From NCBI GenBank assembly GCA_017616015.1, contig JAFZYY010000030.1:311706-373993 (forward strand): DNA of 62,288 bases, written 5' to 3'. The translations under genes were made by a program, and so were the position numbers. The notes beneath the pieces are model-generated. The model was not told where the DNA came from. It worked only from the letters and a program-made list of their open reading frames with translations, and searched no databases. The stretch comes from Alphaproteobacteria bacterium (GTDB lineage: Bacteria > Pseudomonadota > Alphaproteobacteria > CAAGCB01 > CAG-977). Shown here one piece after another: positions 1 to 62,288 of this stretch (position 1 is the first letter of the stretch; every line of letters starts with the position of its first letter).

Positions 1-79
1 ATACGTTTGTAAACGACCGAATACGAATTTTACCGATAGATTTTCGCCGCCGAGGAAAGAATGAAAAGCCGACCATCTT

Positions 80-877
80 TTAAAAAGAATTTTTGATTTT
101 ATGGATTTTTTTATGAACGCTCTCTGGCAAGGCGATTAAATTTCCATCTTCTCCATTCCACGGTGTGTTGTGATGCCCGTTGTTATTGATATGATGAATC
201 TGTAATTTTTCATTATTAAAAGCATCTTTCAGTTCATTTTCATCGCCAAAGTCGAGCTTTTTTTTCTCCATAAACTTTTTCATTTTTTGAAAAGCGGCCT
301 TTTTCAATTCAAACGCTTCGGCAACCAGCTCATAAACTAACCGTTCCTCACCGTTTATGTTAACAACCAGATAGCCGTTATAAGTTTCAAATTCTTGTTG
401 TAAATTATTCCAAAAAAGACTTTCGTATTGAGATAAAATGAAGTGAAAATTTTTGCATTTTTTAACAAGTTCCTTTTTTAAATAAACCTTTTTTTCGCTA
501 TCACGATTTAATTTACAGCCTTCACATCCCTTGCAAAAACCGCTTTTTCCTTTACATTTTATTGGAATACCGACGCGCCCGAAGTTGCTAACCTGCAATC
601 CGCCTGCGATATTATCACGAAGAGATTCGGCCTTTTTAGGCAACATATCTTCGCAAACATCAACCTTATATCCTGTCAAATCTTTCCATTCTTCCCTATT
701 TCCGTCTTTATCAAACAAATCGCACGGATGGCACGCAAAGGAAGGAGGAACCTTGTCATAAAAAAGTCCTGTCTGTCCCTTGTCTTTCCAACAAAGAGCC
801 AATGCTAAATAAGGCGTGTATTCGGATGATACTTTTTTGATGGATTCAACAGTTTTCTGTTCTTGATTGGCGTTCAT
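80..877 (-). CDS. HNH-endonuclease-like protein with zinc-type cysteines
   Basis: This 265-residue protein ends in an HNH (beta-beta-alpha-metal) nuclease signature: a His-His pair at about residues 228-229, an Asn in a GNLIAL segment near 246, and two further His at about 255 and 259. Upstream are clustered cysteines (C49, C52, then C108, C115, C118, C121) that could bind structural zinc. The family cuts nucleic acid, but the target here cannot be read from sequence. Its ATG overlaps the stop of the ankyrin gene as ATGA, and a GAAGGGA ribosome site precedes it, so the two are probably translationally coupled. The first 79 bases of the window, beyond its stop, hold no gene I can see. Confidence 0.6.
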   Translation of the reverse strand: MNANQEQKTVESIKKVSSEYTPYLALALCWKDKGQTGLFYDKVPPSFACHPCDLFDKDGNREEWKDLTGYKVDVCEDMLPKKAESLRDNIAGGLQVSNFGRVGIPIKCKGKSGFCKGCEGCKLNRDSEKKVYLKKELVKKCKNFHFILSQYESLFWNNLQQEFETYNGYLVVNINGEERLVYELVAEAFELKKAAFQKMKKFMEKKKLDFGDENELKDAFNNEKLQIHHINNNGHHNTPWNGEDGNLIALPESVHKKIHKIKNSF

Positions 878-2499
878 TTCTTATTCCCTTCGTATTGTTC
901 AATGATTTCTCTTTGATGTTCGTTCGCGATATCGCGCGCGGATTGCCCTTTTTCCGTTTTGACGTCGGGATCCGCGCCCCGTTCCAAAAGCAGTTTTAGA
1001 GTTTTGTCATTGGCGCCGGATTTAATCGCCTGATAAAACGCCGTCAGATTATCTTTCGTCGTTTCGTTGATCCGCGCTCCGGCGTCCAGTATTTTTCGAA
1101 TGACCGGCGTTTTGTATTTATACCGCAGAGCCAACATTAAAATCGTTCCGAAAGCGTACTGCATAACATTCACGTCTTCGCCGCCGTCGATAAAATCCAT
1201 AATAACGAAAGGCGGATAACGCATCATCAACGCCCTTTGTAAAGCTGTTTCGTTGCCCGCGTCGATTTTTAAATATTCGATCAGTTTGTTCGTTTCTTTA
1301 TTTTCAATCAGCTTTTTCACTTTGTTTTTGGCAATTTGAGCTTGGATTTCGCCAATCGGCAAAATCAAGCCGTCCGCGATAGGAAGTTTTTGATGAACCG
1401 CGACCTGATACGCCGCTTTCATTTTTTCTTCCAACACTTCCATCTTTTCCGGATTTTTTTTGACCGTATCGCATAAAGCGGTAAAGACGTTCAGATCGGG
1501 ACATTGCAGAACCGCCGTGCAAAGTAAAGATAACGCCTCATCTTCAAAATCGTTGCCGTATTTCAGTAAAGTTTTTACGATTTTCGCGCCCTTATTGTCG
1601 TGGACGGCGCGTTTCAAAGCGGAAAAACCTGAATTGATAACAGAAGAATAGAGAGCTTCCGTTGCGTGGACATCCGCGCCCGCTTCCAAAACAGCTTTGA
1701 TTATGGCGGGGTTGTCGCTGAAACGTAAAGCGTAAAACAGAGGACGGATAAAAACGGGCGTCAAACCGTTGACATCCATACCTGATTTTAAAACGGCTCG
1801 CATATTCGCAAGGTCTTTTCCCGCTTTGACAACATAGCAAAACCGTGCCTGATGATTTTCGTCTTTTGCACCCGCGTCAAGCAGTGCTTTGATGATTTGA
1901 GGTTCCTGTGCCAACAAAACGGCACGCTGCAAAAGCGTTCTTTGATGCCCTTTGCCGTCATCGACCGCTATAGCGTTAACATTGCCGCCGTTTTTTATCC
2001 ATTGGCGGACGTCGGCAAGCGTCACTTTTCCAAAATCAAAAATTTGATTCTTTTCGTATTTTGAAACGCTTTTCAGAAAAGGACTGTTGCAAATTCCCGC
2101 CAGATCGACAGGATAAAGTCCGTTTTCATCGCAACGATTAAAATCCGCCCCGTGTTTGTGCAAAACGGAAAAAATGTCCTCTTTGGCTTCCTTTACCGCC
2201 ATTGTCAATAACGTGTCCGTGCCGTCAACGGTTTCGTTGATATCCGAAACGGTTTCAAGCAAGACGTCCAGATTTTCCGGCGTCTGTTGAACAACCGCGA
2301 GCTGAAAAAACGATGCCGGAAGTCCTGTTTCAAACAGTAATTTAACCCGCCTGACCAACGTTTTTAAAACCTTCGTTTCCCGGCACAATCCGGCAATAAA
2401 CATAAAAAAAGTATCGATTTCCTCACCGTTTGCGCCTCGGATTTCCGGTTCAAGAGCTTTCCAGTCCGTTTCCCGTCCGATCATTTCCCTGCAAATCAT
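874..2499 (-). CDS. Ankyrin-repeat protein
   Basis: This 541-residue protein is made of ankyrin-like units. Recurrent segments such as LLDAGA, VLEAGADV, ILDAGARIN and LLERGADPD mark at least six repeats, the clearest at residues 100-150, 190-290 and 430-530. No signal peptide, membrane segment or catalytic domain is visible, so it is probably a cytoplasmic binding scaffold. The start at 2499 is preferred over an upstream ATG at 2538 because GGAGG lies just before it. It shares an ATGA overlap with the HNH-like gene downstream and is divergent from the WYL regulator, with a TATAAT at 2528-2533 on its own strand. The partner of the ankyrin surface is unknown. Confidence 0.75.
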   Translation of the reverse strand: MICREMIGRETDWKALEPEIRGANGEEIDTFFMFIAGLCRETKVLKTLVRRVKLLFETGLPASFFQLAVVQQTPENLDVLLETVSDINETVDGTDTLLTMAVKEAKEDIFSVLHKHGADFNRCDENGLYPVDLAGICNSPFLKSVSKYEKNQIFDFGKVTLADVRQWIKNGGNVNAIAVDDGKGHQRTLLQRAVLLAQEPQIIKALLDAGAKDENHQARFCYVVKAGKDLANMRAVLKSGMDVNGLTPVFIRPLFYALRFSDNPAIIKAVLEAGADVHATEALYSSVINSGFSALKRAVHDNKGAKIVKTLLKYGNDFEDEALSLLCTAVLQCPDLNVFTALCDTVKKNPEKMEVLEEKMKAAYQVAVHQKLPIADGLILPIGEIQAQIAKNKVKKLIENKETNKLIEYLKIDAGNETALQRALMMRYPPFVIMDFIDGGEDVNVMQYAFGTILMLALRYKYKTPVIRKILDAGARINETTKDNLTAFYQAIKSGANDKTLKLLLERGADPDVKTEKGQSARDIANEHQREIIEQYEGNKK

Positions 2500-2542
2500 T
2501 TTTTCCTCCGTTTTTATCAAAGACTTGATTATAAACACGGTG

Positions 2543-2563
2543 ATATGACAAAATCGGTCATAT
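2543..2563. promoter_or_regulatory. Inverted repeat, candidate operator of the WYL regulator
   Basis: A perfect 7-bp inverted repeat, ATATGAC and GTCATAT separated by 7 bp, lies in the short gap between the divergent ankyrin and WYL genes. It sits just upstream of a TATAAT on the ankyrin strand. Its place and dyad symmetry fit the binding site of a dimeric regulator that controls both directions. Binding by the adjacent WYL protein is inferred from position only. Confidence 0.45.
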
Positions 2564-2583
2564 TGATAAATGGATTATAAAAA

Positions 2584-3576
2584 ATGCGATTGGAAAAAGT
2601 AAAGAACATCTTATTACTGATCAAGATGATGCGTTCGTCGGCATCGGGCGTTTCGTTGGAAGACATCACAAAGACATTCAACGTCAGTTATCGCACTGCG
2701 CAAAGAATGATTGCCGCCATATCGGATTCCGATCTTGCTTTGGGCGTTGAAACCGTCGATTTCTGGGACACGGTCAAACGATGGCGAATCAGTAGGAAAG
2801 AGCAAAAAGATGATTTTTTTACAAGCGACGATTTGTTTTGTTTGAAAGAGATTGAGAATCTGCTGTCAACACAAAATGCGGACAGGCTGAAACGATTGTT
2901 GATTGGACTTGAAGCAAAAATCAAGAACAGATTGCCGGAAAAAACGCTGAAAAAAACGGAAGCGGATATGAACGACAAAAACGAAACGGAGATTTATCTG
3001 CAACATCCGGTCAACCGCTTTACGGCGGAAAAAGAAAAAATCATAAGCTTGATTAAACAGGCGGCAGACTCTTTTCATAAAATATCTTTTTCTTATACAA
3101 CGGCAGCGGGAAAAGTTGCCGAACGATGCGTTTCTCCATATGGCATCATTCATCATTTCGGGAAATCCTATCTGATCGCTGAAGAAAACGGGGAAATACT
3201 GACTTTTAACATCCTGAACTTCAGAAACATCAAACAAACGGAACAAACGTTTTATAAGCCTGCTGATTTTTCGCTGAAAGAATATGCTTGTCAGAACGCC
3301 GTCGGTATTTTTCACGGCGACGAAGAAAATATCGTTCTGCTTTTCGCAAAGGAAGCGGCATCGTTTGTTGAGAATTACAGTTTCCATCCGACTCAAAAAA
3401 TGAAAAAAAACAAAGACGGAAGCATTACGTTGTCAATGAAAACGGGCGGATTACGGGAACTTTGCTATTTTTTGGTCGCGTGGGAGGATTCTGTTCAGAT
3501 CATTGCTTCCGAACGGTTAAAACAAACGATGCGTGATGTTTTAAACAAAGCTACAAAACAGCTTGAAAATTTTTAA
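2584..3576 (+). CDS. WYL-domain transcriptional regulator
   Basis: This 330-residue protein has an N-terminal winged helix-turn-helix (about residues 1-60, including VSYRTAQRMI) and a WYL domain at about 150-235 with a GKSYLIAE core followed by conserved RN and F-containing strands. WYL proteins are DNA-binding regulators that sense ligands or nucleic acid and often sit beside phage-defence or DNA-repair genes. Here it is divergent from the ankyrin/HNH pair, which suggests local control. No clear ribosome-binding site precedes the ATG, and a TATAAA lies only a few bases upstream, so the message may be leaderless. The start is kept because the helix-turn-helix begins at residue 2. Confidence 0.75.
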   Translation: MRLEKVKNILLLIKMMRSSASGVSLEDITKTFNVSYRTAQRMIAAISDSDLALGVETVDFWDTVKRWRISRKEQKDDFFTSDDLFCLKEIENLLSTQNADRLKRLLIGLEAKIKNRLPEKTLKKTEADMNDKNETEIYLQHPVNRFTAEKEKIISLIKQAADSFHKISFSYTTAAGKVAERCVSPYGIIHHFGKSYLIAEENGEILTFNILNFRNIKQTEQTFYKPADFSLKEYACQNAVGIFHGDEENIVLLFAKEAASFVENYSFHPTQKMKKNKDGSITLSMKTGGLRELCYFLVAWEDSVQIIASERLKQTMRDVLNKATKQLENF

Positions 3577-4136
3577 ATGTCGTTTTCAGAAATCATTTTT
3601 AATCTGACAGTGGTAGAGAACAATCTTTTCTCCTAAAAAAGAAAAACAACAGCCTGAATAATTGAAGAAAGGAAAGGCTTTTCTTTTTATTTCGACGATC
3701 AGAGAGCGGTAAGACTTCCCTCTATCGCATCTTTTCATTGGATTTATTTTTACAGGCGGACAGAACAAGGCAGACGGATAAAAATGAGTGAGTGGGCAGG
3801 ATACGCAATTCGTAATACGAACGCTTGCCGGTGAACTCTGCGAGGCATTTGCCGACGGCAAAGAGGAACAAAAGCGGCAGTCGGATTTTTTATTTTTGCC
3901 GTCCGTCTGCCAAACGGTAAAAACACATCTAAAAATGCACGCTTGCTATATTACGATAGGATCACAAGAAAAAATCCGATTTTTCAATTTTAGAAACCGG
4001 TTGCAAAAACAGGGGCTTTTTACAATAATGGATTCGGATTGATTAAGGACGAAAACGGTTGAAGAAACGGGTTGCAAAGAGGTTGCAACGGTGATTTTTC
4101 AAAGAAAGGCTTTCTCTGTGGCGAAAGTTTCGGACA
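3577..4136. other. Long stretch without a convincing gene
   Basis: Open frames on both strands here are short and look non-coding: no family resemblance and no convincing ribosome-binding sites. Visible structure includes the paired segment at 3769-3911 and three copies of GGTTGCAA at 3999-4006, 4070-4077 and 4081-4088. The stretch lies between the accessory WYL/ankyrin/HNH block and tRNA-Leu. It could therefore be the decayed edge of an element inserted near the tRNA, but I found no attachment-site duplication. Confidence 0.4.
3769..3911. ncRNA. Candidate structured RNA closed by a 10-bp stem
   Basis: GGCAGACGGA at 3769-3778 is perfectly complementary to TCCGTCTGCC at 3902-3911, and A/T runs inside both ends could extend the stem. 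Inside are two perfect small hairpins: TTCGT-AAT-ACGAA, flanked by GC and GGCA/TGCC pairs, and TTTGCC-GAC-GGCAAA at 3848-3862. Such nested pairing in a region without a gene fits a structured RNA. Transcription, strand and class are unknown, and it matches no RNA family I can recognise. Confidence 0.25.
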
Positions 4137-4166
4137 ACAAAAAAAGCCTTGATTACTCAAGGCTTT
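4137..4166 (-). terminator. Intrinsic terminator after tRNA-Leu
   Basis: On the minus strand AAAGCCTTGA pairs with TCAAGGCTTT across a short loop and is followed by a run of seven T. It lies a few bases past the CCA end of tRNA-Leu. Confidence 0.8.
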
Positions 4167-4170
4167 CGAT

Positions 4171-4258
4171 TGGTGCGGAAAGCGGGACTTGAACCCGCAC
4201 GAGGACAAAGCCTCAACAGATTTTAAGTCTGTTGTGTCTACCATTCCACCATATCCGC
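4171..4258 (-). tRNA. tRNA-Leu (anticodon TAA)
   Basis: 88 nt with encoded CCA. The D-arm, the anticodon loop CTTAAAA (anticodon TAA), the long class II variable arm GAGG/CCTC and the T-arm loop TTCAAGT are all in place. The acceptor stem GCGGATA/TTTCCGC has one T-T mismatch at position 6-67. A terminator follows directly. Confidence 0.93.
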
Positions 4259-4297
4259 GAAAGGGACAAAATACTTATTACCACAAGGACACACTGA

Positions 4298-4720
4298 ATG
4301 AAAAGATTCTTTTTGATATTAAGCTCATTTTTTTTATGCTCCTGCGTTTCAGATGATTTTTTTATGGATTCCGGCTGTCCCGTTCTCGGTAAAAAAGAAG
4401 TGTCTGTTTTATTTGAATACGGCAGTGCTCAGCTGAATGAAAAAGCGGTTGAACAGATTAAAGAAATCGCCCGGGACGTGAAAGAAAAGGGCGATTATGT
4501 CTGTTTTTTGGGCAGGCTTTCTTATCAGGGTGTCCCGTCCGGTCAGGCTTTGGGCGCCGTAGACCGAGCCAGAAACGTAGCGGCGATTTTTTTGAAAGAA
4601 GGCGTGAAGCCCACCCGAATATATATCGGCATAGCGCCTGAAAAACCGAAAGTCGGTTTTTCAAAGCCTCAGACAGCGGCAGATGAAGATCATACATTGA
4701 AATTGCTGATTGGAAATTAG
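4298..4720 (+). CDS. Small OmpA-like lipoprotein
   Basis: This 140-residue protein has a lipoprotein signal with lipobox LCSC (Cys 16), then an OmpA C-terminal-like region from about 35: VSVLFEYGSAQL, a helix, VDRARNVAAIFL and GVKPTRI. OmpA-like domains bind peptidoglycan, as in Pal and inner-membrane lipoproteins. It is shorter than typical Pal, and the loop that carries the usual peptidoglycan-binding NxxLSxxRA pattern is reduced to VDRARN. It is a single gene between two tRNAs and ends before a strong terminator. Outer-membrane anchoring is inferred. Confidence 0.65.
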   Translation: MKRFFLILSSFFLCSCVSDDFFMDSGCPVLGKKEVSVLFEYGSAQLNEKAVEQIKEIARDVKEKGDYVCFLGRLSYQGVPSGQALGAVDRARNVAAIFLKEGVKPTRIYIGIAPEKPKVGFSKPQTAADEDHTLKLLIGN

Positions 4721-4787
4721 GGCGTTTATCTTTCCATTTCCGCCTAAAATCACCTTCTCCGGTTCATATCCGACGTTTAATCGATAG

Positions 4788-4818
4788 AAAAAGGCAGTCC
4801 GAAGACTGCCTTTTTTTT
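4788..4818. terminator. Bidirectional intrinsic terminator
   Basis: AAAAAGGCAGTC and GACTGCCTTTTT form a stem with a 4-nt loop (CGAA on plus, TTCG on minus) and T runs on both sides. It can end both the lipoprotein gene (plus) and tRNA-Pro (minus). Confidence 0.85.
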
Positions 4819-4820
4819 AT

Positions 4821-4897
4821 TGGTCGGAGTGAGAGGATTTGAACCTCCGACCCCTACGTCCCGAACGTAGTGCTCTACCAAGCTGAGCTACACTCCG
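4821..4897 (-). tRNA. tRNA-Pro (anticodon CGG)
   Basis: 77 nt with encoded CCA. The acceptor stem CGGAGTG/CACTCCG pairs fully. The anticodon stem-loop is CTACG-TTCGGGA-CGTAG (anticodon CGG), and the T-loop is TTCAAAT. Confidence 0.95.
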
Positions 4898-4980
4898 ATA
4901 TAAGTGTTATTGCTTATAACGCGAAGTTTGATATACTGCAAGAGGGTTTTGTCATTTTTTTGTTTTTTTTAGGTATTACC

Positions 4981-5961
4981 GTGAAAAAAAGTATCATTAT
5001 CGCCGTTTTGCTTCTTTGTATCGTTGCCGCGCTGTGCTTTATTTTCTATCCGAAATCCAAAGAAAAAGAAGAAATTGCGTTATCAAACGAAACGTTTGTC
5101 TCTAATCAGGATTTAGCCGTTTTACCGACAAAGGCTTCGGAAAAACAGCAGGAAATGAATTCTTCACGTTTAAAGGTAAACTTTGATATTGTCCGAGTCG
5201 AAGAAGACGGCAGTATGATTGCCGCCGGCAAGGGGGAAAAAGGTGCCGCTTTTTCTTTGATGGACGGCGAGAGCGTTTTGGCGGATATTTCCGTAAACGA
5301 AGACGGAGAATGGGTTTACATTCCTTCCAAACCGTTGGTTGTCGGAGCTCATGAAATATGGTTGCGCGATTCTTCCCAAAATGTCCGCGAGGAATCGGAA
5401 GTCGTGGTTGTTAATGTTCCGGAACCCAAAAATACCGAAGAGATCCTGACGGTGATGATGTCTTCCGATGCTGAAGATATAAACGTTCTTCAGGCGCCGG
5501 CGCCGCAAATTCAGATAGATTTGGACATTCGTTTGGTGAATTATGTGAATAATGCTTTTATTGTTCAGGGAACCGCGCATGAAGCCGGTGACATAAACGT
5601 TTATGTCGATAATTTATTCCTGGGAAAAGTGCGCTCGGACGGGTCTGAATGGTCTTTGCGCGTTGCCAGAAAGCTGGAAGCCGGAAAAAAGTATCTGATC
5701 CGCGCGGATAAAGTTGATTCCCGCGGAAAGGTAACGGCGCGCGTCGAGGTTCCCTTTGAAATGGAAAAAGGTTTGGAAAAGGACAAAAGCCGCCGCATTC
5801 GCATCGTTAAAGGCGATTGTCTGTGGTCTATTGCAAAACAGCTGTATGGAACGGGGTTTGCTTATGTGACGATTTATCAGGCGAATAAAAATCAGATCAA
5901 AGATCCGAATCTGATTTATCCGAATCAGGTCTTTGTTTTGCCGATGAAGTCCGAAAAATAA
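4981..5961 (+). CDS. Membrane-anchored LysM-domain protein
   Basis: This 326-residue protein starts at a GTG at 4981; an upstream in-frame ATG at 4870 lies inside the tRNA gene. The N-terminus KKSIIIAVLLL... is a single membrane anchor or signal. The middle contains two Ig-like beta regions (about 60-130 and 180-260). The C-terminus carries a LysM-like domain (VKGDCLWSIAKQLYG ... NLIYPNQVFVLP). LysM binds peptidoglycan GlcNAc. Similar alphaproteobacterial proteins place an Ig-like region before LysM and are assumed periplasmic. It lies 84 bp before psd on the same strand. The ribosome site (AGGT) is weak. Confidence 0.75.
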   Translation: MKKSIIIAVLLLCIVAALCFIFYPKSKEKEEIALSNETFVSNQDLAVLPTKASEKQQEMNSSRLKVNFDIVRVEEDGSMIAAGKGEKGAAFSLMDGESVLADISVNEDGEWVYIPSKPLVVGAHEIWLRDSSQNVREESEVVVVNVPEPKNTEEILTVMMSSDAEDINVLQAPAPQIQIDLDIRLVNYVNNAFIVQGTAHEAGDINVYVDNLFLGKVRSDGSEWSLRVARKLEAGKKYLIRADKVDSRGKVTARVEVPFEMEKGLEKDKSRRIRIVKGDCLWSIAKQLYGTGFAYVTIYQANKNQIKDPNLIYPNQVFVLPMKSEK

Positions 5962-6045
5962 AGGTAAAACGCAAAAAATACTTTTCATTCATCAACGGAT
6001 AGCATACAAATACAGCTGTCAACAAAATGAAATAAGGAGTCCCGA

Positions 6046-6753
6046 ATGTCTCGAGTTGATTTATCCTGTCGTCGCTTTATTCTGCCGCCCATTCATCAGG
6101 AAGGGTGGCGGTTTGTCTGTCTTTTTGCCGCGGTTACGGTGTTGATGTGGATGCTTTTTAAACCGATTGGCGTGATTTGTCTGGCGGCGACGATTTGGTG
6201 TTATTTCTTTTTCCGCGATCCTCTTCGCGTTATTCCTGAAGGGGACAGCTATGTTTTGGCTCCCGCGGACGGAATCGTCAGCGCAATTCGGGACGTCGTA
6301 CCGCCGAAGGAATTGGAAATCGGCGAAGAACCGATGACGCGGATCAGCATTTTTATGAGCGTTTTCAATGTTCATGTAAACCGCGCGCCGATGGCGGGAA
6401 AGATTATCAAAATGTTTTATCGTCCGGGGGCGTTTGTAAACGTTTCTTTGGATAAGGAAAGCGAAAACAACGAACGTCAGGAACTGGCGATGGAAACGGT
6501 GACGGGTCATAAAATCGCTTTTGTTCAGATCGCCGGATTGGTCGCCCGTCGGATTCTGACTTTCGTTAAAGAAGGCGACCAGCTTAAAGCGGGCGAACGG
6601 TTTGGTCTGATTCGTTTCGGCAGTCGTTTGGACGTTTATTTGCCGAAGGGGATTGCGCCGATGGTTGTCGAAGGACAGACAATGGTTGCCGGCGAAACGA
6701 TTCTGGCCGATATGAAGGCTTCCGGAGAAGCCCGCAAAGGGAGCATGATTTAA
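6046..6753 (+). CDS. psd: Phosphatidylserine decarboxylase proenzyme
   Basis: 235 residues, the short bacterial form. It converts phosphatidylserine to phosphatidylethanolamine at the inner membrane. The self-cleavage site is in RFGSRLDVYLP (Gly192-Ser193), where Ser becomes the pyruvoyl group. Upstream SVFNVHVNRAP (about 105-115) is the family's conserved His-containing segment. Two N-terminal hydrophobic stretches (about 20-60) fit membrane association. AAGGAG precedes the ATG. The stop TAA abuts the ATG of pssA, which makes the substrate, so the two steps are co-expressed. Confidence 0.93.
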   Translation: MSRVDLSCRRFILPPIHQEGWRFVCLFAAVTVLMWMLFKPIGVICLAATIWCYFFFRDPLRVIPEGDSYVLAPADGIVSAIRDVVPPKELEIGEEPMTRISIFMSVFNVHVNRAPMAGKIIKMFYRPGAFVNVSLDKESENNERQELAMETVTGHKIAFVQIAGLVARRILTFVKEGDQLKAGERFGLIRFGSRLDVYLPKGIAPMVVEGQTMVAGETILADMKASGEARKGSMI

Positions 6754-7542
6754 ATGCTGAAAAATTCTCGTAAGCGGATCAAAGATTTGCCGTTGAATCG
6801 CATTGCGCCTAATTTGGTCACATTGTTTGCGCTGTCTTCCGGCGTGACTTCCATTCGTTTCGCAATGGAAGGAAAGTTTGAATTGGCCGTTTTTTCCATT
6901 TTGCTGGCGTCTCTTTTCGATGCGTTAGACGGCCGGGTGGCTCGTCTGTTGCGGGGAACATCAGACTTCGGAGCCGAATTGGACTCTTTGTCAGACGTTG
7001 TTTGTTTCGGTGTTGCGCCGGGACTGCTGATGTATTTTTGGGCTTTGGGGACAACGTCTCCGGTCGGGTGGATATTTGCGTTGTTGGTGCCCATTTGCTG
7101 CGCTTTGCGATTGGCCAGATTTAACGTTATGTTGGACGAAGCGCCTCAGCCGACGTATTGGAAACATTTCTTTGTCGGTCTGCCGGCTCCGGGCGGCGCG
7201 TATGTCGCGTTGGTGCCGATTATGCTTTATTTTCACAGCGGCTGTTCCTGTTTCCGCAGCGGCCCGTTTGTGGAAGCGTTTTTATTCATCAGCGCGTTTT
7301 TGATGGCTTCCCGTTTGCCGACGATTTCCTTAAAGCATTTTCGCATACCCGTGCGGTTTGTCGTTCCGTTGCTGGCTTTGGGGGGATTTTATGCCGGAGC
7401 GTTGGTTTATAAGCCATGGCTGACGGCAAGCGTGACGTTTATTTTGTATTTGCTGAGCGTTCCCGTTTGTTCGTATATCTTTTTAAAGCTGAAGGCGCGC
7501 GAGGAAAATTCCGCGGCCAAGCAGCCGGAAAAGGCGGAATAA
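6754..7542 (+). CDS. pssA: CDP-diacylglycerol--serine O-phosphatidyltransferase
   Basis: This 262-residue integral membrane protein makes phosphatidylserine from CDP-diacylglycerol and serine. The CDP-alcohol phosphotransferase signature is complete: D56, D59-G60, A63-R64, G73, D77 and D81 (spacing DxxDGxxAR...G...D...D). Several hydrophobic helices follow. The gene directly follows psd with no gap and ends at a bidirectional terminator, so psd-pssA forms the end of a phospholipid operon. Confidence 0.93.
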   Translation: MLKNSRKRIKDLPLNRIAPNLVTLFALSSGVTSIRFAMEGKFELAVFSILLASLFDALDGRVARLLRGTSDFGAELDSLSDVVCFGVAPGLLMYFWALGTTSPVGWIFALLVPICCALRLARFNVMLDEAPQPTYWKHFFVGLPAPGGAYVALVPIMLYFHSGCSCFRSGPFVEAFLFISAFLMASRLPTISLKHFRIPVRFVVPLLALGGFYAGALVYKPWLTASVTFILYLLSVPVCSYIFLKLKAREENSAAKQPEKAE

Positions 7543-7543
7543 A

Positions 7544-7573
7544 AAAAACCGGACATTTTGTCCGGTTTTTTTT
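7544..7573. terminator. Bidirectional terminator between pssA and gpt
   Basis: AAAAAACCGGAC and GTCCGGTTTTTT pair around a short loop, with T runs on each strand. It separates the convergent pssA and gpt genes, and the gpt stop codon overlaps its edge. Confidence 0.88.
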
Positions 7574-8051
7574 AAGCTTCTTCTTTTCTTCGAACCAGAG
7601 GCGAAGCCGGAGAAAGTTCCGCTTCCCACGGGAATAAAATCCAAGTGTCCTGATCGACGGACATTACAAAATCATCGACGACCGTTTGCCCGACGGGCTT
7701 TGCGTACATCGTGACGAAATAAGCTTTAGGCATCAACTGCCGGATAATTTTTCCTGTTCTGCCGGAATCGACCAGATCGTCAACGACCAGAACGCCCTCG
7801 CCGTCCGTTTCCGGCACTTTAAGCAAAGAAGCGGCGCTACCGCGTGTTTCTTCGTCGTATCCGGCGACGCAGATTGTGTCGATGTAACGGATTTCCAGCT
7901 CTCTGGCCAGAATGGCGGCCGGAAATAATCCTCCCCGGGTCACACAGATAATTTTTTTCAGGTCTTTACGGTTAACCAAACGCGATGCGAGCGTGCGGGC
8001 ATCGCTGTGAAACTGTTCCCAGGAAATTGTTAAATAGCGCGGTTTAGTCAT
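7572..8051 (-). CDS. gpt: Xanthine-guanine phosphoribosyltransferase
   Basis: This 159-residue type I phosphoribosyltransferase salvages xanthine and guanine to their nucleotides using PRPP. The PRPP loop VLVVDDLVDSGRT spans about residues 87-99, and CVTRGGLFPA (36-45) is the PPi loop. A C-terminal WILFPWE segment matches the base-binding end of E. coli Gpt, and the length agrees with that family. GGGAG precedes the ATG. Confidence 0.9.
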   Translation of the reverse strand: MTKPRYLTISWEQFHSDARTLASRLVNRKDLKKIICVTRGGLFPAAILARELEIRYIDTICVAGYDEETRGSAASLLKVPETDGEGVLVVDDLVDSGRTGKIIRQLMPKAYFVTMYAKPVGQTVVDDFVMSVDQDTWILFPWEAELSPASPLVRRKEEA

Positions 8052-8068
8052 TAGAAGCTCCCATCTCT

Positions 8069-8081
8069 TGACACCGTGTCA
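8069..8081. promoter_or_regulatory. 13-bp palindrome upstream of gpt
   Basis: TGACAC-C-GTGTCA is a perfect palindrome 17 bp upstream of the gpt start. It may be an operator or a small hairpin in the leader. No regulator can be assigned. Confidence 0.25.
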
Positions 8082-8147
8082 GGAAGAGCCCTTTTTTAAC
8101 GCGTTTGGCTATAGAATCAAGCTTTTTTTTAAAAGGTAAGCTTTCCT

Positions 8148-8834
8148 CTATTTTTTAAACCAGCTTTGTATCTCTTTTGATCTTTGAATTGAAGACGAAG
8201 AGACAGACTCTGCGGATTTTGTGGGGTTTGAAGAGGCGGTCTCTGCCGGTTCTTTTTCTTTTTTGGCGTTTTCTTTTGCGGCGCGGATTAAATCGCGGAT
8301 TTGCGCTTTGATTTTAGGACCGTTCCATTCGGTAATGCCACGGATTCTGCCGACTTCCCGTCCTTTTTCGTCAATTAAAAAAGTAGTGGGCAACCCTTTG
8401 ACGTCGGCGGCTTGCGCAAACAGAGCCTGAGGATCGGAATAGATTTTTAAATTTTTTATGCCGCGGTTGACCCAAAAACGCCGTAAAAGAGGAAGCGGTT
8501 CAAAATCCGATGAAATGGCGATGACTTGAAATTTAACGCCGCCCATATCTTTTTGCAGTCGATCCAGCATCGGCAGTTCAATAACGCATTGCGGACAGGA
8601 GGTCGTCCAGATATTTACCAGAACGATTTTTCCGCTGAAATCGCGCAGAGAAACTTTATCCCCTTTTTCATTAAGAAATTCCGCCGTCGGAGCGGAAACG
8701 GGATATTTATTGATGTTGAATGTTTCGGGGGCTCTTTTGTTCTTAATGGAAATGATGCCCGTTGTCTGCGCTTCAGGCGCGGTCAACGGGAAAAAAACAA
8801 GCATTAAAAGAAAAAGTCCCTTCAACATCATCAT
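8148..8834 (-). CDS. TlpA-like periplasmic thiol-disulfide protein
   Basis: 228 residues from the ATG cluster at 8828-8834. A hydrophobic N-terminus (MMMLKGLFLLMLVFF) acts as signal or anchor. It is followed by a thioredoxin fold with active site WTTSCPQC (C80, C83) and the conserved cis-Pro segment VKGLPTTFLID. TlpA/ResA-type proteins reduce disulfides in exported or cytochrome proteins. The C-terminal 45 residues are charged and Ser-rich. The gene is divergent from lptM-lysA. The three consecutive ATGs lack a clear ribosome-binding site, so the exact start is uncertain. Confidence 0.82.
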   Translation of the reverse strand: MMMLKGLFLLMLVFFPLTAPEAQTTGIISIKNKRAPETFNINKYPVSAPTAEFLNEKGDKVSLRDFSGKIVLVNIWTTSCPQCVIELPMLDRLQKDMGGVKFQVIAISSDFEPLPLLRRFWVNRGIKNLKIYSDPQALFAQAADVKGLPTTFLIDEKGREVGRIRGITEWNGPKIKAQIRDLIRAAKENAKKEKEPAETASSNPTKSAESVSSSSIQRSKEIQSWFKK

Positions 8835-8916
8835 ATTTTTAATATAAAAAAAAAGAGTGAATAACACTTTAACACTTGCTATTCTGAAAGCGCAGTTCAA
8901 ACGAAAAGGCTTTTTT

Positions 8917-9123
8917 ATGAAAAAAACGATTGCGATTGCTTTAACTCTTCTTTGTTTGGCCGGCTGCGGCAAACGCGGAAGGCTTGACTTCCCGCCTGGA
9001 TCCATGTACCCGCGGCAGTATCCCGCCGCGCGTCAGCCGAAGAAAGGACAAATGATGCCGGTCGCCGAAACGCCGACGGAAAGCACAACGGAAGAAGACA
9101 CCTCAACCGGAGCGGAAGAATAA
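8917..9123 (+). CDS. lptM: LptM-like small lipoprotein
   Basis: A 68-residue lipoprotein with lipobox LAGC (Cys17) followed at once by GKRGRLDFPP, the conserved tail of the LptM/YifL family that helps LptD mature in the outer membrane. It sits 2 bp before lysA, the arrangement common in proteobacteria. The rest is low-complexity Thr/Glu. The start at 8917, not the upstream ATG at 8857, gives an intact lipoprotein signal. Confidence 0.8.
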   Translation: MKKTIAIALTLLCLAGCGKRGRLDFPPGSMYPRQYPAARQPKKGQMMPVAETPTESTTEEDTSTGAEE

Positions 9124-9125
9124 CC

Positions 9126-10382
9126 ATGTCATTTCACTATCAAAACGGCAGTCTTTACGCGGAAGATGTTTCCATCATGGAAATCGCGCAAAAAGTTCCT
9201 ACGCCGTTTTATCTTTATTCGGAACAGATTTTGCGTTCGCAGATGCGGGCGTTTTCGGACGCGGCACAAAAGCGGCTGAAATCATCTCTGGTATGCTTTG
9301 CGGTGAAAAGCAATGCCAATCCGGCAATTATTAACGTGTTTTCCTCTATGGGCGCCGGTGCGGACATTGTTTCCGAAGGTGAATTGTTGTTGGCTTTAAA
9401 GTCGGGAATTCCCGCCGATAAAATCGTTTTTTCGGGCGTGGGCAAAACGCGCGAGGCATTGACGTTGGCCGTTGAAAAAGAGATTAAGCAAATTAATCTT
9501 GAATCTGAAGAAGAAGCGGAAATGCTCAACGAAATAGCCGCGAAAGCCGATAAGAAAGTGCGCGTAGCCGTGCGTGTTAATCCCGATGTGGACGCGCATA
9601 CGCATCACAAGATTACAACAGGTAAAAAAGAAAACAAATTCGGTGTTGCCTGGCAGGAAGCCCGCCCGCTGTATCAGCGTTTGGCAAAAACGGAAAATTT
9701 AATTCCCGTCGGCATCGACGTTCATGTCGGATCGCAGTTGTTGGAAACGGAACCGTTTGAAGAGGCTTTTAAACGTACGGCGGAGATAGTGCACACTCTG
9801 CGTTCGGACGGGATCCGTCTGCAAACAATCGATATTGGCGGCGGATTGGGGGTTGCTTATCAGAAAACGGATAAGCCCTGTTCTCCTGATGATTATATAG
9901 CTGTTGTTGAGGAACAGTTGGGGGATTTGGAATGCGAAATCGTTTTCGAACCGGGACGTTTTCTGGTCGCTCCGGCCGGCGTTCTGGTTTCCCGGGTTGT
10001 TCGTGTAAAACATACGCCGTCAAAGGATTTTCTGGTATTGGACGCCGGAATGAACGATTTGATTCGTCCCGCGATTTATGACGCGTATCATAATATTGCG
10101 GCGGTGAAAGAGAAAGAGGCAACGCAAACGTTTGACGTTGTCGGCCCGATTTGTGAAAGCAGCGATGTTTTTGGAAAAGACAGAATGCTTCCGGCAATGC
10201 GGCCCGATGATTTGGTCGTTATTGAAACGGCCGGCGCTTACGGTTCGTCAATGGGATCCAATTATAACTTCAGGCCGCTGTGCGCGGAAGTATTGGTCAG
10301 CAAAGAGCGTTTTGCCGTTATCCGGCAGCGCCAGACTTTTGAAGAGATGCTCGCGCTGAACCGTCCGGCTCCGTGGCTTTAG
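9126..10382 (+). CDS. lysA: Diaminopimelate decarboxylase
   Basis: 418 residues. This PLP enzyme performs the last step of lysine synthesis, meso-diaminopimelate to L-lysine. The PLP lysine is K61 in FAVKSNAN. Other family marks are HVGSQ, the glycine-rich DIGGGLG phosphate site, FEPGRFLVA, and CESSDVFGKDR with the substrate-contacting Cys. Length and motifs are standard. It follows lptM by 2 bp, and its stop overlaps the stop of the convergent zinc-ribbon gene by a few bases. Confidence 0.95.
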   Translation: MSFHYQNGSLYAEDVSIMEIAQKVPTPFYLYSEQILRSQMRAFSDAAQKRLKSSLVCFAVKSNANPAIINVFSSMGAGADIVSEGELLLALKSGIPADKIVFSGVGKTREALTLAVEKEIKQINLESEEEAEMLNEIAAKADKKVRVAVRVNPDVDAHTHHKITTGKKENKFGVAWQEARPLYQRLAKTENLIPVGIDVHVGSQLLETEPFEEAFKRTAEIVHTLRSDGIRLQTIDIGGGLGVAYQKTDKPCSPDDYIAVVEEQLGDLECEIVFEPGRFLVAPAGVLVSRVVRVKHTPSKDFLVLDAGMNDLIRPAIYDAYHNIAAVKEKEATQTFDVVGPICESSDVFGKDRMLPAMRPDDLVVIETAGAYGSSMGSNYNFRPLCAEVLVSKERFAVIRQRQTFEEMLALNRPAPWL

Positions 10383-10990
10383 TCGGTTTTTGTCAGCGTC
10401 AGAATGACCTTGGCCGTTTTTGAAGGCGGCCGTTCGATTTGAAAATCGATTTCTTCTATGCCGTGCGCCGGCAAAACCTCAACGGGCGATTCCAGAGAAG
10501 TCGTTGTCAACGTGCGGTCTTTTTCATCAACAAAACGGACGGAAAAGGTTTTCGGGCGAATGTCTTTTCCTGTGGCGTTAAAAGCCGCGGCCTGCAAAAT
10601 AAGATAGGGTTTGTAATCTTTCTGTATGATTTCGTAGGAAATTGTTTGCAGCATAACGGGAGCGCGCGCCGGCGTACGGAAGAAAAACAAGTAAATGGAC
10701 GCTACGATGCAAAACAAGCTGATAAAATACAACGGCTTCAGCCATTTTAAAAAACGGTTGCCGTTTTTTTCAGGTTCTTGAAAGAAGTCCTGAAAAGAGG
10801 GTATGGATATATCCGGTTCCTGTTCCTGCGACTTCGGGGGCTCCGTCAGGGAAAAATCCGTTAAAAAATCAGCGTCTTTTACTACCGGTTCCCATACATG
10901 GCCGCATTTGACACAACGGACTTTTTGTCCCGGATCGTCGGTTGCGGGGATATTATAGGTCGTTTGGCAGTTCGGACAGGTAATCAGCAT
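10379..10990 (-). CDS. MJ0042-type zinc-ribbon membrane protein
   Basis: This 203-residue protein begins with a zinc ribbon (C5, C8, C26, C29 in ITCPNC...VRCVKCGHVW), the MJ0042 type. A transmembrane helix (about 93-113) follows, then a beta-rich C-terminal domain like DUF3426. A cytosolic zinc finger with a periplasmic domain is inferred from this order. Function is unknown, but this protein is commonly found beside ftsE-ftsX in Alphaproteobacteria, as here, and is divergent from ftsE by about 110 bp. Confidence 0.75.
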   Translation of the reverse strand: MLITCPNCQTTYNIPATDDPGQKVRCVKCGHVWEPVVKDADFLTDFSLTEPPKSQEQEPDISIPSFQDFFQEPEKNGNRFLKWLKPLYFISLFCIVASIYLFFFRTPARAPVMLQTISYEIIQKDYKPYLILQAAAFNATGKDIRPKTFSVRFVDEKDRTLTTTSLESPVEVLPAHGIEEIDFQIERPPSKTAKVILTLTKTD

Positions 10991-11099
10991 GTTTTTTCCC
11001 GATGTAATTTAATATAATATAATGCAGATTTACGTATAAAATGTTAACTTCTTTTTTTAAATATGCTTAAATGTCCATATTAAAAGACAGGAGAAGCCG

Positions 11100-11825
11100 G
11101 TGGCGGAACCGTATGTGATAGAATTTGATAACGTGGGTCTTCGATACGGGCAGGGAACGGAGGTTCTGAAAGACGTTTCGTTTGCTTTGCCGGCGGGGTC
11201 CTTTCATTTTTTGACCGGCGAAAGCGGCGCGGGGAAAACGTCATTGTTAAGCTTGCTTTATCTGGCCCGCAGTCCGACGCGAGGCAGCGTTAAACTGTTT
11301 GGCAAAGCGGTTCAGAGTATTGCGCGCGATGATTTGCCGGAAGTCCGACGCAAAATCGGTGTTGTTTTTCAGGATTTCCGGCTGTTGGATCATCTGTCCG
11401 CCATTGATAACGCCGCTCTGCCTCTGCGGGTGGCCGGCTATCCCGAAGCCGAAATTCAAAAACGCGTCACCGAATTGTTGATGTGGGTGGGGTTGGGCGC
11501 GCATCTGAACGCCAGGCCTCCGACATTGTCCGGCGGTCAAAAACAGAGCGTAGCGATAGCCAGAGCCGTCATCAACCGTCCTCAATTATTGTTGGCCGAC
11601 GAACCGACCGGAAACATGGACGACAAATCTGCCGCGCGATTGATGAGATTGTTTGTGGAGCTGAACAAACGTGGGACAACGGTTGTTATCGCCACCCATA
11701 ACGAAGGGTTGATCAGAACGTTTCCCTATCCGCGCATACATCTGGTCAACGGGCGACTGTCCATTTATCCCGTCGGTTATTCCCCGGATCAGGCTTATCT
11801 GAAAACGGAGGCGGATTATGTTTAA
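11100..11825 (+). CDS. ftsE: Cell-division ATP-binding protein FtsE
   Basis: This 241-residue ABC ATPase starts at a GTG with GGAG before it. Walker A is GESGAGKTS (40-48), the signature LSGGQKQ is near 141, and Walker B LLLADEPTG is near 162. The catalytic Glu is present. FtsE and FtsX form a membrane complex that activates peptidoglycan hydrolases at the septum. The end overlaps ftsX by 8 bp. In Alphaproteobacteria this pair precedes ydcF- and plsC-like genes, as here, which supports the call over other ABC ATPases. Confidence 0.9.
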   Translation: MAEPYVIEFDNVGLRYGQGTEVLKDVSFALPAGSFHFLTGESGAGKTSLLSLLYLARSPTRGSVKLFGKAVQSIARDDLPEVRRKIGVVFQDFRLLDHLSAIDNAALPLRVAGYPEAEIQKRVTELLMWVGLGAHLNARPPTLSGGQKQSVAIARAVINRPQLLLADEPTGNMDDKSAARLMRLFVELNKRGTTVVIATHNEGLIRTFPYPRIHLVNGRLSIYPVGYSPDQAYLKTEADYV

Positions 11826-12714
11826 GCGCCCCAGCGACATACCTTTTGCCCGCGATACATCGGCCTGGTTTTTGCCGTGGATGGTGATGCTGATGGTTTT
11901 TTTCGCGGGATTGACGACGGCGGGGACTTTGTCTCTTAACTCGATGCTTTCCAGATGGAGCCGGTCGATTTCCGGATCTTTAACCGTTCAGGTCATTCCG
12001 ATTGAGGAAGACGGTCGCATCAATAAAAGAAAAACGCAGCAGGAAATGGAAGATGTTCTGGATATTCTGCGCAAGACGGCAGGCATTGCTTCCGCGAAGG
12101 CGCTGACGGACAGTCAGATGAAGAATCTTTTAAAGCCGTGGCTGGGCGAATCTTTTCTGTTGGAAGATTTGCCGATGCCGCATTTGATTGATGTTCAGCT
12201 GCTTCCCGATGCGGAAGTCGATTTGGAAATGTTAAGAACGTTATTGGCTCAAAAAACGCCGAACGCTTCACTGGACGTTCATAAGCTGTGGCTGGGAAAA
12301 CTGATTAAATTGGTTCGGACGCTTGATTTTCTGGCATCTGCGTTATTGAGTATGGTGATTGTGACGACGTCGGTGATTGTTATTTATGTGACATGTTCTT
12401 CTTTGGCGGTGCACAAACCCGTGATTGAGCTGTTGCATCAGACCGGCGCGCATGACGGATATATTTCCAAACAGTACGCACAAAGAACGGCCTTGCTGGC
12501 TTCGGTCGGCGCGATTGTCGGTTTTTTAGGCGTTTTGCCGATTATTTACCTGCTTTCCTCCGTTGCTTCTGAGGTACAGGGGGGATTGCTTTCCGAAGCG
12601 CGCTTTGACGCCGCGTCATGGGGATTGCTGTGCCTGGTGCCCGTGTTAGCGGTTGTTTTATCGACCTTGACCGCTTATTGGACGGTTCAGAAAACTTTAA
12701 GGCGAATGCTATGA
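11818..12714 (+). CDS. ftsX: Cell-division protein FtsX
   Basis: This 298-residue membrane protein has one N-terminal helix (about 20-42), a periplasmic domain (about 50-165) and three C-terminal helices (about 170-195, 225-250, 270-290), the FtsX layout. It is the permease-like partner of FtsE and transmits ATP hydrolysis to periplasmic amidase activators. It overlaps ftsE at its start and the next gene by ATGA at its end. Confidence 0.88.
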   Translation: MFKRPSDIPFARDTSAWFLPWMVMLMVFFAGLTTAGTLSLNSMLSRWSRSISGSLTVQVIPIEEDGRINKRKTQQEMEDVLDILRKTAGIASAKALTDSQMKNLLKPWLGESFLLEDLPMPHLIDVQLLPDAEVDLEMLRTLLAQKTPNASLDVHKLWLGKLIKLVRTLDFLASALLSMVIVTTSVIVIYVTCSSLAVHKPVIELLHQTGAHDGYISKQYAQRTALLASVGAIVGFLGVLPIIYLLSSVASEVQGGLLSEARFDAASWGLLCLVPVLAVVLSTLTAYWTVQKTLRRML

Positions 12715-13328
12715 CGCGTAAAAGGGGTCTGTTTGCGTTGCTTGTTATTGCTGCGGTCTGGACGGTAGGCCTGTTTTGGTTTGCTTCTTTGGTGAATCGC
12801 GCGCCGCGGGATATAACGACGCGGACGGAAGCTTTGATTGTTTTGACCGGCGGGACGGAACGCGTGGCGGCGGCAATAGAGCTTTTAAAACAGGAAAAAG
12901 CTGAAAAATTATTGATTTCCGGCGTGAATAAAAAAGTCGACTGGGTTCTGCTGGCGCAGACGATTGACGAACTGCCCGATCAGCTGACCGATAAAATCAC
13001 GCTCGGCCATGTGGCGTGCAATACGCGGCAGAACGCGTTGGAAAGCAAAGATTGGCTGGAACGTAACCGATTTACGTCCGTACGATTGGTAACGGCGTCT
13101 TACCATATGCCGCGCAGTATGTCGGAATTCAAAAATGTGATGCCGGATATGAAGATTATTCCTCACCCGATTTTTCCTCAGACGGTCAAACATGACGAAT
13201 GGTGGAAATGGCCGGGGACATTTACTTTGATTATGTCGGAGTATATGAAATTTTTGTTTGTGTCGATCAAACATGTTTTTCCTTTTATTCATGATTCTTT
13301 TAATGCTGAAACGGTATGTGAACAATGA
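12711..13328 (+). CDS. YdcF/ElyC-family DUF218 membrane protein
   Basis: 205 residues from the ATG at 12711, chosen because it gives an ATGA overlap with ftsX and removes a spurious upstream extension. An N-terminal helix (about 8-28) is followed by a DUF218 domain: ALIVLTGG, ACNTRQNALES and a VTASYHMPRS segment. DUF218 proteins such as ElyC and SanA affect envelope lipid-carrier or peptidoglycan metabolism. The gene is part of the ftsE-ftsX-plsC operon. Confidence 0.78.
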   Translation: MTRKRGLFALLVIAAVWTVGLFWFASLVNRAPRDITTRTEALIVLTGGTERVAAAIELLKQEKAEKLLISGVNKKVDWVLLAQTIDELPDQLTDKITLGHVACNTRQNALESKDWLERNRFTSVRLVTASYHMPRSMSEFKNVMPDMKIIPHPIFPQTVKHDEWWKWPGTFTLIMSEYMKFLFVSIKHVFPFIHDSFNAETVCEQ

Positions 13329-14035
13329 AGTTGATAAGATCTTGTCTGTTTAATGTTTATTATGTTCTGGTCACTCTGATTATCTGTGTGATCGGTATGA
13401 TCGTAGGACCATTTTCGATGAAGCTGTGCTGTCTGAATGCGCGGCTGTGGGGCTTTTTGCTTTTGTTCGGACTGCGGTGGCTGGCCGGAGTTAAATGTGA
13501 AGTGAAAGGCAAAGAAAATTTACCGAAAGAAGGCGGTTATATTATTGCTTCGAAGCATCAGTCCGCTTTGGAAACGATAGCTTTCCACGCGTTGTTGCCG
13601 GAACCGGCGTACATTTTGAAAAAGGAGCTGCTGTATATTCCTTTGTTCGGGTGGAATCTGAAACTGACCGGCTGTGTGCCGATCGACAGATCTTCCGGAA
13701 CAAAAGCGATGAGGTCTATTCTGCATGGTACGGAACTGCGTTTGAAAGAAAAACGTCCGGTCGTTATCTTTCCGGAAGGAACCAGAACAAAGCCCGGCGC
13801 GACGACACACTATAATCCGGGTGTCGGACTGATGTACGAAAAATTTGATGTGCCGATGATTCCCGTCGCGTTGAATTCGGGCGTTTTCTGGCGGAAAAAC
13901 GCTTTTTTGAAAAATCCGGGAACTCTGACGATCGAGTTTCTGCCGGCCATGCCTAAAGGGTTGGACAAGCGCGAGTTTATAAAGGAATTGCAGGACAGGA
14001 TAGAGGCCGCCTGCGCACAGTTGCCGTTGAAGTAA
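13325..14035 (+). CDS. plsC: 1-acyl-sn-glycerol-3-phosphate acyltransferase
   Basis: This 236-residue membrane enzyme acylates lysophosphatidic acid to phosphatidic acid. The block I motif is KHQSALET (H78, with Glu at the position usually Asp), a form I recall from alphaproteobacterial PlsC. The FPEGTRTKPG block is near 149 and VPIDRS lies before it. It starts in an ATGA overlap with the DUF218 gene and ends at a terminator, closing the ftsE operon. Confidence 0.87.
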   Translation: MKLIRSCLFNVYYVLVTLIICVIGMIVGPFSMKLCCLNARLWGFLLLFGLRWLAGVKCEVKGKENLPKEGGYIIASKHQSALETIAFHALLPEPAYILKKELLYIPLFGWNLKLTGCVPIDRSSGTKAMRSILHGTELRLKEKRPVVIFPEGTRTKPGATTHYNPGVGLMYEKFDVPMIPVALNSGVFWRKNAFLKNPGTLTIEFLPAMPKGLDKREFIKELQDRIEAACAQLPLK

Positions 14036-14037
14036 TG

Positions 14038-14067
14038 AAAAAAGCTCCGGATTACGGAGCTTTTTTT
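14038..14067. terminator. Bidirectional terminator between plsC and flavin reductase
   Basis: AAAAAAGCTCCG and CGGAGCTTTTTTT form a stem with a 5-nt loop. The last codons of the convergent flavin-reductase gene lie inside the hairpin. Confidence 0.85.
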
Positions 14068-14738
14068 GTTTTCTTTGAAGAGAATTTTTTCTTCTCCTGT
14101 TTTGGTTTTTGAGCTTTCTTCGCTTTTTTCATGGCGGCGCGTTCATGCTTGATTTGAGCGATGCGTTGCTTGCGTGTTTTCTTTTTTTCTACGGAAAATC
14201 CGAAAGTACCGAGTTTGCCGCCCAAAGCGTAATAAGCTCCGTGGCAGAAAGCGACCAATCCGCTTTTTTCCAATTCGAAGCGTCCTTTGTCGTCAAGCAA
14301 TTCTTCTTCGACATGAACGGCGACGATTTCCGCCAGGAACATATCGTGCGATCCGAGCGGCTTGATTTCCGTAACGCGGCATTCCAGGGATAATGGACTT
14401 TGTTCGATCATCGGAGCTTTGACTTTTTGGCAGGGCAGGACAGTCAGACCGGTTTCTTTGAATTTATCGACATTTTTTCCTGATTTGACACCGCAGAAAT
14501 CGGCGGCTTTTAACATCTTGGACGTTGTCAGATTGATTACGAACTCTTTGTTTTGTTTGATCAATTCGTGGGAGTAGCGCGACGGACGCACGGAAATATA
14601 CGTCATCGCCGGTTCCGAATTGATTATTCCCGTCCACGCGACGGTCAGGACATTCGGCTTTTCCATTGTGCCGCAAGTAACCATGACGGGCGGTAGAGGA
14701 TAAAGCATTGTGCCGGGTTTCCAAACGGTTTTGGTCAT
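14052..14738 (-). CDS. Flavin reductase-like FMN-binding protein
   Basis: 228 residues. The region up to about 190 matches the flavin reductase-like (FMN-binding split-barrel) family: PPVMVTCG, NVLTVAWTG, SVRPSRYSHELI and FVINLTT. Such proteins bind FMN and may transfer electrons or sense oxygen. The last 35 residues are almost all Lys, Ala and Gln, an unusual basic tail. AAGGAG lies before the ATG. It is divergent from the ABC exporter operon. Substrate is not predictable. Confidence 0.8.
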   Translation of the reverse strand: MTKTVWKPGTMLYPLPPVMVTCGTMEKPNVLTVAWTGIINSEPAMTYISVRPSRYSHELIKQNKEFVINLTTSKMLKAADFCGVKSGKNVDKFKETGLTVLPCQKVKAPMIEQSPLSLECRVTEIKPLGSHDMFLAEIVAVHVEEELLDDKGRFELEKSGLVAFCHGAYYALGGKLGTFGFSVEKKKTRKQRIAQIKHERAAMKKAKKAQKPKQEKKKFSSKKTKKAP

Positions 14739-14859
14739 TGAAAAAATCTCCTTTAATTCAATCAGGGGAAATTATAGTCTTCTTTGGCGAAAACAAAAGG
14801 CTTTTTGCTTGCTTTGGTCTTTGTTCGGCGGTTTAATAAGGAAAAATCAAGAGGCGGAA

Positions 14860-16584
14860 ATGTATTTCAGGCTTTTTTCTTATCTGGGAAAATATAAAAA
14901 GCAAGCGATCCTGGCTCCGATAGCGGTGGCGGGGGAAGTCGTTCTGGAAATCTATATTCCGTTTCTGATGGCGAAAATCATTGACATCGGTATTGCGCAG
15001 AAAGATTTAAAATACGTTTTCGAAACGGGATTGATGATGATGGCGGCGGCATTGCTTTCTTTGGCGTGCGGCAGTGTCGCGGCGCGTCTGGCGGCTGTCG
15101 CGGCGGCCGGATTTGCCAAAGAAATCAGAAAAGCCGTTTTTAGTCGGGTTCAGGATTTTTCCTTTTCCAATACGGACAAGTTTTCGACCGCTTCGCTGAT
15201 TACGCGGCTGACCACGGATATTACGTTTGTTCAGAATTCGTTTATGATGATAATTCGCGCGTTGGTTCGTTCTCCTTTGATGATGAGCTGCGCGACGCTG
15301 ATGGCTGTTCAAATCAACAGGGAATTGTCGCTTGTTTTCCTGATTGCCATTCCTTTTTTCGGAATTACGCTGGCGTTTATAGCGGTGAAAGCTCACCCGT
15401 ATTTTATGAAAATGTTTGAAAAGTACGATGCGATTAACGCTTCTTTGCAGGAAATGCTGACGGCCGTTCGTGTGGTCAAAGCGTTTGTGCGCGAAGAGTA
15501 TGAAAATAAAAAGTTCAATAATGCCGTAACGGATTTGCGCGACGCTCAGAAAGCGGCGGAAAAAATTGTGATTTGGAATATGCCGATGATGAATCTGGCG
15601 ATGCAGGTTTGTCTGATTTGCATTGTATGGTTCGGCGGAAACCTGATTATTCAGGAAAGAATGCAGACGGGAGAACTGTTCAGTTTTCTGACCTATATCG
15701 GCATGATTTTGATTTCTTTGATGATGTTTTCGTTCGTGTTTATCGGCATCGTCATTTCTCAGGCGTCGGCCAGAAGAATTCACGAAGTTCTGACGGAAAT
15801 CCCGGATATTAAAGATACGGGAAAGGACGGCCTGACACCGGAAGACGGATCAATCGTTTTTGAAAACGTGTCGTTCAGCTATTCGGGACGGGCGGATAAT
15901 TTGACGCTGAAAAATATTTCTTTATCGATTCAGTCGGGCGAAACAGTCGGCATTATCGGCGCGACGGGATCTTCCAAAACGACGTTCGTGCAACTGATTC
16001 CCCGATTATACGATGTGTTTTCGGGACGGATTTTAGTCGGCGGGCATGAGATTAAAGAATATCACCTGCCCGAATTGCGCTCGTCCGTCGCGATGGTATT
16101 GCAGAACAACCTGCTGTTTTCGGGGACGATTGCCGACAATCTGCGCTGGGGGGACGATACGGCGACGCAAACTGCTTTGGAACAAGCGTGCCGCGCGGCG
16201 CAGGCGCACGACTTCGTGATGTCTTTTCCGCAAGGTTACGATACCGATTTAGGGCAGGGCGGCGTGAATGTATCCGGCGGTCAGAAGCAGAGGCTTTGTC
16301 TGGCGCGGGCTTTGTTGAGAAAGCCGAAGATTTTGATTCTCGATGATTCAACCAGCGCGGTTGATACGGCAACAGATAAAAAAATCAGAGCGGCATTAAA
16401 AGAAACGCTGAAAGACACAACAAAAATCATTATTGCTCAGCGCATCTCTTCGATTATGGAAGCTGATAAGATTATCGTTTTGGAGGACGGAAAAATCAAC
16501 GGTATCGGCACGCATGACGAACTGATGCAAACAAACGCGATTTATCGGGACGTCTTTATTTCTCAGCAGAAAGGAGCGGCATAA
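14860..16584 (+). CDS. ABC exporter, degenerate-site subunit
   Basis: 574 residues from the ATG at 14860, which has GAGGCGGA before it; the longer frame overlaps the divergent gene. A six-helix exporter domain (about 10-300) precedes a nucleotide-binding domain: Walker A GATGSSKT near 367, signature VSGGQKQR near 469, Walker B ILILDDSTSAVD near 490. The catalytic position after Walker B is Asp, not Glu, so its own ATP site is probably weak. It overlaps the next gene by one base (TAATG). Together they should make a heterodimeric drug or lipid exporter. Confidence 0.88.
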   Translation: MYFRLFSYLGKYKKQAILAPIAVAGEVVLEIYIPFLMAKIIDIGIAQKDLKYVFETGLMMMAAALLSLACGSVAARLAAVAAAGFAKEIRKAVFSRVQDFSFSNTDKFSTASLITRLTTDITFVQNSFMMIIRALVRSPLMMSCATLMAVQINRELSLVFLIAIPFFGITLAFIAVKAHPYFMKMFEKYDAINASLQEMLTAVRVVKAFVREEYENKKFNNAVTDLRDAQKAAEKIVIWNMPMMNLAMQVCLICIVWFGGNLIIQERMQTGELFSFLTYIGMILISLMMFSFVFIGIVISQASARRIHEVLTEIPDIKDTGKDGLTPEDGSIVFENVSFSYSGRADNLTLKNISLSIQSGETVGIIGATGSSKTTFVQLIPRLYDVFSGRILVGGHEIKEYHLPELRSSVAMVLQNNLLFSGTIADNLRWGDDTATQTALEQACRAAQAHDFVMSFPQGYDTDLGQGGVNVSGGQKQRLCLARALLRKPKILILDDSTSAVDTATDKKIRAALKETLKDTTKIIIAQRISSIMEADKIIVLEDGKINGIGTHDELMQTNAIYRDVFISQQKGAA

Positions 16585-18482
16585 TGGCAAAAGCTCCTCA
16601 TCCGCCGATGCGCGGTCAAAAGATGGAAAAACCGCAGAATCCTTTTAAGACGATTCGCCGGCTGCTCTTCTATTTAAAACCGTATAAATTCCAACTTTCC
16701 TTCGTGGTTTTGGCAATTTGGGGCTCGGGATTAGCCAATGTGGCGATTACGTATTTTTTGAAACCGGCGGTGAACGATTATATTGTGCCTTTGATCGGAC
16801 AGGAAAAACCGGATTTGGCCGGCTTTGAACATTTAATTATTGTAATGGCGGCGATTACTTTAGGCGGTTTTCTCTGTACTTATCTGTTCAACCGTCTGAT
16901 GTTGAACGTGATGACGGGTGCAATGCGGCAAATTCGTTTGGATATGTTCACGCATATGCAAAAGCTGTCAATTCGGTTTTTCGACACGCATACGCACGGC
17001 GAAGTGATGAGCCTTTACACAAACGATGTTGACACGCTGCGGGAAATGCTGTCGATGAGTCTGCCGAACATGTTGCTGTCGCTGACGACGATTGTCGGCG
17101 TGTTTGTGATGATGATTGTTCTCAGTCCGGCGCTGACAGGCTTGGTTGTTGTGATTTTGATGCTGATGCTGTGGACGATTAAGCATGTCGCCGTAAAAAG
17201 CTCAAAATATTTTTCCAAACAGCAGCAGGCTTTGGGGCGCGTAAACGGTTATGTTGAAGAAATGGCGCAGGGCGTCAAAATCATTAAAGTTTTCAGTCGT
17301 GAAGAAAAAATAAAAAAAGACTTTGACGAACGCAACGAAGATTTATTTCATCAGGCGGCGAACGCGAACACGTTTGCGAATATTTTAATGCCGGCGGTCG
17401 GCAATTTGTCATATCTGCTGTTTGCGATCGTTTCAATGACGGGCGGTTATCTGGCGGTGATCGGGCGCATGGATTTGGGAACGATTGCGGCGTTTTTACA
17501 ATATACGCGCAATTTTTCCGGTCCGATCGGGCACATGTCGATGCAGCTGAATTCAATTTTATCGGCGCTGGCGGGGGCGGAAAGGATTTTCAGATTTCTT
17601 GACGAACCCGAAGCAAAAGATGACGGCTATGTAACTTTGGTTAATGCGGAAATCGCCAAAGACGGCACAATCGCCGAAGTGCCTTACAGAACGGGGCAAT
17701 GGGCGTGGAAGCACCCGCATCAGGATCATACACTGACCTATACGGCGTTAAAGGGCGATGTCGTTTTTGATAACGTCGTTTTCGGTTACGAGCCGGATAA
17801 AATCGTTCTGAACGGACTTTCTTTGGAAGCCAAACCGGGGCAGAAAGTTGCTTTTGTCGGTTCGACGGGCGCGGGAAAAACGACGATTACGAATCTGCTG
17901 AACCGGTTTTACGACGTGCCGAACGGCAAGATTCGTTATGACGGCATCAACATTAACAAAATCAAAAAAAGCGATTTGCGCCGGTCTTTGGCGATGGTGT
18001 TACAGGACACGCATCTGTTTACGGGAACAGTGATGGACAATATCCGCTACGGCAAGCTGGACGCGACGGACGAAGAGGTCTTTGCCGCGGCAAAGCTGGC
18101 GAATGCGGACGCTTTTATTTCTTCTTTGCCGCAAGGATATCAGACTGTTTTGACGGCGGACGGCGTGAATTTGTCGCAAGGACAGCGGCAGTTGCTTGCG
18201 ATCGCGCGGGCGGCGGTCGCGAATCCGCCGGTGCTGATTTTGGACGAGGCGACCAGCTCGGTCGACACGCGCACGGAAGCGTTGATCGAACAGGGCATGA
18301 ACACTTTGATGAAAGGGCGGACGGTGTTTGTGATTGCGCATCGGCTGTCGACGGTTCGCAACGCGGACAAAATTGTGGTGCTGGAACACGGTCAGATTAT
18401 AGAAACGGGGACACACGACGAATTGATAAAGCTGAAAAAACGATATTATCAGCTTTATACGGGACTGTTCGAGCTGTCTTAA
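16584..18482 (+). CDS. ABC exporter, canonical-site subunit
   Basis: This 632-residue exporter half has six membrane helices (about 30-330) and a nucleotide-binding domain with Walker A GSTGAGKTT near 426, signature LSQGQRQ near 530, and Walker B VLILDEATSSVDT near 552 with catalytic Glu. A 40-residue insert between the membrane and ATPase parts (about 355-390) is longer than usual. It is the functional partner of the preceding subunit, as in TM287/288 and BmrCD. The substrate is unknown. hydE follows 12 bp downstream, so the operon may continue. Confidence 0.9.
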   Translation: MAKAPHPPMRGQKMEKPQNPFKTIRRLLFYLKPYKFQLSFVVLAIWGSGLANVAITYFLKPAVNDYIVPLIGQEKPDLAGFEHLIIVMAAITLGGFLCTYLFNRLMLNVMTGAMRQIRLDMFTHMQKLSIRFFDTHTHGEVMSLYTNDVDTLREMLSMSLPNMLLSLTTIVGVFVMMIVLSPALTGLVVVILMLMLWTIKHVAVKSSKYFSKQQQALGRVNGYVEEMAQGVKIIKVFSREEKIKKDFDERNEDLFHQAANANTFANILMPAVGNLSYLLFAIVSMTGGYLAVIGRMDLGTIAAFLQYTRNFSGPIGHMSMQLNSILSALAGAERIFRFLDEPEAKDDGYVTLVNAEIAKDGTIAEVPYRTGQWAWKHPHQDHTLTYTALKGDVVFDNVVFGYEPDKIVLNGLSLEAKPGQKVAFVGSTGAGKTTITNLLNRFYDVPNGKIRYDGININKIKKSDLRRSLAMVLQDTHLFTGTVMDNIRYGKLDATDEEVFAAAKLANADAFISSLPQGYQTVLTADGVNLSQGQRQLLAIARAAVANPPVLILDEATSSVDTRTEALIEQGMNTLMKGRTVFVIAHRLSTVRNADKIVVLEHGQIIETGTHDELIKLKKRYYQLYTGLFELS

Positions 18483-18494
18483 AAGGAAACAAAA

Positions 18495-19529
18495 ATGCGG
18501 CGGTTAATTGAAAAAGCGGAAAACGATCATTCTTTGGAAAAGGCGGAAATCGTCAGCCTGCTACGTGATGAGGAATCAACGCAGGAACTTTTAAAAGCGG
18601 CGGATCGGGTACGGGAAAAGTATGTCGGGTCGGACGTGCATTTGCGGGCGCTGATCGAATTTTCAAATTTTTGCCGTCAGAATTGCTGCTATTGCGGGAT
18701 TCGCAGGGACAACAGACAGGCGCAAAGGTATCGCATGAGTCCCGAAGAAATTGTTTTGCACGCGACGGCGGCGGCGAAGCTCGGGTTTCATACGGTCGTC
18801 ATGCAATCGGGCGAAGACGTAACCTTTACGGTTGATAAGATGACGCAAATAATCCGGGAAATCAAAAAACTGGATATGGCGGTGACGCTCAGCATCGGGG
18901 AAAAGTCTTTCGAGGAATATCAGGCTTATCGCGAAGCGGGCGCGGACAGATATTTGTTGCGCATCGAAACGACAGATAAGGACTTGTATCATCGATTGGA
19001 TCCCGGAATGAGCTGGGATAACCGCTGCCGGTGTTTAAAGGATTTAAAGTCGCTGGGCTATGAATTGGGCTCCGGTTCCATGGTCGGTCTGCCGGATCAA
19101 AGCATCGAATCGATTGCAGACGATATTTTATTCTTTAAAGAAATCGGAGTGGATATGGCGGGGATCGGGCCGTTTATTCCGCATGAACAAACGCCGTTGG
19201 CAAACGCAAAAGGGCGGGAGTTTGTTCTGTCTTTAAAGACGATGGCAATGACGCGGTTGTTGTTGCCGGACATCAATATTCCGGCGACGACGGCAATGGA
19301 AACGCTGAATCCGAACGGGCGGGTTATCGCGCTGCAAAGCGGGGCGAATGTTGTGATGCCGAATGTAACGCAAGGCGAATACCGTAAAAAATACGAACTT
19401 TATCCCGGAAAGATTTGCGTCAACGATACGCCTGCCAAGTGCCGCACCTGTATTGAATACAAAATATTGTCCATCGGACGGACGATTGGAGCGAGCAAAG
19501 GATTCCGCGGCGAATTTTTAAAACGGTAA
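18495..19529 (+). CDS. hydE: [FeFe]-hydrogenase H-cluster radical SAM maturase HydE
   Basis: This 344-residue radical SAM enzyme helps build the dithiolate-bridged di-iron part of the [FeFe]-hydrogenase H-cluster. The SAM cluster cysteines are C60, C64 and C67 (FCRQNCCYC). A second, HydE-typical cysteine set occurs near the end: C308, C316, C319. RYRMSPEEI, GADRYLLRIET, GSMVGLPDQ, IGPFIPHEQTPLA and IPATTAME match HydE rather than BioB or PylB. No hydF, hydG or hydrogenase gene lies in the window, so they must be elsewhere. It follows the ABC pair closely with its own AAAAGGA site. Confidence 0.9.
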   Translation: MRRLIEKAENDHSLEKAEIVSLLRDEESTQELLKAADRVREKYVGSDVHLRALIEFSNFCRQNCCYCGIRRDNRQAQRYRMSPEEIVLHATAAAKLGFHTVVMQSGEDVTFTVDKMTQIIREIKKLDMAVTLSIGEKSFEEYQAYREAGADRYLLRIETTDKDLYHRLDPGMSWDNRCRCLKDLKSLGYELGSGSMVGLPDQSIESIADDILFFKEIGVDMAGIGPFIPHEQTPLANAKGREFVLSLKTMAMTRLLLPDINIPATTAMETLNPNGRVIALQSGANVVMPNVTQGEYRKKYELYPGKICVNDTPAKCRTCIEYKILSIGRTIGASKGFRGEFLKR

Positions 19530-19621
19530 ACAAAAAGAGCGAACGGTTCTTTTGATGTAAAGAATAGCTTGCTCTTTGTCGTTAAATCTGTTCATATGGA
19601 ACGCGCTGAATCCTGTCGGCA

Positions 19622-19651
19622 TAAAAAACCTTCCCGCTTTTGTCGGGAAGG
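19622..19651 (-). terminator. Intrinsic terminator of the pilin operon
   Basis: On the minus strand CCTTCCCG and CGGGAAGG pair and are followed by six T. It lies about 110 bp past the stop of the last pilus gene. The 19530-19763 stretch holds no other convincing feature. Confidence 0.75.
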
Positions 19652-19763
19652 CGAAAGAAACGGCAGATCTTCGGAGAACGATGCAAAGACCGCCGCAGAC
19701 AGGGCAGGATTCAGTTTTTAATGCTTTTTTTCGTTTACCCTGTTTTCTGTTGGCGCGTTAAAT

Positions 19764-20615
19764 TTATCCTCCGCCCCCCTCATCAAAGCAGTATCTTTCT
19801 CCCAATGGTAAATTTTTGTGGGCATCTAATCCGTTGGTATTATCTAATCCGCTGATTAAAGACAGAGCGACGATATACGACCGTTTGTCTTTCAAATGGT
19901 CGCCTAAAAAATCATCTGATCCTTCAGACGCATTATTTTTTAAAGGGAAGTTGCAGGTGATATAGTTGGGAATATAAACTTTTTCGGCGCGGGCATCGCC
20001 GGCGGTCAGAATATAATACTGAGCGCCCAGAGGCTGATGTTGGTGTGTGCCGGGCGGATTGTCTTCTAAAAAGAAACTGTCCGAATCGTGATGCAACAAT
20101 CCGAAAAATTTGGAACTGGAAGTCGCGCGAGCCATCGCTTTTAAGGACGTCATTTTATTGGATCCTTCATAACGATACGGAACGGTGCGGACTGTGACAA
20201 GATATTTGACGACATCGGCCGCGCCGCATGAAGTTTCGCCTGTCTGAGAAGCGGGAATGCAAAACAGATATGTCCGCGTATTGTCCTGCGGTTTATAGGT
20301 CGCCGGCAAATAGCTTTGAATAAAATCGAAAATATTGTTGTTATCGTTTCCCCCTTTAGTCAATGCTCCGTTTTCCACGGTAACTAACGGAACGATGCCG
20401 TCCACAGGCGTGTTCTGATAGGTGTTTGTCGCTGTCGGCGCGGCTTGTATTGCAGTGGTGTAACCGCGTTCGGCCGCGACATGCTGTTGCAGTGTGCTTA
20501 ACGCCATGGCTTCATAAACAGGGACAACAAAATCTTCCTGATTTTTTGCTTTTTCGGTCAGATTGCCGAAGACAATTATTCCCATCAGCGAAGCGAGGAC
20601 CATCCAGAAAAACAT
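19764..20615 (-). CDS. Membrane-anchored protein of the pilin operon, unknown function
   Basis: This 283-residue protein has one N-terminal membrane helix (about 1-18, MFFWMVLASLMGIIVFG) and then a large soluble part rich in Asn, Asp, Thr and aromatic residues with four cysteines. It ends in Gly-rich residues (DEGGGG). I do not recognise the family. There is no prepilin cleavage motif. It lies 36 bp after the big prepilin-like gene, with its own AAGGAG, before a shared terminator. It may be an assembly partner or accessory pilus protein; that is inference from position. Confidence 0.6.
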   Translation of the reverse strand: MFFWMVLASLMGIIVFGNLTEKAKNQEDFVVPVYEAMALSTLQQHVAAERGYTTAIQAAPTATNTYQNTPVDGIVPLVTVENGALTKGGNDNNNIFDFIQSYLPATYKPQDNTRTYLFCIPASQTGETSCGAADVVKYLVTVRTVPYRYEGSNKMTSLKAMARATSSSKFFGLLHHDSDSFFLEDNPPGTHQHQPLGAQYYILTAGDARAEKVYIPNYITCNFPLKNNASEGSDDFLGDHLKDKRSYIVALSLISGLDNTNGLDAHKNLPLGERYCFDEGGGG

Positions 20616-20651
20616 GGCATTCTCCTTATTTTGTTGTCCCTGTCCGTTTTG

Positions 20652-23600
20652 TTAATTCATCGCGTTCGATTCCCATAACGGATTTTCCATCGGCGTCAAA
20701 ATGACATTGAATGTCTCTTCGGTGTCGGAAGACGTGCCGTCCGTATTCATTTTCTTAACTCTCATGTTCGGCATGGAAAAGCGGTTGGGATTGAAATAGC
20801 AATACGTGTGCGCGATTGCCGACCACGAATCGGTGTAAACGCCGCCTATGTTCCAAATGAAACCAGCAACTTCGTCGGTCGGCGTTACCGTACCCATGGC
20901 GACTTTCCAACCGTCGATTTGGCGGCCGTCGCAATTTGAATAACCCGTACATTCCGCTACGGTGCTGATGCCTAATCGCGTTCCGGCCTGCATCAGACTG
21001 ATTGCGTTTCGTACGTCCGAATTGGAATAGTCCACGTAACCGAAATTCAATTTGACAGTACCTGACGCAGCATAAGGATCGTAAGTCAGGAATTTTCCTA
21101 ATTCAAACGAGTTCGGCGTGACCGTCATAACGGCCTGATAGCCGTCCGGACACGGTCCTTCGTCTTCCGCGTGAAGGACTTGAGCTGTTCCGCCCGATAT
21201 CGGCGTCACTATGGTACGCCCGGGCGCCGGCACTTTTCCCATGAACGGATGCGCCCAACAAACGCCGTTTTCAGGACATTCTTTGTATTCGTTATCGCCG
21301 TATTCTAGTCCTGAATTGTTTTTATGATAACTGAAATCTACGTATTTGGCAGCAACATGATTTTCACAATATCCGAAGCCTTGCTTTATAGGGTGCACTG
21401 TAATACCGGTAGCTTGAGCGGCACAGTCGAATTCAAATCCGCCGCCTTCTAATCCGAGGTCATCGGAGTAACTGTAATAAGGCATCTTGAAATCGCATGA
21501 ATTTGAACCGTCGGTTTCCGTAATGCACGGCCAGCCGCCGGCGGTATAGCTGTTAGACAGAACGTAAATCCCTTTCAGAATGTAGTTCGGCATCGCTTCG
21601 CTGAGCCGTGCGCCGCCTCGTGACGTCAGTTTGATATCGTTCATGACCGATATGAATGCCGGGTCGACGCGGAAACGTTGGTAGTAGGTGTTGTTGTCCC
21701 CGGAATGAAATTTATAAGGAGTCTGTCCGCTGTTAGCGCTTATATTTATTTCAACGGCGGCATTGCTTCCCGTATAGGCGGTGGATATTTTTTTCGTCTG
21801 CCCCGTATCATCGTCATCGTTAATTTCTAATCTTAAACGATTTCTGACAGGATCGGCTATAGAACCGTCATTGAGCATAATTTTATCCGGTTGGAAAAAT
21901 CCGGCGCTGACTCTTCCCGATTCGACATTCAGGTGAACGGACGGTTTATAAGTAGCTTCATCAAGGGTTCCTGTTCTGGGAGCTGTTTTATATAATTTCA
22001 GACCGTCGTTGGTAAAAGTAATTCTCCGGTTGCTTTCCAAAGCGGTGGAAAACATTCTTTCCGTAAGAGAAAAATTAGCGGTGTTGTTTATGGTTGTTTC
22101 CGCTTTGCCTTCCGCGCCGGAAGTCAATATGGTTTGAACAGATTGCGTTCCTCCCGTAGCTTTCAGGTCAACGGAGCTTCCGTTCAGAAGCATATGGCTT
22201 TTGCCGTCGAAACCTATTTTGGCTTTTTCATCGTCCAGAGATACAGCGCTCTTGTTATTGTAAAGCAATTGCGACATCGAATCGTTGAATTGCAAAAGTC
22301 CCTTATTGTTCAAATAAGAAAGTCTTGCTTCGTCGTTACTTAAAAGCAGCTGGTGTGTGCTGTTGCCGACATCCATGTTGAGAGTGCTTTGATCCAAATA
22401 AGCTTTCGAGGCGCCCATATTCAACTGAGCAAAAGCGCTTCCGGCAGAGGTATCGTCCATTTCAAAAGAATAGGAATCGCTACTCAGCACTGTTTTTGCC
22501 GAATGAGCTTTCAGAGTTGTTGTCGTGTTGCCGCCTTTAGCTTGAAACATGGTTTCGGTTGTCAATACGGACGCTCCGTTTTTGACGCCTAATTCCACTC
22601 GTTTCTGCTGATTGTTCAAGTGAACGAACGTTGTGGCGTCAGCTCCGGTTTCGAAAGCCAAATCGTCTTTTACTTTTATGTGCGAACTGTCAACTCCCAA
22701 AGCGATATTTGCGTAAAAAGCGTTGCTCGGCGTTCCTACCGCCATATCTGACCCGGAAGTGTTGTTTCGCGAACGGATCAGGATTTGACCGCCGACGACT
22801 TCCAATCCGCCGGCATTATGAATATTATTGCAGTTGGCCCCTGTTCCGTTGCACAGACCGTTTCCCCCCATATCCAAATTGGTAAACATGGAATTCGCTT
22901 CGGGTAGACCGTCTACGTGTTTGCGGTATAAGTAGTCCCCTGAAATACCGGAAGAATACGATGTCGTTACCGCAATACGTCCCGTGGGATTATCCAAATT
23001 GCCGAAATAAGTCGAGGCGTTGCCTTCCCAAATGCCTTGAGAACCTAAGATTCTTACTTTTTCATCGGCCGCGTTTCCGCCGAAAGCTTCAACAACCTGA
23101 TTTGTACGTGTATATCCGCCGTCCGCCCCGATCATCGACGCGATACGGGCGGCTCTGCGGTCGTCGATTTCAATGTGTTCGTCATCGGTTTTGGATAAAA
23201 TAATCCCGGACATTTTATAGCGGGAACAATACTTTCCGGTAGCAGGAAGAACCGGAGAGGTAACAACGCCGTTTGTTATCGTGTAACAGGTTCCCGGCAC
23301 GCAGTCCGTGCCGTTCGTATTGCGCATTTCTATACAGTCTGCCCGAACGCTGATATCAAAACTGTCGGCCAGTTTGTTTTTACGGAATTTCACTGTGTCC
23401 GCACCGTTGACCTGTTCGATATCAATAGCCGAACTGGGCAGGTATAAAGATAACTGCTCGGCGTTTATGCTGTAGGTATGATTTAATTGGCCGGTGTGTA
23501 GCTCGTCAAACCATTTATTGTAATTCGTTTCAATGTAGTTGTTCAGCGCGTCCCTTAATTCTTTCATCTGGCCGGCGATGGCAACTTCTTCCAGTTCTGC

Positions 23601-23726
23601 GGTGCGATCCGCCGTCTGACGGACAACCATCGGAGACATCATCGTCATTAATCCCAACAACGCAATCGCTTCCAGCATCAACGCGCCGCGTTCGTTCGTT
23701 TCGTTTGTTCTCGGGTGCGTAAACAT
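20652..23726 (-). CDS. Giant type IV prepilin-like adhesin (PilV-like)
   Basis: 1024 residues from the ATG at 23726, which has a perfect AGGAGG. The short leader ends in RG, followed by ALMLEAIALLGLMTMMSP, a class of prepilin peptidase site (Gly14, mature +5 Glu) and hydrophobic pilin helix. About 20-250 resembles the constant part of PilV-type minor pilins. About 330-720 is a repetitive beta-rich fibre (alternating NxxxxLxxxD-like strands). The C-terminal 300 residues hold many cysteines and aromatics, like a tip domain. PilV proteins sit at the tip of type IVb pili and bind partners. No shufflon recombinase or inverted segments are seen here. Confidence 0.72.
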   Translation of the reverse strand: MFTHPRTNETNERGALMLEAIALLGLMTMMSPMVVRQTADRTAELEEVAIAGQMKELRDALNNYIETNYNKWFDELHTGQLNHTYSINAEQLSLYLPSSAIDIEQVNGADTVKFRKNKLADSFDISVRADCIEMRNTNGTDCVPGTCYTITNGVVTSPVLPATGKYCSRYKMSGIILSKTDDEHIEIDDRRAARIASMIGADGGYTRTNQVVEAFGGNAADEKVRILGSQGIWEGNASTYFGNLDNPTGRIAVTTSYSSGISGDYLYRKHVDGLPEANSMFTNLDMGGNGLCNGTGANCNNIHNAGGLEVVGGQILIRSRNNTSGSDMAVGTPSNAFYANIALGVDSSHIKVKDDLAFETGADATTFVHLNNQQKRVELGVKNGASVLTTETMFQAKGGNTTTTLKAHSAKTVLSSDSYSFEMDDTSAGSAFAQLNMGASKAYLDQSTLNMDVGNSTHQLLLSNDEARLSYLNNKGLLQFNDSMSQLLYNNKSAVSLDDEKAKIGFDGKSHMLLNGSSVDLKATGGTQSVQTILTSGAEGKAETTINNTANFSLTERMFSTALESNRRITFTNDGLKLYKTAPRTGTLDEATYKPSVHLNVESGRVSAGFFQPDKIMLNDGSIADPVRNRLRLEINDDDDTGQTKKISTAYTGSNAAVEINISANSGQTPYKFHSGDNNTYYQRFRVDPAFISVMNDIKLTSRGGARLSEAMPNYILKGIYVLSNSYTAGGWPCITETDGSNSCDFKMPYYSYSDDLGLEGGGFEFDCAAQATGITVHPIKQGFGYCENHVAAKYVDFSYHKNNSGLEYGDNEYKECPENGVCWAHPFMGKVPAPGRTIVTPISGGTAQVLHAEDEGPCPDGYQAVMTVTPNSFELGKFLTYDPYAASGTVKLNFGYVDYSNSDVRNAISLMQAGTRLGISTVAECTGYSNCDGRQIDGWKVAMGTVTPTDEVAGFIWNIGGVYTDSWSAIAHTYCYFNPNRFSMPNMRVKKMNTDGTSSDTEETFNVILTPMENPLWESNAMN

Positions 23727-23802
23727 GGCAACCTCCTTTTGAATAATGTCTCTTTTCGGTTTTAGTTCCCGGCACACAGTTCGGGCTTTGACTATAAAGG
23801 CT

Positions 23803-23832
23803 ATTGTAACGGCGAAAAATCATGCAAATCAA
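23803..23832 (-). promoter_or_regulatory. Candidate promoter of the pilin operon
   Basis: On the minus strand TTGATT is followed after 18 bp by TACAAT, about 75 bp upstream of the prepilin start codon. Upstream, at 23885-23905, is an inverted repeat TGACTTT/AAAGTCA with a 7-bp spacer that could bind a regulator. Confidence 0.5.
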
Positions 23833-23985
23833 CGAAAAAGATATATATCTGACGTTATATTTCGCGAAAATCCGCCATTTTTTTTGACTTTTATATCTAA
23901 AGTCATATTTTTGTATAACATATTGAAAACAAAAAACTTTTTAAGAAATCTCTTAAAATGGCTTAAAAATCCTGTCCGGAAGACG

Positions 23986-24843
23986 TTATCTTTTGCGGAC
24001 GGCAGTCAGCCATTTCACGACATCGTCGCTGGCGCCGAAATCGTACAGATTCGTGTGGCCGCCTTCGGGGTACAGTTTCAGAGTCTTGTCGGCGGATCCG
24101 GCTGTTTCAAACATCTTTTTACCCTGTTCGACGGGAACCGTTCTGTCTTTTTCCCCATGCAGGACAAGAACGGGCGCGTTTAAATGTGCGATTCGCCGTT
24201 GAGAATCAAAAGTGTCTTTGACGATATACTGAACCGGAAACATCGGATAATGCACTTTTGCCGCGTCCGTCATTGACGTAAAGCCGCATTCCTGAATCAA
24301 CCCCGCCGGCGCGCGCCGTTCTGCCAATCCGTTGGCAACGCCTGTTCCCAAAGACATTCCGTAATAGAAGACTTTTGCGTCTTTTCCTTGTTTCATATGA
24401 ATAAAATGTAACGCGGCTTCCGCGTCTGAAATCAATCCTTTTTCGCTCGGTTTTCCGGGGTTTCCGCCGTATCCCCGATATTCCAGAAGCAAAACGCCGT
24501 ATCCCGCGTCAACGATCGGAATTAATTTGTGCGCCGCGTCCGGAGCAGGTCCCGTGTTGCCGTGCAGATATAAAACCGTCGGATACGGTTCGCCTTCTTT
24601 GGTTTTTCGCGGTTCTTTATAATAGGAAACAAGCTCCAGTCCGTCGTTCGTTTTGAGAAGGATTTTTTCCAGATCCGGCGTTTTATCCCGATGCGGCGTA
24701 TTGACGTGCCCTTGCGGATTATACATCAGACGACGCTGAAACACATATATTGTCGCCGTTATCAGCAAATATAAGACGACCAGTCCGAACAAGATTTGAA
24801 AAACCAAGGGTGTTTTCTTTCTAAGGAGTGCAGTTAAAGACAT
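23986..24843 (-). CDS. Alpha/beta hydrolase, membrane-anchored
   Basis: This 285-residue protein has an N-terminal helix (about 12-35) and then an alpha/beta hydrolase of the BEM46/ABHD13-like type: YLHGNTG oxyanion loop, EYRGYGGNPG, nucleophile GMSLGTG, Asp in LHGEKDRTVP and His in GGHTNL. The catalytic triad is complete. The substrate is unknown. It overlaps the end of the lipoprotein gene by 23 bp and is the last gene of the mrcA-prfB run. Confidence 0.8.
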   Translation of the reverse strand: MSLTALLRKKTPLVFQILFGLVVLYLLITATIYVFQRRLMYNPQGHVNTPHRDKTPDLEKILLKTNDGLELVSYYKEPRKTKEGEPYPTVLYLHGNTGPAPDAAHKLIPIVDAGYGVLLLEYRGYGGNPGKPSEKGLISDAEAALHFIHMKQGKDAKVFYYGMSLGTGVANGLAERRAPAGLIQECGFTSMTDAAKVHYPMFPVQYIVKDTFDSQRRIAHLNAPVLVLHGEKDRTVPVEQGKKMFETAGSADKTLKLYPEGGHTNLYDFGASDDVVKWLTAVRKR

Positions 24844-25549
24844 AGATTCTCACATTTTCATCGGAAACGATTTCCGGGAATCGTCCCACGGGAACAATAT
24901 CAACCCCCGGCGTGTCGGACAATATCCTAAAATTGCTATTGGGACAAGTATCTTTGATAATGCGGCGCGCCAATTTCCGATTGTCGTTTTTCGTTCCGCC
25001 GAACAGCCGAATGCGCATTTGTCGGCGCCCGTCGGCTGATACGGGTAGCGTGTCAACGAAAGCGCGAATGCCGCTTATATCGTCCCAACGCCGTTCGGCA
25101 AGCGACCATTTTTGTTGTTCGGCAAATAAATCCGATTCCTGAGATGTGGTCGGGCGACAGAAAAAAGTCACTCCGATTGACGCGTCGGCGTATTGGTAAA
25201 AAAAGCGATCGATTTTCCGTCCGTTGTCGGGAGCCGCGGCGGCGTCTATTGCCGGCGGCTTTGTTCCGCATTCGGCGCTCATTAGATTGAACGCCGCTTT
25301 TTGTGCCGCCTGAATGTATCCGCTTTCGGTCGATGGCAGTCCTTTGCGCTGAGGCACAAGGCGTAAAGCTGTTTTAGCGTCATAATGAGTACGATATATC
25401 TGAATTTGGAAATGGTCGACTTCCTGCCAGTCCCGATCGGCGGATTCCCAATATTTGTATTGCCGGTAAACGGGATAGTCCGATTCATACAACGGCTGCA
25501 TACAGCCGGCAAGCAACAATAATCCGAAAAGAATATACGACAGTTTCAT
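24821..25549 (-). CDS. Lipoprotein of unknown function
   Basis: This 242-residue protein has a clear lipoprotein signal (lipobox LLAGC, Cys16). The mature part has several cysteines and an N-terminal Tyr-rich segment (YPVYRQYKYW). I recognise no family. It follows prfB with one base between the stop and the ATG, sharing an AAGGA site inside the prfB end, and overlaps the hydrolase downstream. Confidence 0.7.
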   Translation of the reverse strand: MKLSYILFGLLLLAGCMQPLYESDYPVYRQYKYWESADRDWQEVDHFQIQIYRTHYDAKTALRLVPQRKGLPSTESGYIQAAQKAAFNLMSAECGTKPPAIDAAAAPDNGRKIDRFFYQYADASIGVTFFCRPTTSQESDLFAEQQKWSLAERRWDDISGIRAFVDTLPVSADGRRQMRIRLFGGTKNDNRKLARRIIKDTCPNSNFRILSDTPGVDIVPVGRFPEIVSDENVRIYVFNCTP

Positions 25550-25550
25550 C

Positions 25551-26652
25551 TTATTCCTTTACTTTAGAGGCAAGAGAGGCTTCCAGGAACAAGTCAATAT
25601 CTCCGTCCAGAACGGCGCGGACGTTTGAGGTTTCGGCGTCCGTACGCAAATCTTTGACCATTTGATACGGCTGCAGAACATAGGAACGGATCTGGTATCC
25701 CCACCCGATATCGGACTTGCTTTCTTCTATGGCGTTTCGCTGAGCTTCGCGTTTTTTCAGTTCCAGTTCGTATAACCGGGCGCGCAGCATCGCCCAGGCC
25801 GTGTCTCTGTTCTGAAACTGCGACCGCTGCGTCTGACACGCCGCAACGATTCCCGTCGGCAGGTGCGTAATACGAACCGCCGATTCTGTTTTGTTGACGT
25901 GTTGACCGCCGGCGCCGGAAGATCGGTAAGTGTCGATTTTGCAGTCCGCCGGATTGATGTCGATTTTAATCGTGTCGTCAATGACCGGATAAACCCAGGC
26001 GGAAGCAAAGCTTGTATGCCGCCGTGCGTTTGCGTCAAAAGGCGATATGCGCACCAGACGGTGCACGCCGCTTTCCGTTTTCAGCCACCCGAAAGCGTTA
26101 TGACCGCTGATGCGGATAACGGCGGATTTAATGCCGGCTTCTTCACCGTCGCTTTGTTCCAGCAATTCCGTTTTATAGCCGTGCTTTTCAGCCCAGCGCG
26201 TGTACATGCGCAACAACATTTCCGCCCAGTCCTGCGCTTCCGTTCCGCCGGCGCCGGCATGCAGTTCCAGAAACGTGTCGTTATGATCCGCTTCGCCCGA
26301 CAGCAACGCTTCCAGTTCGTTTTTCTGCGCTTGGCGGCGCATGGCTTCCAGAGTTTCTTTTCCTTCGTTTAAAACGGTTTCGTCGTTTTCGGCTTCGGCC
26401 AGTTCCAATAAATCAATCGTGTCTTTTAATTCTTTTTCCTGAGACGTGACAAATTGAATGGATTCTTCAAGATGGTTGCGCTCGGCCAAAAGAGTCTGCG
26501 CGCGTTCGGGGTCGTTCCATAAATCCGCGTTCGCCGTCAGCGAATTGATTTCGTCCAGACGATTGACAGCCGCGTCCCAGTCAAAGACGCCTCCTCAGCA
26601 GAGATAAAGACTGCTCGATGTCATTGATGATTGATTGCAATTCAGCTCTCAT
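25551..26652 (-). CDS. prfB: Peptide chain release factor 2 (programmed +1 frameshift)
   Basis: RF2 reads UGA and UAA stop codons and triggers peptide release. The gene is in two frames: 23 codons from the ATG at 26652 to an in-frame TGA at 26583-26581, then a +1 shift into 343 codons, giving 366 residues, the normal RF2 length. Domain 3 carries the GGQ motif (SSGAGGQHVN). The shifted frame continues DWDAAVNRLDEIN, as in other RF2 proteins. Read as a single frame, the protein would seem to lack about 55 N-terminal residues. It lies between mrcA and a lipoprotein gene. Confidence 0.95.
26580..26595 (-). promoter_or_regulatory. prfB programmed frameshift site
   Basis: On the minus strand the order is AGGAGG, three bases, CTT TGA C. 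This is the internal Shine-Dalgarno and CUU-UGA slippery stop that drives +1 shifting in E. coli prfB, with the same 3-base spacing. It lets RF2 level control its own synthesis. Confidence 0.93.
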
Positions 26653-26666
26653 TTTTATTCCTTCGC

Positions 26667-29267
26667 TTAGAATATGCCGCCGATGCCGGGGATATTGTCG
26701 TCGACCTCTTCGGTCTGGGACGTTTTTGATTCGGCCGGTTCGTCAGATTGCTCCGATTCTAAAAAGTGCGTTTCCGATCCGTCTATGTATCCCTTGACTT
26801 TGCCCTGCCAATTTTCTCCGGCTTTAAAGGCTTCCAGAATTACGTCTTTATCTTTGGGCTCGGCCGGTTTTCCGGTTTTATGATTGACGCGCACGAAACG
26901 AATGCCGGCCGGAACACGGAAAGGAATCAAAGGCTGATTTTTCAAAGCCGTATTGACAAAGTCTTTGAAGATCGGCGCCGCGATAACGCCGCCCGTATCC
27001 CGATTGCCCAAAGTTCTCGGTTCGTCAAAGCCTAAGAAAATCGCAACGACCAAATCCGGTGTCATGCCGACGAACCAACCGTCAAAAGAACTGTTGGAAG
27101 TTCCCGTTTTGCCTGCAAAAGTTTTACCTAAAGAACGCAGAGACTGAGCGCTTCCTCCCGGTTGCAGAACGCCTGTTAAAATGTTGATGATTTGGTAGGC
27201 GCTGCGCGGATCTTCCAGCTGTTCGCGAATATCGGGAATTTTAGGCGCCGCTTCGCCGTTCCATTCCGCTGCGCGGCATTTTTCGCACGGTCTGGAATCC
27301 GAATTGTAAACCGTGGCGCCCGTTCTGTCCTGAATACGGTCGACCAAAATCGGCTTTATCTTTTTGCCGCCGTTGACCAGCATGCCGTAAGCCGTCGCCA
27401 TTTTTAAAACACTTGTTTCTCCGGAGCCCAAAGCGATTGACATCTGATTGGGAATATCGTCGGAGATGCCGAATTTTTTAGCGTATTCAACGACTTTTTC
27501 AATTCCGATGGCTCTTGCCAGACGAACGGTCATCAGGTTTCTGGACTTTTCGATCCCCATGCGCAAAGTCGTCGGACCATAGAAACGCTTAGAGTAGTTC
27601 TTCGGCTTCCATTTGCCTTGCCCGTTTCCCTGATCCATGACGAAAGGCGCGTCCAAAATCAAAGAAGACGGCGTGAATCCTTCGTCCAAAGCCGCCAGAT
27701 AGACGAACGGTTTGAAAGAAGAGCCCGGCTGACGTTTTGCCTGAACGGCGCGGTTGAATTGGGAACGCTTGAACGAATAGCCGCCGACCATGGACAAAAC
27801 GCGTCCGGTGTGCGGATCAAGAACGATCATTGCGCCTTCGACGTTGGGAATCTGGCGCAAAGCATAAGTGTTTTCCGGATACGGCTGACGTTTGGCATTT
27901 TGTGTGACCGGTTCGACCCAAACAACGTCGCCGACGCTTAATACTTCTGTTACGGCTTTGATTTCGGGGCCTAAAGTCTGATCGGGCAGATTCTTTTGCG
28001 CCCATTTCAGTTCGGCCAAAGGAAGAGTTCCCGTTTCTCCGGTTTTCAGGCCGATTTCGGCTTTTTCCTCGTCCGCGCTTAAAACGATGGCTTGTTTCCA
28101 TTCGGTCGGCGCGTAGCTGACTTCCGGAACGGATTGCAGGGCTTCCAGCCACGCATTTTTCGTTTCTTCTTCCGGCAGTTCGGCCTGTTCTTCCGTTTCC
28201 GGCTCTGTTTCCGTTTTTATTTCCGTTTCGGTATTTTCATTTGTCTTTTCTTCTTCGGACTTTTCTTCTTCGGACAGATCGAAGTGCGCGATGGGGTCGC
28301 GGAATCCGTGACGCTGATCATACGCGATCAGGCCGCGCCGCAGAGCTTTTGCTGCGTGCTTCTGCATTTCCGGATCGACGGTCGTGCGCACGACAAGCCC
28401 GCCTTCATACAGAGCGTTTTCGCCGTACTGAGAAACAAGGAACCGCCGAACCTCTTCGGCAAAATATTCGGCGTCGGTCGTCACGTCGTTTCCGGAACGT
28501 GACGCCAGAGTGATCGGTTCTTCCGAAGCGGCTTTAGCCTGTTCTTCGGTGATATATCCGTCTTCCGTCATGCGGGACAGAACCCAGTTTCGCCTACCGA
28601 TCGCTTCGTCATAGCGCTTGTTCGGATCGTAGTTGTTCGGTCCTTTCGGCAAAGCGGCCAGAAAAGCACACTCCGCAATGGTCAGCTCGTCCAGCGATTT
28701 GTTGAAATAGTTGAGAGCCGCCGCGGCAACGCCGTATGAATAATGCCCCAGATAAATCTGATTCAGATACAATTCCGCGATATATTCTTTGGAAAAGGCG
28801 CGTTCGATACGGATAGCCAGAATGGCTTCTTTGATTTTGCGTTCGAAAGACGCTTCGTTTGTCAGCAGGAAATTTTTGGCAACCTGCTGCGTGATTGTGG
28901 AAGCGCCGATCATGCGTCGTCCGGATCCGAAAAAACGAATGTTTTGAAAAATAGCGCGGATAATGCCGACAAAATCTATGCCGCCGTGTGAAAAGAATTT
29001 TTTATCTTCGGCGGAAATGAAGGCCTGCACCAGTTGTTTCGGAATGGCTTCATAAGGAACGAAAGCGCGCTTTTCGGCCGCGTATTCCGCCAGCAAACGC
29101 CCGTCGGAAGCATACAGTCGGCTGGTGATCGGCGGTTCATAAGTGGCCAGTTTTCTGTAATCATCAACACTTTTGCCGTAGTACGAAAAAATCAGCAGGA
29201 GCGCGGTTAATCCCAGAATTACTAAAAACAGCGCGTAACTGACCAGTGTTGAAAAAATTTTTGACAT
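26667..29267 (-). CDS. mrcA: Penicillin-binding protein 1A (bifunctional)
   Basis: 866 residues from the ATG at 29267 (GGAAGA before it; an upstream TTG is less likely). A membrane anchor (about 8-33) is followed by a glycosyltransferase domain with the EDKKFFSHGG and GASTITQQVAKN blocks. A transpeptidase domain follows with SxxK in GSSFKPF (near 514), SRN (SRNLMTV) and KTGTS (near 719). The OB-like region between the two domains has an insertion of about 40 residues almost wholly of Glu, Thr and Lys. It builds and cross-links peptidoglycan. The order amiC-mrcA-prfB is conserved in Alphaproteobacteria. Confidence 0.93.
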   Translation of the reverse strand: MSKIFSTLVSYALFLVILGLTALLLIFSYYGKSVDDYRKLATYEPPITSRLYASDGRLLAEYAAEKRAFVPYEAIPKQLVQAFISAEDKKFFSHGGIDFVGIIRAIFQNIRFFGSGRRMIGASTITQQVAKNFLLTNEASFERKIKEAILAIRIERAFSKEYIAELYLNQIYLGHYSYGVAAAALNYFNKSLDELTIAECAFLAALPKGPNNYDPNKRYDEAIGRRNWVLSRMTEDGYITEEQAKAASEEPITLASRSGNDVTTDAEYFAEEVRRFLVSQYGENALYEGGLVVRTTVDPEMQKHAAKALRRGLIAYDQRHGFRDPIAHFDLSEEEKSEEEKTNENTETEIKTETEPETEEQAELPEEETKNAWLEALQSVPEVSYAPTEWKQAIVLSADEEKAEIGLKTGETGTLPLAELKWAQKNLPDQTLGPEIKAVTEVLSVGDVVWVEPVTQNAKRQPYPENTYALRQIPNVEGAMIVLDPHTGRVLSMVGGYSFKRSQFNRAVQAKRQPGSSFKPFVYLAALDEGFTPSSLILDAPFVMDQGNGQGKWKPKNYSKRFYGPTTLRMGIEKSRNLMTVRLARAIGIEKVVEYAKKFGISDDIPNQMSIALGSGETSVLKMATAYGMLVNGGKKIKPILVDRIQDRTGATVYNSDSRPCEKCRAAEWNGEAAPKIPDIREQLEDPRSAYQIINILTGVLQPGGSAQSLRSLGKTFAGKTGTSNSSFDGWFVGMTPDLVVAIFLGFDEPRTLGNRDTGGVIAAPIFKDFVNTALKNQPLIPFRVPAGIRFVRVNHKTGKPAEPKDKDVILEAFKAGENWQGKVKGYIDGSETHFLESEQSDEPAESKTSQTEEVDDNIPGIGGIF

Positions 29268-29327
29268 TGTTTTCTTCCGTATCAAACTCAACGGGCAGTT
29301 TACCTTCCGGTTTTTGATTTGTCCATG

Positions 29328-30527
29328 CTAATTAAAGTTTGCTTTGTGTTTTTCGGCAAAATAAGAATTAATGGCGCGTACGGTTGCTTTTGCCAGTTTT
29401 TCCCGATAAGACGCCTGACGCAGCAGTTTTTCCTCTTCCTTGTTGGAAAGGTAGCCCATTTCAATCAGAACGGACGGCACGTCCGGCGATTTCAGCACGG
29501 CGAATCCCGCAAAGCGGTGAGAATTCGGCAGCACCATGATTTCTTTACGGATTTCCGTCATTAATTTTTCCGCAAAGTAAGACGAATGGTTGTTTGTTTC
29601 GCGTCTGGCCAGATCAATCAGTATATCAGTGACTTCCTGCGTTTCTCCGGACAGATCAATACCGGCGATCAGATCGACTTTATTTTCGGATTCGGCCAGT
29701 TTTTCGGCTTCTTTGTCCGATGCTTTTTCGGATAAAGTATATACGGACAAACCGCGCGTTCCGGGCTTTCTGATACTATCCGCGTGCAGAGAAACGAATA
29801 AATCGGCGTTGACGGATCGCGCAAACCGCCGGCGGGCGTATAAAGAAATGAATTCGTCCGATTCTCTGGTTAATTTGACGCGATAGCGTTCCGTTTTTTC
29901 CAGCAGGGTTTTCAACTGCTTCGCCATAGCCAAAGTCAGATGTTTTTCATAAACGCCGGAAACGCCGATAGCTCCCGGATCTTTGCCGCCGTGTCCGGGA
30001 TCCAGCACGATCAGGGGTTTGTTTTTCGGCGTTTCGGTTGTTTGTCGGACGGGCTTTTTTTCTTCAGTAACGGAATTGTCGTACCATTCCGGCGTGACCT
30101 GTTTTAATTCGTCCGTTTTTGCCATCAGCTCCAAATCAACGACCAATCGCCATTGAAAGCCGCTTTGAGGCGTTAAAAGGAAAGATTTTTTAATGACGAC
30201 GCCGCGATTGAATTCCAATACGATTCGTCCCGTCTGCGCTTCTTTTGTTCCCAATCTGATTTTGTTCAGATAGTCTTTTTTAGGCAAAGCGCTTTCTTTG
30301 ATGTCAAAAGATGTTTTGGGCAAATCTATAACGACGCGATCCGGATTGCTTAAAGGGAAGATTTTGAAATCCGTTTTTTCCGACAAATCGACGACTATAC
30401 GGACGGAAGAGCCGCTTTGATCTCCCAGCCGAATATTCTGAACGATGGCGGCATCGCTTTGCCGCGGACACAGAACGGTTGCCGCAATAAAAATCAGAAA
30501 ACAAAAAATATGGCGGAAAACGGTCAT
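29328..30527 (-). CDS. amiC: N-acetylmuramoyl-L-alanine amidase, AmiC type
   Basis: This 399-residue exported amidase cleaves the amide between MurNAc and the stem peptide during cell separation. It has a signal peptide (cleavage after about residue 26, SDAA), an AMIN domain (about 28-130) and an Amidase_3 catalytic domain (about 170-395). Zinc ligands are in LDPGHGGKDPGA, the Glu near YEKHLTL, and SLHADS, with a catalytic Glu in IEMGYLSN. AMIN targets it to the septum, and FtsE-FtsX in this window could act in its activation pathway. Confidence 0.92.
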   Translation of the reverse strand: MTVFRHIFCFLIFIAATVLCPRQSDAAIVQNIRLGDQSGSSVRIVVDLSEKTDFKIFPLSNPDRVVIDLPKTSFDIKESALPKKDYLNKIRLGTKEAQTGRIVLEFNRGVVIKKSFLLTPQSGFQWRLVVDLELMAKTDELKQVTPEWYDNSVTEEKKPVRQTTETPKNKPLIVLDPGHGGKDPGAIGVSGVYEKHLTLAMAKQLKTLLEKTERYRVKLTRESDEFISLYARRRFARSVNADLFVSLHADSIRKPGTRGLSVYTLSEKASDKEAEKLAESENKVDLIAGIDLSGETQEVTDILIDLARRETNNHSSYFAEKLMTEIRKEIMVLPNSHRFAGFAVLKSPDVPSVLIEMGYLSNKEEEKLLRQASYREKLAKATVRAINSYFAEKHKANFN

Positions 30528-30887
30528 TTTAGAGGCTTTCTTTTCCTAAGGAATAAAAAATCTGATTAACAATACTAAAATATGATTGTTCTTTGGTTAA
30601 TAGATGGTTATTCTAAACGCGCTGTAAACAAATTTTTTTTGCGGCTTTTTTTTCGTGCCCCCGCATGACGGCAGGCTGAGAAAGAAAAAACGCGATGAAC
30701 AGCGTTCCTCAAAGATTTTTGCGGGACGGAAGGAAAGACTTTTTAGGAAAGACGTTGCTTGTGAAACAGTTAATAAATTCGAATCAAAACGGCGGCGCGA
30801 CAGTATGGACTTCTTTTCGTTTTTCCGCATGTGTGTTAGATAAGCTGCAACTCTTGACGGGTTGTATAGCGCGGAGTTTTATTATTA
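30528..30887. other. Intergenic leader between divergent amiC and rne
   Basis: About 360 bp separate amiC (minus) and rne (plus). Short frames here look non-coding. The stretch must hold both promoters and probably a long rne leader; RNase E often controls its own mRNA through a 5' untranslated region. Only weak promoter-like matches are visible, for example TTGACG at 30854-30859, so I mark no boxes. Confidence 0.4.
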
Positions 30888-33149
30888 ATGACAAAAAAAA
30901 TGCTTATAGACGCCACTCATACCGAAGAGATGAGAGTGGTTGTTGTGGACGGGACTCGTCTCGATGAACTGGATATTGAAACATCAACAAAGAAACAGCT
31001 GAAAGGCAACATTTATCTGGCAAAAGTCGCCAGAGTGGAACCGTCTTTGCAGGCGGCTTTCGTAGATTACGGCGGCAATCGCCACGGCTTTTTGGCTTTT
31101 AACGAAATTCACCCCGATTACTATCAGATTCCCGTCGCGGACAGGGAAGCTTTGAAAGAAGCTTTGTTGCAGGAAGAATCTGAAGAAGAGGAGGAAGAGG
31201 AAAAACCTAAAAGAGGACGTCGCCGGCGCGCTAAAAAAGAGGAAAATGCCGAAGCGCAACCGTTAGAGGCGGAACAGGATCCTTCCGTACAAGAAGAGCA
31301 TGAAAACGAAGAGGGCGCCGAACGCTTCGTTGAAACCGTCAGCGAAAACGAAAGCGATGAAATGATCGCTCGGAATCGCTACAATCAAATCAAACACTAT
31401 AAAATTCAGGAAGTCATTCACCGCGGCCAGGTGCTGTTGGTGCAGGTGATTAAAGAAGAACGCGGCAATAAAGGCGCGGCGCTGACAACTTATTTGTCTT
31501 TGGCCGGACGTTATTGCGTTCTGATGCCGAACAATGCGCGCGGCGGCGGCGTATCCAGAAAGATTACGAACGCAGCGGACAGAAAACGGCTGAAATCCGT
31601 TGTATCGAAACTGCCTTTGCCGACAGGCATGTCCGTGATCGTCCGGACGGCCGGCAAGGAAAGAACAAGCCTGGAAATCAAACGCGATTATGAGTATCTG
31701 ATCAAAACATGGGTGCAGATCCGCGACAAAACGATGGAATCTTCGGCGCCGACGTTAATTCATGAAGAAGGAAATCTGATTAAGCGCGCTTTGCGGGACA
31801 TGTATACGCGCGATATTTCCGAAGTTTTGATCGAGGGCGACACGGAATACCGCATGGCCAAGGATTTCATGAAAATCCTGACGCCGAGTCACGCCAAAAA
31901 AATCAAACAGTACAAAGACGACACGATGCCTTTGTTCTTCCGCTATCAGGTGGAATCGCAACTTGAAGCCCTGCACAGCAATATCGTGCAGCTGAAATCG
32001 GGCGCTTATCTGGTGATGGATCAGACGGAAGCGTTGGTCGCAATCGATGTGAACTCGGGACGCGCGACAAAAGAGCGCAATATTGAAGAAACGGCGCTGA
32101 AAACGAATCTGGAGGCCGCCGACGAAATCGCGCGTCAGTTACGTTTGCGCGATATGGCCGGTTTGGTCGTCATCGACTTTATCGATATGGAGGAATCCCG
32201 CAACAATCACGCGGTTGAACGGCGCATGAAGGAAGCGTTGAAACGCGATCGCGCGCGCGTGCAGATGGGACGGATTACCGGCTTCGGACTGATGGAGCTG
32301 TCACGTCAACGGTTACATTCAAGCTTCATCGAAACAAGCTATTCTCCTTGCCCGTACTGCAAAGGCAAGGGAATGATGCGTTCGACGGAATCCGTTTCCA
32401 TTCATACGTTGCATGTGTTGGAGGAAGAAAGTCTGAAACGTCGTTTCAGCGAACTGCATATGACGGTTCCGACGGCAACGGCTTTGTATGTGCTGAACAA
32501 AAAGCGCGAAGATTTGCATAAAATCGAAACGGCTTATAATGTGCGTATTTTCCTTGAAACGGACGATACTTTGATGTTCCCGACGGATTATCGTATGGAA
32601 CGCGTCGTGCGCGTAGAGCCGGATCCGGTAGCGGAATCCGCTGAAGCCGAAGAAGAAAATGAAACGGCTGAAGAACAAAAAGAAGCTCCTGTCGTTCAAT
32701 CCGAAAAACCGTCGCGCGAACGTCGCCGCAGACGCAATCGTCGGGATCGGCAGGCTCAGGAACGGAAAGCGCAGGAAGCTGCCGAGAGCGTTCAGGAGGA
32801 AGCTTCCGCCGAAGAGGAGGAAGAGGTCATTCAGGCGGACGAAATGTTTGAAGAAGGTTTGAAGTCTTCTCAAAAGCCGGAAGAACAAACGGAAGAACAT
32901 CAGGATAAAAATAACGAAGGAAAACGTCGCCGTCGCGGACGTTTCATGCATCGCAACAGACGTTTCCACTATCATCGTCATGAGAATGCTCAGCATGATG
33001 AAAACGGGAATAATTCCGAAGAAAATGTCGCTGTTTCCGAACAGCAGGGCGGACAGGAAGAAACGGAAGGCGCTGAAAAACCTGTAAAGAAAACGCGCCG
33101 TCGGTATAATCGCCGCCGTCGTGCCGTTCAGACCGAGGAATCGGAATAA
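30888..33149 (+). CDS. rne: Ribonuclease E
   Basis: This 753-residue endonuclease degrades mRNA and processes rRNA. The N-terminus (KKMLIDATHTEEMRVVVVDG) and S1 domain are typical, but S1 carries a charged insert of about 70 residues (near 92-165) rich in Glu, Lys and Arg, a known alphaproteobacterial trait. Catalytic aspartates are in AIDVNSGR (near 387) and VVIDFIDME, and the zinc-link is CPYCKGKG (near 487). After about 580 comes an Arg/Glu-rich tail likely to bind RNA and degradosome partners. A terminator follows. Confidence 0.94.
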   Translation: MTKKMLIDATHTEEMRVVVVDGTRLDELDIETSTKKQLKGNIYLAKVARVEPSLQAAFVDYGGNRHGFLAFNEIHPDYYQIPVADREALKEALLQEESEEEEEEEKPKRGRRRRAKKEENAEAQPLEAEQDPSVQEEHENEEGAERFVETVSENESDEMIARNRYNQIKHYKIQEVIHRGQVLLVQVIKEERGNKGAALTTYLSLAGRYCVLMPNNARGGGVSRKITNAADRKRLKSVVSKLPLPTGMSVIVRTAGKERTSLEIKRDYEYLIKTWVQIRDKTMESSAPTLIHEEGNLIKRALRDMYTRDISEVLIEGDTEYRMAKDFMKILTPSHAKKIKQYKDDTMPLFFRYQVESQLEALHSNIVQLKSGAYLVMDQTEALVAIDVNSGRATKERNIEETALKTNLEAADEIARQLRLRDMAGLVVIDFIDMEESRNNHAVERRMKEALKRDRARVQMGRITGFGLMELSRQRLHSSFIETSYSPCPYCKGKGMMRSTESVSIHTLHVLEEESLKRRFSELHMTVPTATALYVLNKKREDLHKIETAYNVRIFLETDDTLMFPTDYRMERVVRVEPDPVAESAEAEEENETAEEQKEAPVVQSEKPSRERRRRRNRRDRQAQERKAQEAAESVQEEASAEEEEEVIQADEMFEEGLKSSQKPEEQTEEHQDKNNEGKRRRRGRFMHRNRRFHYHRHENAQHDENGNNSEENVAVSEQQGGQEETEGAEKPVKKTRRRYNRRRRAVQTEESE

Positions 33150-33157
33150 ACGTATTT

Positions 33158-33196
33158 AAAACAGAATGCGTGATTTTCGCGCATTCTGTTTTTTTT
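33158..33196 (+). terminator. Terminator of rne
   Basis: AAACAGAATGCG pairs with CGCATTCTGTTT and is followed by a run of eight T, nine bases after the rne stop. Confidence 0.85.
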
Positions 33197-33210
33197 AGCG
33201 TTCATTTTGA

Positions 33211-33238
33211 TTGTATAAAAAAAACGCCGCATTATACT
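33211..33238 (+). promoter_or_regulatory. Candidate promoter of the tautomerase gene
   Basis: TTGTAT and TATACT are 16 bp apart, 40 bp upstream of the tautomerase start and just after the rne terminator. Confidence 0.5.
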
Positions 33239-33277
33239 TTTTAGATAATGAAACAGGTTGAAGAAGAGGTTGATGAA

Positions 33278-33622
33278 ATGCCGTTTTTAATGATTAAAAC
33301 GAATTTGGAATTGGAAAAAACAACGGTTCAGGCTCTGTTAAATTATGCTTCCCGCGTTGTGGCGGAAACGGTCAAAAAGCCGGAAAGTTATGTGATGGTC
33401 AATGTTTGCTCGGGCGAACATATGATTTTTGGCGGAACGCCGATGCCGACGGTTTATATGGAAATGAAAAGCATCGGTATGACCAAAGAACAGATCCCGA
33501 TTTTGTCTCAGGCGCTGACAAAAATGGCCGAAGATCGTTTGAAAGTGCCGGCCAATCGGGTTTATATCGAATTTGCGCCCGTCCCGGGAATTCTGTGGGG
33601 ATATAACGGAACGACGTTTTAA
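33278..33622 (+). CDS. MIF-family tautomerase
   Basis: 114 residues from the ATG at 33278, chosen because Pro2 then becomes the N-terminal catalytic proline after Met removal, as in macrophage migration inhibitory factor and D-dopachrome tautomerase. KPESYVMVNV, MIFGGTPMP, SIGMTKEQ, RLKVPANRVYIEF and WGYNGTTF line up with MIF along its full length. The CxxC oxidoreductase motif of MIF is absent (PTVYMEM). It is expected to tautomerise phenylpyruvate-like substrates as a trimer. The gene precedes a lipoprotein gene by 21 bp. Confidence 0.88.
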   Translation: MPFLMIKTNLELEKTTVQALLNYASRVVAETVKKPESYVMVNVCSGEHMIFGGTPMPTVYMEMKSIGMTKEQIPILSQALTKMAEDRLKVPANRVYIEFAPVPGILWGYNGTTF

Positions 33623-33643
33623 TTTTTCAAGGGAGCTCCGGCA

Positions 33644-34207
33644 ATGAGACGATTCGTTAAAACCGGCATGATGCTTGCGGCGTCTTTGTTGCTTTGGTCT
33701 TGCGCGGGCGAAACGATTAACGCCAAACGCGGCGGCATTATGAAAACGGACGCCGAATTGCGCCGTGAAGATGTCTCGGATTATATGACTTATCTGAAAT
33801 TGACCAAGGAAATCGGCCCCTTGGATCAGGATTATATTTTACTGTCTTTTCGTTTGATTCGGGAAATGGTTCTGGACGATATGTTTAAAGATCGGCCGGA
33901 ACGCGTTAAGATAGCTTTGCGCGATGTTTTAAACTATCACCCGACGGCCGAAGTTCGTCCGGCGATTGTGCATGAAGCCGTGGAACATGAGCTGATGAAT
34001 ACGGAATCGATGTGGGTAGTGGACGGCTCTGTTCCTTATGAATATGTGTTAGATGTCGAGTTGGGCGAAATCCCGATTAAGAACGACGATCAGTCCGAAG
34101 ACAAAGCTTTGAGCGTTATGCTGGTGCTGTTTGACATTAAAGGCAATCAGGTCGGCGAATGGTTCGGCTTCATGAAACGGGAAAAAGGCGGGAAAAGCTG
34201 GTATTAA
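33644..34207 (+). CDS. Lipoprotein of unknown function
   Basis: 187 residues with lipobox LWSC (Cys20). The mature part ends in beta-strand segments (YEYVLDVELGEI, LSVMLVLFDIKGNQVGEW) that faintly recall LpoB-type penicillin-binding-protein activators, but the match is too weak to name. It follows the tautomerase closely, with GGGAG before the ATG. Its stop overlaps the stop of the convergent membrane-protein gene. Confidence 0.65.
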   Translation: MRRFVKTGMMLAASLLLWSCAGETINAKRGGIMKTDAELRREDVSDYMTYLKLTKEIGPLDQDYILLSFRLIREMVLDDMFKDRPERVKIALRDVLNYHPTAEVRPAIVHEAVEHELMNTESMWVVDGSVPYEYVLDVELGEIPIKNDDQSEDKALSVMLVLFDIKGNQVGEWFGFMKREKGGKSWY

Positions 34208-34959
34208 GCCTGCTTTTGAGCGATTGAATCAGTCTGTTGTGCAGGCGAATTCGGTTCGAAATTTGCATATTTCCGGATTTTTCTTAACAATTCAACAGCT
34301 TTGACGCTCCATTGCGCGGTTGTTTCGTCGATACCGGCAGCTTCCAGTCTGGTTTGCAGCAAGAGCTCGTCGATGTTTTCCGAAAAGCAGTCATTTTCAA
34401 TTCTTTCCGTCTGTTCGGTTGTCAGCGCATATTTTTTTTCCAGATAGCTCAGCAAATATTTTTGAGCTGCTGATGCCATTTTTTTGATCGTTTGCCGCGT
34501 TTCCGGCCGAAGCGGTTGATCGGGAAAGAAAACGCAAAGAGTTTCAATGATTTTCCAATAAGTATTCAGATATGACAATAACCGCGATTTTTCCAAGACG
34601 AGCGCCTTTTCTTTCCGGTTAAATTTTCGCGGAAATTCTTCGGACATTGCCGTTAAAGCCGCGTCATCAAAACAGGCGCAAAGATTTTCCGATTCTTTCA
34701 AGCGTTTTATTGTTTTTTCTTTTGAAATATATAACGGCAATTCGCGGAAACTTTCGATAATATCGCGCAGTTTAATCAGAAAAAGGCATAAAACGCCGAT
34801 CAGTCCGGTATATAAAGCTTCTTTTCCGAACAAAGTCAGTAGAAAAGTCAGCAAAAATACTAACAGAGCAAAAAAATAAGCCAGACTGTGTTCCGTTTCG
34901 CGAATAAAGTCTTCCAGTAAAGTAATGAAAACGAATTTGGGACGATCAATGTCATACAT
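34204..34959 (-). CDS. Two-helix membrane protein, unknown function
   Basis: 251 residues from the ATG at 34959, with AAGGA before it. The longer frame runs into the divergent phosphatase gene and is rejected. Two adjacent hydrophobic helices (about 25-70, AYFFALLVFLLTFLL and LIGVLCLFLI) are followed by about 180 charged, mostly helical residues, probably cytoplasmic. I recognise no family. It is divergent from the histidine phosphatase gene. Confidence 0.55.
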   Translation of the reverse strand: MYDIDRPKFVFITLLEDFIRETEHSLAYFFALLVFLLTFLLTLFGKEALYTGLIGVLCLFLIKLRDIIESFRELPLYISKEKTIKRLKESENLCACFDDAALTAMSEEFPRKFNRKEKALVLEKSRLLSYLNTYWKIIETLCVFFPDQPLRPETRQTIKKMASAAQKYLLSYLEKKYALTTEQTERIENDCFSENIDELLLQTRLEAAGIDETTAQWSVKAVELLRKIRKYANFEPNSPAQQTDSIAQKQA

Positions 34960-35020
34960 GGCGCAATCCTTTTTTTCCGGATCAGAAGATAACATAGGAT
35001 TCGTTTGAAATAACGGTGGC

Positions 35021-35048
35021 TTTGTGGGTACGCCTTTTCGGATATAAT
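35021..35048 (+). promoter_or_regulatory. Candidate promoter of the histidine phosphatase gene
   Basis: TTTGTG and a perfect TATAAT are 16 bp apart, ending 49 bp before the start codon. Confidence 0.45.
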
Positions 35049-35097
35049 GGATTTTCTTTTGAAACTTGCTTAATCTGTACGGGCGGGGGAAAGAATA

Positions 35098-35679
35098 ATG
35101 AAAAAAGACTTTTATCTTTTCAGACACGGACAGACGGATATGAACGCCGCCGGTCGTTGGCAGGGGCGCGGAATAGATTTGCCGCTGAATGAAACCGGCA
35201 GGGAACAGGCGCGGGAATTGGCGGCTGCGTTGACGCCCGCAGCTTTGGAAGTTGTCTTTTCCTCTCCGTTGAAAAGGGCTGTTCAAACAGCTCAAATCGT
35301 AGCGGAAATATTGCGTATACCCGTTCAAATCGAACAGGGATTGACCGAAGGGTGCTTCGGTGAGGCGGAAGGCAAAACAAAACAGGAAATAAATATGCTT
35401 TTTCCGCAAACGGCAGCTGATTGGCACAGTTTGGAAGAAGAATTTATGGACGTTCGCTTTAACGGCGGCGAAACCAAACGGGAAATTCAGCAAAGAATTT
35501 TAAAAACGCTGACAAAAATAGCGGCCGAAAGCAATTATACGGTTATCGGCGTTTGCGCTCACAGTGCCGTCATACGCTGTTTTATTCTGCTGTTCGGTCC
35601 GAAACTTTATACCGTTCCGCACGGCCGGCCGTTTCATTTGGTTTTTGAGGAAAACAACTTTAGATTGTTAGGCGATTAA
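35098..35679 (+). CDS. Histidine phosphatase family protein
   Basis: 193 residues of the phosphoglycerate-mutase-like superfamily. The catalytic RHG is in FRHGQTDMN (residues 8-16), with GRWQGRG after it. The second catalytic His is in VCAHSAVIR, a variant of the usual HGGVIR. Members hydrolyse phosphate from small molecules such as alpha-ribazole phosphate or sugar phosphates. The true substrate cannot be told. GGGGGA lies before the ATG. Confidence 0.8.
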   Translation: MKKDFYLFRHGQTDMNAAGRWQGRGIDLPLNETGREQARELAAALTPAALEVVFSSPLKRAVQTAQIVAEILRIPVQIEQGLTEGCFGEAEGKTKQEINMLFPQTAADWHSLEEEFMDVRFNGGETKREIQQRILKTLTKIAAESNYTVIGVCAHSAVIRCFILLFGPKLYTVPHGRPFHLVFEENNFRLLGD

Positions 35680-35892
35680 GCAAACAAACTTTGTCTGAAT
35701 ACTAGCTCAAAAGAATATAACCCTTTTGTTCTCAATGAACTTTTTTTTAAAAACAGGTAAAATAAAATTCATTTCAAACAAGCTAAGGCCTAGCTAATTA
35801 GATTTAAAGCTTTTAGATATCTATCTTTATACGGGTATTTTTCCTAACGTAAGAACCGGATTAGAACTTTGGCTGTTAGGAAAGGGAAAAAG

Positions 35893-36549
35893 ATGAAAAT
35901 TTTAGTTGCGGATAATCACACGTTGTTTCGCGAAGGTTTCAGTCGTCAGCTACAGCGTTTCGAAGTACTGACCGAATTGCAGGAAGTAACGGATTATTCT
36001 TCAATGATCGCTTTGGCGGATCAAAAGAAAACGTTTGATCTGATCTTTGTAGATAAAGATATTTTGGGCTCGGACTGGAAAGAAAAATTCCAGTCTTTGA
36101 AAACGATTTTCCCTCAGGCGCGTTTGGTGATGATGAGCGAAAGCGAAGATCAACATGACATTATCGATGCTTTTAATTTGGGAGCAGTCGGCTATATTAC
36201 AAAACTGTCTCCGGATTCTCTGATTATCAATGCGCTGCATTTGATCGTTGACGGGAATTCATATGTTCCGCCCGCCGTTCTGAAAGGGCTGAAAAAGCCC
36301 GCTCGTTTGTCCGGAGAAGGCCGGATTTTAACGCATACCTTGCCGAACGGCAAGAATCTGACGTACCGACAAAGCGAGGTTTTGCAGCATTTAAGCAACG
36401 GATTGTCAAACAAGCAGATTGCTTATGAAATGAATGTATCCGAAGCAACCGTTAAGCTGCACATTAACGCCTTGCTGCGACATCTTCATGTCGAAAACAG
36501 AACAAAAGCCGTCGTGACGGCGCAAAGATTGGGAATCTTGGAAGCATAG
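35893..36549 (+). CDS. LuxR/NarL-type response regulator
   Basis: 218 residues from the ATG at 35893 (GGAAAGGG before it). The receiver domain has acidic D7, the likely phospho-acceptor D54 in IFVDKD, and the conserved Lys in GYITK near 105. A LuxR helix-turn-helix fills about 155-212 (LTYRQSEVLQHLSNGLSNKQ, VSEATVKLH). It should bind DNA when phosphorylated. No histidine kinase is nearby, so its signal is unknown. The 210 bp upstream are AT-rich and hold an inverted repeat AGCTA/TAGCT at 35782-35796. Confidence 0.85.
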   Translation: MKILVADNHTLFREGFSRQLQRFEVLTELQEVTDYSSMIALADQKKTFDLIFVDKDILGSDWKEKFQSLKTIFPQARLVMMSESEDQHDIIDAFNLGAVGYITKLSPDSLIINALHLIVDGNSYVPPAVLKGLKKPARLSGEGRILTHTLPNGKNLTYRQSEVLQHLSNGLSNKQIAYEMNVSEATVKLHINALLRHLHVENRTKAVVTAQRLGILEA

Positions 36550-36562
36550 TTTTTCGATTTTT

Positions 36563-36604
36563 AAATTTTCCGCCCTCAGACAATCGGGGGCGGAAATTTT
36601 TTTG
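36563..36604 (+). terminator. Terminator after the response regulator
   Basis: TTTCCGCCC pairs with GGGCGGAAA across an 11-nt loop and is followed by seven T. Confidence 0.8.
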
Positions 36605-36614
36605 CCGTATCCTG

Positions 36615-36643
36615 TTCAACTTTTATTCAATAAGGACTATGAT
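36615..36643 (+). promoter_or_regulatory. Candidate promoter of sufE
   Basis: TTCAAC and TATGAT are separated by 17 bp, 36 bp upstream of the sufE start and after a terminator. Confidence 0.5.
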
Positions 36644-36679
36644 AAGCGTCGAAAGGATTTTTTATAAAAGGACGAAATT

Positions 36680-37075
36680 ATGGATACGGCGGAACTGATT
36701 GAAAATTTTTCGTTTTTGGAAGACTGGGAAGATCGCTACGGTTATTTGATCGAACTGGGAAAAGAATTGCCGCCGTTAAGCGATGCCGATAAAAACGATC
36801 AAACAAAAGTCGAAGGCTGTATGAGTCAGGTTTGGCTGAAAACGAAAATTGACGGCGATATTTTAACCTTTGACGGCGAAAGCGATGCCCATATCGTCCG
36901 CGGATTAATCGCTGTCCTGCGTATTATTTTGTCAGGCAAAACCAAAAAAGAAATTCAGGAAACCGATGTGGAAGCGATTTTCAAACAACTCGGACTGGAA
37001 TCTCATTTAAGCCCGACGCGTCGAAACGGCTTTTTCGCCATGGTCGAACGGATTCAATCCGAAGCGCGAAAGTAA
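36680..37075 (+). CDS. sufE: Cysteine desulfuration protein SufE
   Basis: This 131-residue protein accepts sulfur from the cysteine desulfurase SufS for iron-sulfur cluster assembly. The acceptor is C47 in VEGCMSQVW. The N-terminal segment (ENFSFLEDWEDRYGYLIELG) is the family hallmark. The gene stands alone here, without sufS or sufBCD, which must be elsewhere. HydE in this window is one of many Fe-S clients. AAAGGA precedes the start. Confidence 0.92.
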   Translation: MDTAELIENFSFLEDWEDRYGYLIELGKELPPLSDADKNDQTKVEGCMSQVWLKTKIDGDILTFDGESDAHIVRGLIAVLRIILSGKTKKEIQETDVEAIFKQLGLESHLSPTRRNGFFAMVERIQSEARK

Positions 37076-37081
37076 GAAGGA

Positions 37082-38290
37082 TTAGTTCGTTTTTTCGCGA
37101 TCGCGCAAAGAACGTTGAACGGCCTTTTCCTGCTGTATGGCGGTTCTTTTTTCGTCGTTTCTTTTGTTCCCCAGAGCCTGTAATACATGCACGCGGTTTT
37201 TCAGGATTGTATCTTTTTTGTTCCTTTTATCGGATTGCGTCGATTTTTGGTCTGCAGAAACATTTCCGTTGATCTTTTCGTTGCTTTTTTCTCTGTTTTC
37301 AAAGCGCTCGGCTAAAATATCAAAAAAACGGTCATCTATCTTTTTGCCGCTTTTCATATAATCACGGATTAAAGAAAAAGCAAAAGGCGCCAAGTCGTTT
37401 GCGGGCTTGAATCCCGCATACCATTCTTTGACGTCGGGATTTTCCGGATCGTTCCCGCACAATCCGTATTTTATGTCAACCATTTTTCCCGTTGAAGCGG
37501 CTATTGCTTCGTCAACGGCGCGGACGGCATTCCAACGGACGGACATTTGGGGCGAGATTCGCTTTTTCGGATCGTCTAAATCGATTTCTTTTTCCATTGC
37601 GTCAATTAATCTTTGCATGCCGGGCGATTGAGGGTTGTTCAGTTTCCCTTCTAATCCGGCCTGTTTAAACATTATATGTGTTGCTTCATGCAGAGGTGTG
37701 GAAATTTTTTTAACCTGAACGGGGGTTCCTTCAACGAATTCCTGCGGATTATCTTTTGACGCGTAATAATCGCTGAAGTCGGAATATTGAATAAAGCCTC
37801 TCGGCCATGCCTGTCCTTCGATTTTTTTGTTCGGCGTAAAGGCTAAAACGGCATGGAACGTTTGATCTTTGGTAACGCCGAAGAGATCGCATAACTTATC
37901 CAATTCCGCTGAATAGCCTGTTTTCGGATCGTTTTCCAATTCCTGATTTTTTTCGGCCCATTTTTCAGCTACTGATGTGTGTTTTTGGTAGACTTCATGG
38001 TATCTTATGTATTCGCCGGTTAATTTTTTTGCGGCTTCGGCTTGCTGCTCTTCTGAAAAATGATGACCGGGTTGTTTGTCAAACACAAAATGCGTCAGTT
38101 GTTCGATCGTTTGCACTTCTCCTTTTTGAACAGCATCATGCAAATCGTTGATGCACGCAAACCAACGATCACTCGGAATACCCTTTTCTTTGAAGGAATA
38201 AATCGGATTTTGAGGATCATTCAGATCTCCGTTGAGAAGCTCCGCAAAAAAACCAGCCATTTCTGAAGAGTGAAATTGAATGTCCGCCAT
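37082..38290 (-). CDS. Unknown protein with an HEXXH metalloprotease-like motif
   Basis: 402 residues from the ATG at 38290 (AAAGGA before it; the upstream in-frame start is less likely). Near residue 201 is PLHEATHIMF, an HEXXH zinc motif, and a possible third ligand Glu lies 60 residues on, in AVDEAIA. There is no signal peptide. The last 80 residues are Lys, Arg, Asn and Gln-rich. I do not recognise the family. A zinc-protease role is plausible but unproven. It has its own strong promoter-like site and meets sufE tail to tail without a terminator. Confidence 0.55.
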   Translation of the reverse strand: MADIQFHSSEMAGFFAELLNGDLNDPQNPIYSFKEKGIPSDRWFACINDLHDAVQKGEVQTIEQLTHFVFDKQPGHHFSEEQQAEAAKKLTGEYIRYHEVYQKHTSVAEKWAEKNQELENDPKTGYSAELDKLCDLFGVTKDQTFHAVLAFTPNKKIEGQAWPRGFIQYSDFSDYYASKDNPQEFVEGTPVQVKKISTPLHEATHIMFKQAGLEGKLNNPQSPGMQRLIDAMEKEIDLDDPKKRISPQMSVRWNAVRAVDEAIAASTGKMVDIKYGLCGNDPENPDVKEWYAGFKPANDLAPFAFSLIRDYMKSGKKIDDRFFDILAERFENREKSNEKINGNVSADQKSTQSDKRNKKDTILKNRVHVLQALGNKRNDEKRTAIQQEKAVQRSLRDREKTN

Positions 38291-38328
38291 ATTTGTTTCC
38301 TTTGTTTTAATTTCCACAAAGAGGTGCA

Positions 38329-38358
38329 ATTATAGCATAAAGCGAAGGTTCATATCAA
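38329..38358 (-). promoter_or_regulatory. Candidate promoter of the HEXXH gene
   Basis: On the minus strand TTGATA and TATAAT are 18 bp apart, with TGC just before the -10 (extended -10), about 40 bp upstream of the start codon. Confidence 0.6.
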
Positions 38359-38376
38359 TTTCTTTAAGGGAGCCGT

Positions 38377-39141
38377 TTATTTTCCCCAACGGGAAGCCAG
38401 TCTTAAAATCTCGCCCAGCGCTTCTTTTTCAAAGAACGTGTGGTCGCGTCCCCAAACGACTTTCGTTTCTGTTTTCTGTCCGTGCGCGAACATCGTTTTG
38501 TCCGCCAGAACAAAAGCGCGGTAAGGCACTGTGATGTCCAGAGAGCCGTGAACCATGATGAATTCCGGTCGGGACAGACTGGGGTGTTTTGCAACTTTCT
38601 TCGCGTTCAGCAAACAGCCGGCGATCGTCATCACGCCGCCGACGGGAATCAGCGATCCGTCCTCCGCTCTGTCCGCCAGCATGTCGGATTCCGCCAACAG
38701 TTGCAGAGCCAGCATCGCGCCTTGTGATACGCCGAAAATGTACGTGTTTTGCGCGCCAATGCCATGATAATCCATGCGTTCCCGAATATATTCCACCACT
38801 TTTAACGCCGCGGGATTATAGTTTTCGTACATTTTCGAGAACCGTTTATACAACGGGGGCGGCATTTTTTCCGGAGGAATGGCCAGCCATTCGTCTTTGA
38901 ATCCTTCGGGAATGGCGAACCATTGACGGGCTTCTTCGTTTCCGTCAATCGCTTCATAGGCGTCGGGAATGTAAAAGACCGTGTCCGGCATAACTGTTTG
39001 CAACGCTTCGGCAAACCAGGCGTTTGTTTCGCCCGTTCCGCCCATGCCGTGCAGATAAACCGCCAGTTTTTTCGGCTTTTTGCCCGAGGGCGGAAAACGT
39101 ACCGCCCCCGTTTGCAAAGGTTCTTTAAAGGTAGCTGTCAT
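38377..39141 (-). CDS. Alpha/beta hydrolase (phospholipase/carboxylesterase type)
   Basis: 254 residues. It has YLHGMGGTGE as oxyanion loop, the nucleophile in GVSQGAMLA, Asp in VHGSLDITVP and His in GRDHTFF near the end, the layout of the phospholipase/carboxylesterase family. The substrate is unknown. The ATG shares one base with the pheT stop (TAATG), so it is translated as part of the pheST operon. Confidence 0.78.
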   Translation of the reverse strand: MTATFKEPLQTGAVRFPPSGKKPKKLAVYLHGMGGTGETNAWFAEALQTVMPDTVFYIPDAYEAIDGNEEARQWFAIPEGFKDEWLAIPPEKMPPPLYKRFSKMYENYNPAALKVVEYIRERMDYHGIGAQNTYIFGVSQGAMLALQLLAESDMLADRAEDGSLIPVGGVMTIAGCLLNAKKVAKHPSLSRPEFIMVHGSLDITVPYRAFVLADKTMFAHGQKTETKVVWGRDHTFFEKEALGEILRLASRWGK

Positions 39142-41534
39142 TACGCTCTTAACTCCGCGCCGGTGTTGGCCGCAACCGCTCCGATCACACGGCGGCAGAC
39201 GCTTTCGATTTCTTCGTCGGTCAGTGTTTTTTCCATCGGCTGGATCGTGATCTGAATCGCGATGGATTTCTTGTCGCCCAGATTCGCCCCTTCGTACAGG
39301 TCAAAGACGGAAACGTCGGAAATCAACGCTTTGTCCGTGTTTTTCGCGGCGATAACGATCTTTTCCGCGTCGATGGAACGCGGCGCAAGGAACGCCAGAT
39401 CGCGCACGATCGGCGTGAATGCGGACAGTTTTAAGGGCTTGATGCCTTTGCCGGCTTTTTTCTTCGCGGGCGGCAGGTTGTCCAAAAATACTTCGCAGGC
39501 GCAGACCGCCGTTTTGACGTCCATCGCTTTCAGTACCTTCGGGTGTAATTCGCCGAAGTAGGCCAGAACCGTCTTGCCGATTTTAATCGCGCCGGAGCGC
39601 CCGGGGTGATACCACGCCGGAGCTTCACGCGTAATCTGCACGTTTTGCGGGGCTTCCGCCGCATCAAGAGCCGCCAGAGCGTCCGCTTTTGCGTCGAACA
39701 CGTCAACGGCGCGGGGCTTTTCAGCCCAATGGCGCTGAGCCGTCTGACCGAATCTCAGCATTGCGGCAACCGATTCCTGTTCTTTAGGTCTGAAACCGAA
39801 GAACTGGGGGCCGACTTCAAACAAACAGCCGTCAGGCATTCCTTTAACAATATTGGAACGCGCCGCCGAAATCAGATTCGGAATCAAGCTCGGGCGCATT
39901 TCGTTCAAGTCGGCGCTGATCGGATTGGCAATCAGGACGGGTTCGGTTTTGCGGAACAATTTTGCGTAAACGGAAGACATGAAGGACCAGGTAATGGTCT
40001 GGTATCCGCCGCGATTTGCCAGAGCGCGCCGCACGGCAAATTCCCGTTTCTGGTTCGGCTGTAATATACCGTGAACGCCGTTCGGGCGGGGAAGTTCCGT
40101 CGCCGGTATTTTGTCGTAGCCGTGAATGCGCAGTACTTCTTCAACCAGATCATGCGTGCCGGAAATATCGGAGCGCCAGGTCGGACGGTCGACAATGAAT
40201 TTATCGCCGTCGGCTTTGACGACACACCCCAATTTTTCCAGAATATCTTTGCATTCAGACGCTTTTACATCAACGCCGCACAGCTGTTCGACGCGCTTCG
40301 GATCGAAAGCAATCGGCGCGGGCTTTTCCGGTTCTTTGCCTGTTACGATGATTTCGGAACATTCGCCGCCGCACAGGTCGAGAATCATTTTTGCGGCCAT
40401 GTTTGAACCGTATTTTTCAATCGTTGCCGCCGGATCGACGCCGCGTTCGAAACGCTGGCGCGAATCGGAAGTCAGAATCAGCTTTTGTCCGGTTTTAGCA
40501 ATGCTTGTCGGCGTGAAATAAGCGGATTCGAGCAAAACGCGCGTCGTGTCGTCCTGACAGCCGGATACTTCGCCGCCCATGATGCCGGCGATGGATTCGA
40601 CGCCGTTTTCATCGGCGATTACGACCATACCCTCGGACAGCGTGTATTCACGACCGTCCAGAGCCAACAGTTTTTCGCCGTTTTTAGCGGAACGAACGGA
40701 GATTTTTCCTTTGACTCTGTCGGCGTCAAACACATGCAGGGGACGGCCGAAAGAAATGTTGAAATAGTTTGTTACGTCGACCAGAGCGGAAATCGGGCGC
40801 AGGCCGATTGCCGTCAGACGGTTTTGTATCCATTTCGGCGACGGGCAGTTTTTAACGTTTCTGATTTCGCGCAAAGTGAAGTAAGGCGCGCCGATGTCCA
40901 GCGCCGTGTTTTCCAAAACGACTTCGGATTTAAACGTCGGAGTGACAAGCGTTTCTTTTTCGTCATAGAGCGGTTTCAACGTGCCCAAGCCGGCCGCCGC
41001 CAAGTCGCGCGCAATGCCGTAAACGCTCATGCAGTCGCCGCGGTTCGGCGTGATGGAAACGTCAAAAACGGGATCGGACGGATAAATTGTTGTAATTGAG
41101 GCGCCTACAACAGCGTCGGCCGGACATTCGATAATGCCGGTATGGTCTTGACCGACACCTAATTCGTCTTCAGCGCACATCATGCCGCAGCTTTCTTCAC
41201 CGCGGACGATGCCTTTTTTCAACTTTTCGCCGAAAGAGGGAATAAAATCGCCCGGACGCGCCAGAATGCCTTTCATACCGGCGCGCACGTTCGGAGCTCC
41301 GCAGACGACTTGCAAAACTTCTTTGCCGGTGTTGACCTTCAGAATGTGCAGATGATCGGAATTCGGGTGATCTTTGCATTCGTCGACTTGCGCGACAATC
41401 AGGTTTTTAACGGCCGCCAGAGGGTCGATGATTTCTTCGATTTCCAAGCCGATTGCAGTCAGCTTATCGGCGATTTCGGTAACGCTCGCGTCGGTTTCCA
41501 AATAATCTTTTAACCAGGAAAGTGTGAATTTCAT
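39141..41534 (-). CDS. pheT: Phenylalanyl-tRNA synthetase beta subunit
   Basis: 797 residues from the ATG at 41534. Domains in order: an N-terminal strand region ([12 protein letters not shown]), a tRNA-binding OB fold (about 40-150, with [15 protein letters not shown]), the B3/B4 editing region (about 210-380), B5, and a C-terminal anticodon-binding FDX-ACB domain (about 700-797, with [10 protein letters not shown]). It pairs with PheS as an (alpha-beta)2 enzyme charging tRNA-Phe. It overlaps pheS by ATGA. Confidence 0.95.
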
Positions 41535-42625
41535 CGTTTGTTTCCTCCCGTCATGCTTAATCCTGCCCCTGTCGAGGGAATGTCCAGCGGAACGAAGCCG
41601 TAATGTCTGATCCAACGCAAGTCGGATTCAAAGAACGTCCGCAGATCCGGTATCGCGTATTTCAACATTGCCAAACGATCCAGTCCGATACCGAAGGCAA
41701 ACCCTTGGTATTCATTGGGATCGATGTTGCAGGCTTTCAGCACGTTCGGGTGAACCATGCCGCAACCCAGGATTTCCAACCAGTCGCTGCCGGCGCCGAT
41801 TTTCAGTTCTCCGTTCGCGCGGGAACAGCCTATGTCCATTTCGGCGCTCGGTTCCGTGAACGGGAAGAAAGACGGACGGAAGCGCACGGGCACATCGTCC
41901 AGTTCAAAGAATGTTTTGACGAATTCGATCAGGCAGCCTTTCAGATGCGCCATATTCGTCGTTTTATCGACGATCAGTCCTTCAACCTGATGGAACATCG
42001 GCGCGTGCGTCGCGTCGTAGTCGCAACGGTAGGTGCGTCCCGGCACAATAATGCGGACGGGCGGTTTTTGAGCTTCCATCGTGCGGATTTGCACGGCGGA
42101 AGTCTGTGTCCTGACAATAAAGCGTTCGCCGTTTTCCTCGCCCTGCAGATAGAAAGTGTCCTGCATTTGGCGGGCGGGGTGGTCTTTCGGCGTGTTCAAA
42201 GCGGTGAAGTTATGGAAATCGTCTTCGATATCCGGCCCTTCGGCAACTTCAAAGCCCATTTGTCCGAAAATGGCGATGACTTCGTCATACGTCTGATAAA
42301 GCGGGTGGACGCGTCCCTGATGTTCGGGACGGACGGGCAGGGTGATGTCGACGGCTTCCTGCGTCAGACGGGCATTGATTTCCGATTCTTCCAACGCTTC
42401 CTTTTTTGCTTCGATCGCTTCGGACACGGCGGTTTTGATCGTGTTAAACTGCTGTCCCGCCGCTTTGCGTTCTTCGGGAGCCATGCTTCCCAAAGTCTTC
42501 ATTTTTTCCGTAATGATGCCTTTTTTACCCAGAACCGACACGCGCACGGCGTCCAGGTCGGCTAAAGAAGCCGCCTTTTCGACCTGCGCCAGCAGTTCTG
42601 TTTGCAAAGTATCCATTTCACTCAT
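41531..42625 (-). CDS. pheS: Phenylalanyl-tRNA synthetase alpha subunit
   Basis: 364 residues from the ATG at 42625 (AAGGA ten bases before it; the longer frame is less supported). An N-terminal coiled coil (about 1-90) is followed by the class II catalytic core, with motif 2 in [15 protein letters not shown] and motif 3 in [11 protein letters not shown]. It overlaps pheT and lies in the same transcription unit as rpmI-rplT, with a hairpin between rplT and pheS. Confidence 0.95.
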
Positions 42626-42647
42626 ACCCGATAATCCTTCTTTATCA

Positions 42648-42675
42648 CACAAAAAGGGCGCGGCGCGCCCTTTTC
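42648..42675 (-). terminator. Attenuator-like hairpin between rplT and pheS
   Basis: On the minus strand AAAAGGGCG and CGCCCTTTT form a GC-rich stem followed by five T, between the rplT stop and the pheS ribosome site. It can reduce read-through into pheST. No Phe-rich leader peptide is visible. Confidence 0.65.
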
Positions 42676-42693
42676 GTTAATTGTATTTTTTGC

Positions 42694-43050
42694 TTACTTC
42701 AGAGCCGCTTTGACCTGTTCAACGACCTTGGCAAAAGCCGCGGGCTGATTCATTGCTAAATCGGCCAGAATCTTGCGATCCATTTCGATACCGGTTTTGC
42801 TCAAGCCGTTCATGAATTTGGAATAAGTCAAACCGTATTCGCGGACACCGGCGTTGATGCGCTGAATCCACAAAGCGCGGAAGTTGCTTTTCTTCTTGCG
42901 GCGGTCACGATAGGCATACTGCAGACCTTTTTCGACTTTTTCCAAAGCGATGCGGTACAGCGTGGAGTTGCTTTCGCGATAACCTTTGGCAAGCTTTAAA
43001 ATCTTTTTGTGTTTGAAATGAGCGGTCATACCGCGTTTTACACGAGCCAT
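42694..43050 (-). CDS. rplT: 50S ribosomal protein L20
   Basis: 118 residues of the usual length. It binds 23S rRNA early in large-subunit assembly. The Lys/Arg-rich start ([17 protein letters not shown]) and [19 protein letters not shown] are diagnostic. It lies 11 bp after rpmI with its own AAGGAG site. Confidence 0.97.
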
Positions 43051-43061
43051 TTTCTTTCTCC

Positions 43062-43259
43062 TTAGTTATACGGCATGAAACGATCGATGATCTTGAAATC
43101 GCATTCGCGCAACAAAGTCGTTCCGCGAGCTTTGCGTTTCATTTTCGTTCCTTTGGAAATCAAACGGTGACGTTTGCAGGCGAAGCCGTGCTTGATACCG
43201 CCGGCGCCTGTGCGGGCAAAACGTTTTTTGACCGAGCTTTTTGTTTTCAATTTGGGCAT
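43062..43259 (-). CDS. rpmI: 50S ribosomal protein L35
   Basis: 65 residues. The start [14 protein letters not shown] and the [11 protein letters not shown] segment are typical of L35. It is the first gene of rpmI-rplT-pheS-pheT-hydrolase. infC is not upstream, as is usual in Alphaproteobacteria. AAAGGAGA precedes the ATG and a good promoter lies about 100 bp upstream. Confidence 0.96.
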
Positions 43260-43359
43260 TTCCGTCTCCTTTAACTGTTCATTTAACGGTTCGGCGTTTG
43301 CAGGCTGCCCTGAAATAGCCCGCGAAACGCGACTCCCTTTTTTTTCAAAAGGGCTTTCT

Positions 43360-43388
43360 TTTATACGGATTATTTAAGCGGATTGCAA
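43360..43388 (-). promoter_or_regulatory. Promoter of the rpmI-rplT-pheST operon
   Basis: On the minus strand TTGCAA and TATAAA are separated by exactly 17 bp. About 95 nt of leader follow before the rpmI ribosome site, enough for control at the leader. Confidence 0.7.
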
Positions 43389-43395
43389 GTCCAAA

Positions 43396-43428
43396 ATAAA
43401 AAAACGGAGCCGAAGCCCCGTTTTTTTG
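43396..43428 (-). terminator. Terminator of the Bax-inhibitor-1 gene
   Basis: On the minus strand ACGGGGC and GCTCCGT pair around a TTCG loop (one G-T pair), followed by seven T. It lies just past the stop at 43440. Confidence 0.8.
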
Positions 43429-43439
43429 AATTTCTTTTT

Positions 43440-44174
43440 TCAGTTTTTGCGGTCGCCGAAAAAGCGCAGCAAAGTGATGAATAAATTGATGAAATCCAGA
43501 TACAGCTGCAAAGCGCCGCAAATTGCTTTGCTGGTCATCATGTTTTCGGAATCATGTTCGTTGTAAACCTCGCGGATTTTCCACGTATCCCAGGCGGTCA
43601 GACCGACGAAAACGACGACGCTGCACACCGAAACAGCGAAGTACAGAGCGGGGCTTCTTAAAAAGATGTTGACGACGGCGGCGATAATGATGCCGATCAA
43701 TCCCATCATCATGAACGCGCCCATTTTTGTTAAATCACGCTTTGTCGTGTAGCCGTACAGGCTCATGCCGGCGAACATGCCCGCGGTAATCAGGAAAACG
43801 CGCAGAATGCTTAATCCCGTGTAAGCCCAGAAAATCGTCGTCAGAGAAACGCCCATCAATCCTGAATAGAGTATAAAGAGCACAAACGCTTTGGCAGCGT
43901 TGCCCGAGGTGACGGCAGATCCCATCATAAACACCAAAAAGAACGGAGCTATAATCGCAATCCACCCCAAAGCGTTGGGTTCACCCGTTTCCGGCATGAA
44001 AAACATGGCGCCCAGGCCGGAATTGGCCAGCAGATAGCTGACGCCGGCGGTAATCAGCAACCCGATCGTCATGTAGTTATAGACTTTCAGCATATACTGC
44101 CGCAATCCTTCGTCGATTTCGACGGCGGAAGAAGTACGGGAAATGATGAAATCTCTGTCAGAATTGAAAGACAT
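43440..44174 (-). CDS. Bax inhibitor-1 (YccA/TMBIM) family membrane protein
   Basis: 244 residues from the ATG at 44174 (AAGGAGG before it; the longer frame overlaps the divergent gene). Seven hydrophobic helices follow a short cytosolic start. LRQYMLKVYNYMTIGLLITAG... and the late WDTWKIREVY segment are typical of the BI-1 family, whose bacterial members are pH-sensitive calcium-leak channels or FtsH-interacting proteins. It has its own terminator. Confidence 0.87.
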   Translation of the reverse strand: MSFNSDRDFIISRTSSAVEIDEGLRQYMLKVYNYMTIGLLITAGVSYLLANSGLGAMFFMPETGEPNALGWIAIIAPFFLVFMMGSAVTSGNAAKAFVLFILYSGLMGVSLTTIFWAYTGLSILRVFLITAGMFAGMSLYGYTTKRDLTKMGAFMMMGLIGIIIAAVVNIFLRSPALYFAVSVCSVVVFVGLTAWDTWKIREVYNEHDSENMMTSKAICGALQLYLDFINLFITLLRFFGDRKN

Positions 44175-44289
44175 TAAAAGCCTCCTTATGAAAGTTCTTT
44201 TTCTTAATACCACAAAACGGGACAAAAAAACAGATAAACAACCGACGAGGCAAAAGATTTTATTAACTTTTTTATGATTGGATAAGATT

Positions 44290-44781
44290 ATGTATAAGGT
44301 CTTGTTTGTATGCACGGGAAATATATGCCGTTCTCCAACAGCCGAGGGCGTATTCAGGCAAAAGGTCGGACACGCGGGACTGGGGGACGTTATTTCCGTG
44401 GATTCAGCAGGGATCAGCGGTTGGCATGCCGGCAGTGCGCCGGACGCGAGAGCCGCTGAAACGGCCTTGAATAACGGGGTGGACATCGGGTCCCTTCGCG
44501 CAAGGAAAGTTGTCCGGGACGATTTTAAGGATTTTGATCTGATTATCGCTCTGGATTCAACGCATTTGAGGGCACTGGAAGAAATGCGTCCGGGGTTTTC
44601 TCCGGCTCATGACAGAGCGGTACTCGACTTGATGATGCGTTTTGCGCCGCAGTACGGGATAGAAGATGTCCCCGATCCGTATTTCGGGGGAAAAGAAGGC
44701 TTTCAAAATGTGTTCGATATGATAGAATCGGCATGTGAAGGTCTGTTAAATTATATACGGGAGCAGGGGTATGCAGGTTGA
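44290..44781 (+). CDS. Low-molecular-weight protein tyrosine phosphatase
   Basis: 163 residues from the ATG at 44290. The active-site loop VCTGNICRSP starts at residue 7 (C8, R14), and the general acid Asp is in VPDPYFGG near 131. Members remove phosphate from tyrosine on proteins, often in exopolysaccharide control. It overlaps the fructosamine kinase gene by 11 bp, so the two are in one operon with nth. Confidence 0.9.
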   Translation: MYKVLFVCTGNICRSPTAEGVFRQKVGHAGLGDVISVDSAGISGWHAGSAPDARAAETALNNGVDIGSLRARKVVRDDFKDFDLIIALDSTHLRALEEMRPGFSPAHDRAVLDLMMRFAPQYGIEDVPDPYFGGKEGFQNVFDMIESACEGLLNYIREQGYAG

Positions 44782-45646
44782 AAATAATCCGTTATCTGCC
44801 CGAATTACACAAATTGTAGAATCGTCTACGGGGAAATTGGTGGTTTCCGCGGCAACGCTGGCCGGCGGTTTCGCCGATGCCAAGCACGTTGTTTTGTCGG
44901 ACGGGTCGCAGGTCGTTGTGAAGCTGTTTAAAGATTCAAACAGCAATCTGGCGATTGAAGGCGCGATGATGGATTATCTGAAACGCAATACTCAGCTGCC
45001 GATGCCGGAGGTGTTTTATTCCGGCTCCGACGCTTTGGTGCACGAATATATCGTCGCGGACGGGACTTTGAGTCGCGACAGCGAACCGGAAGCGGCGGAA
45101 CATCTGGCAAAGCTGCATGAAATCACTTCCGATTCTTACGGGTTTGAGTTTGATACGATGCGTGCGGGCGTAAGTCAGCCGAACGCGAAAATGCAGAAAT
45201 GGGTGCCGTTCTTTGTGCAAAATCGCTTGCTTTATATGGCAAAACAGGCGCTTGACAGCGGCAATCTGCCCGTGGAAGTAATGACGCGCATCGAAAAGTT
45301 CGCCGAAAAAGCGGACGCTTATCTCGACGAACCCGAAAAACCGAGCTTGTTGCACGGGGATATTACCGCCAGTACGGTTTTGTGTTATCAGGGAAAAATC
45401 AAAGCTTTTGTTGATCCGGCGATTTTCTTCGGCGATCCGGAATTTGAATTTGTCTTTGCGGGCGAGCAGTCTTCGTTAAGCAAAGCGTTTTACGATCGTT
45501 ATAACGCGATCCGGCCTTTCCGAGCGGGGTTCTTTGAATATCGGCAAAGCATTTACAACCTTTATCCGATGCTGTTGAACGTGAAACTGTTCGGGGCGGA
45601 ATGCCTGCCGCGCATTACCGCCGTTTTATCCCGCTTCGGGTGTTAA
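44771..45646 (+). CDS. Fructosamine kinase family protein
   Basis: 291 residues with the aminoglycoside-phosphotransferase-like fold: a glycine-rich start (LAGGFADAKHVVLSDG), VVKLFK with the ATP-binding Lys, the catalytic HGDITAST loop near 196, and a metal-binding VDPAIFFGDPEFE segment. The family phosphorylates glycated lysines so they can be removed, and bacterial members act on ketoamine-modified proteins. Its position after a tyrosine phosphatase gene is commonly seen. Confidence 0.88.
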   Translation: MQVENNPLSARITQIVESSTGKLVVSAATLAGGFADAKHVVLSDGSQVVVKLFKDSNSNLAIEGAMMDYLKRNTQLPMPEVFYSGSDALVHEYIVADGTLSRDSEPEAAEHLAKLHEITSDSYGFEFDTMRAGVSQPNAKMQKWVPFFVQNRLLYMAKQALDSGNLPVEVMTRIEKFAEKADAYLDEPEKPSLLHGDITASTVLCYQGKIKAFVDPAIFFGDPEFEFVFAGEQSSLSKAFYDRYNAIRPFRAGFFEYRQSIYNLYPMLLNVKLFGAECLPRITAVLSRFGC

Positions 45647-45650
45647 GCAA

Positions 45651-46292
45651 ATGAAGCCTGCCGACATTAAAGAGTTTTTCGCGCGCCTGAAAAAAGCGAA
45701 TCCCGATCCGAAATGCGAATTGGATTATCAGTCGCCGTACACGCTTCTGGTCGCGATAGTTTTGTCCGCGCAGACGACGGATAAGAACGTCAACAAAGCG
45801 ACGCCGGCTTTGTTTAAATCCGCTTCCACGCCCGCACAGATGGTCGCTCTGGGCGAAGAAAAACTGAAAGGCTATATCCGCTCCATAGGTCTGTTCAACG
45901 GCAAAGCGAAAAACATTATCGCGCTTTCCAAAGATCTGGTCGAAAAATACGACGGGGAAATTCCTCAAAACGTCGACGAACTGCAAAAACTGGCAGGGGT
46001 GGGGCGTAAGACGGCAAACGTGTTTTTAAACACGATGTACGGCGCGCCGACATTCGGCGTTGACACGCATGTTTTGCGTTTGGGGAACCGGATAGGCCTT
46101 GCTCCCGGCAAGACGCCTCTGGAAGTCGAAAAAGCGCTGGCAAAGGCGGTGACGGGCGTTATTCCCGACGAGGATTTGAAATACGTTTCCCACTGGCTGG
46201 TTTTGCACGGCCGTTATATCTGCACGGCGAAAAAGCCGGCCTGCGACACATGCCCGATGGCGGATCTGTGCCCTAAAATCGGGGTGAAATAG
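45651..46292 (+). CDS. nth: Endonuclease III
   Basis: This 213-residue DNA glycosylase/AP lyase removes oxidised pyrimidines. The helix-hairpin-helix GVGRKTANVF carries the catalytic Lys (near 120), and the catalytic Asp is in GVDTHVLRL. The C-terminal 4Fe-4S site is complete with spacing C-x6-C-x2-C-x5-C. It lies 4 bp after the fructosamine kinase gene and is convergent with the next gene. Confidence 0.96.
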   Translation: MKPADIKEFFARLKKANPDPKCELDYQSPYTLLVAIVLSAQTTDKNVNKATPALFKSASTPAQMVALGEEKLKGYIRSIGLFNGKAKNIIALSKDLVEKYDGEIPQNVDELQKLAGVGRKTANVFLNTMYGAPTFGVDTHVLRLGNRIGLAPGKTPLEVEKALAKAVTGVIPDEDLKYVSHWLVLHGRYICTAKKPACDTCPMADLCPKIGVK

Positions 46293-46299
46293 CTTTTGC

Positions 46300-47676
46300 T
46301 TATCTGGAATAACGAAGGTCTGCCAACCGGCGGGCGTTTGCCGCTTTAGCGGTGACGTTTGCCATATAGCTTTTCCGCATAAGGTCGTTCGGACTCTTCC
46401 GCACTTTTTTCGGCGTGGGCGCCTCTTTTTCCGACGGATCTTTTTTGAACAGGATAGCTCTTGTCCGTGTCCGGTGAGCTTCTTTGGTTCGTTTCAGCTC
46501 TGAAGAAGATTTCGCAAGGGAATCTTTCAGCTTCTTTTTCGTTTCAGCCATGGTTTGGGCGTTTCTGTCTTCCGGTTTGGGCATGTGGAGGACGGCTGCT
46601 TTGGCCAAATCCATTTGCGACATATTGATGGCGGCGCCGTTTTTGAAGTAATTGGTTTGCAATTCGTTTCGTACAACTTCCAAAGCCATGACTTTAGATT
46701 CGTAGATGCCTTTGTAATACGTTTCGCGTTTCTTATATTCTTCTTGGAATTCTTTAGGTAAGTCTTTTATATCAAGTTTTTCGCGGGCTTTAGCCTGTTT
46801 CTTGTTGGGTTTTTCCTGACTTTTATCCGCTTTCAGTCCGTACATATCGGCAAACTGTTTGATCCTTTGCTGATTTTTGTTTAAAGGTTTTCCTTCTGCG
46901 ATGGCTTTTTCTATATCTTTTAATTGACGCCTGTATTGATCGAAGAATTCGTCTTTGATTTCGTCTTGGCAACGTTTCAAACGGTTCTCCAGGTATTCTT
47001 TGTTCAGGCGTTTTTGTTCTTCGACGGCCTGATCCAAAGAAGCGACGGACGTAATCGGATAATCCGGCAAAGGCAATCTGTAGGGATTGGGTTTAACATA
47101 ATCCCAATAGTTCGGCGAAAGCGGAGAAGAAGAGGAGGAGAAGGAAGAGGAAGAGGAAGACTTCTTTTCAGAAGAATGCGAAGACGAAAGACGAACCTTT
47201 TTGACTTCTTTGGGTTTCAAAGGAACGTTGCATTGTTTGCATGCTCTCATCAACATTTTTTTCAATTCGGGGGGTAAGCCCATGGCGACGGCGTCAAAGC
47301 CCATGGCGCGGACGGCTTCGACCAAAGCCATTAATTGTTGCAGAGAGGGTTTTTTCTTGGACGCCATAGCGATGAACAAATCGCGTTTATCGCCGACATC
47401 ATTGAATTTTCCGCCGTCGGACATCTGGACTTCAATGGATTTGTTGCCTTTTTCGTTTTTGACGATTTTAACGGACGAGATGCGGGCTTTTCTGCGGAAC
47501 CGCGGGTAGTAAGTTTGATGATGCTGGACTTTTTCCCACGCTTTTTTCAAACGGCGCAAGTCCGGCTGCAAAAAATTGCTGTCCTTTTCCTCTTTTTTTG
47601 GCGAAGCTTCCTGCTTTTTTTCCGTATTTTTTTGTTTTTTTTCAGGTGCTTTGAGCTGTTCTTGATTCTTTTCCAT
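46300..47676 (-). CDS. Charged coiled-coil protein, possible diverged LPD7-like domain
   Basis: This 458-residue protein is very rich in Lys, Glu and Ser, with a Ser tract near 170-185. At about 60-155 is a folded segment, with VEAVRAMGFDAVAMGLP and then KKMLMRACKQCNVPL. Its strand-helix pattern resembles the LPD7-like domain of the two large proteins upstream (GW/GF-x-x-V, then K-x-x-M), but the match is weak. Long helical charged regions follow. There is no signal peptide. It is preceded by the shared TTGTCA promoter module, so it belongs to the same putative regulon. Function is unknown. Confidence 0.55.
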   Translation of the reverse strand: MEKNQEQLKAPEKKQKNTEKKQEASPKKEEKDSNFLQPDLRRLKKAWEKVQHHQTYYPRFRRKARISSVKIVKNEKGNKSIEVQMSDGGKFNDVGDKRDLFIAMASKKKPSLQQLMALVEAVRAMGFDAVAMGLPPELKKMLMRACKQCNVPLKPKEVKKVRLSSSHSSEKKSSSSSSFSSSSSPLSPNYWDYVKPNPYRLPLPDYPITSVASLDQAVEEQKRLNKEYLENRLKRCQDEIKDEFFDQYRRQLKDIEKAIAEGKPLNKNQQRIKQFADMYGLKADKSQEKPNKKQAKAREKLDIKDLPKEFQEEYKKRETYYKGIYESKVMALEVVRNELQTNYFKNGAAINMSQMDLAKAAVLHMPKPEDRNAQTMAETKKKLKDSLAKSSSELKRTKEAHRTRTRAILFKKDPSEKEAPTPKKVRKSPNDLMRKSYMANVTAKAANARRLADLRYSR

Positions 47677-47704
47677 GGCCGTACCCTCATACTACATTAA
47701 GGAC

Positions 47705-47742
47705 ATGATAGCACACTTTTTTTGGAAAGAGTATGACAAAAA
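47705..47742 (-). promoter_or_regulatory. Shared promoter module, copy 1
   Basis: On the minus strand TTTTTGTCA is followed by an A-rich stretch and GTGTGC-TATCAT. The TTGTCA half-site (47734-47739) is 23 bp from the -10-like box (47705-47710), exactly as in the other three copies. It lies about 30 bp upstream of the 458-residue protein start. Confidence 0.65.
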
Positions 47743-47801
47743 TTTAAAAAGAGTCGTTTTGTATTAAAAGCATTTTTTCATTATTTCCAGAGAAATTTGA
47801 C

Positions 47802-47838
47802 AAAAAAACGCCCGATTTTCATCGGGCGTTTTTTTTGT
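47802..47838. terminator. Terminator of the 2157-residue gene
   Basis: AACGCCCGAT and ATCGGGCGTT pair around a TTTC loop, with long T runs on both strands. On the minus strand the T run continues into TTTTTTTGTCAAA, a partial repeat of the promoter-module start. Confidence 0.88.
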
Positions 47839-47847
47839 TCAGATAGG

Positions 47848-50800
47848 TTATTTAGGGTTAAAAGCTCCATGTTGATTAATTAATGCCCGCCGCGTTATCT
47901 CGTCTTGAGATGGCGCTTTGTATGGAGTAAAAGCAGGGGCACTTCGTGAGCTCTGGCTCTGATATGGATTGGTTGCGTTTATTTCCGCTGTTCTATTTTG
48001 AAGCTCTCCTAAACGCTGCAGTTGTGCTGCATAACCGTTTCCTTCTGCCTTTCCGCCTCCCTGAATTGCAAGCACCATTTCTCCTTGTTTGCTCGCGAGG
48101 GTTTGAAGGTCTTCTTTCGTCAGAAGTCCTTTCGTTTGAGCAAGAGCTAGCTGTTTCATCATAAAGTTATTAACGAAGCCCGCTGCTGTTGTAGCGTCAA
48201 TGCCTTGTGATTTTATTAAATCTCCTTGGAGCAAATCCATTTGCGTCTGAAGCTGATCGGCATAATTATCCATATCCGAGTTCTTTGCAAACTCCAATAT
48301 TGCCGTGGCAAGCGCTTTTTCAGTTTCAGTCAACGGTCTGGCTGTACCGTCCGGATTCTGCATTGTTTGACCCTCTATCAAAGCCTGCTTGGTTTCATTA
48401 GGAACATTTACTTCTTCTTTCGGTTTACCGTTAGCGAGTTCTTGTTCGTATTTTCTTACATTCTGAGCTTCAGCTTCTGTAAATATAGTTGTTCCGTCTT
48501 TTCTCTTTCTGCTGAGAATATCGTCAAGGTATTTATCTACAGTTTTATAGCGATCTTGGAGAGAACCATAAGGATCCATATCGTTTACATCGTTCAAATC
48601 TATCGCTTCGCTTCGCTTTTCAGCGTAGTATCTTTCAAGATTTTGCCTACGTTTAAGATACGTCTCTCTGTTTTTCTCGCTCGGATCATGGGCTAACATT
48701 AATGCTGCTTGAGCAAAAGCATATTCTACCGTAGCCATAGACTGCATTGGTGGGAACATTTCCCTTAAATCTTTATTCGGACTGTAGTTTACAGGAGTAT
48801 TCTTCACAACCTGTTCTGTCTGCTGGCTATTTGCTTCTTTTGTATCCAAATCTTGACTTACGGTTCCTATACGCTGAATTTCTTCAGATTCGAAATAATT
48901 TTCGAAATCTTTGTTAGAAACATAGCTTATATAAGAATGATGCAAAGGCAACAATGTCGGCGAAGTCTTTCCACCAAGATCAATAGTTCCGACTTCTATC
49001 ATAATATTCTTATAAGCTTCCAATTTCTTTGGATCTGTCGGATTGCTCTTGTCTAACGCAATGTCAACCATAGCATCAACAAGCTCTGCTACCTTAGGAT
49101 TATCTGCTATATCTTCGGCGAACAGCTCTGCTTTAAGTCTTGCTTTTATATCATTAGCACGTTTTTCTTCAGGGCTGAGTTGATCGTCATCATGGCTATA
49201 ATCGTCATCGTTTTCTTTTAGCGATTTTATTTCTATCTTCACATCTTTTGTTTCGATTTTTTCTTGAGCTTGTTTTAACGCCTTATTTATCGGTTCTAAG
49301 ACAGCAGCTTGTGCGTCATCAATGAATTTGTTCTTTTTTAAGAACTCAGTCATTCCGGCCGCAGCATCGCCATAATTATCAGGGTAAGCTTCTTTTATGG
49401 CGTTTTCATAAGCGGCCTTTAAATCTGCTGCTTTATTATCGTCTTTATTAATGGCGAGAGCATACATAGCCAAGAGAGCTTTTTCTTGTTTTGCGTCCAA
49501 TTTGCCCTCGTTTTCCGCTTTGAAAGCTTCGACAATTTTTTGCTCTGTTGTCTTTTCTTCGACTTCTATTTCTACTTCTTCCTTTCCGGCTTTCAGAGCT
49601 TTATATTGTTCAGCATTATACCCGTCATAGGCAGCGACGTCGCTTCTGGTTTCTGCCGGAAGCTTTTCGTAAGCCGTATTGACTTCCTTTATCTTATCTT
49701 TATCTGTTTGCGGTTTCAGCTCTTCAGCTTTTGCCTTCAATTCTTCGATGCTTATTCCAGCTTGCTGTAAATCAGCTTCTATTGCATCCTGGTTCTTGAT
49801 TTCCAAGCCCTGAGCTAACATCGCGATATACATATTCCGTTTGAAATCAAGCGAAGCTGCCGGATCGATTTTGGCGTCTCTCCAACCTTTTTCCAATCCC
49901 AAACGAACCATGGTCATAGTGTCTTCCAATGTCGTTTGTTTGTCTTTTTTGATCTGGATATTAATTCTGTTGGCAGAATTGACTAACGTCGCTTCGGTAC
50001 TCAATTCCATGCTGACCACTTGCGGAGAAGCGGAAACTTCCTTGATGGAACCCAGATTGCATTTTGCAAACGAAGTCTTGGCGTTAGGATCATTCGTATG
50101 CGCGTCTTTATATTCGTAATCCAAGAATTTGGTTTTCCAGGCCACGCTTCTTAATTCATCTGCCAATGTGCCTTCCACCTGCGGTGCAGGAGTGGTGGTA
50201 GTGGTGGTAGTGGTAGTGGTGGTCTCAATCGTGGTCTCAGCCTCTACATCCTTACTGGGCTTAATTTTATCGCCCTCAGTATTAACCGTAGCTTCACTCA
50301 TAATGTGATCGGTTTTAATCGTGCTCGGCACTTTCAAATCAAAACCGGATTCCTTGGCTGTTTTTGCTATGAATTCGTTCAAGGCTTTCAAATACGAGGA
50401 ATTTTTCAGCCCGGCTTCTTCTGAAGCGGTCTTTAAGAATTCATTGACCTTGTCAAGAGCTTCTTCCGGTGTTTTGGCTTTACCGTCATCTAAGTACTTC
50501 TGTGCCAAATTCTGTATGCCGTCTGTTACAGCTCTGACTTCTCTGCTGTTATCAATGTATCTGGGCAGGAACCAGGATCCTTCAGGTCCGTTCGCATGCT
50601 CAGCCATTGCTTTAAAGAGATCGATTTCTTCCGCTGACGCTTCGTTGCTTCTCAGCTGTTCCAGATACTTCGTCACCGGCGAATCCAAATATGTTTTGAA
50701 TCCTTCAAGTTGATTTGGAGTCAGCTGATCGTTGCCTTTCGCGTCGCTTATTAACCAATTGACATAAAGCTCCGCATTTTTCGCTGCGTCAGTAGCGTTT

Positions 50801-53800
50801 GAACCTTCGTTTACATACGCTTTAATCAGATCGGCTTTTCTGTCTTCGAATTCTCCGCGACCAAATTCGGTCGCTTCAGTATATGCCATATGCATTGCGG
50901 TTTTCAGGCGCAACTGAGCAAGTTCCAAAGCGGTCAACGTATTAGGATCTAATTCCGCCGATGACTGGTTTTGCAGTACCGGACTGTTGAACATCGCTTC
51001 CTGCGCTTCGCGGCCGGGTATTCCTGCTAAGGCTATATCCGGAGCAGTCAGGGCTTCTACGCGATTGCCCGTATTTGCCTGATCATTCCTTTTATTCCGC
51101 AATCCTGTGTAAGCGCGTGACTCGTCATAATTGACAGTATTGTCCTTATTGTAGGAAGTCATACTGTAATTTTTAACCGTAGGAGCATGGATCGGGTCTA
51201 AGCTGTATCCATTATCTAATGCTTTCTTTCCTAAATTTAGTATATAAGTTCTTAAATTTAGTATATAATCTTGAAACTCAGGATTATTTTTCTTTTTTTC
51301 GTCTAAGTTATCATAGAAATCGCGCACATAGAAATACGATACGCGGAAAGCATCTTCTTCCGACATATTTAGCGAATTACGATAATGGCTTTGAAGGTTC
51401 TTTAATGCCTCGTCAAGGTTATCTTGAGAAAACTCGTTTAACGCTGCTTGAACAGCTTGTTCTTTTGCGCCTTTAGGGTTATAAATCCGATTATTTTCGC
51501 TATTTTTAAGCAACCCTATTCTTGTTTCGCCGCTTTCTTCATTTGTGAATTCTTGAAGTAAGGGACCCGTGTACGTTGGATCGCTACGTTTCTGCGAGAA
51601 TTCAACAGTTATAGACGTGCCGTCGTCATTGAACCGGGTTTCTTTTCTTACTCTTAAATCTTCAGCCAGGAAACGGTCGTCAATAGAAATTTCCCGAATG
51701 AACGTCGGTTTGCCATCTTCATAATCTGTGGTGCGGCAGTATTTATTTCTGCCTTCTTCTTCGTTTTTGAAAACCTTATCCGCAAAAGCCTTAGCGTTGT
51801 CGGGAGCCTTGGCCATCTCGGCTAATTTAAGGGCTAATGCGGCATCTGTATTTTGGGTGTCGCCTAAACTTTCTCTATACGCTTTATATTCTGCAGTGTT
51901 TTCCAGATATTCTGTATAGGCTTGTTCATTGAATTCATAGGTCTTTTGAGGCTTACCGTCTTTGTAAGTCGTCAGCTGGTATTTCCCGTCTTCTTTCTTG
52001 ACGCTGGTTACCGCTTTCGCTGGATCTTTGCCGTCATACTCTGTTATCGTTGTCGCGTTTCCGTTTCTTTCGGTGCATCTTATCGGGTTGTTGTCCTTAT
52101 AAGTCGTCGTCGTCGATTTATATACATTAGACGCATCACCGTTTCTGTAATAATCTTCCATGATAGTGACGGAACCATCTTCATTCTGTTTTCTGGAGAT
52201 AGCATGATCAGCGTATTCTTTACCCTTGCTCGGATCATAGAAGATAACAGTATGAGGTTCGGCTTTTTGCTGTTGTGTTACGGTTTCGGGTATCGTGCCA
52301 TCGTATTCGCACCGTCTGGAAACATTACCGTTTGCGTCATAATATGTTCCTGTCCAGCGCGAACCGTTGTTCATTGTCACATAAGACTTTTCGCCACGCA
52401 TGGTATACGTGGTTGTCGTCCAATTGCCGACAGTTACTCCTTCTCTTGGAGTATATTCTACTTTGGGGTTCGGATTTTCTTTTGTTCCTTCGATTCTCTT
52501 GTTGTCCGCGCCATACACCGTTGTTGTTGTTGTTTCCGGAGTCTTTCCGTCTTCTAAGTACGTCGTGACAACTTCTGTTTTTTTGTCGCCCTCAAACGTG
52601 ATTTCCGTTTGTGCAACTAATTTTCCATGTTTGTCGTATTCGTTTCTGATAGTTGATGTCGGTTTTCCGTTTTCATCATATTTTGTTGTTTCAAGCGGTT
52701 TGTCATTTTGCAATACGACACTTCCAATGACGGCGTGAGTTGTCGGATCCGTGAATATTTTCGTTTCTGTCGTTGTTAAGCCATCATTAGTAACTTCTCT
52801 ATGGGTTTCTACAGCACAGCCTTTAAAATCTTTGTCGTCAAGATTTCCATCAAAAGCTCTGCAGGTTATCTTCTCAAAATCATTTTCTTTGCTGTCATAA
52901 AAGGTTACGGTCCGTTTCCCGCCTTCATTCTTGTCATAGAAAACGCTCTTGGTCGCCTTACCATCAGGATGATAGGCCGTATCTTGGACTGTATTTACTT
53001 CGCTTTTCAAATATTTTTTTGTGTTCGGCTCATAATGTAATCTTCTTTCCGAAGTGACTGTATTTATATGCCGGCCGTTATCACGATCATAGCTATAATG
53101 TGTGGCTACACCCCGAATGTCAGGACTGGTCACATCAAGCGTATGATCCGTATTAGTCGTAACATATTGGTCTGTAACATTCCCGTTTCCATCGGTCTTA
53201 GTCCAAGTGGAAGTTATTAACTGTCCGTTCTCATCATATTTATCTACCCAGCTAAGCGTTTCTCCGTTTTCTATTTTTGTACGGGTGATCGTTGAGCTGC
53301 CGTCCCTGTTGTAATCACGTTTTTCGTAATAATGATTGAGTTCGTCAGTGAAAGAAGTCAGTCTTCCTTCTTTGTCAAAAAGAGCTTCTTTAAGTATAGC
53401 CCCGTTCTTGTCCGTTAAAGTCAAAGATTTGGGTTTTCCGGTGTTTTTACGATATTTGTTTGTAACCGTCCAACCCGGTTCGTCCTTGTCTACATATGTT
53501 TCCCGTACAATGGCTTCTTCTAGAACACCGTCAAGATCTCTGTCTTGGTCAAAAGAACGTCCCTCAAATCGGTAGTTTTTTCCAAATCCGGCTGTCTTTG
53601 TGAAATCATAAACGCCTCCTTTTAACAACTGAGCAACAGTCTTTGCGTCAGTCTTTTCCGGAAGAGGAGGAAGAGGTTCAATAAATGTGGATTGGTAAGC
53701 CGCATATACGGCATCAAAATTGTTTGTATCGTTTATGTTTATATCTTGTCCGGGGGCGGTCTCCAAGCCAAATTGGTTCACGTTTTCATTTTCCTTTTGG

Positions 53801-54321
53801 ACAGAGGTAATCTCAGGCTGTTCATTGTCCACTACTCGAGTCTCTGCCGCATCGTCTAATTCAACATCGCCATTCGTCAGCGAGCGTGTGTAGTCGGCCA
53901 AATCTCCGTCTTTAATCGATCCTAAATGCTGTGCTAAAACCGCTCCGAATTCTCCTCCAACATCTTCTTGTGCGGCAGAGATCAATGAATTGTAATAAGT
54001 TTCCAGCTGTGAAAGGTCAGCTCCTGATGCATTATATCGTTCTTTTAATGCTTCCGCAGCTTTTATGTATACTAAGGCTTTCTTTGCTTTCTTTTCCTTA
54101 TCCTCGTCATTTTCGCAGGATTTTAATAATGCGTTATAAATCGTTTGATCTTTGTCTTTTATTTCTATGCTCAACGGGATTGTATCTGCCACTGTGGTGC
54201 CGGTGCCGGGTATAAATTCTTTTCCCGGTTCCAGATTAGGCGGCAATTTGTCTTTTTCTTGTATAACCGCATTATAGTTATCGCCGTTTTTCGAAAATAC
54301 GCATAAAAATTCTTCAGCCAT
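47848..54321 (-). CDS. Giant YD-repeat and LPD7-like protein
   Basis: 2157 residues, AAGGGGG before the ATG. Order: a unique N-terminus (1-240); about 240-800 YD/RHS-like beta repeats (units such as YDENGQL, YDENGKPTS, YDKHGKLV, YYDANGNV); a helical region (about 800-1350); a pure Thr tract (near 1365-1377); then a region paralogous to the 681-residue protein (about 1385-1560) with an LPD7-like core, EDTMTMVRLGLEKGW ... DFKRNMYIAMLAQGL (about 1465-1507). Long charged helices follow, then a Pro-rich end (APAFTPYKAPSQDE...FNPK). No signal peptide, RHS core or toxin domain is visible. It may be exported or linked to conjugation; that is inference. Confidence 0.7.
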   Translation of the reverse strand: MAEEFLCVFSKNGDNYNAVIQEKDKLPPNLEPGKEFIPGTGTTVADTIPLSIEIKDKDQTIYNALLKSCENDEDKEKKAKKALVYIKAAEALKERYNASGADLSQLETYYNSLISAAQEDVGGEFGAVLAQHLGSIKDGDLADYTRSLTNGDVELDDAAETRVVDNEQPEITSVQKENENVNQFGLETAPGQDININDTNNFDAVYAAYQSTFIEPLPPLPEKTDAKTVAQLLKGGVYDFTKTAGFGKNYRFEGRSFDQDRDLDGVLEEAIVRETYVDKDEPGWTVTNKYRKNTGKPKSLTLTDKNGAILKEALFDKEGRLTSFTDELNHYYEKRDYNRDGSSTITRTKIENGETLSWVDKYDENGQLITSTWTKTDGNGNVTDQYVTTNTDHTLDVTSPDIRGVATHYSYDRDNGRHINTVTSERRLHYEPNTKKYLKSEVNTVQDTAYHPDGKATKSVFYDKNEGGKRTVTFYDSKENDFEKITCRAFDGNLDDKDFKGCAVETHREVTNDGLTTTETKIFTDPTTHAVIGSVVLQNDKPLETTKYDENGKPTSTIRNEYDKHGKLVAQTEITFEGDKKTEVVTTYLEDGKTPETTTTTVYGADNKRIEGTKENPNPKVEYTPREGVTVGNWTTTTYTMRGEKSYVTMNNGSRWTGTYYDANGNVSRRCEYDGTIPETVTQQQKAEPHTVIFYDPSKGKEYADHAISRKQNEDGSVTIMEDYYRNGDASNVYKSTTTTYKDNNPIRCTERNGNATTITEYDGKDPAKAVTSVKKEDGKYQLTTYKDGKPQKTYEFNEQAYTEYLENTAEYKAYRESLGDTQNTDAALALKLAEMAKAPDNAKAFADKVFKNEEEGRNKYCRTTDYEDGKPTFIREISIDDRFLAEDLRVRKETRFNDDGTSITVEFSQKRSDPTYTGPLLQEFTNEESGETRIGLLKNSENNRIYNPKGAKEQAVQAALNEFSQDNLDEALKNLQSHYRNSLNMSEEDAFRVSYFYVRDFYDNLDEKKKNNPEFQDYILNLRTYILNLGKKALDNGYSLDPIHAPTVKNYSMTSYNKDNTVNYDESRAYTGLRNKRNDQANTGNRVEALTAPDIALAGIPGREAQEAMFNSPVLQNQSSAELDPNTLTALELAQLRLKTAMHMAYTEATEFGRGEFEDRKADLIKAYVNEGSNATDAAKNAELYVNWLISDAKGNDQLTPNQLEGFKTYLDSPVTKYLEQLRSNEASAEEIDLFKAMAEHANGPEGSWFLPRYIDNSREVRAVTDGIQNLAQKYLDDGKAKTPEEALDKVNEFLKTASEEAGLKNSSYLKALNEFIAKTAKESGFDLKVPSTIKTDHIMSEATVNTEGDKIKPSKDVEAETTIETTTTTTTTTTTPAPQVEGTLADELRSVAWKTKFLDYEYKDAHTNDPNAKTSFAKCNLGSIKEVSASPQVVSMELSTEATLVNSANRINIQIKKDKQTTLEDTMTMVRLGLEKGWRDAKIDPAASLDFKRNMYIAMLAQGLEIKNQDAIEADLQQAGISIEELKAKAEELKPQTDKDKIKEVNTAYEKLPAETRSDVAAYDGYNAEQYKALKAGKEEVEIEVEEKTTEQKIVEAFKAENEGKLDAKQEKALLAMYALAINKDDNKAADLKAAYENAIKEAYPDNYGDAAAGMTEFLKKNKFIDDAQAAVLEPINKALKQAQEKIETKDVKIEIKSLKENDDDYSHDDDQLSPEEKRANDIKARLKAELFAEDIADNPKVAELVDAMVDIALDKSNPTDPKKLEAYKNIMIEVGTIDLGGKTSPTLLPLHHSYISYVSNKDFENYFESEEIQRIGTVSQDLDTKEANSQQTEQVVKNTPVNYSPNKDLREMFPPMQSMATVEYAFAQAALMLAHDPSEKNRETYLKRRQNLERYYAEKRSEAIDLNDVNDMDPYGSLQDRYKTVDKYLDDILSRKRKDGTTIFTEAEAQNVRKYEQELANGKPKEEVNVPNETKQALIEGQTMQNPDGTARPLTETEKALATAILEFAKNSDMDNYADQLQTQMDLLQGDLIKSQGIDATTAAGFVNNFMMKQLALAQTKGLLTKEDLQTLASKQGEMVLAIQGGGKAEGNGYAAQLQRLGELQNRTAEINATNPYQSQSSRSAPAFTPYKAPSQDEITRRALINQHGAFNPK
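50190..50223. repeat. Trinucleotide repeat encoding a Thr tract
   Basis: Repeated GGT/AGT units on the plus strand (ACC/ACT on the coding strand) encode a run of about 12 threonines in the linker before the LPD7-like region. It could vary in length by slippage without breaking the frame. Confidence 0.75.
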
Positions 54322-54357
54322 GAGAGTTTCCCCCTTAATAAATTACTAATTAATGCC

Positions 54358-54395
54358 ATACTAACACACTTTTTTTAGAAAAAGTATGACAAAAA
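54358..54395 (-). promoter_or_regulatory. Shared promoter module, copy 2
   Basis: Minus strand: TTGTCA (54387-54392), 23 bp, then TAGTAT (54358-54363) preceded by GTGTGT, then GGCATTAATT. It lies about 35 bp upstream of the 2157-residue protein start and is nearly identical to copy 4. Confidence 0.72.
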
Positions 54396-54456
54396 TTTGA
54401 AAAATGATTTTTCCGGTGTTTATTTGGTTTTTCCCACGGTTTCTTGGAAAAATAGA

Positions 54457-54490
54457 CAAAAAAAACACCCGGGGGTTGTCCCCGGGTGTT
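54457..54490 (-). terminator. Terminator of the 198-residue gene
   Basis: CACCCGGGG and CCCCGGGTG form a very stable stem, followed on the minus strand by eight T running into TTTTGTC. Confidence 0.88.
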
Positions 54491-54510
54491 TCGGAAAAAA
54501 TCAAGCGGAT

Positions 54511-55107
54511 TTAAGCTCTGCCGCCGTTGTTTTGCATTCTTGTTACGTCTATCTGTGGTCTGGTGTTGTCCGGCGTCGATTTTTGCTGTCCGGGTTGGTT
54601 CATCGCCATTTGCGCGTTTCTGTCGTTGCCCTGAGACTGCAACAGAGCTGCCGTCGCTCCGCCGTTCGGGTTTGAATTTTCAGCTTCTTTTTTCTTGTTT
54701 ATTTCCTGCTGTATTTTAAGTTCCTGCCACTGCTTGAATATTTCTTCTCCTTTTCCGTCACCTTCTTTTTCGTGTGCCTTGTAACGGATCAGCAGTGATT
54801 TTTCGACCATATCGTTTATTTCTGCCGGGGAAAGCCCTGTTCCGCCTTCTTGTAATATCTGTATTCTTTGAGTTTCAGGATCAATCGTATAGCCGATTCG
54901 CCCGCCGTTATAGAGAATCGCGTTCATGTTGTTAGGCAATTCAACAACCGTCATATCTTTGGTTTCGATGGTCAAAAGGCCGTCATTTTTGGGTTGTGTG
55001 ATTTGCCAGTTTTTCGTCGGGTCGTTCGTTGTTACTTCAATGTTTCTTCGTGTTGCCTGAATGGCAGAGGTGTAATTTTCAACTGTTTGTTCGTTATCGT
55101 TAGACAT
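54511..55107 (-). CDS. Small protein of the LPD7-like locus, Gln/Asn-rich tail
   Basis: 198 residues from the ATG at 55107 (AGGAGGG before it). The first 90 residues look beta-rich (DMTVVELPNNMNAILYNGG, GYTIDPETQRIQILQ), then a helix (about 95-150), then a low-complexity tail rich in Gln, Asn, Gly and Met. There is no signal peptide and no family I know. It lies between the two large paralogues, with the same type of promoter module and its own terminator. The partial gene at the right edge has a similar tail. Confidence 0.6.
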   Translation of the reverse strand: MSNDNEQTVENYTSAIQATRRNIEVTTNDPTKNWQITQPKNDGLLTIETKDMTVVELPNNMNAILYNGGRIGYTIDPETQRIQILQEGGTGLSPAEINDMVEKSLLIRYKAHEKEGDGKGEEIFKQWQELKIQQEINKKKEAENSNPNGGATAALLQSQGNDRNAQMAMNQPGQQKSTPDNTRPQIDVTRMQNNGGRA

Positions 55108-55141
55108 AAGTATATCCCTCCTGTTTAAACAATATAATTCT

Positions 55142-55179
55142 ATAATAACACGTCCGTTTAAAAAAAGATACGACAAAAA
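55142..55179 (-). promoter_or_regulatory. Shared promoter module, copy 3
   Basis: Minus strand: TTGTCG (55171-55176), 23 bp, then TATTAT (55142-55147) preceded by CGTGT. This copy is the most diverged in the spacer yet keeps the exact distance. Its first half is fused to the T run of the preceding terminator. Confidence 0.65.
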
Positions 55180-55206
55180 AAACGCCCGATTCGAAAATCG
55201 GGCGTT
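55174..55206 (-). terminator. Terminator of the 681-residue gene
   Basis: AACGCCCGATT and AATCGGGCGTT form the stem, followed on the minus strand by eight T. The T run overlaps the start of the next promoter module. Confidence 0.87.
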
Positions 55207-55274
55207 TTACTGAAACGGTCGGACGGCTATTTACCGCCATTTTCTCTTTTGTTTAAAATTGCGCAACCAAACGC

Positions 55275-57320
55275 TTAGCGTGTGTTGCTATTAGCGAGTT
55301 GTGCGGTCAGTTTCGGATCAAATTTAGCGTTCTTTAACTCTTCGGATGTAGGAGCCGGCCTTGGAGCATAAGGAGCCCGACCCATTAATCGATCCATCAT
55401 AGCCGGTTTCTTAACATTAGGCGTTTCCGTTCTTTCCGGATCTGTTTCTTTCTGTTCTCCCGCTAACGTGCTCTGCAAGCTTTGTTTTTTGGGAGCTTTG
55501 GCTTTTTCAGCATTTTCCTCTGCTTTTTCCTGGATTTGCTGATAGAGCTTGTCGTCTACCTTTACAAACGCTTTTTTAGGTTGCTTGCCCGGCAAAACTT
55601 CCCGACGGGCTTCGTCCAAACCTTCAAAACGCTTATCCATGCTTTCTGTGCGGGCAATATCCTTCGTCGGTTTTAATTTTTCGGCCTTTTCTTGAAGTTC
55701 TTTAAGTATCTCCGAGGTGAAACCGAGTTCTCCGGGATTGGCAACATCCAAACCCTGAGCCAACAGCGAAATATACATGTTTCTCTTGAAGGAGGGCGAG
55801 GCTTTCGGATCGATTTTGACTGTTTTCCAGCCTTTTTCTTTTGCCAAACGAACCACTGTCATGGTGTCTTTCATGTCGGCTTTCCCTTCATGGGTCAAAT
55901 TAATGCCTTTCGGGGAATTGATTATCGAGGAGCCTTTGGTTTCCAAATCCATTTTGAACGAGGGCGGTACGCTTTGGTAAGACTTCATTGTTTCCGCTTT
56001 GCATCTGGCAAACAAGAATTCTTCTTCCGGATTTTCCACCTCGTGTTCAAACGACATGTATTTGGTTTTCCATGCCAGACGCCACATTTCGTCTTTCAGA
56101 CCGCCGGTATGTTCTTCCGTGTCAACGGGGGGCGTGTCGACGGGGGGCTCTTCAATCCCTTCGGTTCCGCGGACATCGCTGACCATGTGATCATCACGGC
56201 TCAAAAGCTTAAAGTTGTCGTCAACGTCCCGAATTCTGTTGTAAATATCACGGTACGAATACCGCAACCGTTTCATGACAAATCTGCGCGTGTCGTTCGG
56301 ATCGTTCTGGTCGGGGCTTTTTTCGGCGACAGCTCTGTCGACGGCGGCTCTGAAGGCCTTTCTGATAGCTATCTTTGCCTCTGTCGGCTCGATGCCTCTT
56401 TTAATGCAATCCTGCATGAACGGATCCAAGGCGCCGAACATCATATCCTGACGGTCTTCCATGCTTTCTCCCGGCGTCATCGCATGGTGATAAGCGGCTT
56501 CTTCGATGGCTTTTAATAAATCCGCGTTCATCGTTTTGTCGCCGTCCTGCGATTTATTGTTAAACGCGTCATAATATCCTACAAGAGTATTGATCTCTTT
56601 GTGGATTTTGCCGTCTAACGTCATTAATTTGTCCGTATAGCCTTCTGCCTTTGCGTCTTTTATGCTTTTCATGCCAAGCTCGGCGCGGGCGCCCTGCATA
56701 ATGGCGTCGTATTCTTTGCCTATTTCTTCCGCGGTTTTTCCGGCTTCCAGACCTTCTTTAATAAATTTTTGCATTGCCGGGAAGACGGTTTGAGTCCGAT
56801 TCTTATAATCGTTTTTTCCGTTTTTATAGCCGATTAATGCTTCTTTTAATTCTTCCGCTGCTGTTTTTTTCGGCTCTTCTTCCTGTGCGGCGGGGTCTCC
56901 TTCTTTTCCGGCGGTCGGTTCATTTAAGGGAAGCTCCGTCGTTAAAGACTTTTTTCCGCCTTCATAGGTTGTTTTGGATCTTTTAATGACTTTATCCCCT
57001 TGTGTTATTGACATTTGAGACAGTTTTAAATTGCCTTCATCGTCGTAGATGTAACTTTCATTAAAAGCCTGGCCGGATTCTTCGTCAAAGTTATAACGCG
57101 TGGCTTCTTTTCCGTCCTGATAGGTAACACGGTCCAGAATCGTTTCACCCTTGGTTCGTTCATAAAGAGCCGTCTGACCTTTGTCGTCATAAACAACTCT
57201 GAGGCGATTTTCCCCGTTTTCCGTAACCTCGGATAAAAGACGATCGCCCTCAAAGAGGCGGGTATGTTTTTGTCCCTGATCGTCTGTGAAAGTTTCTTCA
57301 CGTTTGTCGTTTTCAGCCAT
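55275..57320 (-). CDS. YD-repeat and LPD7-like protein, paralogue of the giant protein
   Basis: 681 residues, GAGGGGA before the ATG. About 8-130 carries short beta repeats with YDDKGQT and YDDEGNL units, like the giant protein. About 150-385 is helical. A PPVDTPPVDT linker lies near 393, and 405-580 is clearly paralogous to the giant protein (LAWKTKY, EDTM-like DTMTVVRLAKEKGW, SFKRNMYISLLAQGL). The end is Pro-rich (RAPYAPRPAPTSEE...FDPK), also shared. No signal peptide or enzyme motif is visible. It looks like a short relative that has lost most of the repeats. Confidence 0.68.
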   Translation of the reverse strand: MAENDKREETFTDDQGQKHTRLFEGDRLLSEVTENGENRLRVVYDDKGQTALYERTKGETILDRVTYQDGKEATRYNFDEESGQAFNESYIYDDEGNLKLSQMSITQGDKVIKRSKTTYEGGKKSLTTELPLNEPTAGKEGDPAAQEEEPKKTAAEELKEALIGYKNGKNDYKNRTQTVFPAMQKFIKEGLEAGKTAEEIGKEYDAIMQGARAELGMKSIKDAKAEGYTDKLMTLDGKIHKEINTLVGYYDAFNNKSQDGDKTMNADLLKAIEEAAYHHAMTPGESMEDRQDMMFGALDPFMQDCIKRGIEPTEAKIAIRKAFRAAVDRAVAEKSPDQNDPNDTRRFVMKRLRYSYRDIYNRIRDVDDNFKLLSRDDHMVSDVRGTEGIEEPPVDTPPVDTEEHTGGLKDEMWRLAWKTKYMSFEHEVENPEEEFLFARCKAETMKSYQSVPPSFKMDLETKGSSIINSPKGINLTHEGKADMKDTMTVVRLAKEKGWKTVKIDPKASPSFKRNMYISLLAQGLDVANPGELGFTSEILKELQEKAEKLKPTKDIARTESMDKRFEGLDEARREVLPGKQPKKAFVKVDDKLYQQIQEKAEENAEKAKAPKKQSLQSTLAGEQKETDPERTETPNVKKPAMMDRLMGRAPYAPRPAPTSEELKNAKFDPKLTAQLANSNTR

Positions 57321-57355
57321 TGAAGTTCCCCTCTGTTAAAGTTCCAATTAATGCC

Positions 57356-57393
57356 ATACTAACACACTTTTTTTTGAAAAGATATGACAAAAA
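57356..57393 (-). promoter_or_regulatory. Shared promoter module, copy 4
   Basis: Minus strand: TTGTCA (57385-57390), 23 bp, then TAGTAT (57356-57361) preceded by GTGTGT, then GGCATTAATTGG. It matches copy 2 almost base for base through this stretch and lies about 35 bp upstream of the 681-residue protein start. Confidence 0.72.
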
Positions 57394-57451
57394 AGTGAAA
57401 AAAGTTTTTTTTGCTTTGGCAAAGGTTTTTCCATTATTTTTTAGAAAAGTT

Positions 57452-57487
57452 GACAAAAAAGCCGCGCTTGAAGGAAACGCGGCTTTT
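57452..57487 (-). terminator. Terminator of gapA-pgk
   Basis: AAAAGCCGCG and CGCGGCTTTT pair across an 11-nt loop, with six T after it on the minus strand, 20 bp past the pgk stop. Confidence 0.85.
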
Positions 57488-57506
57488 GCTGTTTTGTTAA
57501 AGAAGT

Positions 57507-58697
57507 TTATTTTTCCAGAACCTTTACGCCCGGCAGGATTTTGCCTTCCATCCATTCGAGGAAAGCGCCGCCCGCGGCGGACAAGTAGGACAGTTTTTCG
57601 GCAACGCCCGCTTTCTTTAAAGCGGAAACCGTGTCGCCGCCGCCGCCGATGGATTTCAGGCCTTTCGCCGTCAAAGCGGCGACTTCTTCGGCAATCGCGA
57701 AAGTCGCTTTGTTAAACGGCTTGATTTCGAACGCGCCGACAGGGCCGTTCCAAATCACGGTCTTGCATTCAGCCAGTTTCTTGTTGATTTCGGCAACGGA
57801 TTTCGGCCCGATGTCCAAAATCATCATGTCGGCCGGAACGGCGTTCACGTCAACCGTTTTGTTTTCGGCGTTTTCGGCGAATTCCTTCGCGACGACGACG
57901 TCAACCGGCAGAATGATTTCGCATTTCGCGGCTTCGGCTTTCTTCATGATTTCGCGGGCGGTATCGGCCATTTCTTTTTCGCAGAGCGAATTGCCGACAT
58001 CGATTCCTTTGGCAAACAGGAACGTGTTCGCCATGCCGCCGCCGATGATCAGCTTGTCGACTTTAGCGACCAGATTGCCCAACAGATCCAACTTTGTGGA
58101 CACTTTCGCGCCGCCGACGATCGCGGCGACCGGACGGACGGGATTGCCCAGAGCGGCATCAAGCGCTTCCAATTCCGCCTGCATCAGCAGACCGGCGGCA
58201 TTCGGTTTCAGCTTCGCCATGCCTTCTGTGGAAGCGTGAGCGCGGTGAGCGCAGGAGAACGCGTCATTGACGTAAATATCGACGTCCTTCGCCAGTTTTG
58301 CGGCGAAATCGGCGTCGTTCTTTTCTTCTTCGGCATAGAAACGTAAGTTTTCCAGCATGATGACGTCGCCGTTCTTCATCGCTTTGATCGCGGCTTCGAC
58401 TTTGGCGCCGATGCAGTCGTCAACAAAAACGACTTTCTGCCCCAGAGCCTTTTCGACGTCGGCAACAATCTGTCCCAGCGACATTTCGGGGACGACCTGT
58501 CCTTTCGGACGGCCGAAGTGGGAGGCGATGATGACTTTCGCGCCTTTGTCCGTCAGAGCTTTGACGGTCGGGACAAAGCGGTCGATACGGGTGGTGTCGG
58601 TGACTTTGCCGTCTTTAAAAGGGACGTTCAAATCGGCGCGCACGAAAACGACTTTTCCGGCGGCGTCCAGATCTTTGATTGTATTGAATTTAGCCAT
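57507..58697 (-). CDS. pgk: Phosphoglycerate kinase
   Basis: 396 residues from the ATG at 58697 (AAGGA before it). This glycolytic enzyme makes ATP from 1,3-bisphosphoglycerate. [19 protein letters not shown], the [10 protein letters not shown] segment and the late [12 protein letters not shown] nucleotide loop are all present. It is downstream of gapA across a strong intercistronic hairpin. Confidence 0.96.
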
Positions 58698-58726
58698 TTG
58701 TTTTTTCCTTTGTTTATACATAAAAG

Positions 58727-58760
58727 AAGCGGCTCCCTCCTTTGAGGGAGGAAGCCGCTT
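58727..58760 (-). promoter_or_regulatory. Intercistronic hairpin between gapA and pgk
   Basis: AAGCGGCT-CCCTCC and GGGAGG-AAGCCGCTT form a long stem with one bulge. It is followed by TCTTTTAT, too poor in T for a full terminator. It may stabilise gapA mRNA or partly terminate, so that gapA is made in excess over pgk. Confidence 0.6.
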
Positions 58761-58774
58761 TATTGTTGAAATTC

Positions 58775-59785
58775 TTAGAGGAACTTCGCCATAGCGACAG
58801 CCGTGTCGGACATACGGTTGGAGAAGCCCCATTCGTTGTCGTACCAGCTCATGATGCGCAGGAAGTTGCCGTCGATGACTTTTGTCTGGTCGGCATGGAA
58901 GATCGAGCTGTAGCTGGTGTGCGTGAAGTCGATGGAAACCAGCGGCAGATCGTTGTAACCCAAAATGCCTTTCAGACGGGCGGATTCGGAAGCGGCCTTG
59001 ATCGCGGCGTTGACTTCTTCTTCGGTCGTGCTCTTTTCCAGAACGACTTTCAGGTCGACAACGGAAACGTCCGGAGTCGGAACGCGAATCGCGGAACCCT
59101 GCAGCTTACCGGCCAATTCCGGCAGAACCAGACCGACGGCTTTCGCAGCGCCGGTTGTTGTCGGGATCATGGACATAGCGGCGGCACGAGCACGATACAA
59201 ATCTTTGTGCAGAGTATCAACCGTGCGCTGATCGCCTGTGTAGGAGTGAATTGTGGTCATGTAGCCGCGGACGATACCGAAGTTTTCATGAATGACTTTG
59301 GCAACCGGGGACAAGCAGTTCGTCGTGCAGGAAGCGTTGGAAACGATCTTGTGTTCGGCGGTCAGCTTGTCGTCGTTCACGCCGTAAACAACCGTCAGAT
59401 CGGCGCCTTTGGACGGAGCGGAAACCAGAACGCGCTTTGCGCCGGCGTCCAGATGAACCTTGGCTTTGTCAGCGTCGGTGAAACGACCCGTGCATTCGTA
59501 CACGATGTCGATGTCCAAATCTTTCCAGGGCAATTTGGTCGGATCGGCTTCGGCCAAAACTTTAACGGTTTTGCCGTTGACCGTGATTGAATCGTCGGTC
59601 GCGGAAACTTCGCCGGGGAAGGGACCGTGAACGGAATCGAACTTCAACAAATGAGCGTTAGCCTTCGGTGAACCCAAATCGTTAATCGCAACGACTTCAA
59701 CATCCGTGCGCTTGGATTCCGCCAAAGCACGATAAGCCAGACGGCCGATACGGCCGAAACCATTGATCGCAACGCGAACTGCCAT
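58775..59785 (-). CDS. gapA: Glyceraldehyde-3-phosphate dehydrogenase
   Basis: 336 residues, type I. The Rossmann start ([10 protein letters not shown]), catalytic C153 in SNASCTTNC and the [10 protein letters not shown] segment are intact. Asp36 in AINDLG suggests NAD rather than NADP. AAGGAG precedes the ATG. It is first in the gapA-pgk operon. Confidence 0.96.
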
Positions 59786-60016
59786 GAATTTTCTCCTTAA
59801 GATATACAGTTTTTAAAAGGACGCCCTTTACAGTTTCGGAACGTCCGAGTGAACTTTAAAAGTATTGCTAATTTGACACAAATTTTTAAAAAAGCAAGTC
59901 TTTCATTCGGATAAAAATTGATTTGCCGGATTTTTTATGATGCGTCGATATGACGCGTGCTTTTTTACGGAAAGAATGCTATAAAAACGTTTGGTTATCA
60001 ACTAAAGGATTGTTTC

Positions 60017-60766
60017 ATGAAAATAAAACGTATTTTACAAACTGCCGGACTGTTTTTGCTTAGCGGGTGCGCTTTGACCCACTATGAAAGCTTGGATCAA
60101 AAGCCGGAAGAGGATATTTCGGTTTCTTCGAATACGCCGGCGGAGATTTGGATCGACGGTCAGAAAATTCAGGACTCGGCCAAGGAGCATCTTTTAAAGC
60201 AGACGGGAACGGACGTCGTCACGCTGAAAGCCGACGGTTATCATGATGCTCGCATCATCGTTTACCGCAACCAGCCGGTAAAGAAAAACGTGACGTCGCA
60301 TGAAAGCTCAATGGTTTGGACGTCGCAGGAGCTGTCGGACGTTACGTCCAATCTGTCCGATTTAGGCGCCGACGCGGCGACAACCAGTCCGACTTCAACG
60401 GTAAAGTTGGTTTACAATATCGGAAAATTCGTTGTTGATTTAGTCGCTATGCCGTTCAGCTTTACGACGAAATTCAATCCGTTCGGGTATTATTTTGCCT
60501 ATGACAAAAACCAGTTTTACGTTGAAATGATGCCTCTCAGCGTTTCCGAAACGAAAGTCTTTGACGCTTTTAAATTGCAGGTCAAAAAGTTTGTTTTGAA
60601 GAATTATGCCGGTTTGGCCAAAGGAGACGGAGAATATCTGAAAGCTTTGGTCGATTTTTCCGGTTTGACTCCGGACGATGTCAAAAAGGTTTTAGCTTCG
60701 ACAGCCACGCCGGCGGACGCGGCGGACGCCATTGCGGATCGTATGACGGCGGCGCGTGTCGAATAA
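60017..60766 (+). CDS. PEGA-like lipoprotein
   Basis: 249 residues from the ATG at 60017 (AAAGGA before it). Lipobox LLSGC (Cys18). About 38-80 resembles a PEGA-type beta domain (NTPAEIWIDGQKI ... VTLKADGYHDARI), thought to pack against surface or envelope proteins. The rest is unassigned. Its stop directly abuts the stop of the convergent aldo/keto reductase gene, with no room for a terminator. Confidence 0.7.
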   Translation: MKIKRILQTAGLFLLSGCALTHYESLDQKPEEDISVSSNTPAEIWIDGQKIQDSAKEHLLKQTGTDVVTLKADGYHDARIIVYRNQPVKKNVTSHESSMVWTSQELSDVTSNLSDLGADAATTSPTSTVKLVYNIGKFVVDLVAMPFSFTTKFNPFGYYFAYDKNQFYVEMMPLSVSETKVFDAFKLQVKKFVLKNYAGLAKGDGEYLKALVDFSGLTPDDVKKVLASTATPADAADAIADRMTAARVE

Positions 60767-61597
60767 CTAATAGAGCGGGAAGGTGGCGTTTAAAGCGTCG
60801 ATTTCTTCAGACTCTAGGAGGATAAACTGCGAAGCGAAACAGTCTTCCAGCTCTTCCGGAGTCAAAGCTTTGACCAGAACGCCGACATTTTCTTTTGCCA
60901 ACAGCCACGCCAGCACGATTTGGCGTGGCGTTGTTTTATGGTTTTCCGCTATTCGGCATACCACTTTATTTTGATAGGCAACCGCGCAGACATCTTGCGG
61001 CGCGTAAGCGATTAAGGGAATTTTTTGCTTTTGGCAAAACGGCAGCAGTTCTTTTTCCATTTGCCGGTGGCAGGGATTGAAATAGGCTTGATTCATCGCC
61101 GTTTCTTCAGCGTTTTCCAAAGAAAGCCATTCTTTGAAATCCGCCAAATCGAAATGGGATACGCCGAAATCCAGAATTTTTCCGTCTTCTTTTAAATCGA
61201 TAAAGGCTTCCAACACTTCTTCCGGGCGACTGCGATATGTCCCCCAATGAAGCAAATACATGTCGAGATAATCGGTTTTCAGACGTTCCAGACTTTTATC
61301 GCACGCTTCGATGATTTCTTCATAGGACGAAAATATCGGAGAAACTTTTGACGTTAAAAACACTTCTTCACGGCAGTCGGAAAGCGCTTCGCCCAATACT
61401 TCCTCCGCGCCGCCGCGGCCATACATTTCCGCAGTGTCGAAAGCGCGATAACCGATTTCCAAAGCCTGACGGATTAAATCCGTTTCTTTGAAATAAGCGC
61501 CCGCGTCTTCGCCCAGATACCACATGCCCAGTTCCAAAGCGGGAATAAGGTCGCCGGACGGTAAAGCAATAGTTTTTTGTTTTTTACGTTCTTTCAT
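60767..61597 (-). CDS. Aldo/keto reductase
   Basis: 276 residues. The catalytic tetrad is visible: Asp and Tyr in FDTAEMYG, Lys in TSKVSP and His in YLLHWG. It is an NADPH-dependent carbonyl reductase of the 2,5-diketogluconate-reductase-like group; the substrate is not predictable. There is no clear ribosome site before the ATG at 61597, so the message may be leaderless or the start slightly off. Confidence 0.85.
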   Translation of the reverse strand: MKERKKQKTIALPSGDLIPALELGMWYLGEDAGAYFKETDLIRQALEIGYRAFDTAEMYGRGGAEEVLGEALSDCREEVFLTSKVSPIFSSYEEIIEACDKSLERLKTDYLDMYLLHWGTYRSRPEEVLEAFIDLKEDGKILDFGVSHFDLADFKEWLSLENAEETAMNQAYFNPCHRQMEKELLPFCQKQKIPLIAYAPQDVCAVAYQNKVVCRIAENHKTTPRQIVLAWLLAKENVGVLVKALTPEELEDCFASQFILLESEEIDALNATFPLY

Positions 61598-61655
61598 ACT
61601 ATCAAAATAAAAAGCACGCAGTAAAAGAACAATATCCCTCTCCGTCTACCGTCGT

Positions 61656-61706
61656 CCGTTCGGGGGAACTGCCCGTTCGGGGGAACTACCCGTTCGGGGG
61701 AACTGT
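61656..61706. repeat. Three tandem 17-bp repeats
   Basis: CCGTTCGGGGGAACTGC is repeated three times head to tail (61656-61672, 61673-61689, 61690-61706), with changes only in the last two bases. Each unit holds a GTTC-GGGG-GAAC hairpin. It lies between the aldo/keto reductase promoter side and a terminator. The 61598-61731 stretch has no gene. Confidence 0.85.
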
Positions 61707-61731
61707 TCTCCCGGCGGGGAAATACACAAAC

Positions 61732-61762
61732 AAAAAAATGCCCGGAGAAACTCCGGGCATTC
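61732..61762 (-). terminator. Terminator of the edge gene
   Basis: AATGCCCGGAG and CTCCGGGCATT pair around AAA, followed on the minus strand by seven T. Confidence 0.87.
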
Positions 61763-61787
61763 TCATTATATAAAGTGTAAATTTGAA

Positions 61788-62288
61788 TTATCTGCCGTCG
61801 TTGCCCCGTGACATCACCGCGTTGTTGACCTGAGTGTTTGCCTGAACATTGGAATTGTTCGGCGCGGTTCTTGCCGATTGAGCTGCTACCATTGTGTTTC
61901 TTGCGGATACTTCGTTTGCGCGGCTTTGATTTTGTGCTTGCTCCACCGCGTTTCCGTTTTGAACTGGCTGTTGCGGTTCGGAAGGTCTGGCGTCAGACTG
62001 TTTTGTTATTTTACAATTCGGTTGTTTCAGGTTCGCTTTAAGCTGAGCCGCAGCAGATTTTTCCAGAGCAATGAACATCATTGCTGGTAAGTTGCAACCA
62101 TCAGGCACCATTGATTCATCAAATTGGAAGTCTCTTTGATCGACATCAAGTTTAATCTTTCCATCAGCAGTTTTTGTGAAAGGTATGAAGTTCTTTCCGT
62201 CTTCTGTTAGGAATACATACTGATCATTTCCATCCGCGTCTTTACCGACTGATGTTACCGCAGCCTTTCGTCCGTTCAACTCTATAAA
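61788..62288 (-). CDS. Partial small protein with Gln/Asn-rich tail
   Basis: The frame is open to the window edge, so the true start is outside. At least 166 residues: a beta-rich part (YVFLTEDGKNFIPFTK, GKIKLDVDQRDF), a helix with NLPAMMFIALEKSAAAQL, then a long Gln, Asn and Ala-rich tail ending MSRGNDGR. Its layout resembles the 198-residue protein at 54511. It may be another member of the same locus, though pgk and gapA lie between. Function is unknown. Confidence 0.55.
   Translation of the reverse strand, partial: FIELNGRKAAVTSVGKDADGNDQYVFLTEDGKNFIPFTKTADGKIKLDVDQRDFQFDESMVPDGCNLPAMMFIALEKSAAAQLKANLKQPNCKITKQSDARPSEPQQPVQNGNAVEQAQNQSRANEVSARNTMVAAQSARTAPNNSNVQANTQVNNAVMSRGNDGR

Follow-up and report, generated by a model that had tools for sequence, protein, structure and literature searches.

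Four consecutive minus-strand genes of a gut alphaproteobacterium (genome 2.09 Mb) share one real promoter module, present once upstream of each of the four; they lie in the window, the 62,288-nt stretch of DNA analysed here. We read the module as a conserved extended -10 promoter, probably used by the housekeeping σ70, which would ancestrally have driven a two-gene unit (A-B) and been copied as a cassette to the four genes; we put the probability of this reading at about 0.62. As originally predicted, expression of the four genes probably relies on promoters of one kind. The module is also conserved at the corresponding position in six or seven other species, a point that the original prediction did not include.

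Four genes between pgk and nth carry the same module

The genes g4, g3, g2 and g1 form a minus-strand run between pgk, which ends at 57507 and adjoins the g4 side of the cluster, and the convergent nth (45651-46292). g4 (55275..57320, minus strand, 681 aa) contains an LPD7-like domain and is the positional orthologue of gene A, found after pgk in related genomes. g3 (54511..55107, minus strand, 198 aa) is an orphan; the 11 further genomes of the family that were examined contain no homologue. g2 (47848..54321, minus strand, 2157 aa) encodes a second LPD7-like protein that is paralogous to g4 in a single region (180 aa at 37% identity), and g1 (46300..47676, minus strand, 458 aa) is the orthologue of the family-wide gene B, its profile being related to the LPD7 region of gene A. 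By these assignments g4 and g2 are A-type genes and g1 is a B-type gene. No Rfam families were found within the region, and no relatives of g4 were found in phages.

Before all four genes, a TTGTCR element on the minus strand is followed, after 23 bp, by a TAnnnT box. The g4 module (57356..57411, minus strand; TTTTGTCATATCTTTTCAAAAAAAAGTGTGTTAGTAT, read 5'->3' on that strand as for the other copies) has TTGTCA at 57390-57385, then an A-tract and GTGTGT, and the -10 box TAGTAT at 57361-57356, with a UP-like A/T element at about 57411-57390 (minus strand). The g2 module (54358..54413, minus strand; TTTTGTCATACTTTTTCTAAAAAAAGTGTGTTAGTAT) has TTGTCA at 54392-54387 and TAGTAT at 54363-54358, and the g1 module (47705..47760, minus strand; TTTTGTCATACTCTTTCCAAAAAAAGTGTGCTATCAT) has TTGTCA at 47739-47734 and TATCAT at 47710-47705. 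In the g3 module (55142..55180, minus strand; TTTTGTCGTATCTTTTTTTAAACGGACGTGTTATTAT), TTGTCG at 55176-55171 is separated from TATTAT at 55147-55142 by a diverged 23-bp spacer. The sequence upstream of the A-tract is TTGTCATA, and TTTTTCAAAATTTTGTCATA is a block of the module. The motif had been given as TTGTCR-N23-TATNAT; its distance holds in all four copies, but only g1 and g3 have TATNAT, g2 and g4 having TAGTAT. Other details of that description were borne out, namely the TGT or TGC before the -10 box, the identity of copies 2 and 4 (g2 and g4) through GTGTGTTAGTATGGCATTAATT, and the constant distance in copy 3 (g3) although its spacer has diverged. Transcription is predicted to start on the minus strand about 7 nt past the -10 box, at ~57349 for g4, ~55135 for g3, ~54351 for g2 and ~47698 for g1.

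Each module is preceded by a hairpin and a T-run. The pgk terminator hairpin, with its T-run and a distal TTTTTTGTCAA box, lies at 57452..57486 (minus strand), 66 bp upstream of the g4 TTGTCA. The g3 terminator with a distal TTTTTTGTC box (54455..54492, minus strand) lies 67 bp upstream of the g2 TTGTCA, and the g2 terminator with a distal TTTTTTGTCAA box (47799..47829, minus strand) 64 bp upstream of that of g1. Altogether, nine copies of the module, in the window and in relatives, have a second TTTTTTGTC(AA) 63-67 bp before the module TTGTC, within the tail of the terminator. The g4 terminator hairpin (55179..55208, minus strand) is fused directly to the g3 module, which lacks the distal box and the upstream A/T element because its T-run belongs to the terminator that precedes it; copy g3 looks like the product of a deletion between the two TTTTTTGTC boxes that are seen in copies 1, 2 and 4. 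The terminator stems of the g1 and g3 cassettes have AACGCCCGAT..ATCGGGCGTT in common. The claim that each gene has its own terminator was thus correct for the hairpin and T-run before each module but not for g1, which ends 7 bp from the convergent nth with no evident terminator.

The module is confined to this cluster and conserved downstream of pgk

TTGTCR-N23-TATNAT has two matches in the window, against 0.08 expected. The loose form TTGTCR-N10..40-TATNAT matches 105 times genome-wide, about 3.4 times per spacing, so that alone it is not specific. The pattern TTTGTCRTA-N8..38-TAKNAT has nine matches in 2.09 Mb (four for the reversed control pattern), and TTTGTCRTA-N21-TAKNAT has four, all of which are the g1-g4 modules. 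With a 60-column profile, the four sites scored 58, 55, 53 and 30 bits, and nothing else in the genome exceeded 16.8 bits; this gap is partly by construction because the ten training rows include the window sites (three, plus the g3 row). Twenty stretches of 20 kb also served as a sample of the genome. We conclude from the confinement of the fuller pattern to the cluster and from the profile gap that the module is real and local, and the genome scan proposed with the original prediction thus gave a common loose motif, a fuller form unique to the cluster and, therefore, no genome-wide regulon. One weak profile match (C22:78262) is a different extended -10 promoter that is conserved in the related genome G004, and the remaining weak matches, of 16.8 bits and less, are partial A/T matches. 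No copies of the g2 upstream region were found on plasmids.

In related genomes we found one strong module match each, against four in the window's genome. The match lies downstream of pgk with the 23-bp distance in G001, G003, G004, G005 and G006 of the same genus and in G008 of another genus, and at 22 bp in G010, again of another genus. Column identity is 0.92-0.98 in the upstream block and 0.93 at the -10 end, compared with 0.57-0.70 in the 50 bp before the block, and the sequence conservation of the two ends of the module is clear. The genus genomes contain no second strong copy elsewhere. No module was found in G002, G011 and G009, whose upstream regions have diverged; in G002 and G011 the module is lost while the genes are retained. 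A 24-bp candidate in G002 (C9:1099) overlaps a transporter gene start on the other strand and was judged to be chance. Outside the family, none of the scanned loci of pgk-carrying Alphaproteobacteria contained the module.

The module of the relatives precedes a conserved two-gene unit, gene A with an LPD7 domain (Pfam PF18821, above the cut-off in several relatives) followed by gene B, the g1 homologue; this order was seen in the relatives whose contigs extend far enough, with both genes in the same direction and 9-68 bp apart. The profiles of A and B are themselves related (hhalign probability 95, E 3e-8). The ancestral state in this family of gut Alphaproteobacteria would be a single promoter for the A-B unit after pgk, and in the window's species a cassette of terminator and promoter would have been copied until four consecutive genes each had their own start. 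The cassette now stands before genes that share one promoter in the relatives, and before the orphan g3.

The core of the module resembles an extended -10 promoter

All 11 aligned copies, which come from eight genomes, keep the TA and the closing T of TAnnnT, and in all of them TG stands one base before the box, in keeping with the extended -10 that the original prediction had offered as one option. The base between TG and the -10 box is free, each of the four bases being found there, position -16 is always a purine, and TRTG is present at -17 to -14 in 10 of the 11 copies, g3 having CGTG. TRTG at these positions is a published extended -10 consensus, and TGn promoters are likelier to have long spacers (PMC2613000). 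This pattern of variation fits an extended -10 and indicates that the housekeeping σ70 can explain the core, which is like known extended -10 promoters in having TRTGn directly before TAnnnT, with n and R varying as the consensus allows, and in having, in the same register, no -35 at 16-18 bp. In contrast to them, the module has a further box, TTTTGTCATA, which is strictly conserved and lies 23 bp before the -10, and the TRTG of known promoters is best described in Gram-positives. It counts against the σ70 reading that several -10 boxes match at only 4/6 positions (TAGTAT).

A canonical -35 is absent 16-18 bp before TAnnnT, the hexamer at 17 bp in the window being TACTTT, TACTCT or TATCTT, and a promoter scan with 16-18 bp spacing called none of the four modules. 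De novo statistics on 267 upstream regions from simple gene calls were too noisy for a -35/-10 consensus, so the tRNA promoters of the genome were used as the reference instead. Read by eye, these have a TTGnCA-like -35 at about 17 bp, and the 23-bp distance therefore departs from the norm of the genome; one tRNA-Gln promoter has TTGTCA itself as its -35. The module TTGTCA is out of register for the extended -10, about 5-7 bp too far upstream for a normal -35 of TAnnnT.

Upstream of the core there is an A-tract at about -25 to -19, separated from the -10 box by 6 bp, and TTTGTC is invariant in all 11 copies. In E. coli, a -10 element that lacks a -35 can be activated by an A/T tract located at -17 to -23 (Warman et al. 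2020, PMC7229825). The module is similar to those promoters in its A run about 6 bp before the -10 box and in the lack of a proper -35, but its tract lies at about -25 to -19 rather than -23 to -17, and it is intergenic and conserved across species, not happenstance. The block TTTTTTCAAAATTTTGTC further upstream is UP-like: seven of eight copies fit the E. coli UP consensus, AAAWWTWTTTTnnAAAA, at one shared offset, so that the A/T-rich stretch of the module at about -62 to -41 resembles that of UP element promoters. It is placed about 3 bp upstream of the E. coli consensus position. The summed UP score is 98 versus 85.8 in shuffles, with 0 of 500 shuffles as high, for orthologues that are not independent; single copies match at 10 to 15 of 15 positions, and g1, g4, G004 and G008 are not above shuffles. 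UP-like matches come easily in AT-rich DNA. The intrinsic curvature of the modules is not above that of dinucleotide shuffles (wedge model). More likely, TTGTCA would contribute to an upstream site that the α subunit or an activator contacts; alternatively, it may have been kept as the -35 of a TRTGnT hexamer that overlaps the box and lies 18 bp from TTGTCA. The conservation of TTTGTC exceeds what a UP element needs, which leaves room for a specific protein.

Alternative explanations for the module

A dedicated activator at TTTTGTCATA is possible. An OmpR/PhoB-type protein might bind TTTTTCAAA-TT-TTTGTCATA and act on the extended -10, with its contact to RNA polymerase fixing the distance, an explanation that we consider rather unlikely. 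The two elements are 11 bp apart and, in most copies but not g3, conserved across genera; the invariant TTTGTC and the second TTTTTTGTCAA box 63-67 bp upstream would also suit an activator, and OmpR/PhoB DNA-binding domains occur in five proteins encoded by the genome. PhoB/OmpR-activated promoters likewise have an 11-bp direct repeat and a TGTCATA-like half site near the -35 region (TGTCATA may resemble a Pho-box half site), but in the module this half site ends roughly one helical turn upstream of where it does at Pho promoters, and the window's genome has no other such site. With no second locus above 16.8 bits in this genome and one site per related genome, there is no regulon. Also against an activator, the upstream repeat reads TTTTTAAA in both g1 and G001, g3 has none, and G002 and G011 keep the genes despite the loss of the module. 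In a more specific and quite improbable version, TTTTGTCATA and the distal TTTTTTGTCAA ~65 bp upstream would form the operator of an undescribed locus-specific regulator of LPD7-family genes, coupling them to the end of the gap-pgk transcript, and the spread of the cassette would keep four genes under its control.

An improbable alternative takes TTGTCA as an ordinary -35, as it is at the tRNA gene of the same genome, and the overlapping TRTGnT at 18 bp as the true -10, the 23-bp box being incidental or a weaker second -10. The 18-bp hexamer is TATGAT or TATGCT in G003, G001 and G008, and TATGTT is found at 17 bp in G010. In the copies with A at position -16, the second base of this hexamer (these same four genomes), TATGnT, a fair canonical -10, follows TTGTCA at 17-18 bp and the downstream box has no fifth-base A; the copies with G at that position (all those of the window and those of G004, G005 and G006) do have the fifth-base A. 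This association is complete in 11 of 11 copies, with few independent changes, and as a lead only it might mean that one of two overlapping -10 elements is kept per copy. In the pgk tree, which has several weak branches, G005 groups with G001 and the others lie elsewhere. However, the window hexamers are TGTGTT, TGTGCT or CGTGTT, without the critical A at the second position, and every species keeps the TA and the closing T of the TAnnnT downstream. An alternative σ factor reading TTGTC-N23-TAnnnT, with the four genes as its regulon, seems very improbable to us even though the spacing is exact and the occurrence nearly exclusive to the cluster. Only four σ70-family genes were found in the genome; their frame lengths fit one housekeeping, one RpoH-like and two ECF-like factors, and the motif is unlike RpoH or ECF promoters. 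In addition, the variation inside TGnTAnnnT follows the housekeeping extended -10 rules, and genome scans did not find the -35/-10 pair at several unlinked genes. The earlier suggestion of an unusual σ factor is not supported as it stands, given that the core fits a known kind of housekeeping-σ promoter, the TRTGn extended -10 with an A-tract, and that the σ70-family genes found are so few.

The constant spacing had also been taken to imply selection, an argument that is not supported as it stands. The four copies descend from one cassette, and their identical 23-bp spacings are therefore mostly inherited. As an indel control we used the stretch between the distal box and the module TTGTC (65 bp), which has five lengths among nine copies. 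Because this neighbouring stretch varies by so little, a constant 23 bp is not improbable; a rough estimate from the control predicts one to two length changes over 23 bp, and one was seen (G010). Selection on the 23-bp spacing itself is not demonstrated by these comparisons.

Implications

The cluster provides a natural example in which the copying of a terminator-promoter cassette turns a two-gene unit into separately started genes, and the orthologous single copies in the relatives serve as the reference for this copying. It also carries a warning: tandem copies may have the same spacing through descent, and such identity does not by itself argue for a new σ factor. A new σ factor is not needed here; the module is best read as a conserved extended -10 promoter with upstream elements that was multiplied together with its terminator in one species.

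Distal box and genes of the cluster

In the terminator tails, we found a distal TTTTTTGTCAA box located 63-67 bp upstream of the extended -10 promoter module shared by g1-g4, the four neighbouring minus-strand genes between pgk and nth. The box lies on the minus strand of the window at 57452-57460, 54455-54463 and 47799-47807, and it is also present at orthologous positions in loci L006-L009, L024 and L029 of the genomes compared. In two relatives, G002 and G011, the module is lost and the box is still present. A terminator-like site followed by GTC occurs five times in 462 kb of the window genome, four of them inside the g1-g4 cluster.

The length of the A-type protein, encoded after pgk in relatives, differs strongly among species, from 456 to 2157 aa. 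The longest is the g2 product (window 47848-54321), which contains an LPD7-like domain and numerous repeat-like stretches. The orphan g3 (window 54511-55107) is under the same promoter type, and no homologue was found among 11 family genomes. Beyond gap-pgk, on the far side, relatives encode a conserved ~790-aa protein with a HELGHATD zinc-peptidase-like motif (L006 2126-4516, L007 1656-4013 and L008 7989-10358).

A further extended -10 promoter and possible overlapping -10 hexamers

A different extended -10 promoter, an A-tract followed by TATGCTACnnT, is kept in two species (G000:C22:78262-78297, L065, in the window genome; G004:C26:92833, L168), and the downstream gene product begins MTTTVLNA. 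Across the 11 aligned copies of the shared module, position -16 (A or G) covaries without exception with position -8, the fifth base of the -10 box (window 57365 and 57357, respectively, in the g4 copy). From the sequence, it looks as if every copy has retained one of two overlapping -10 hexamers.
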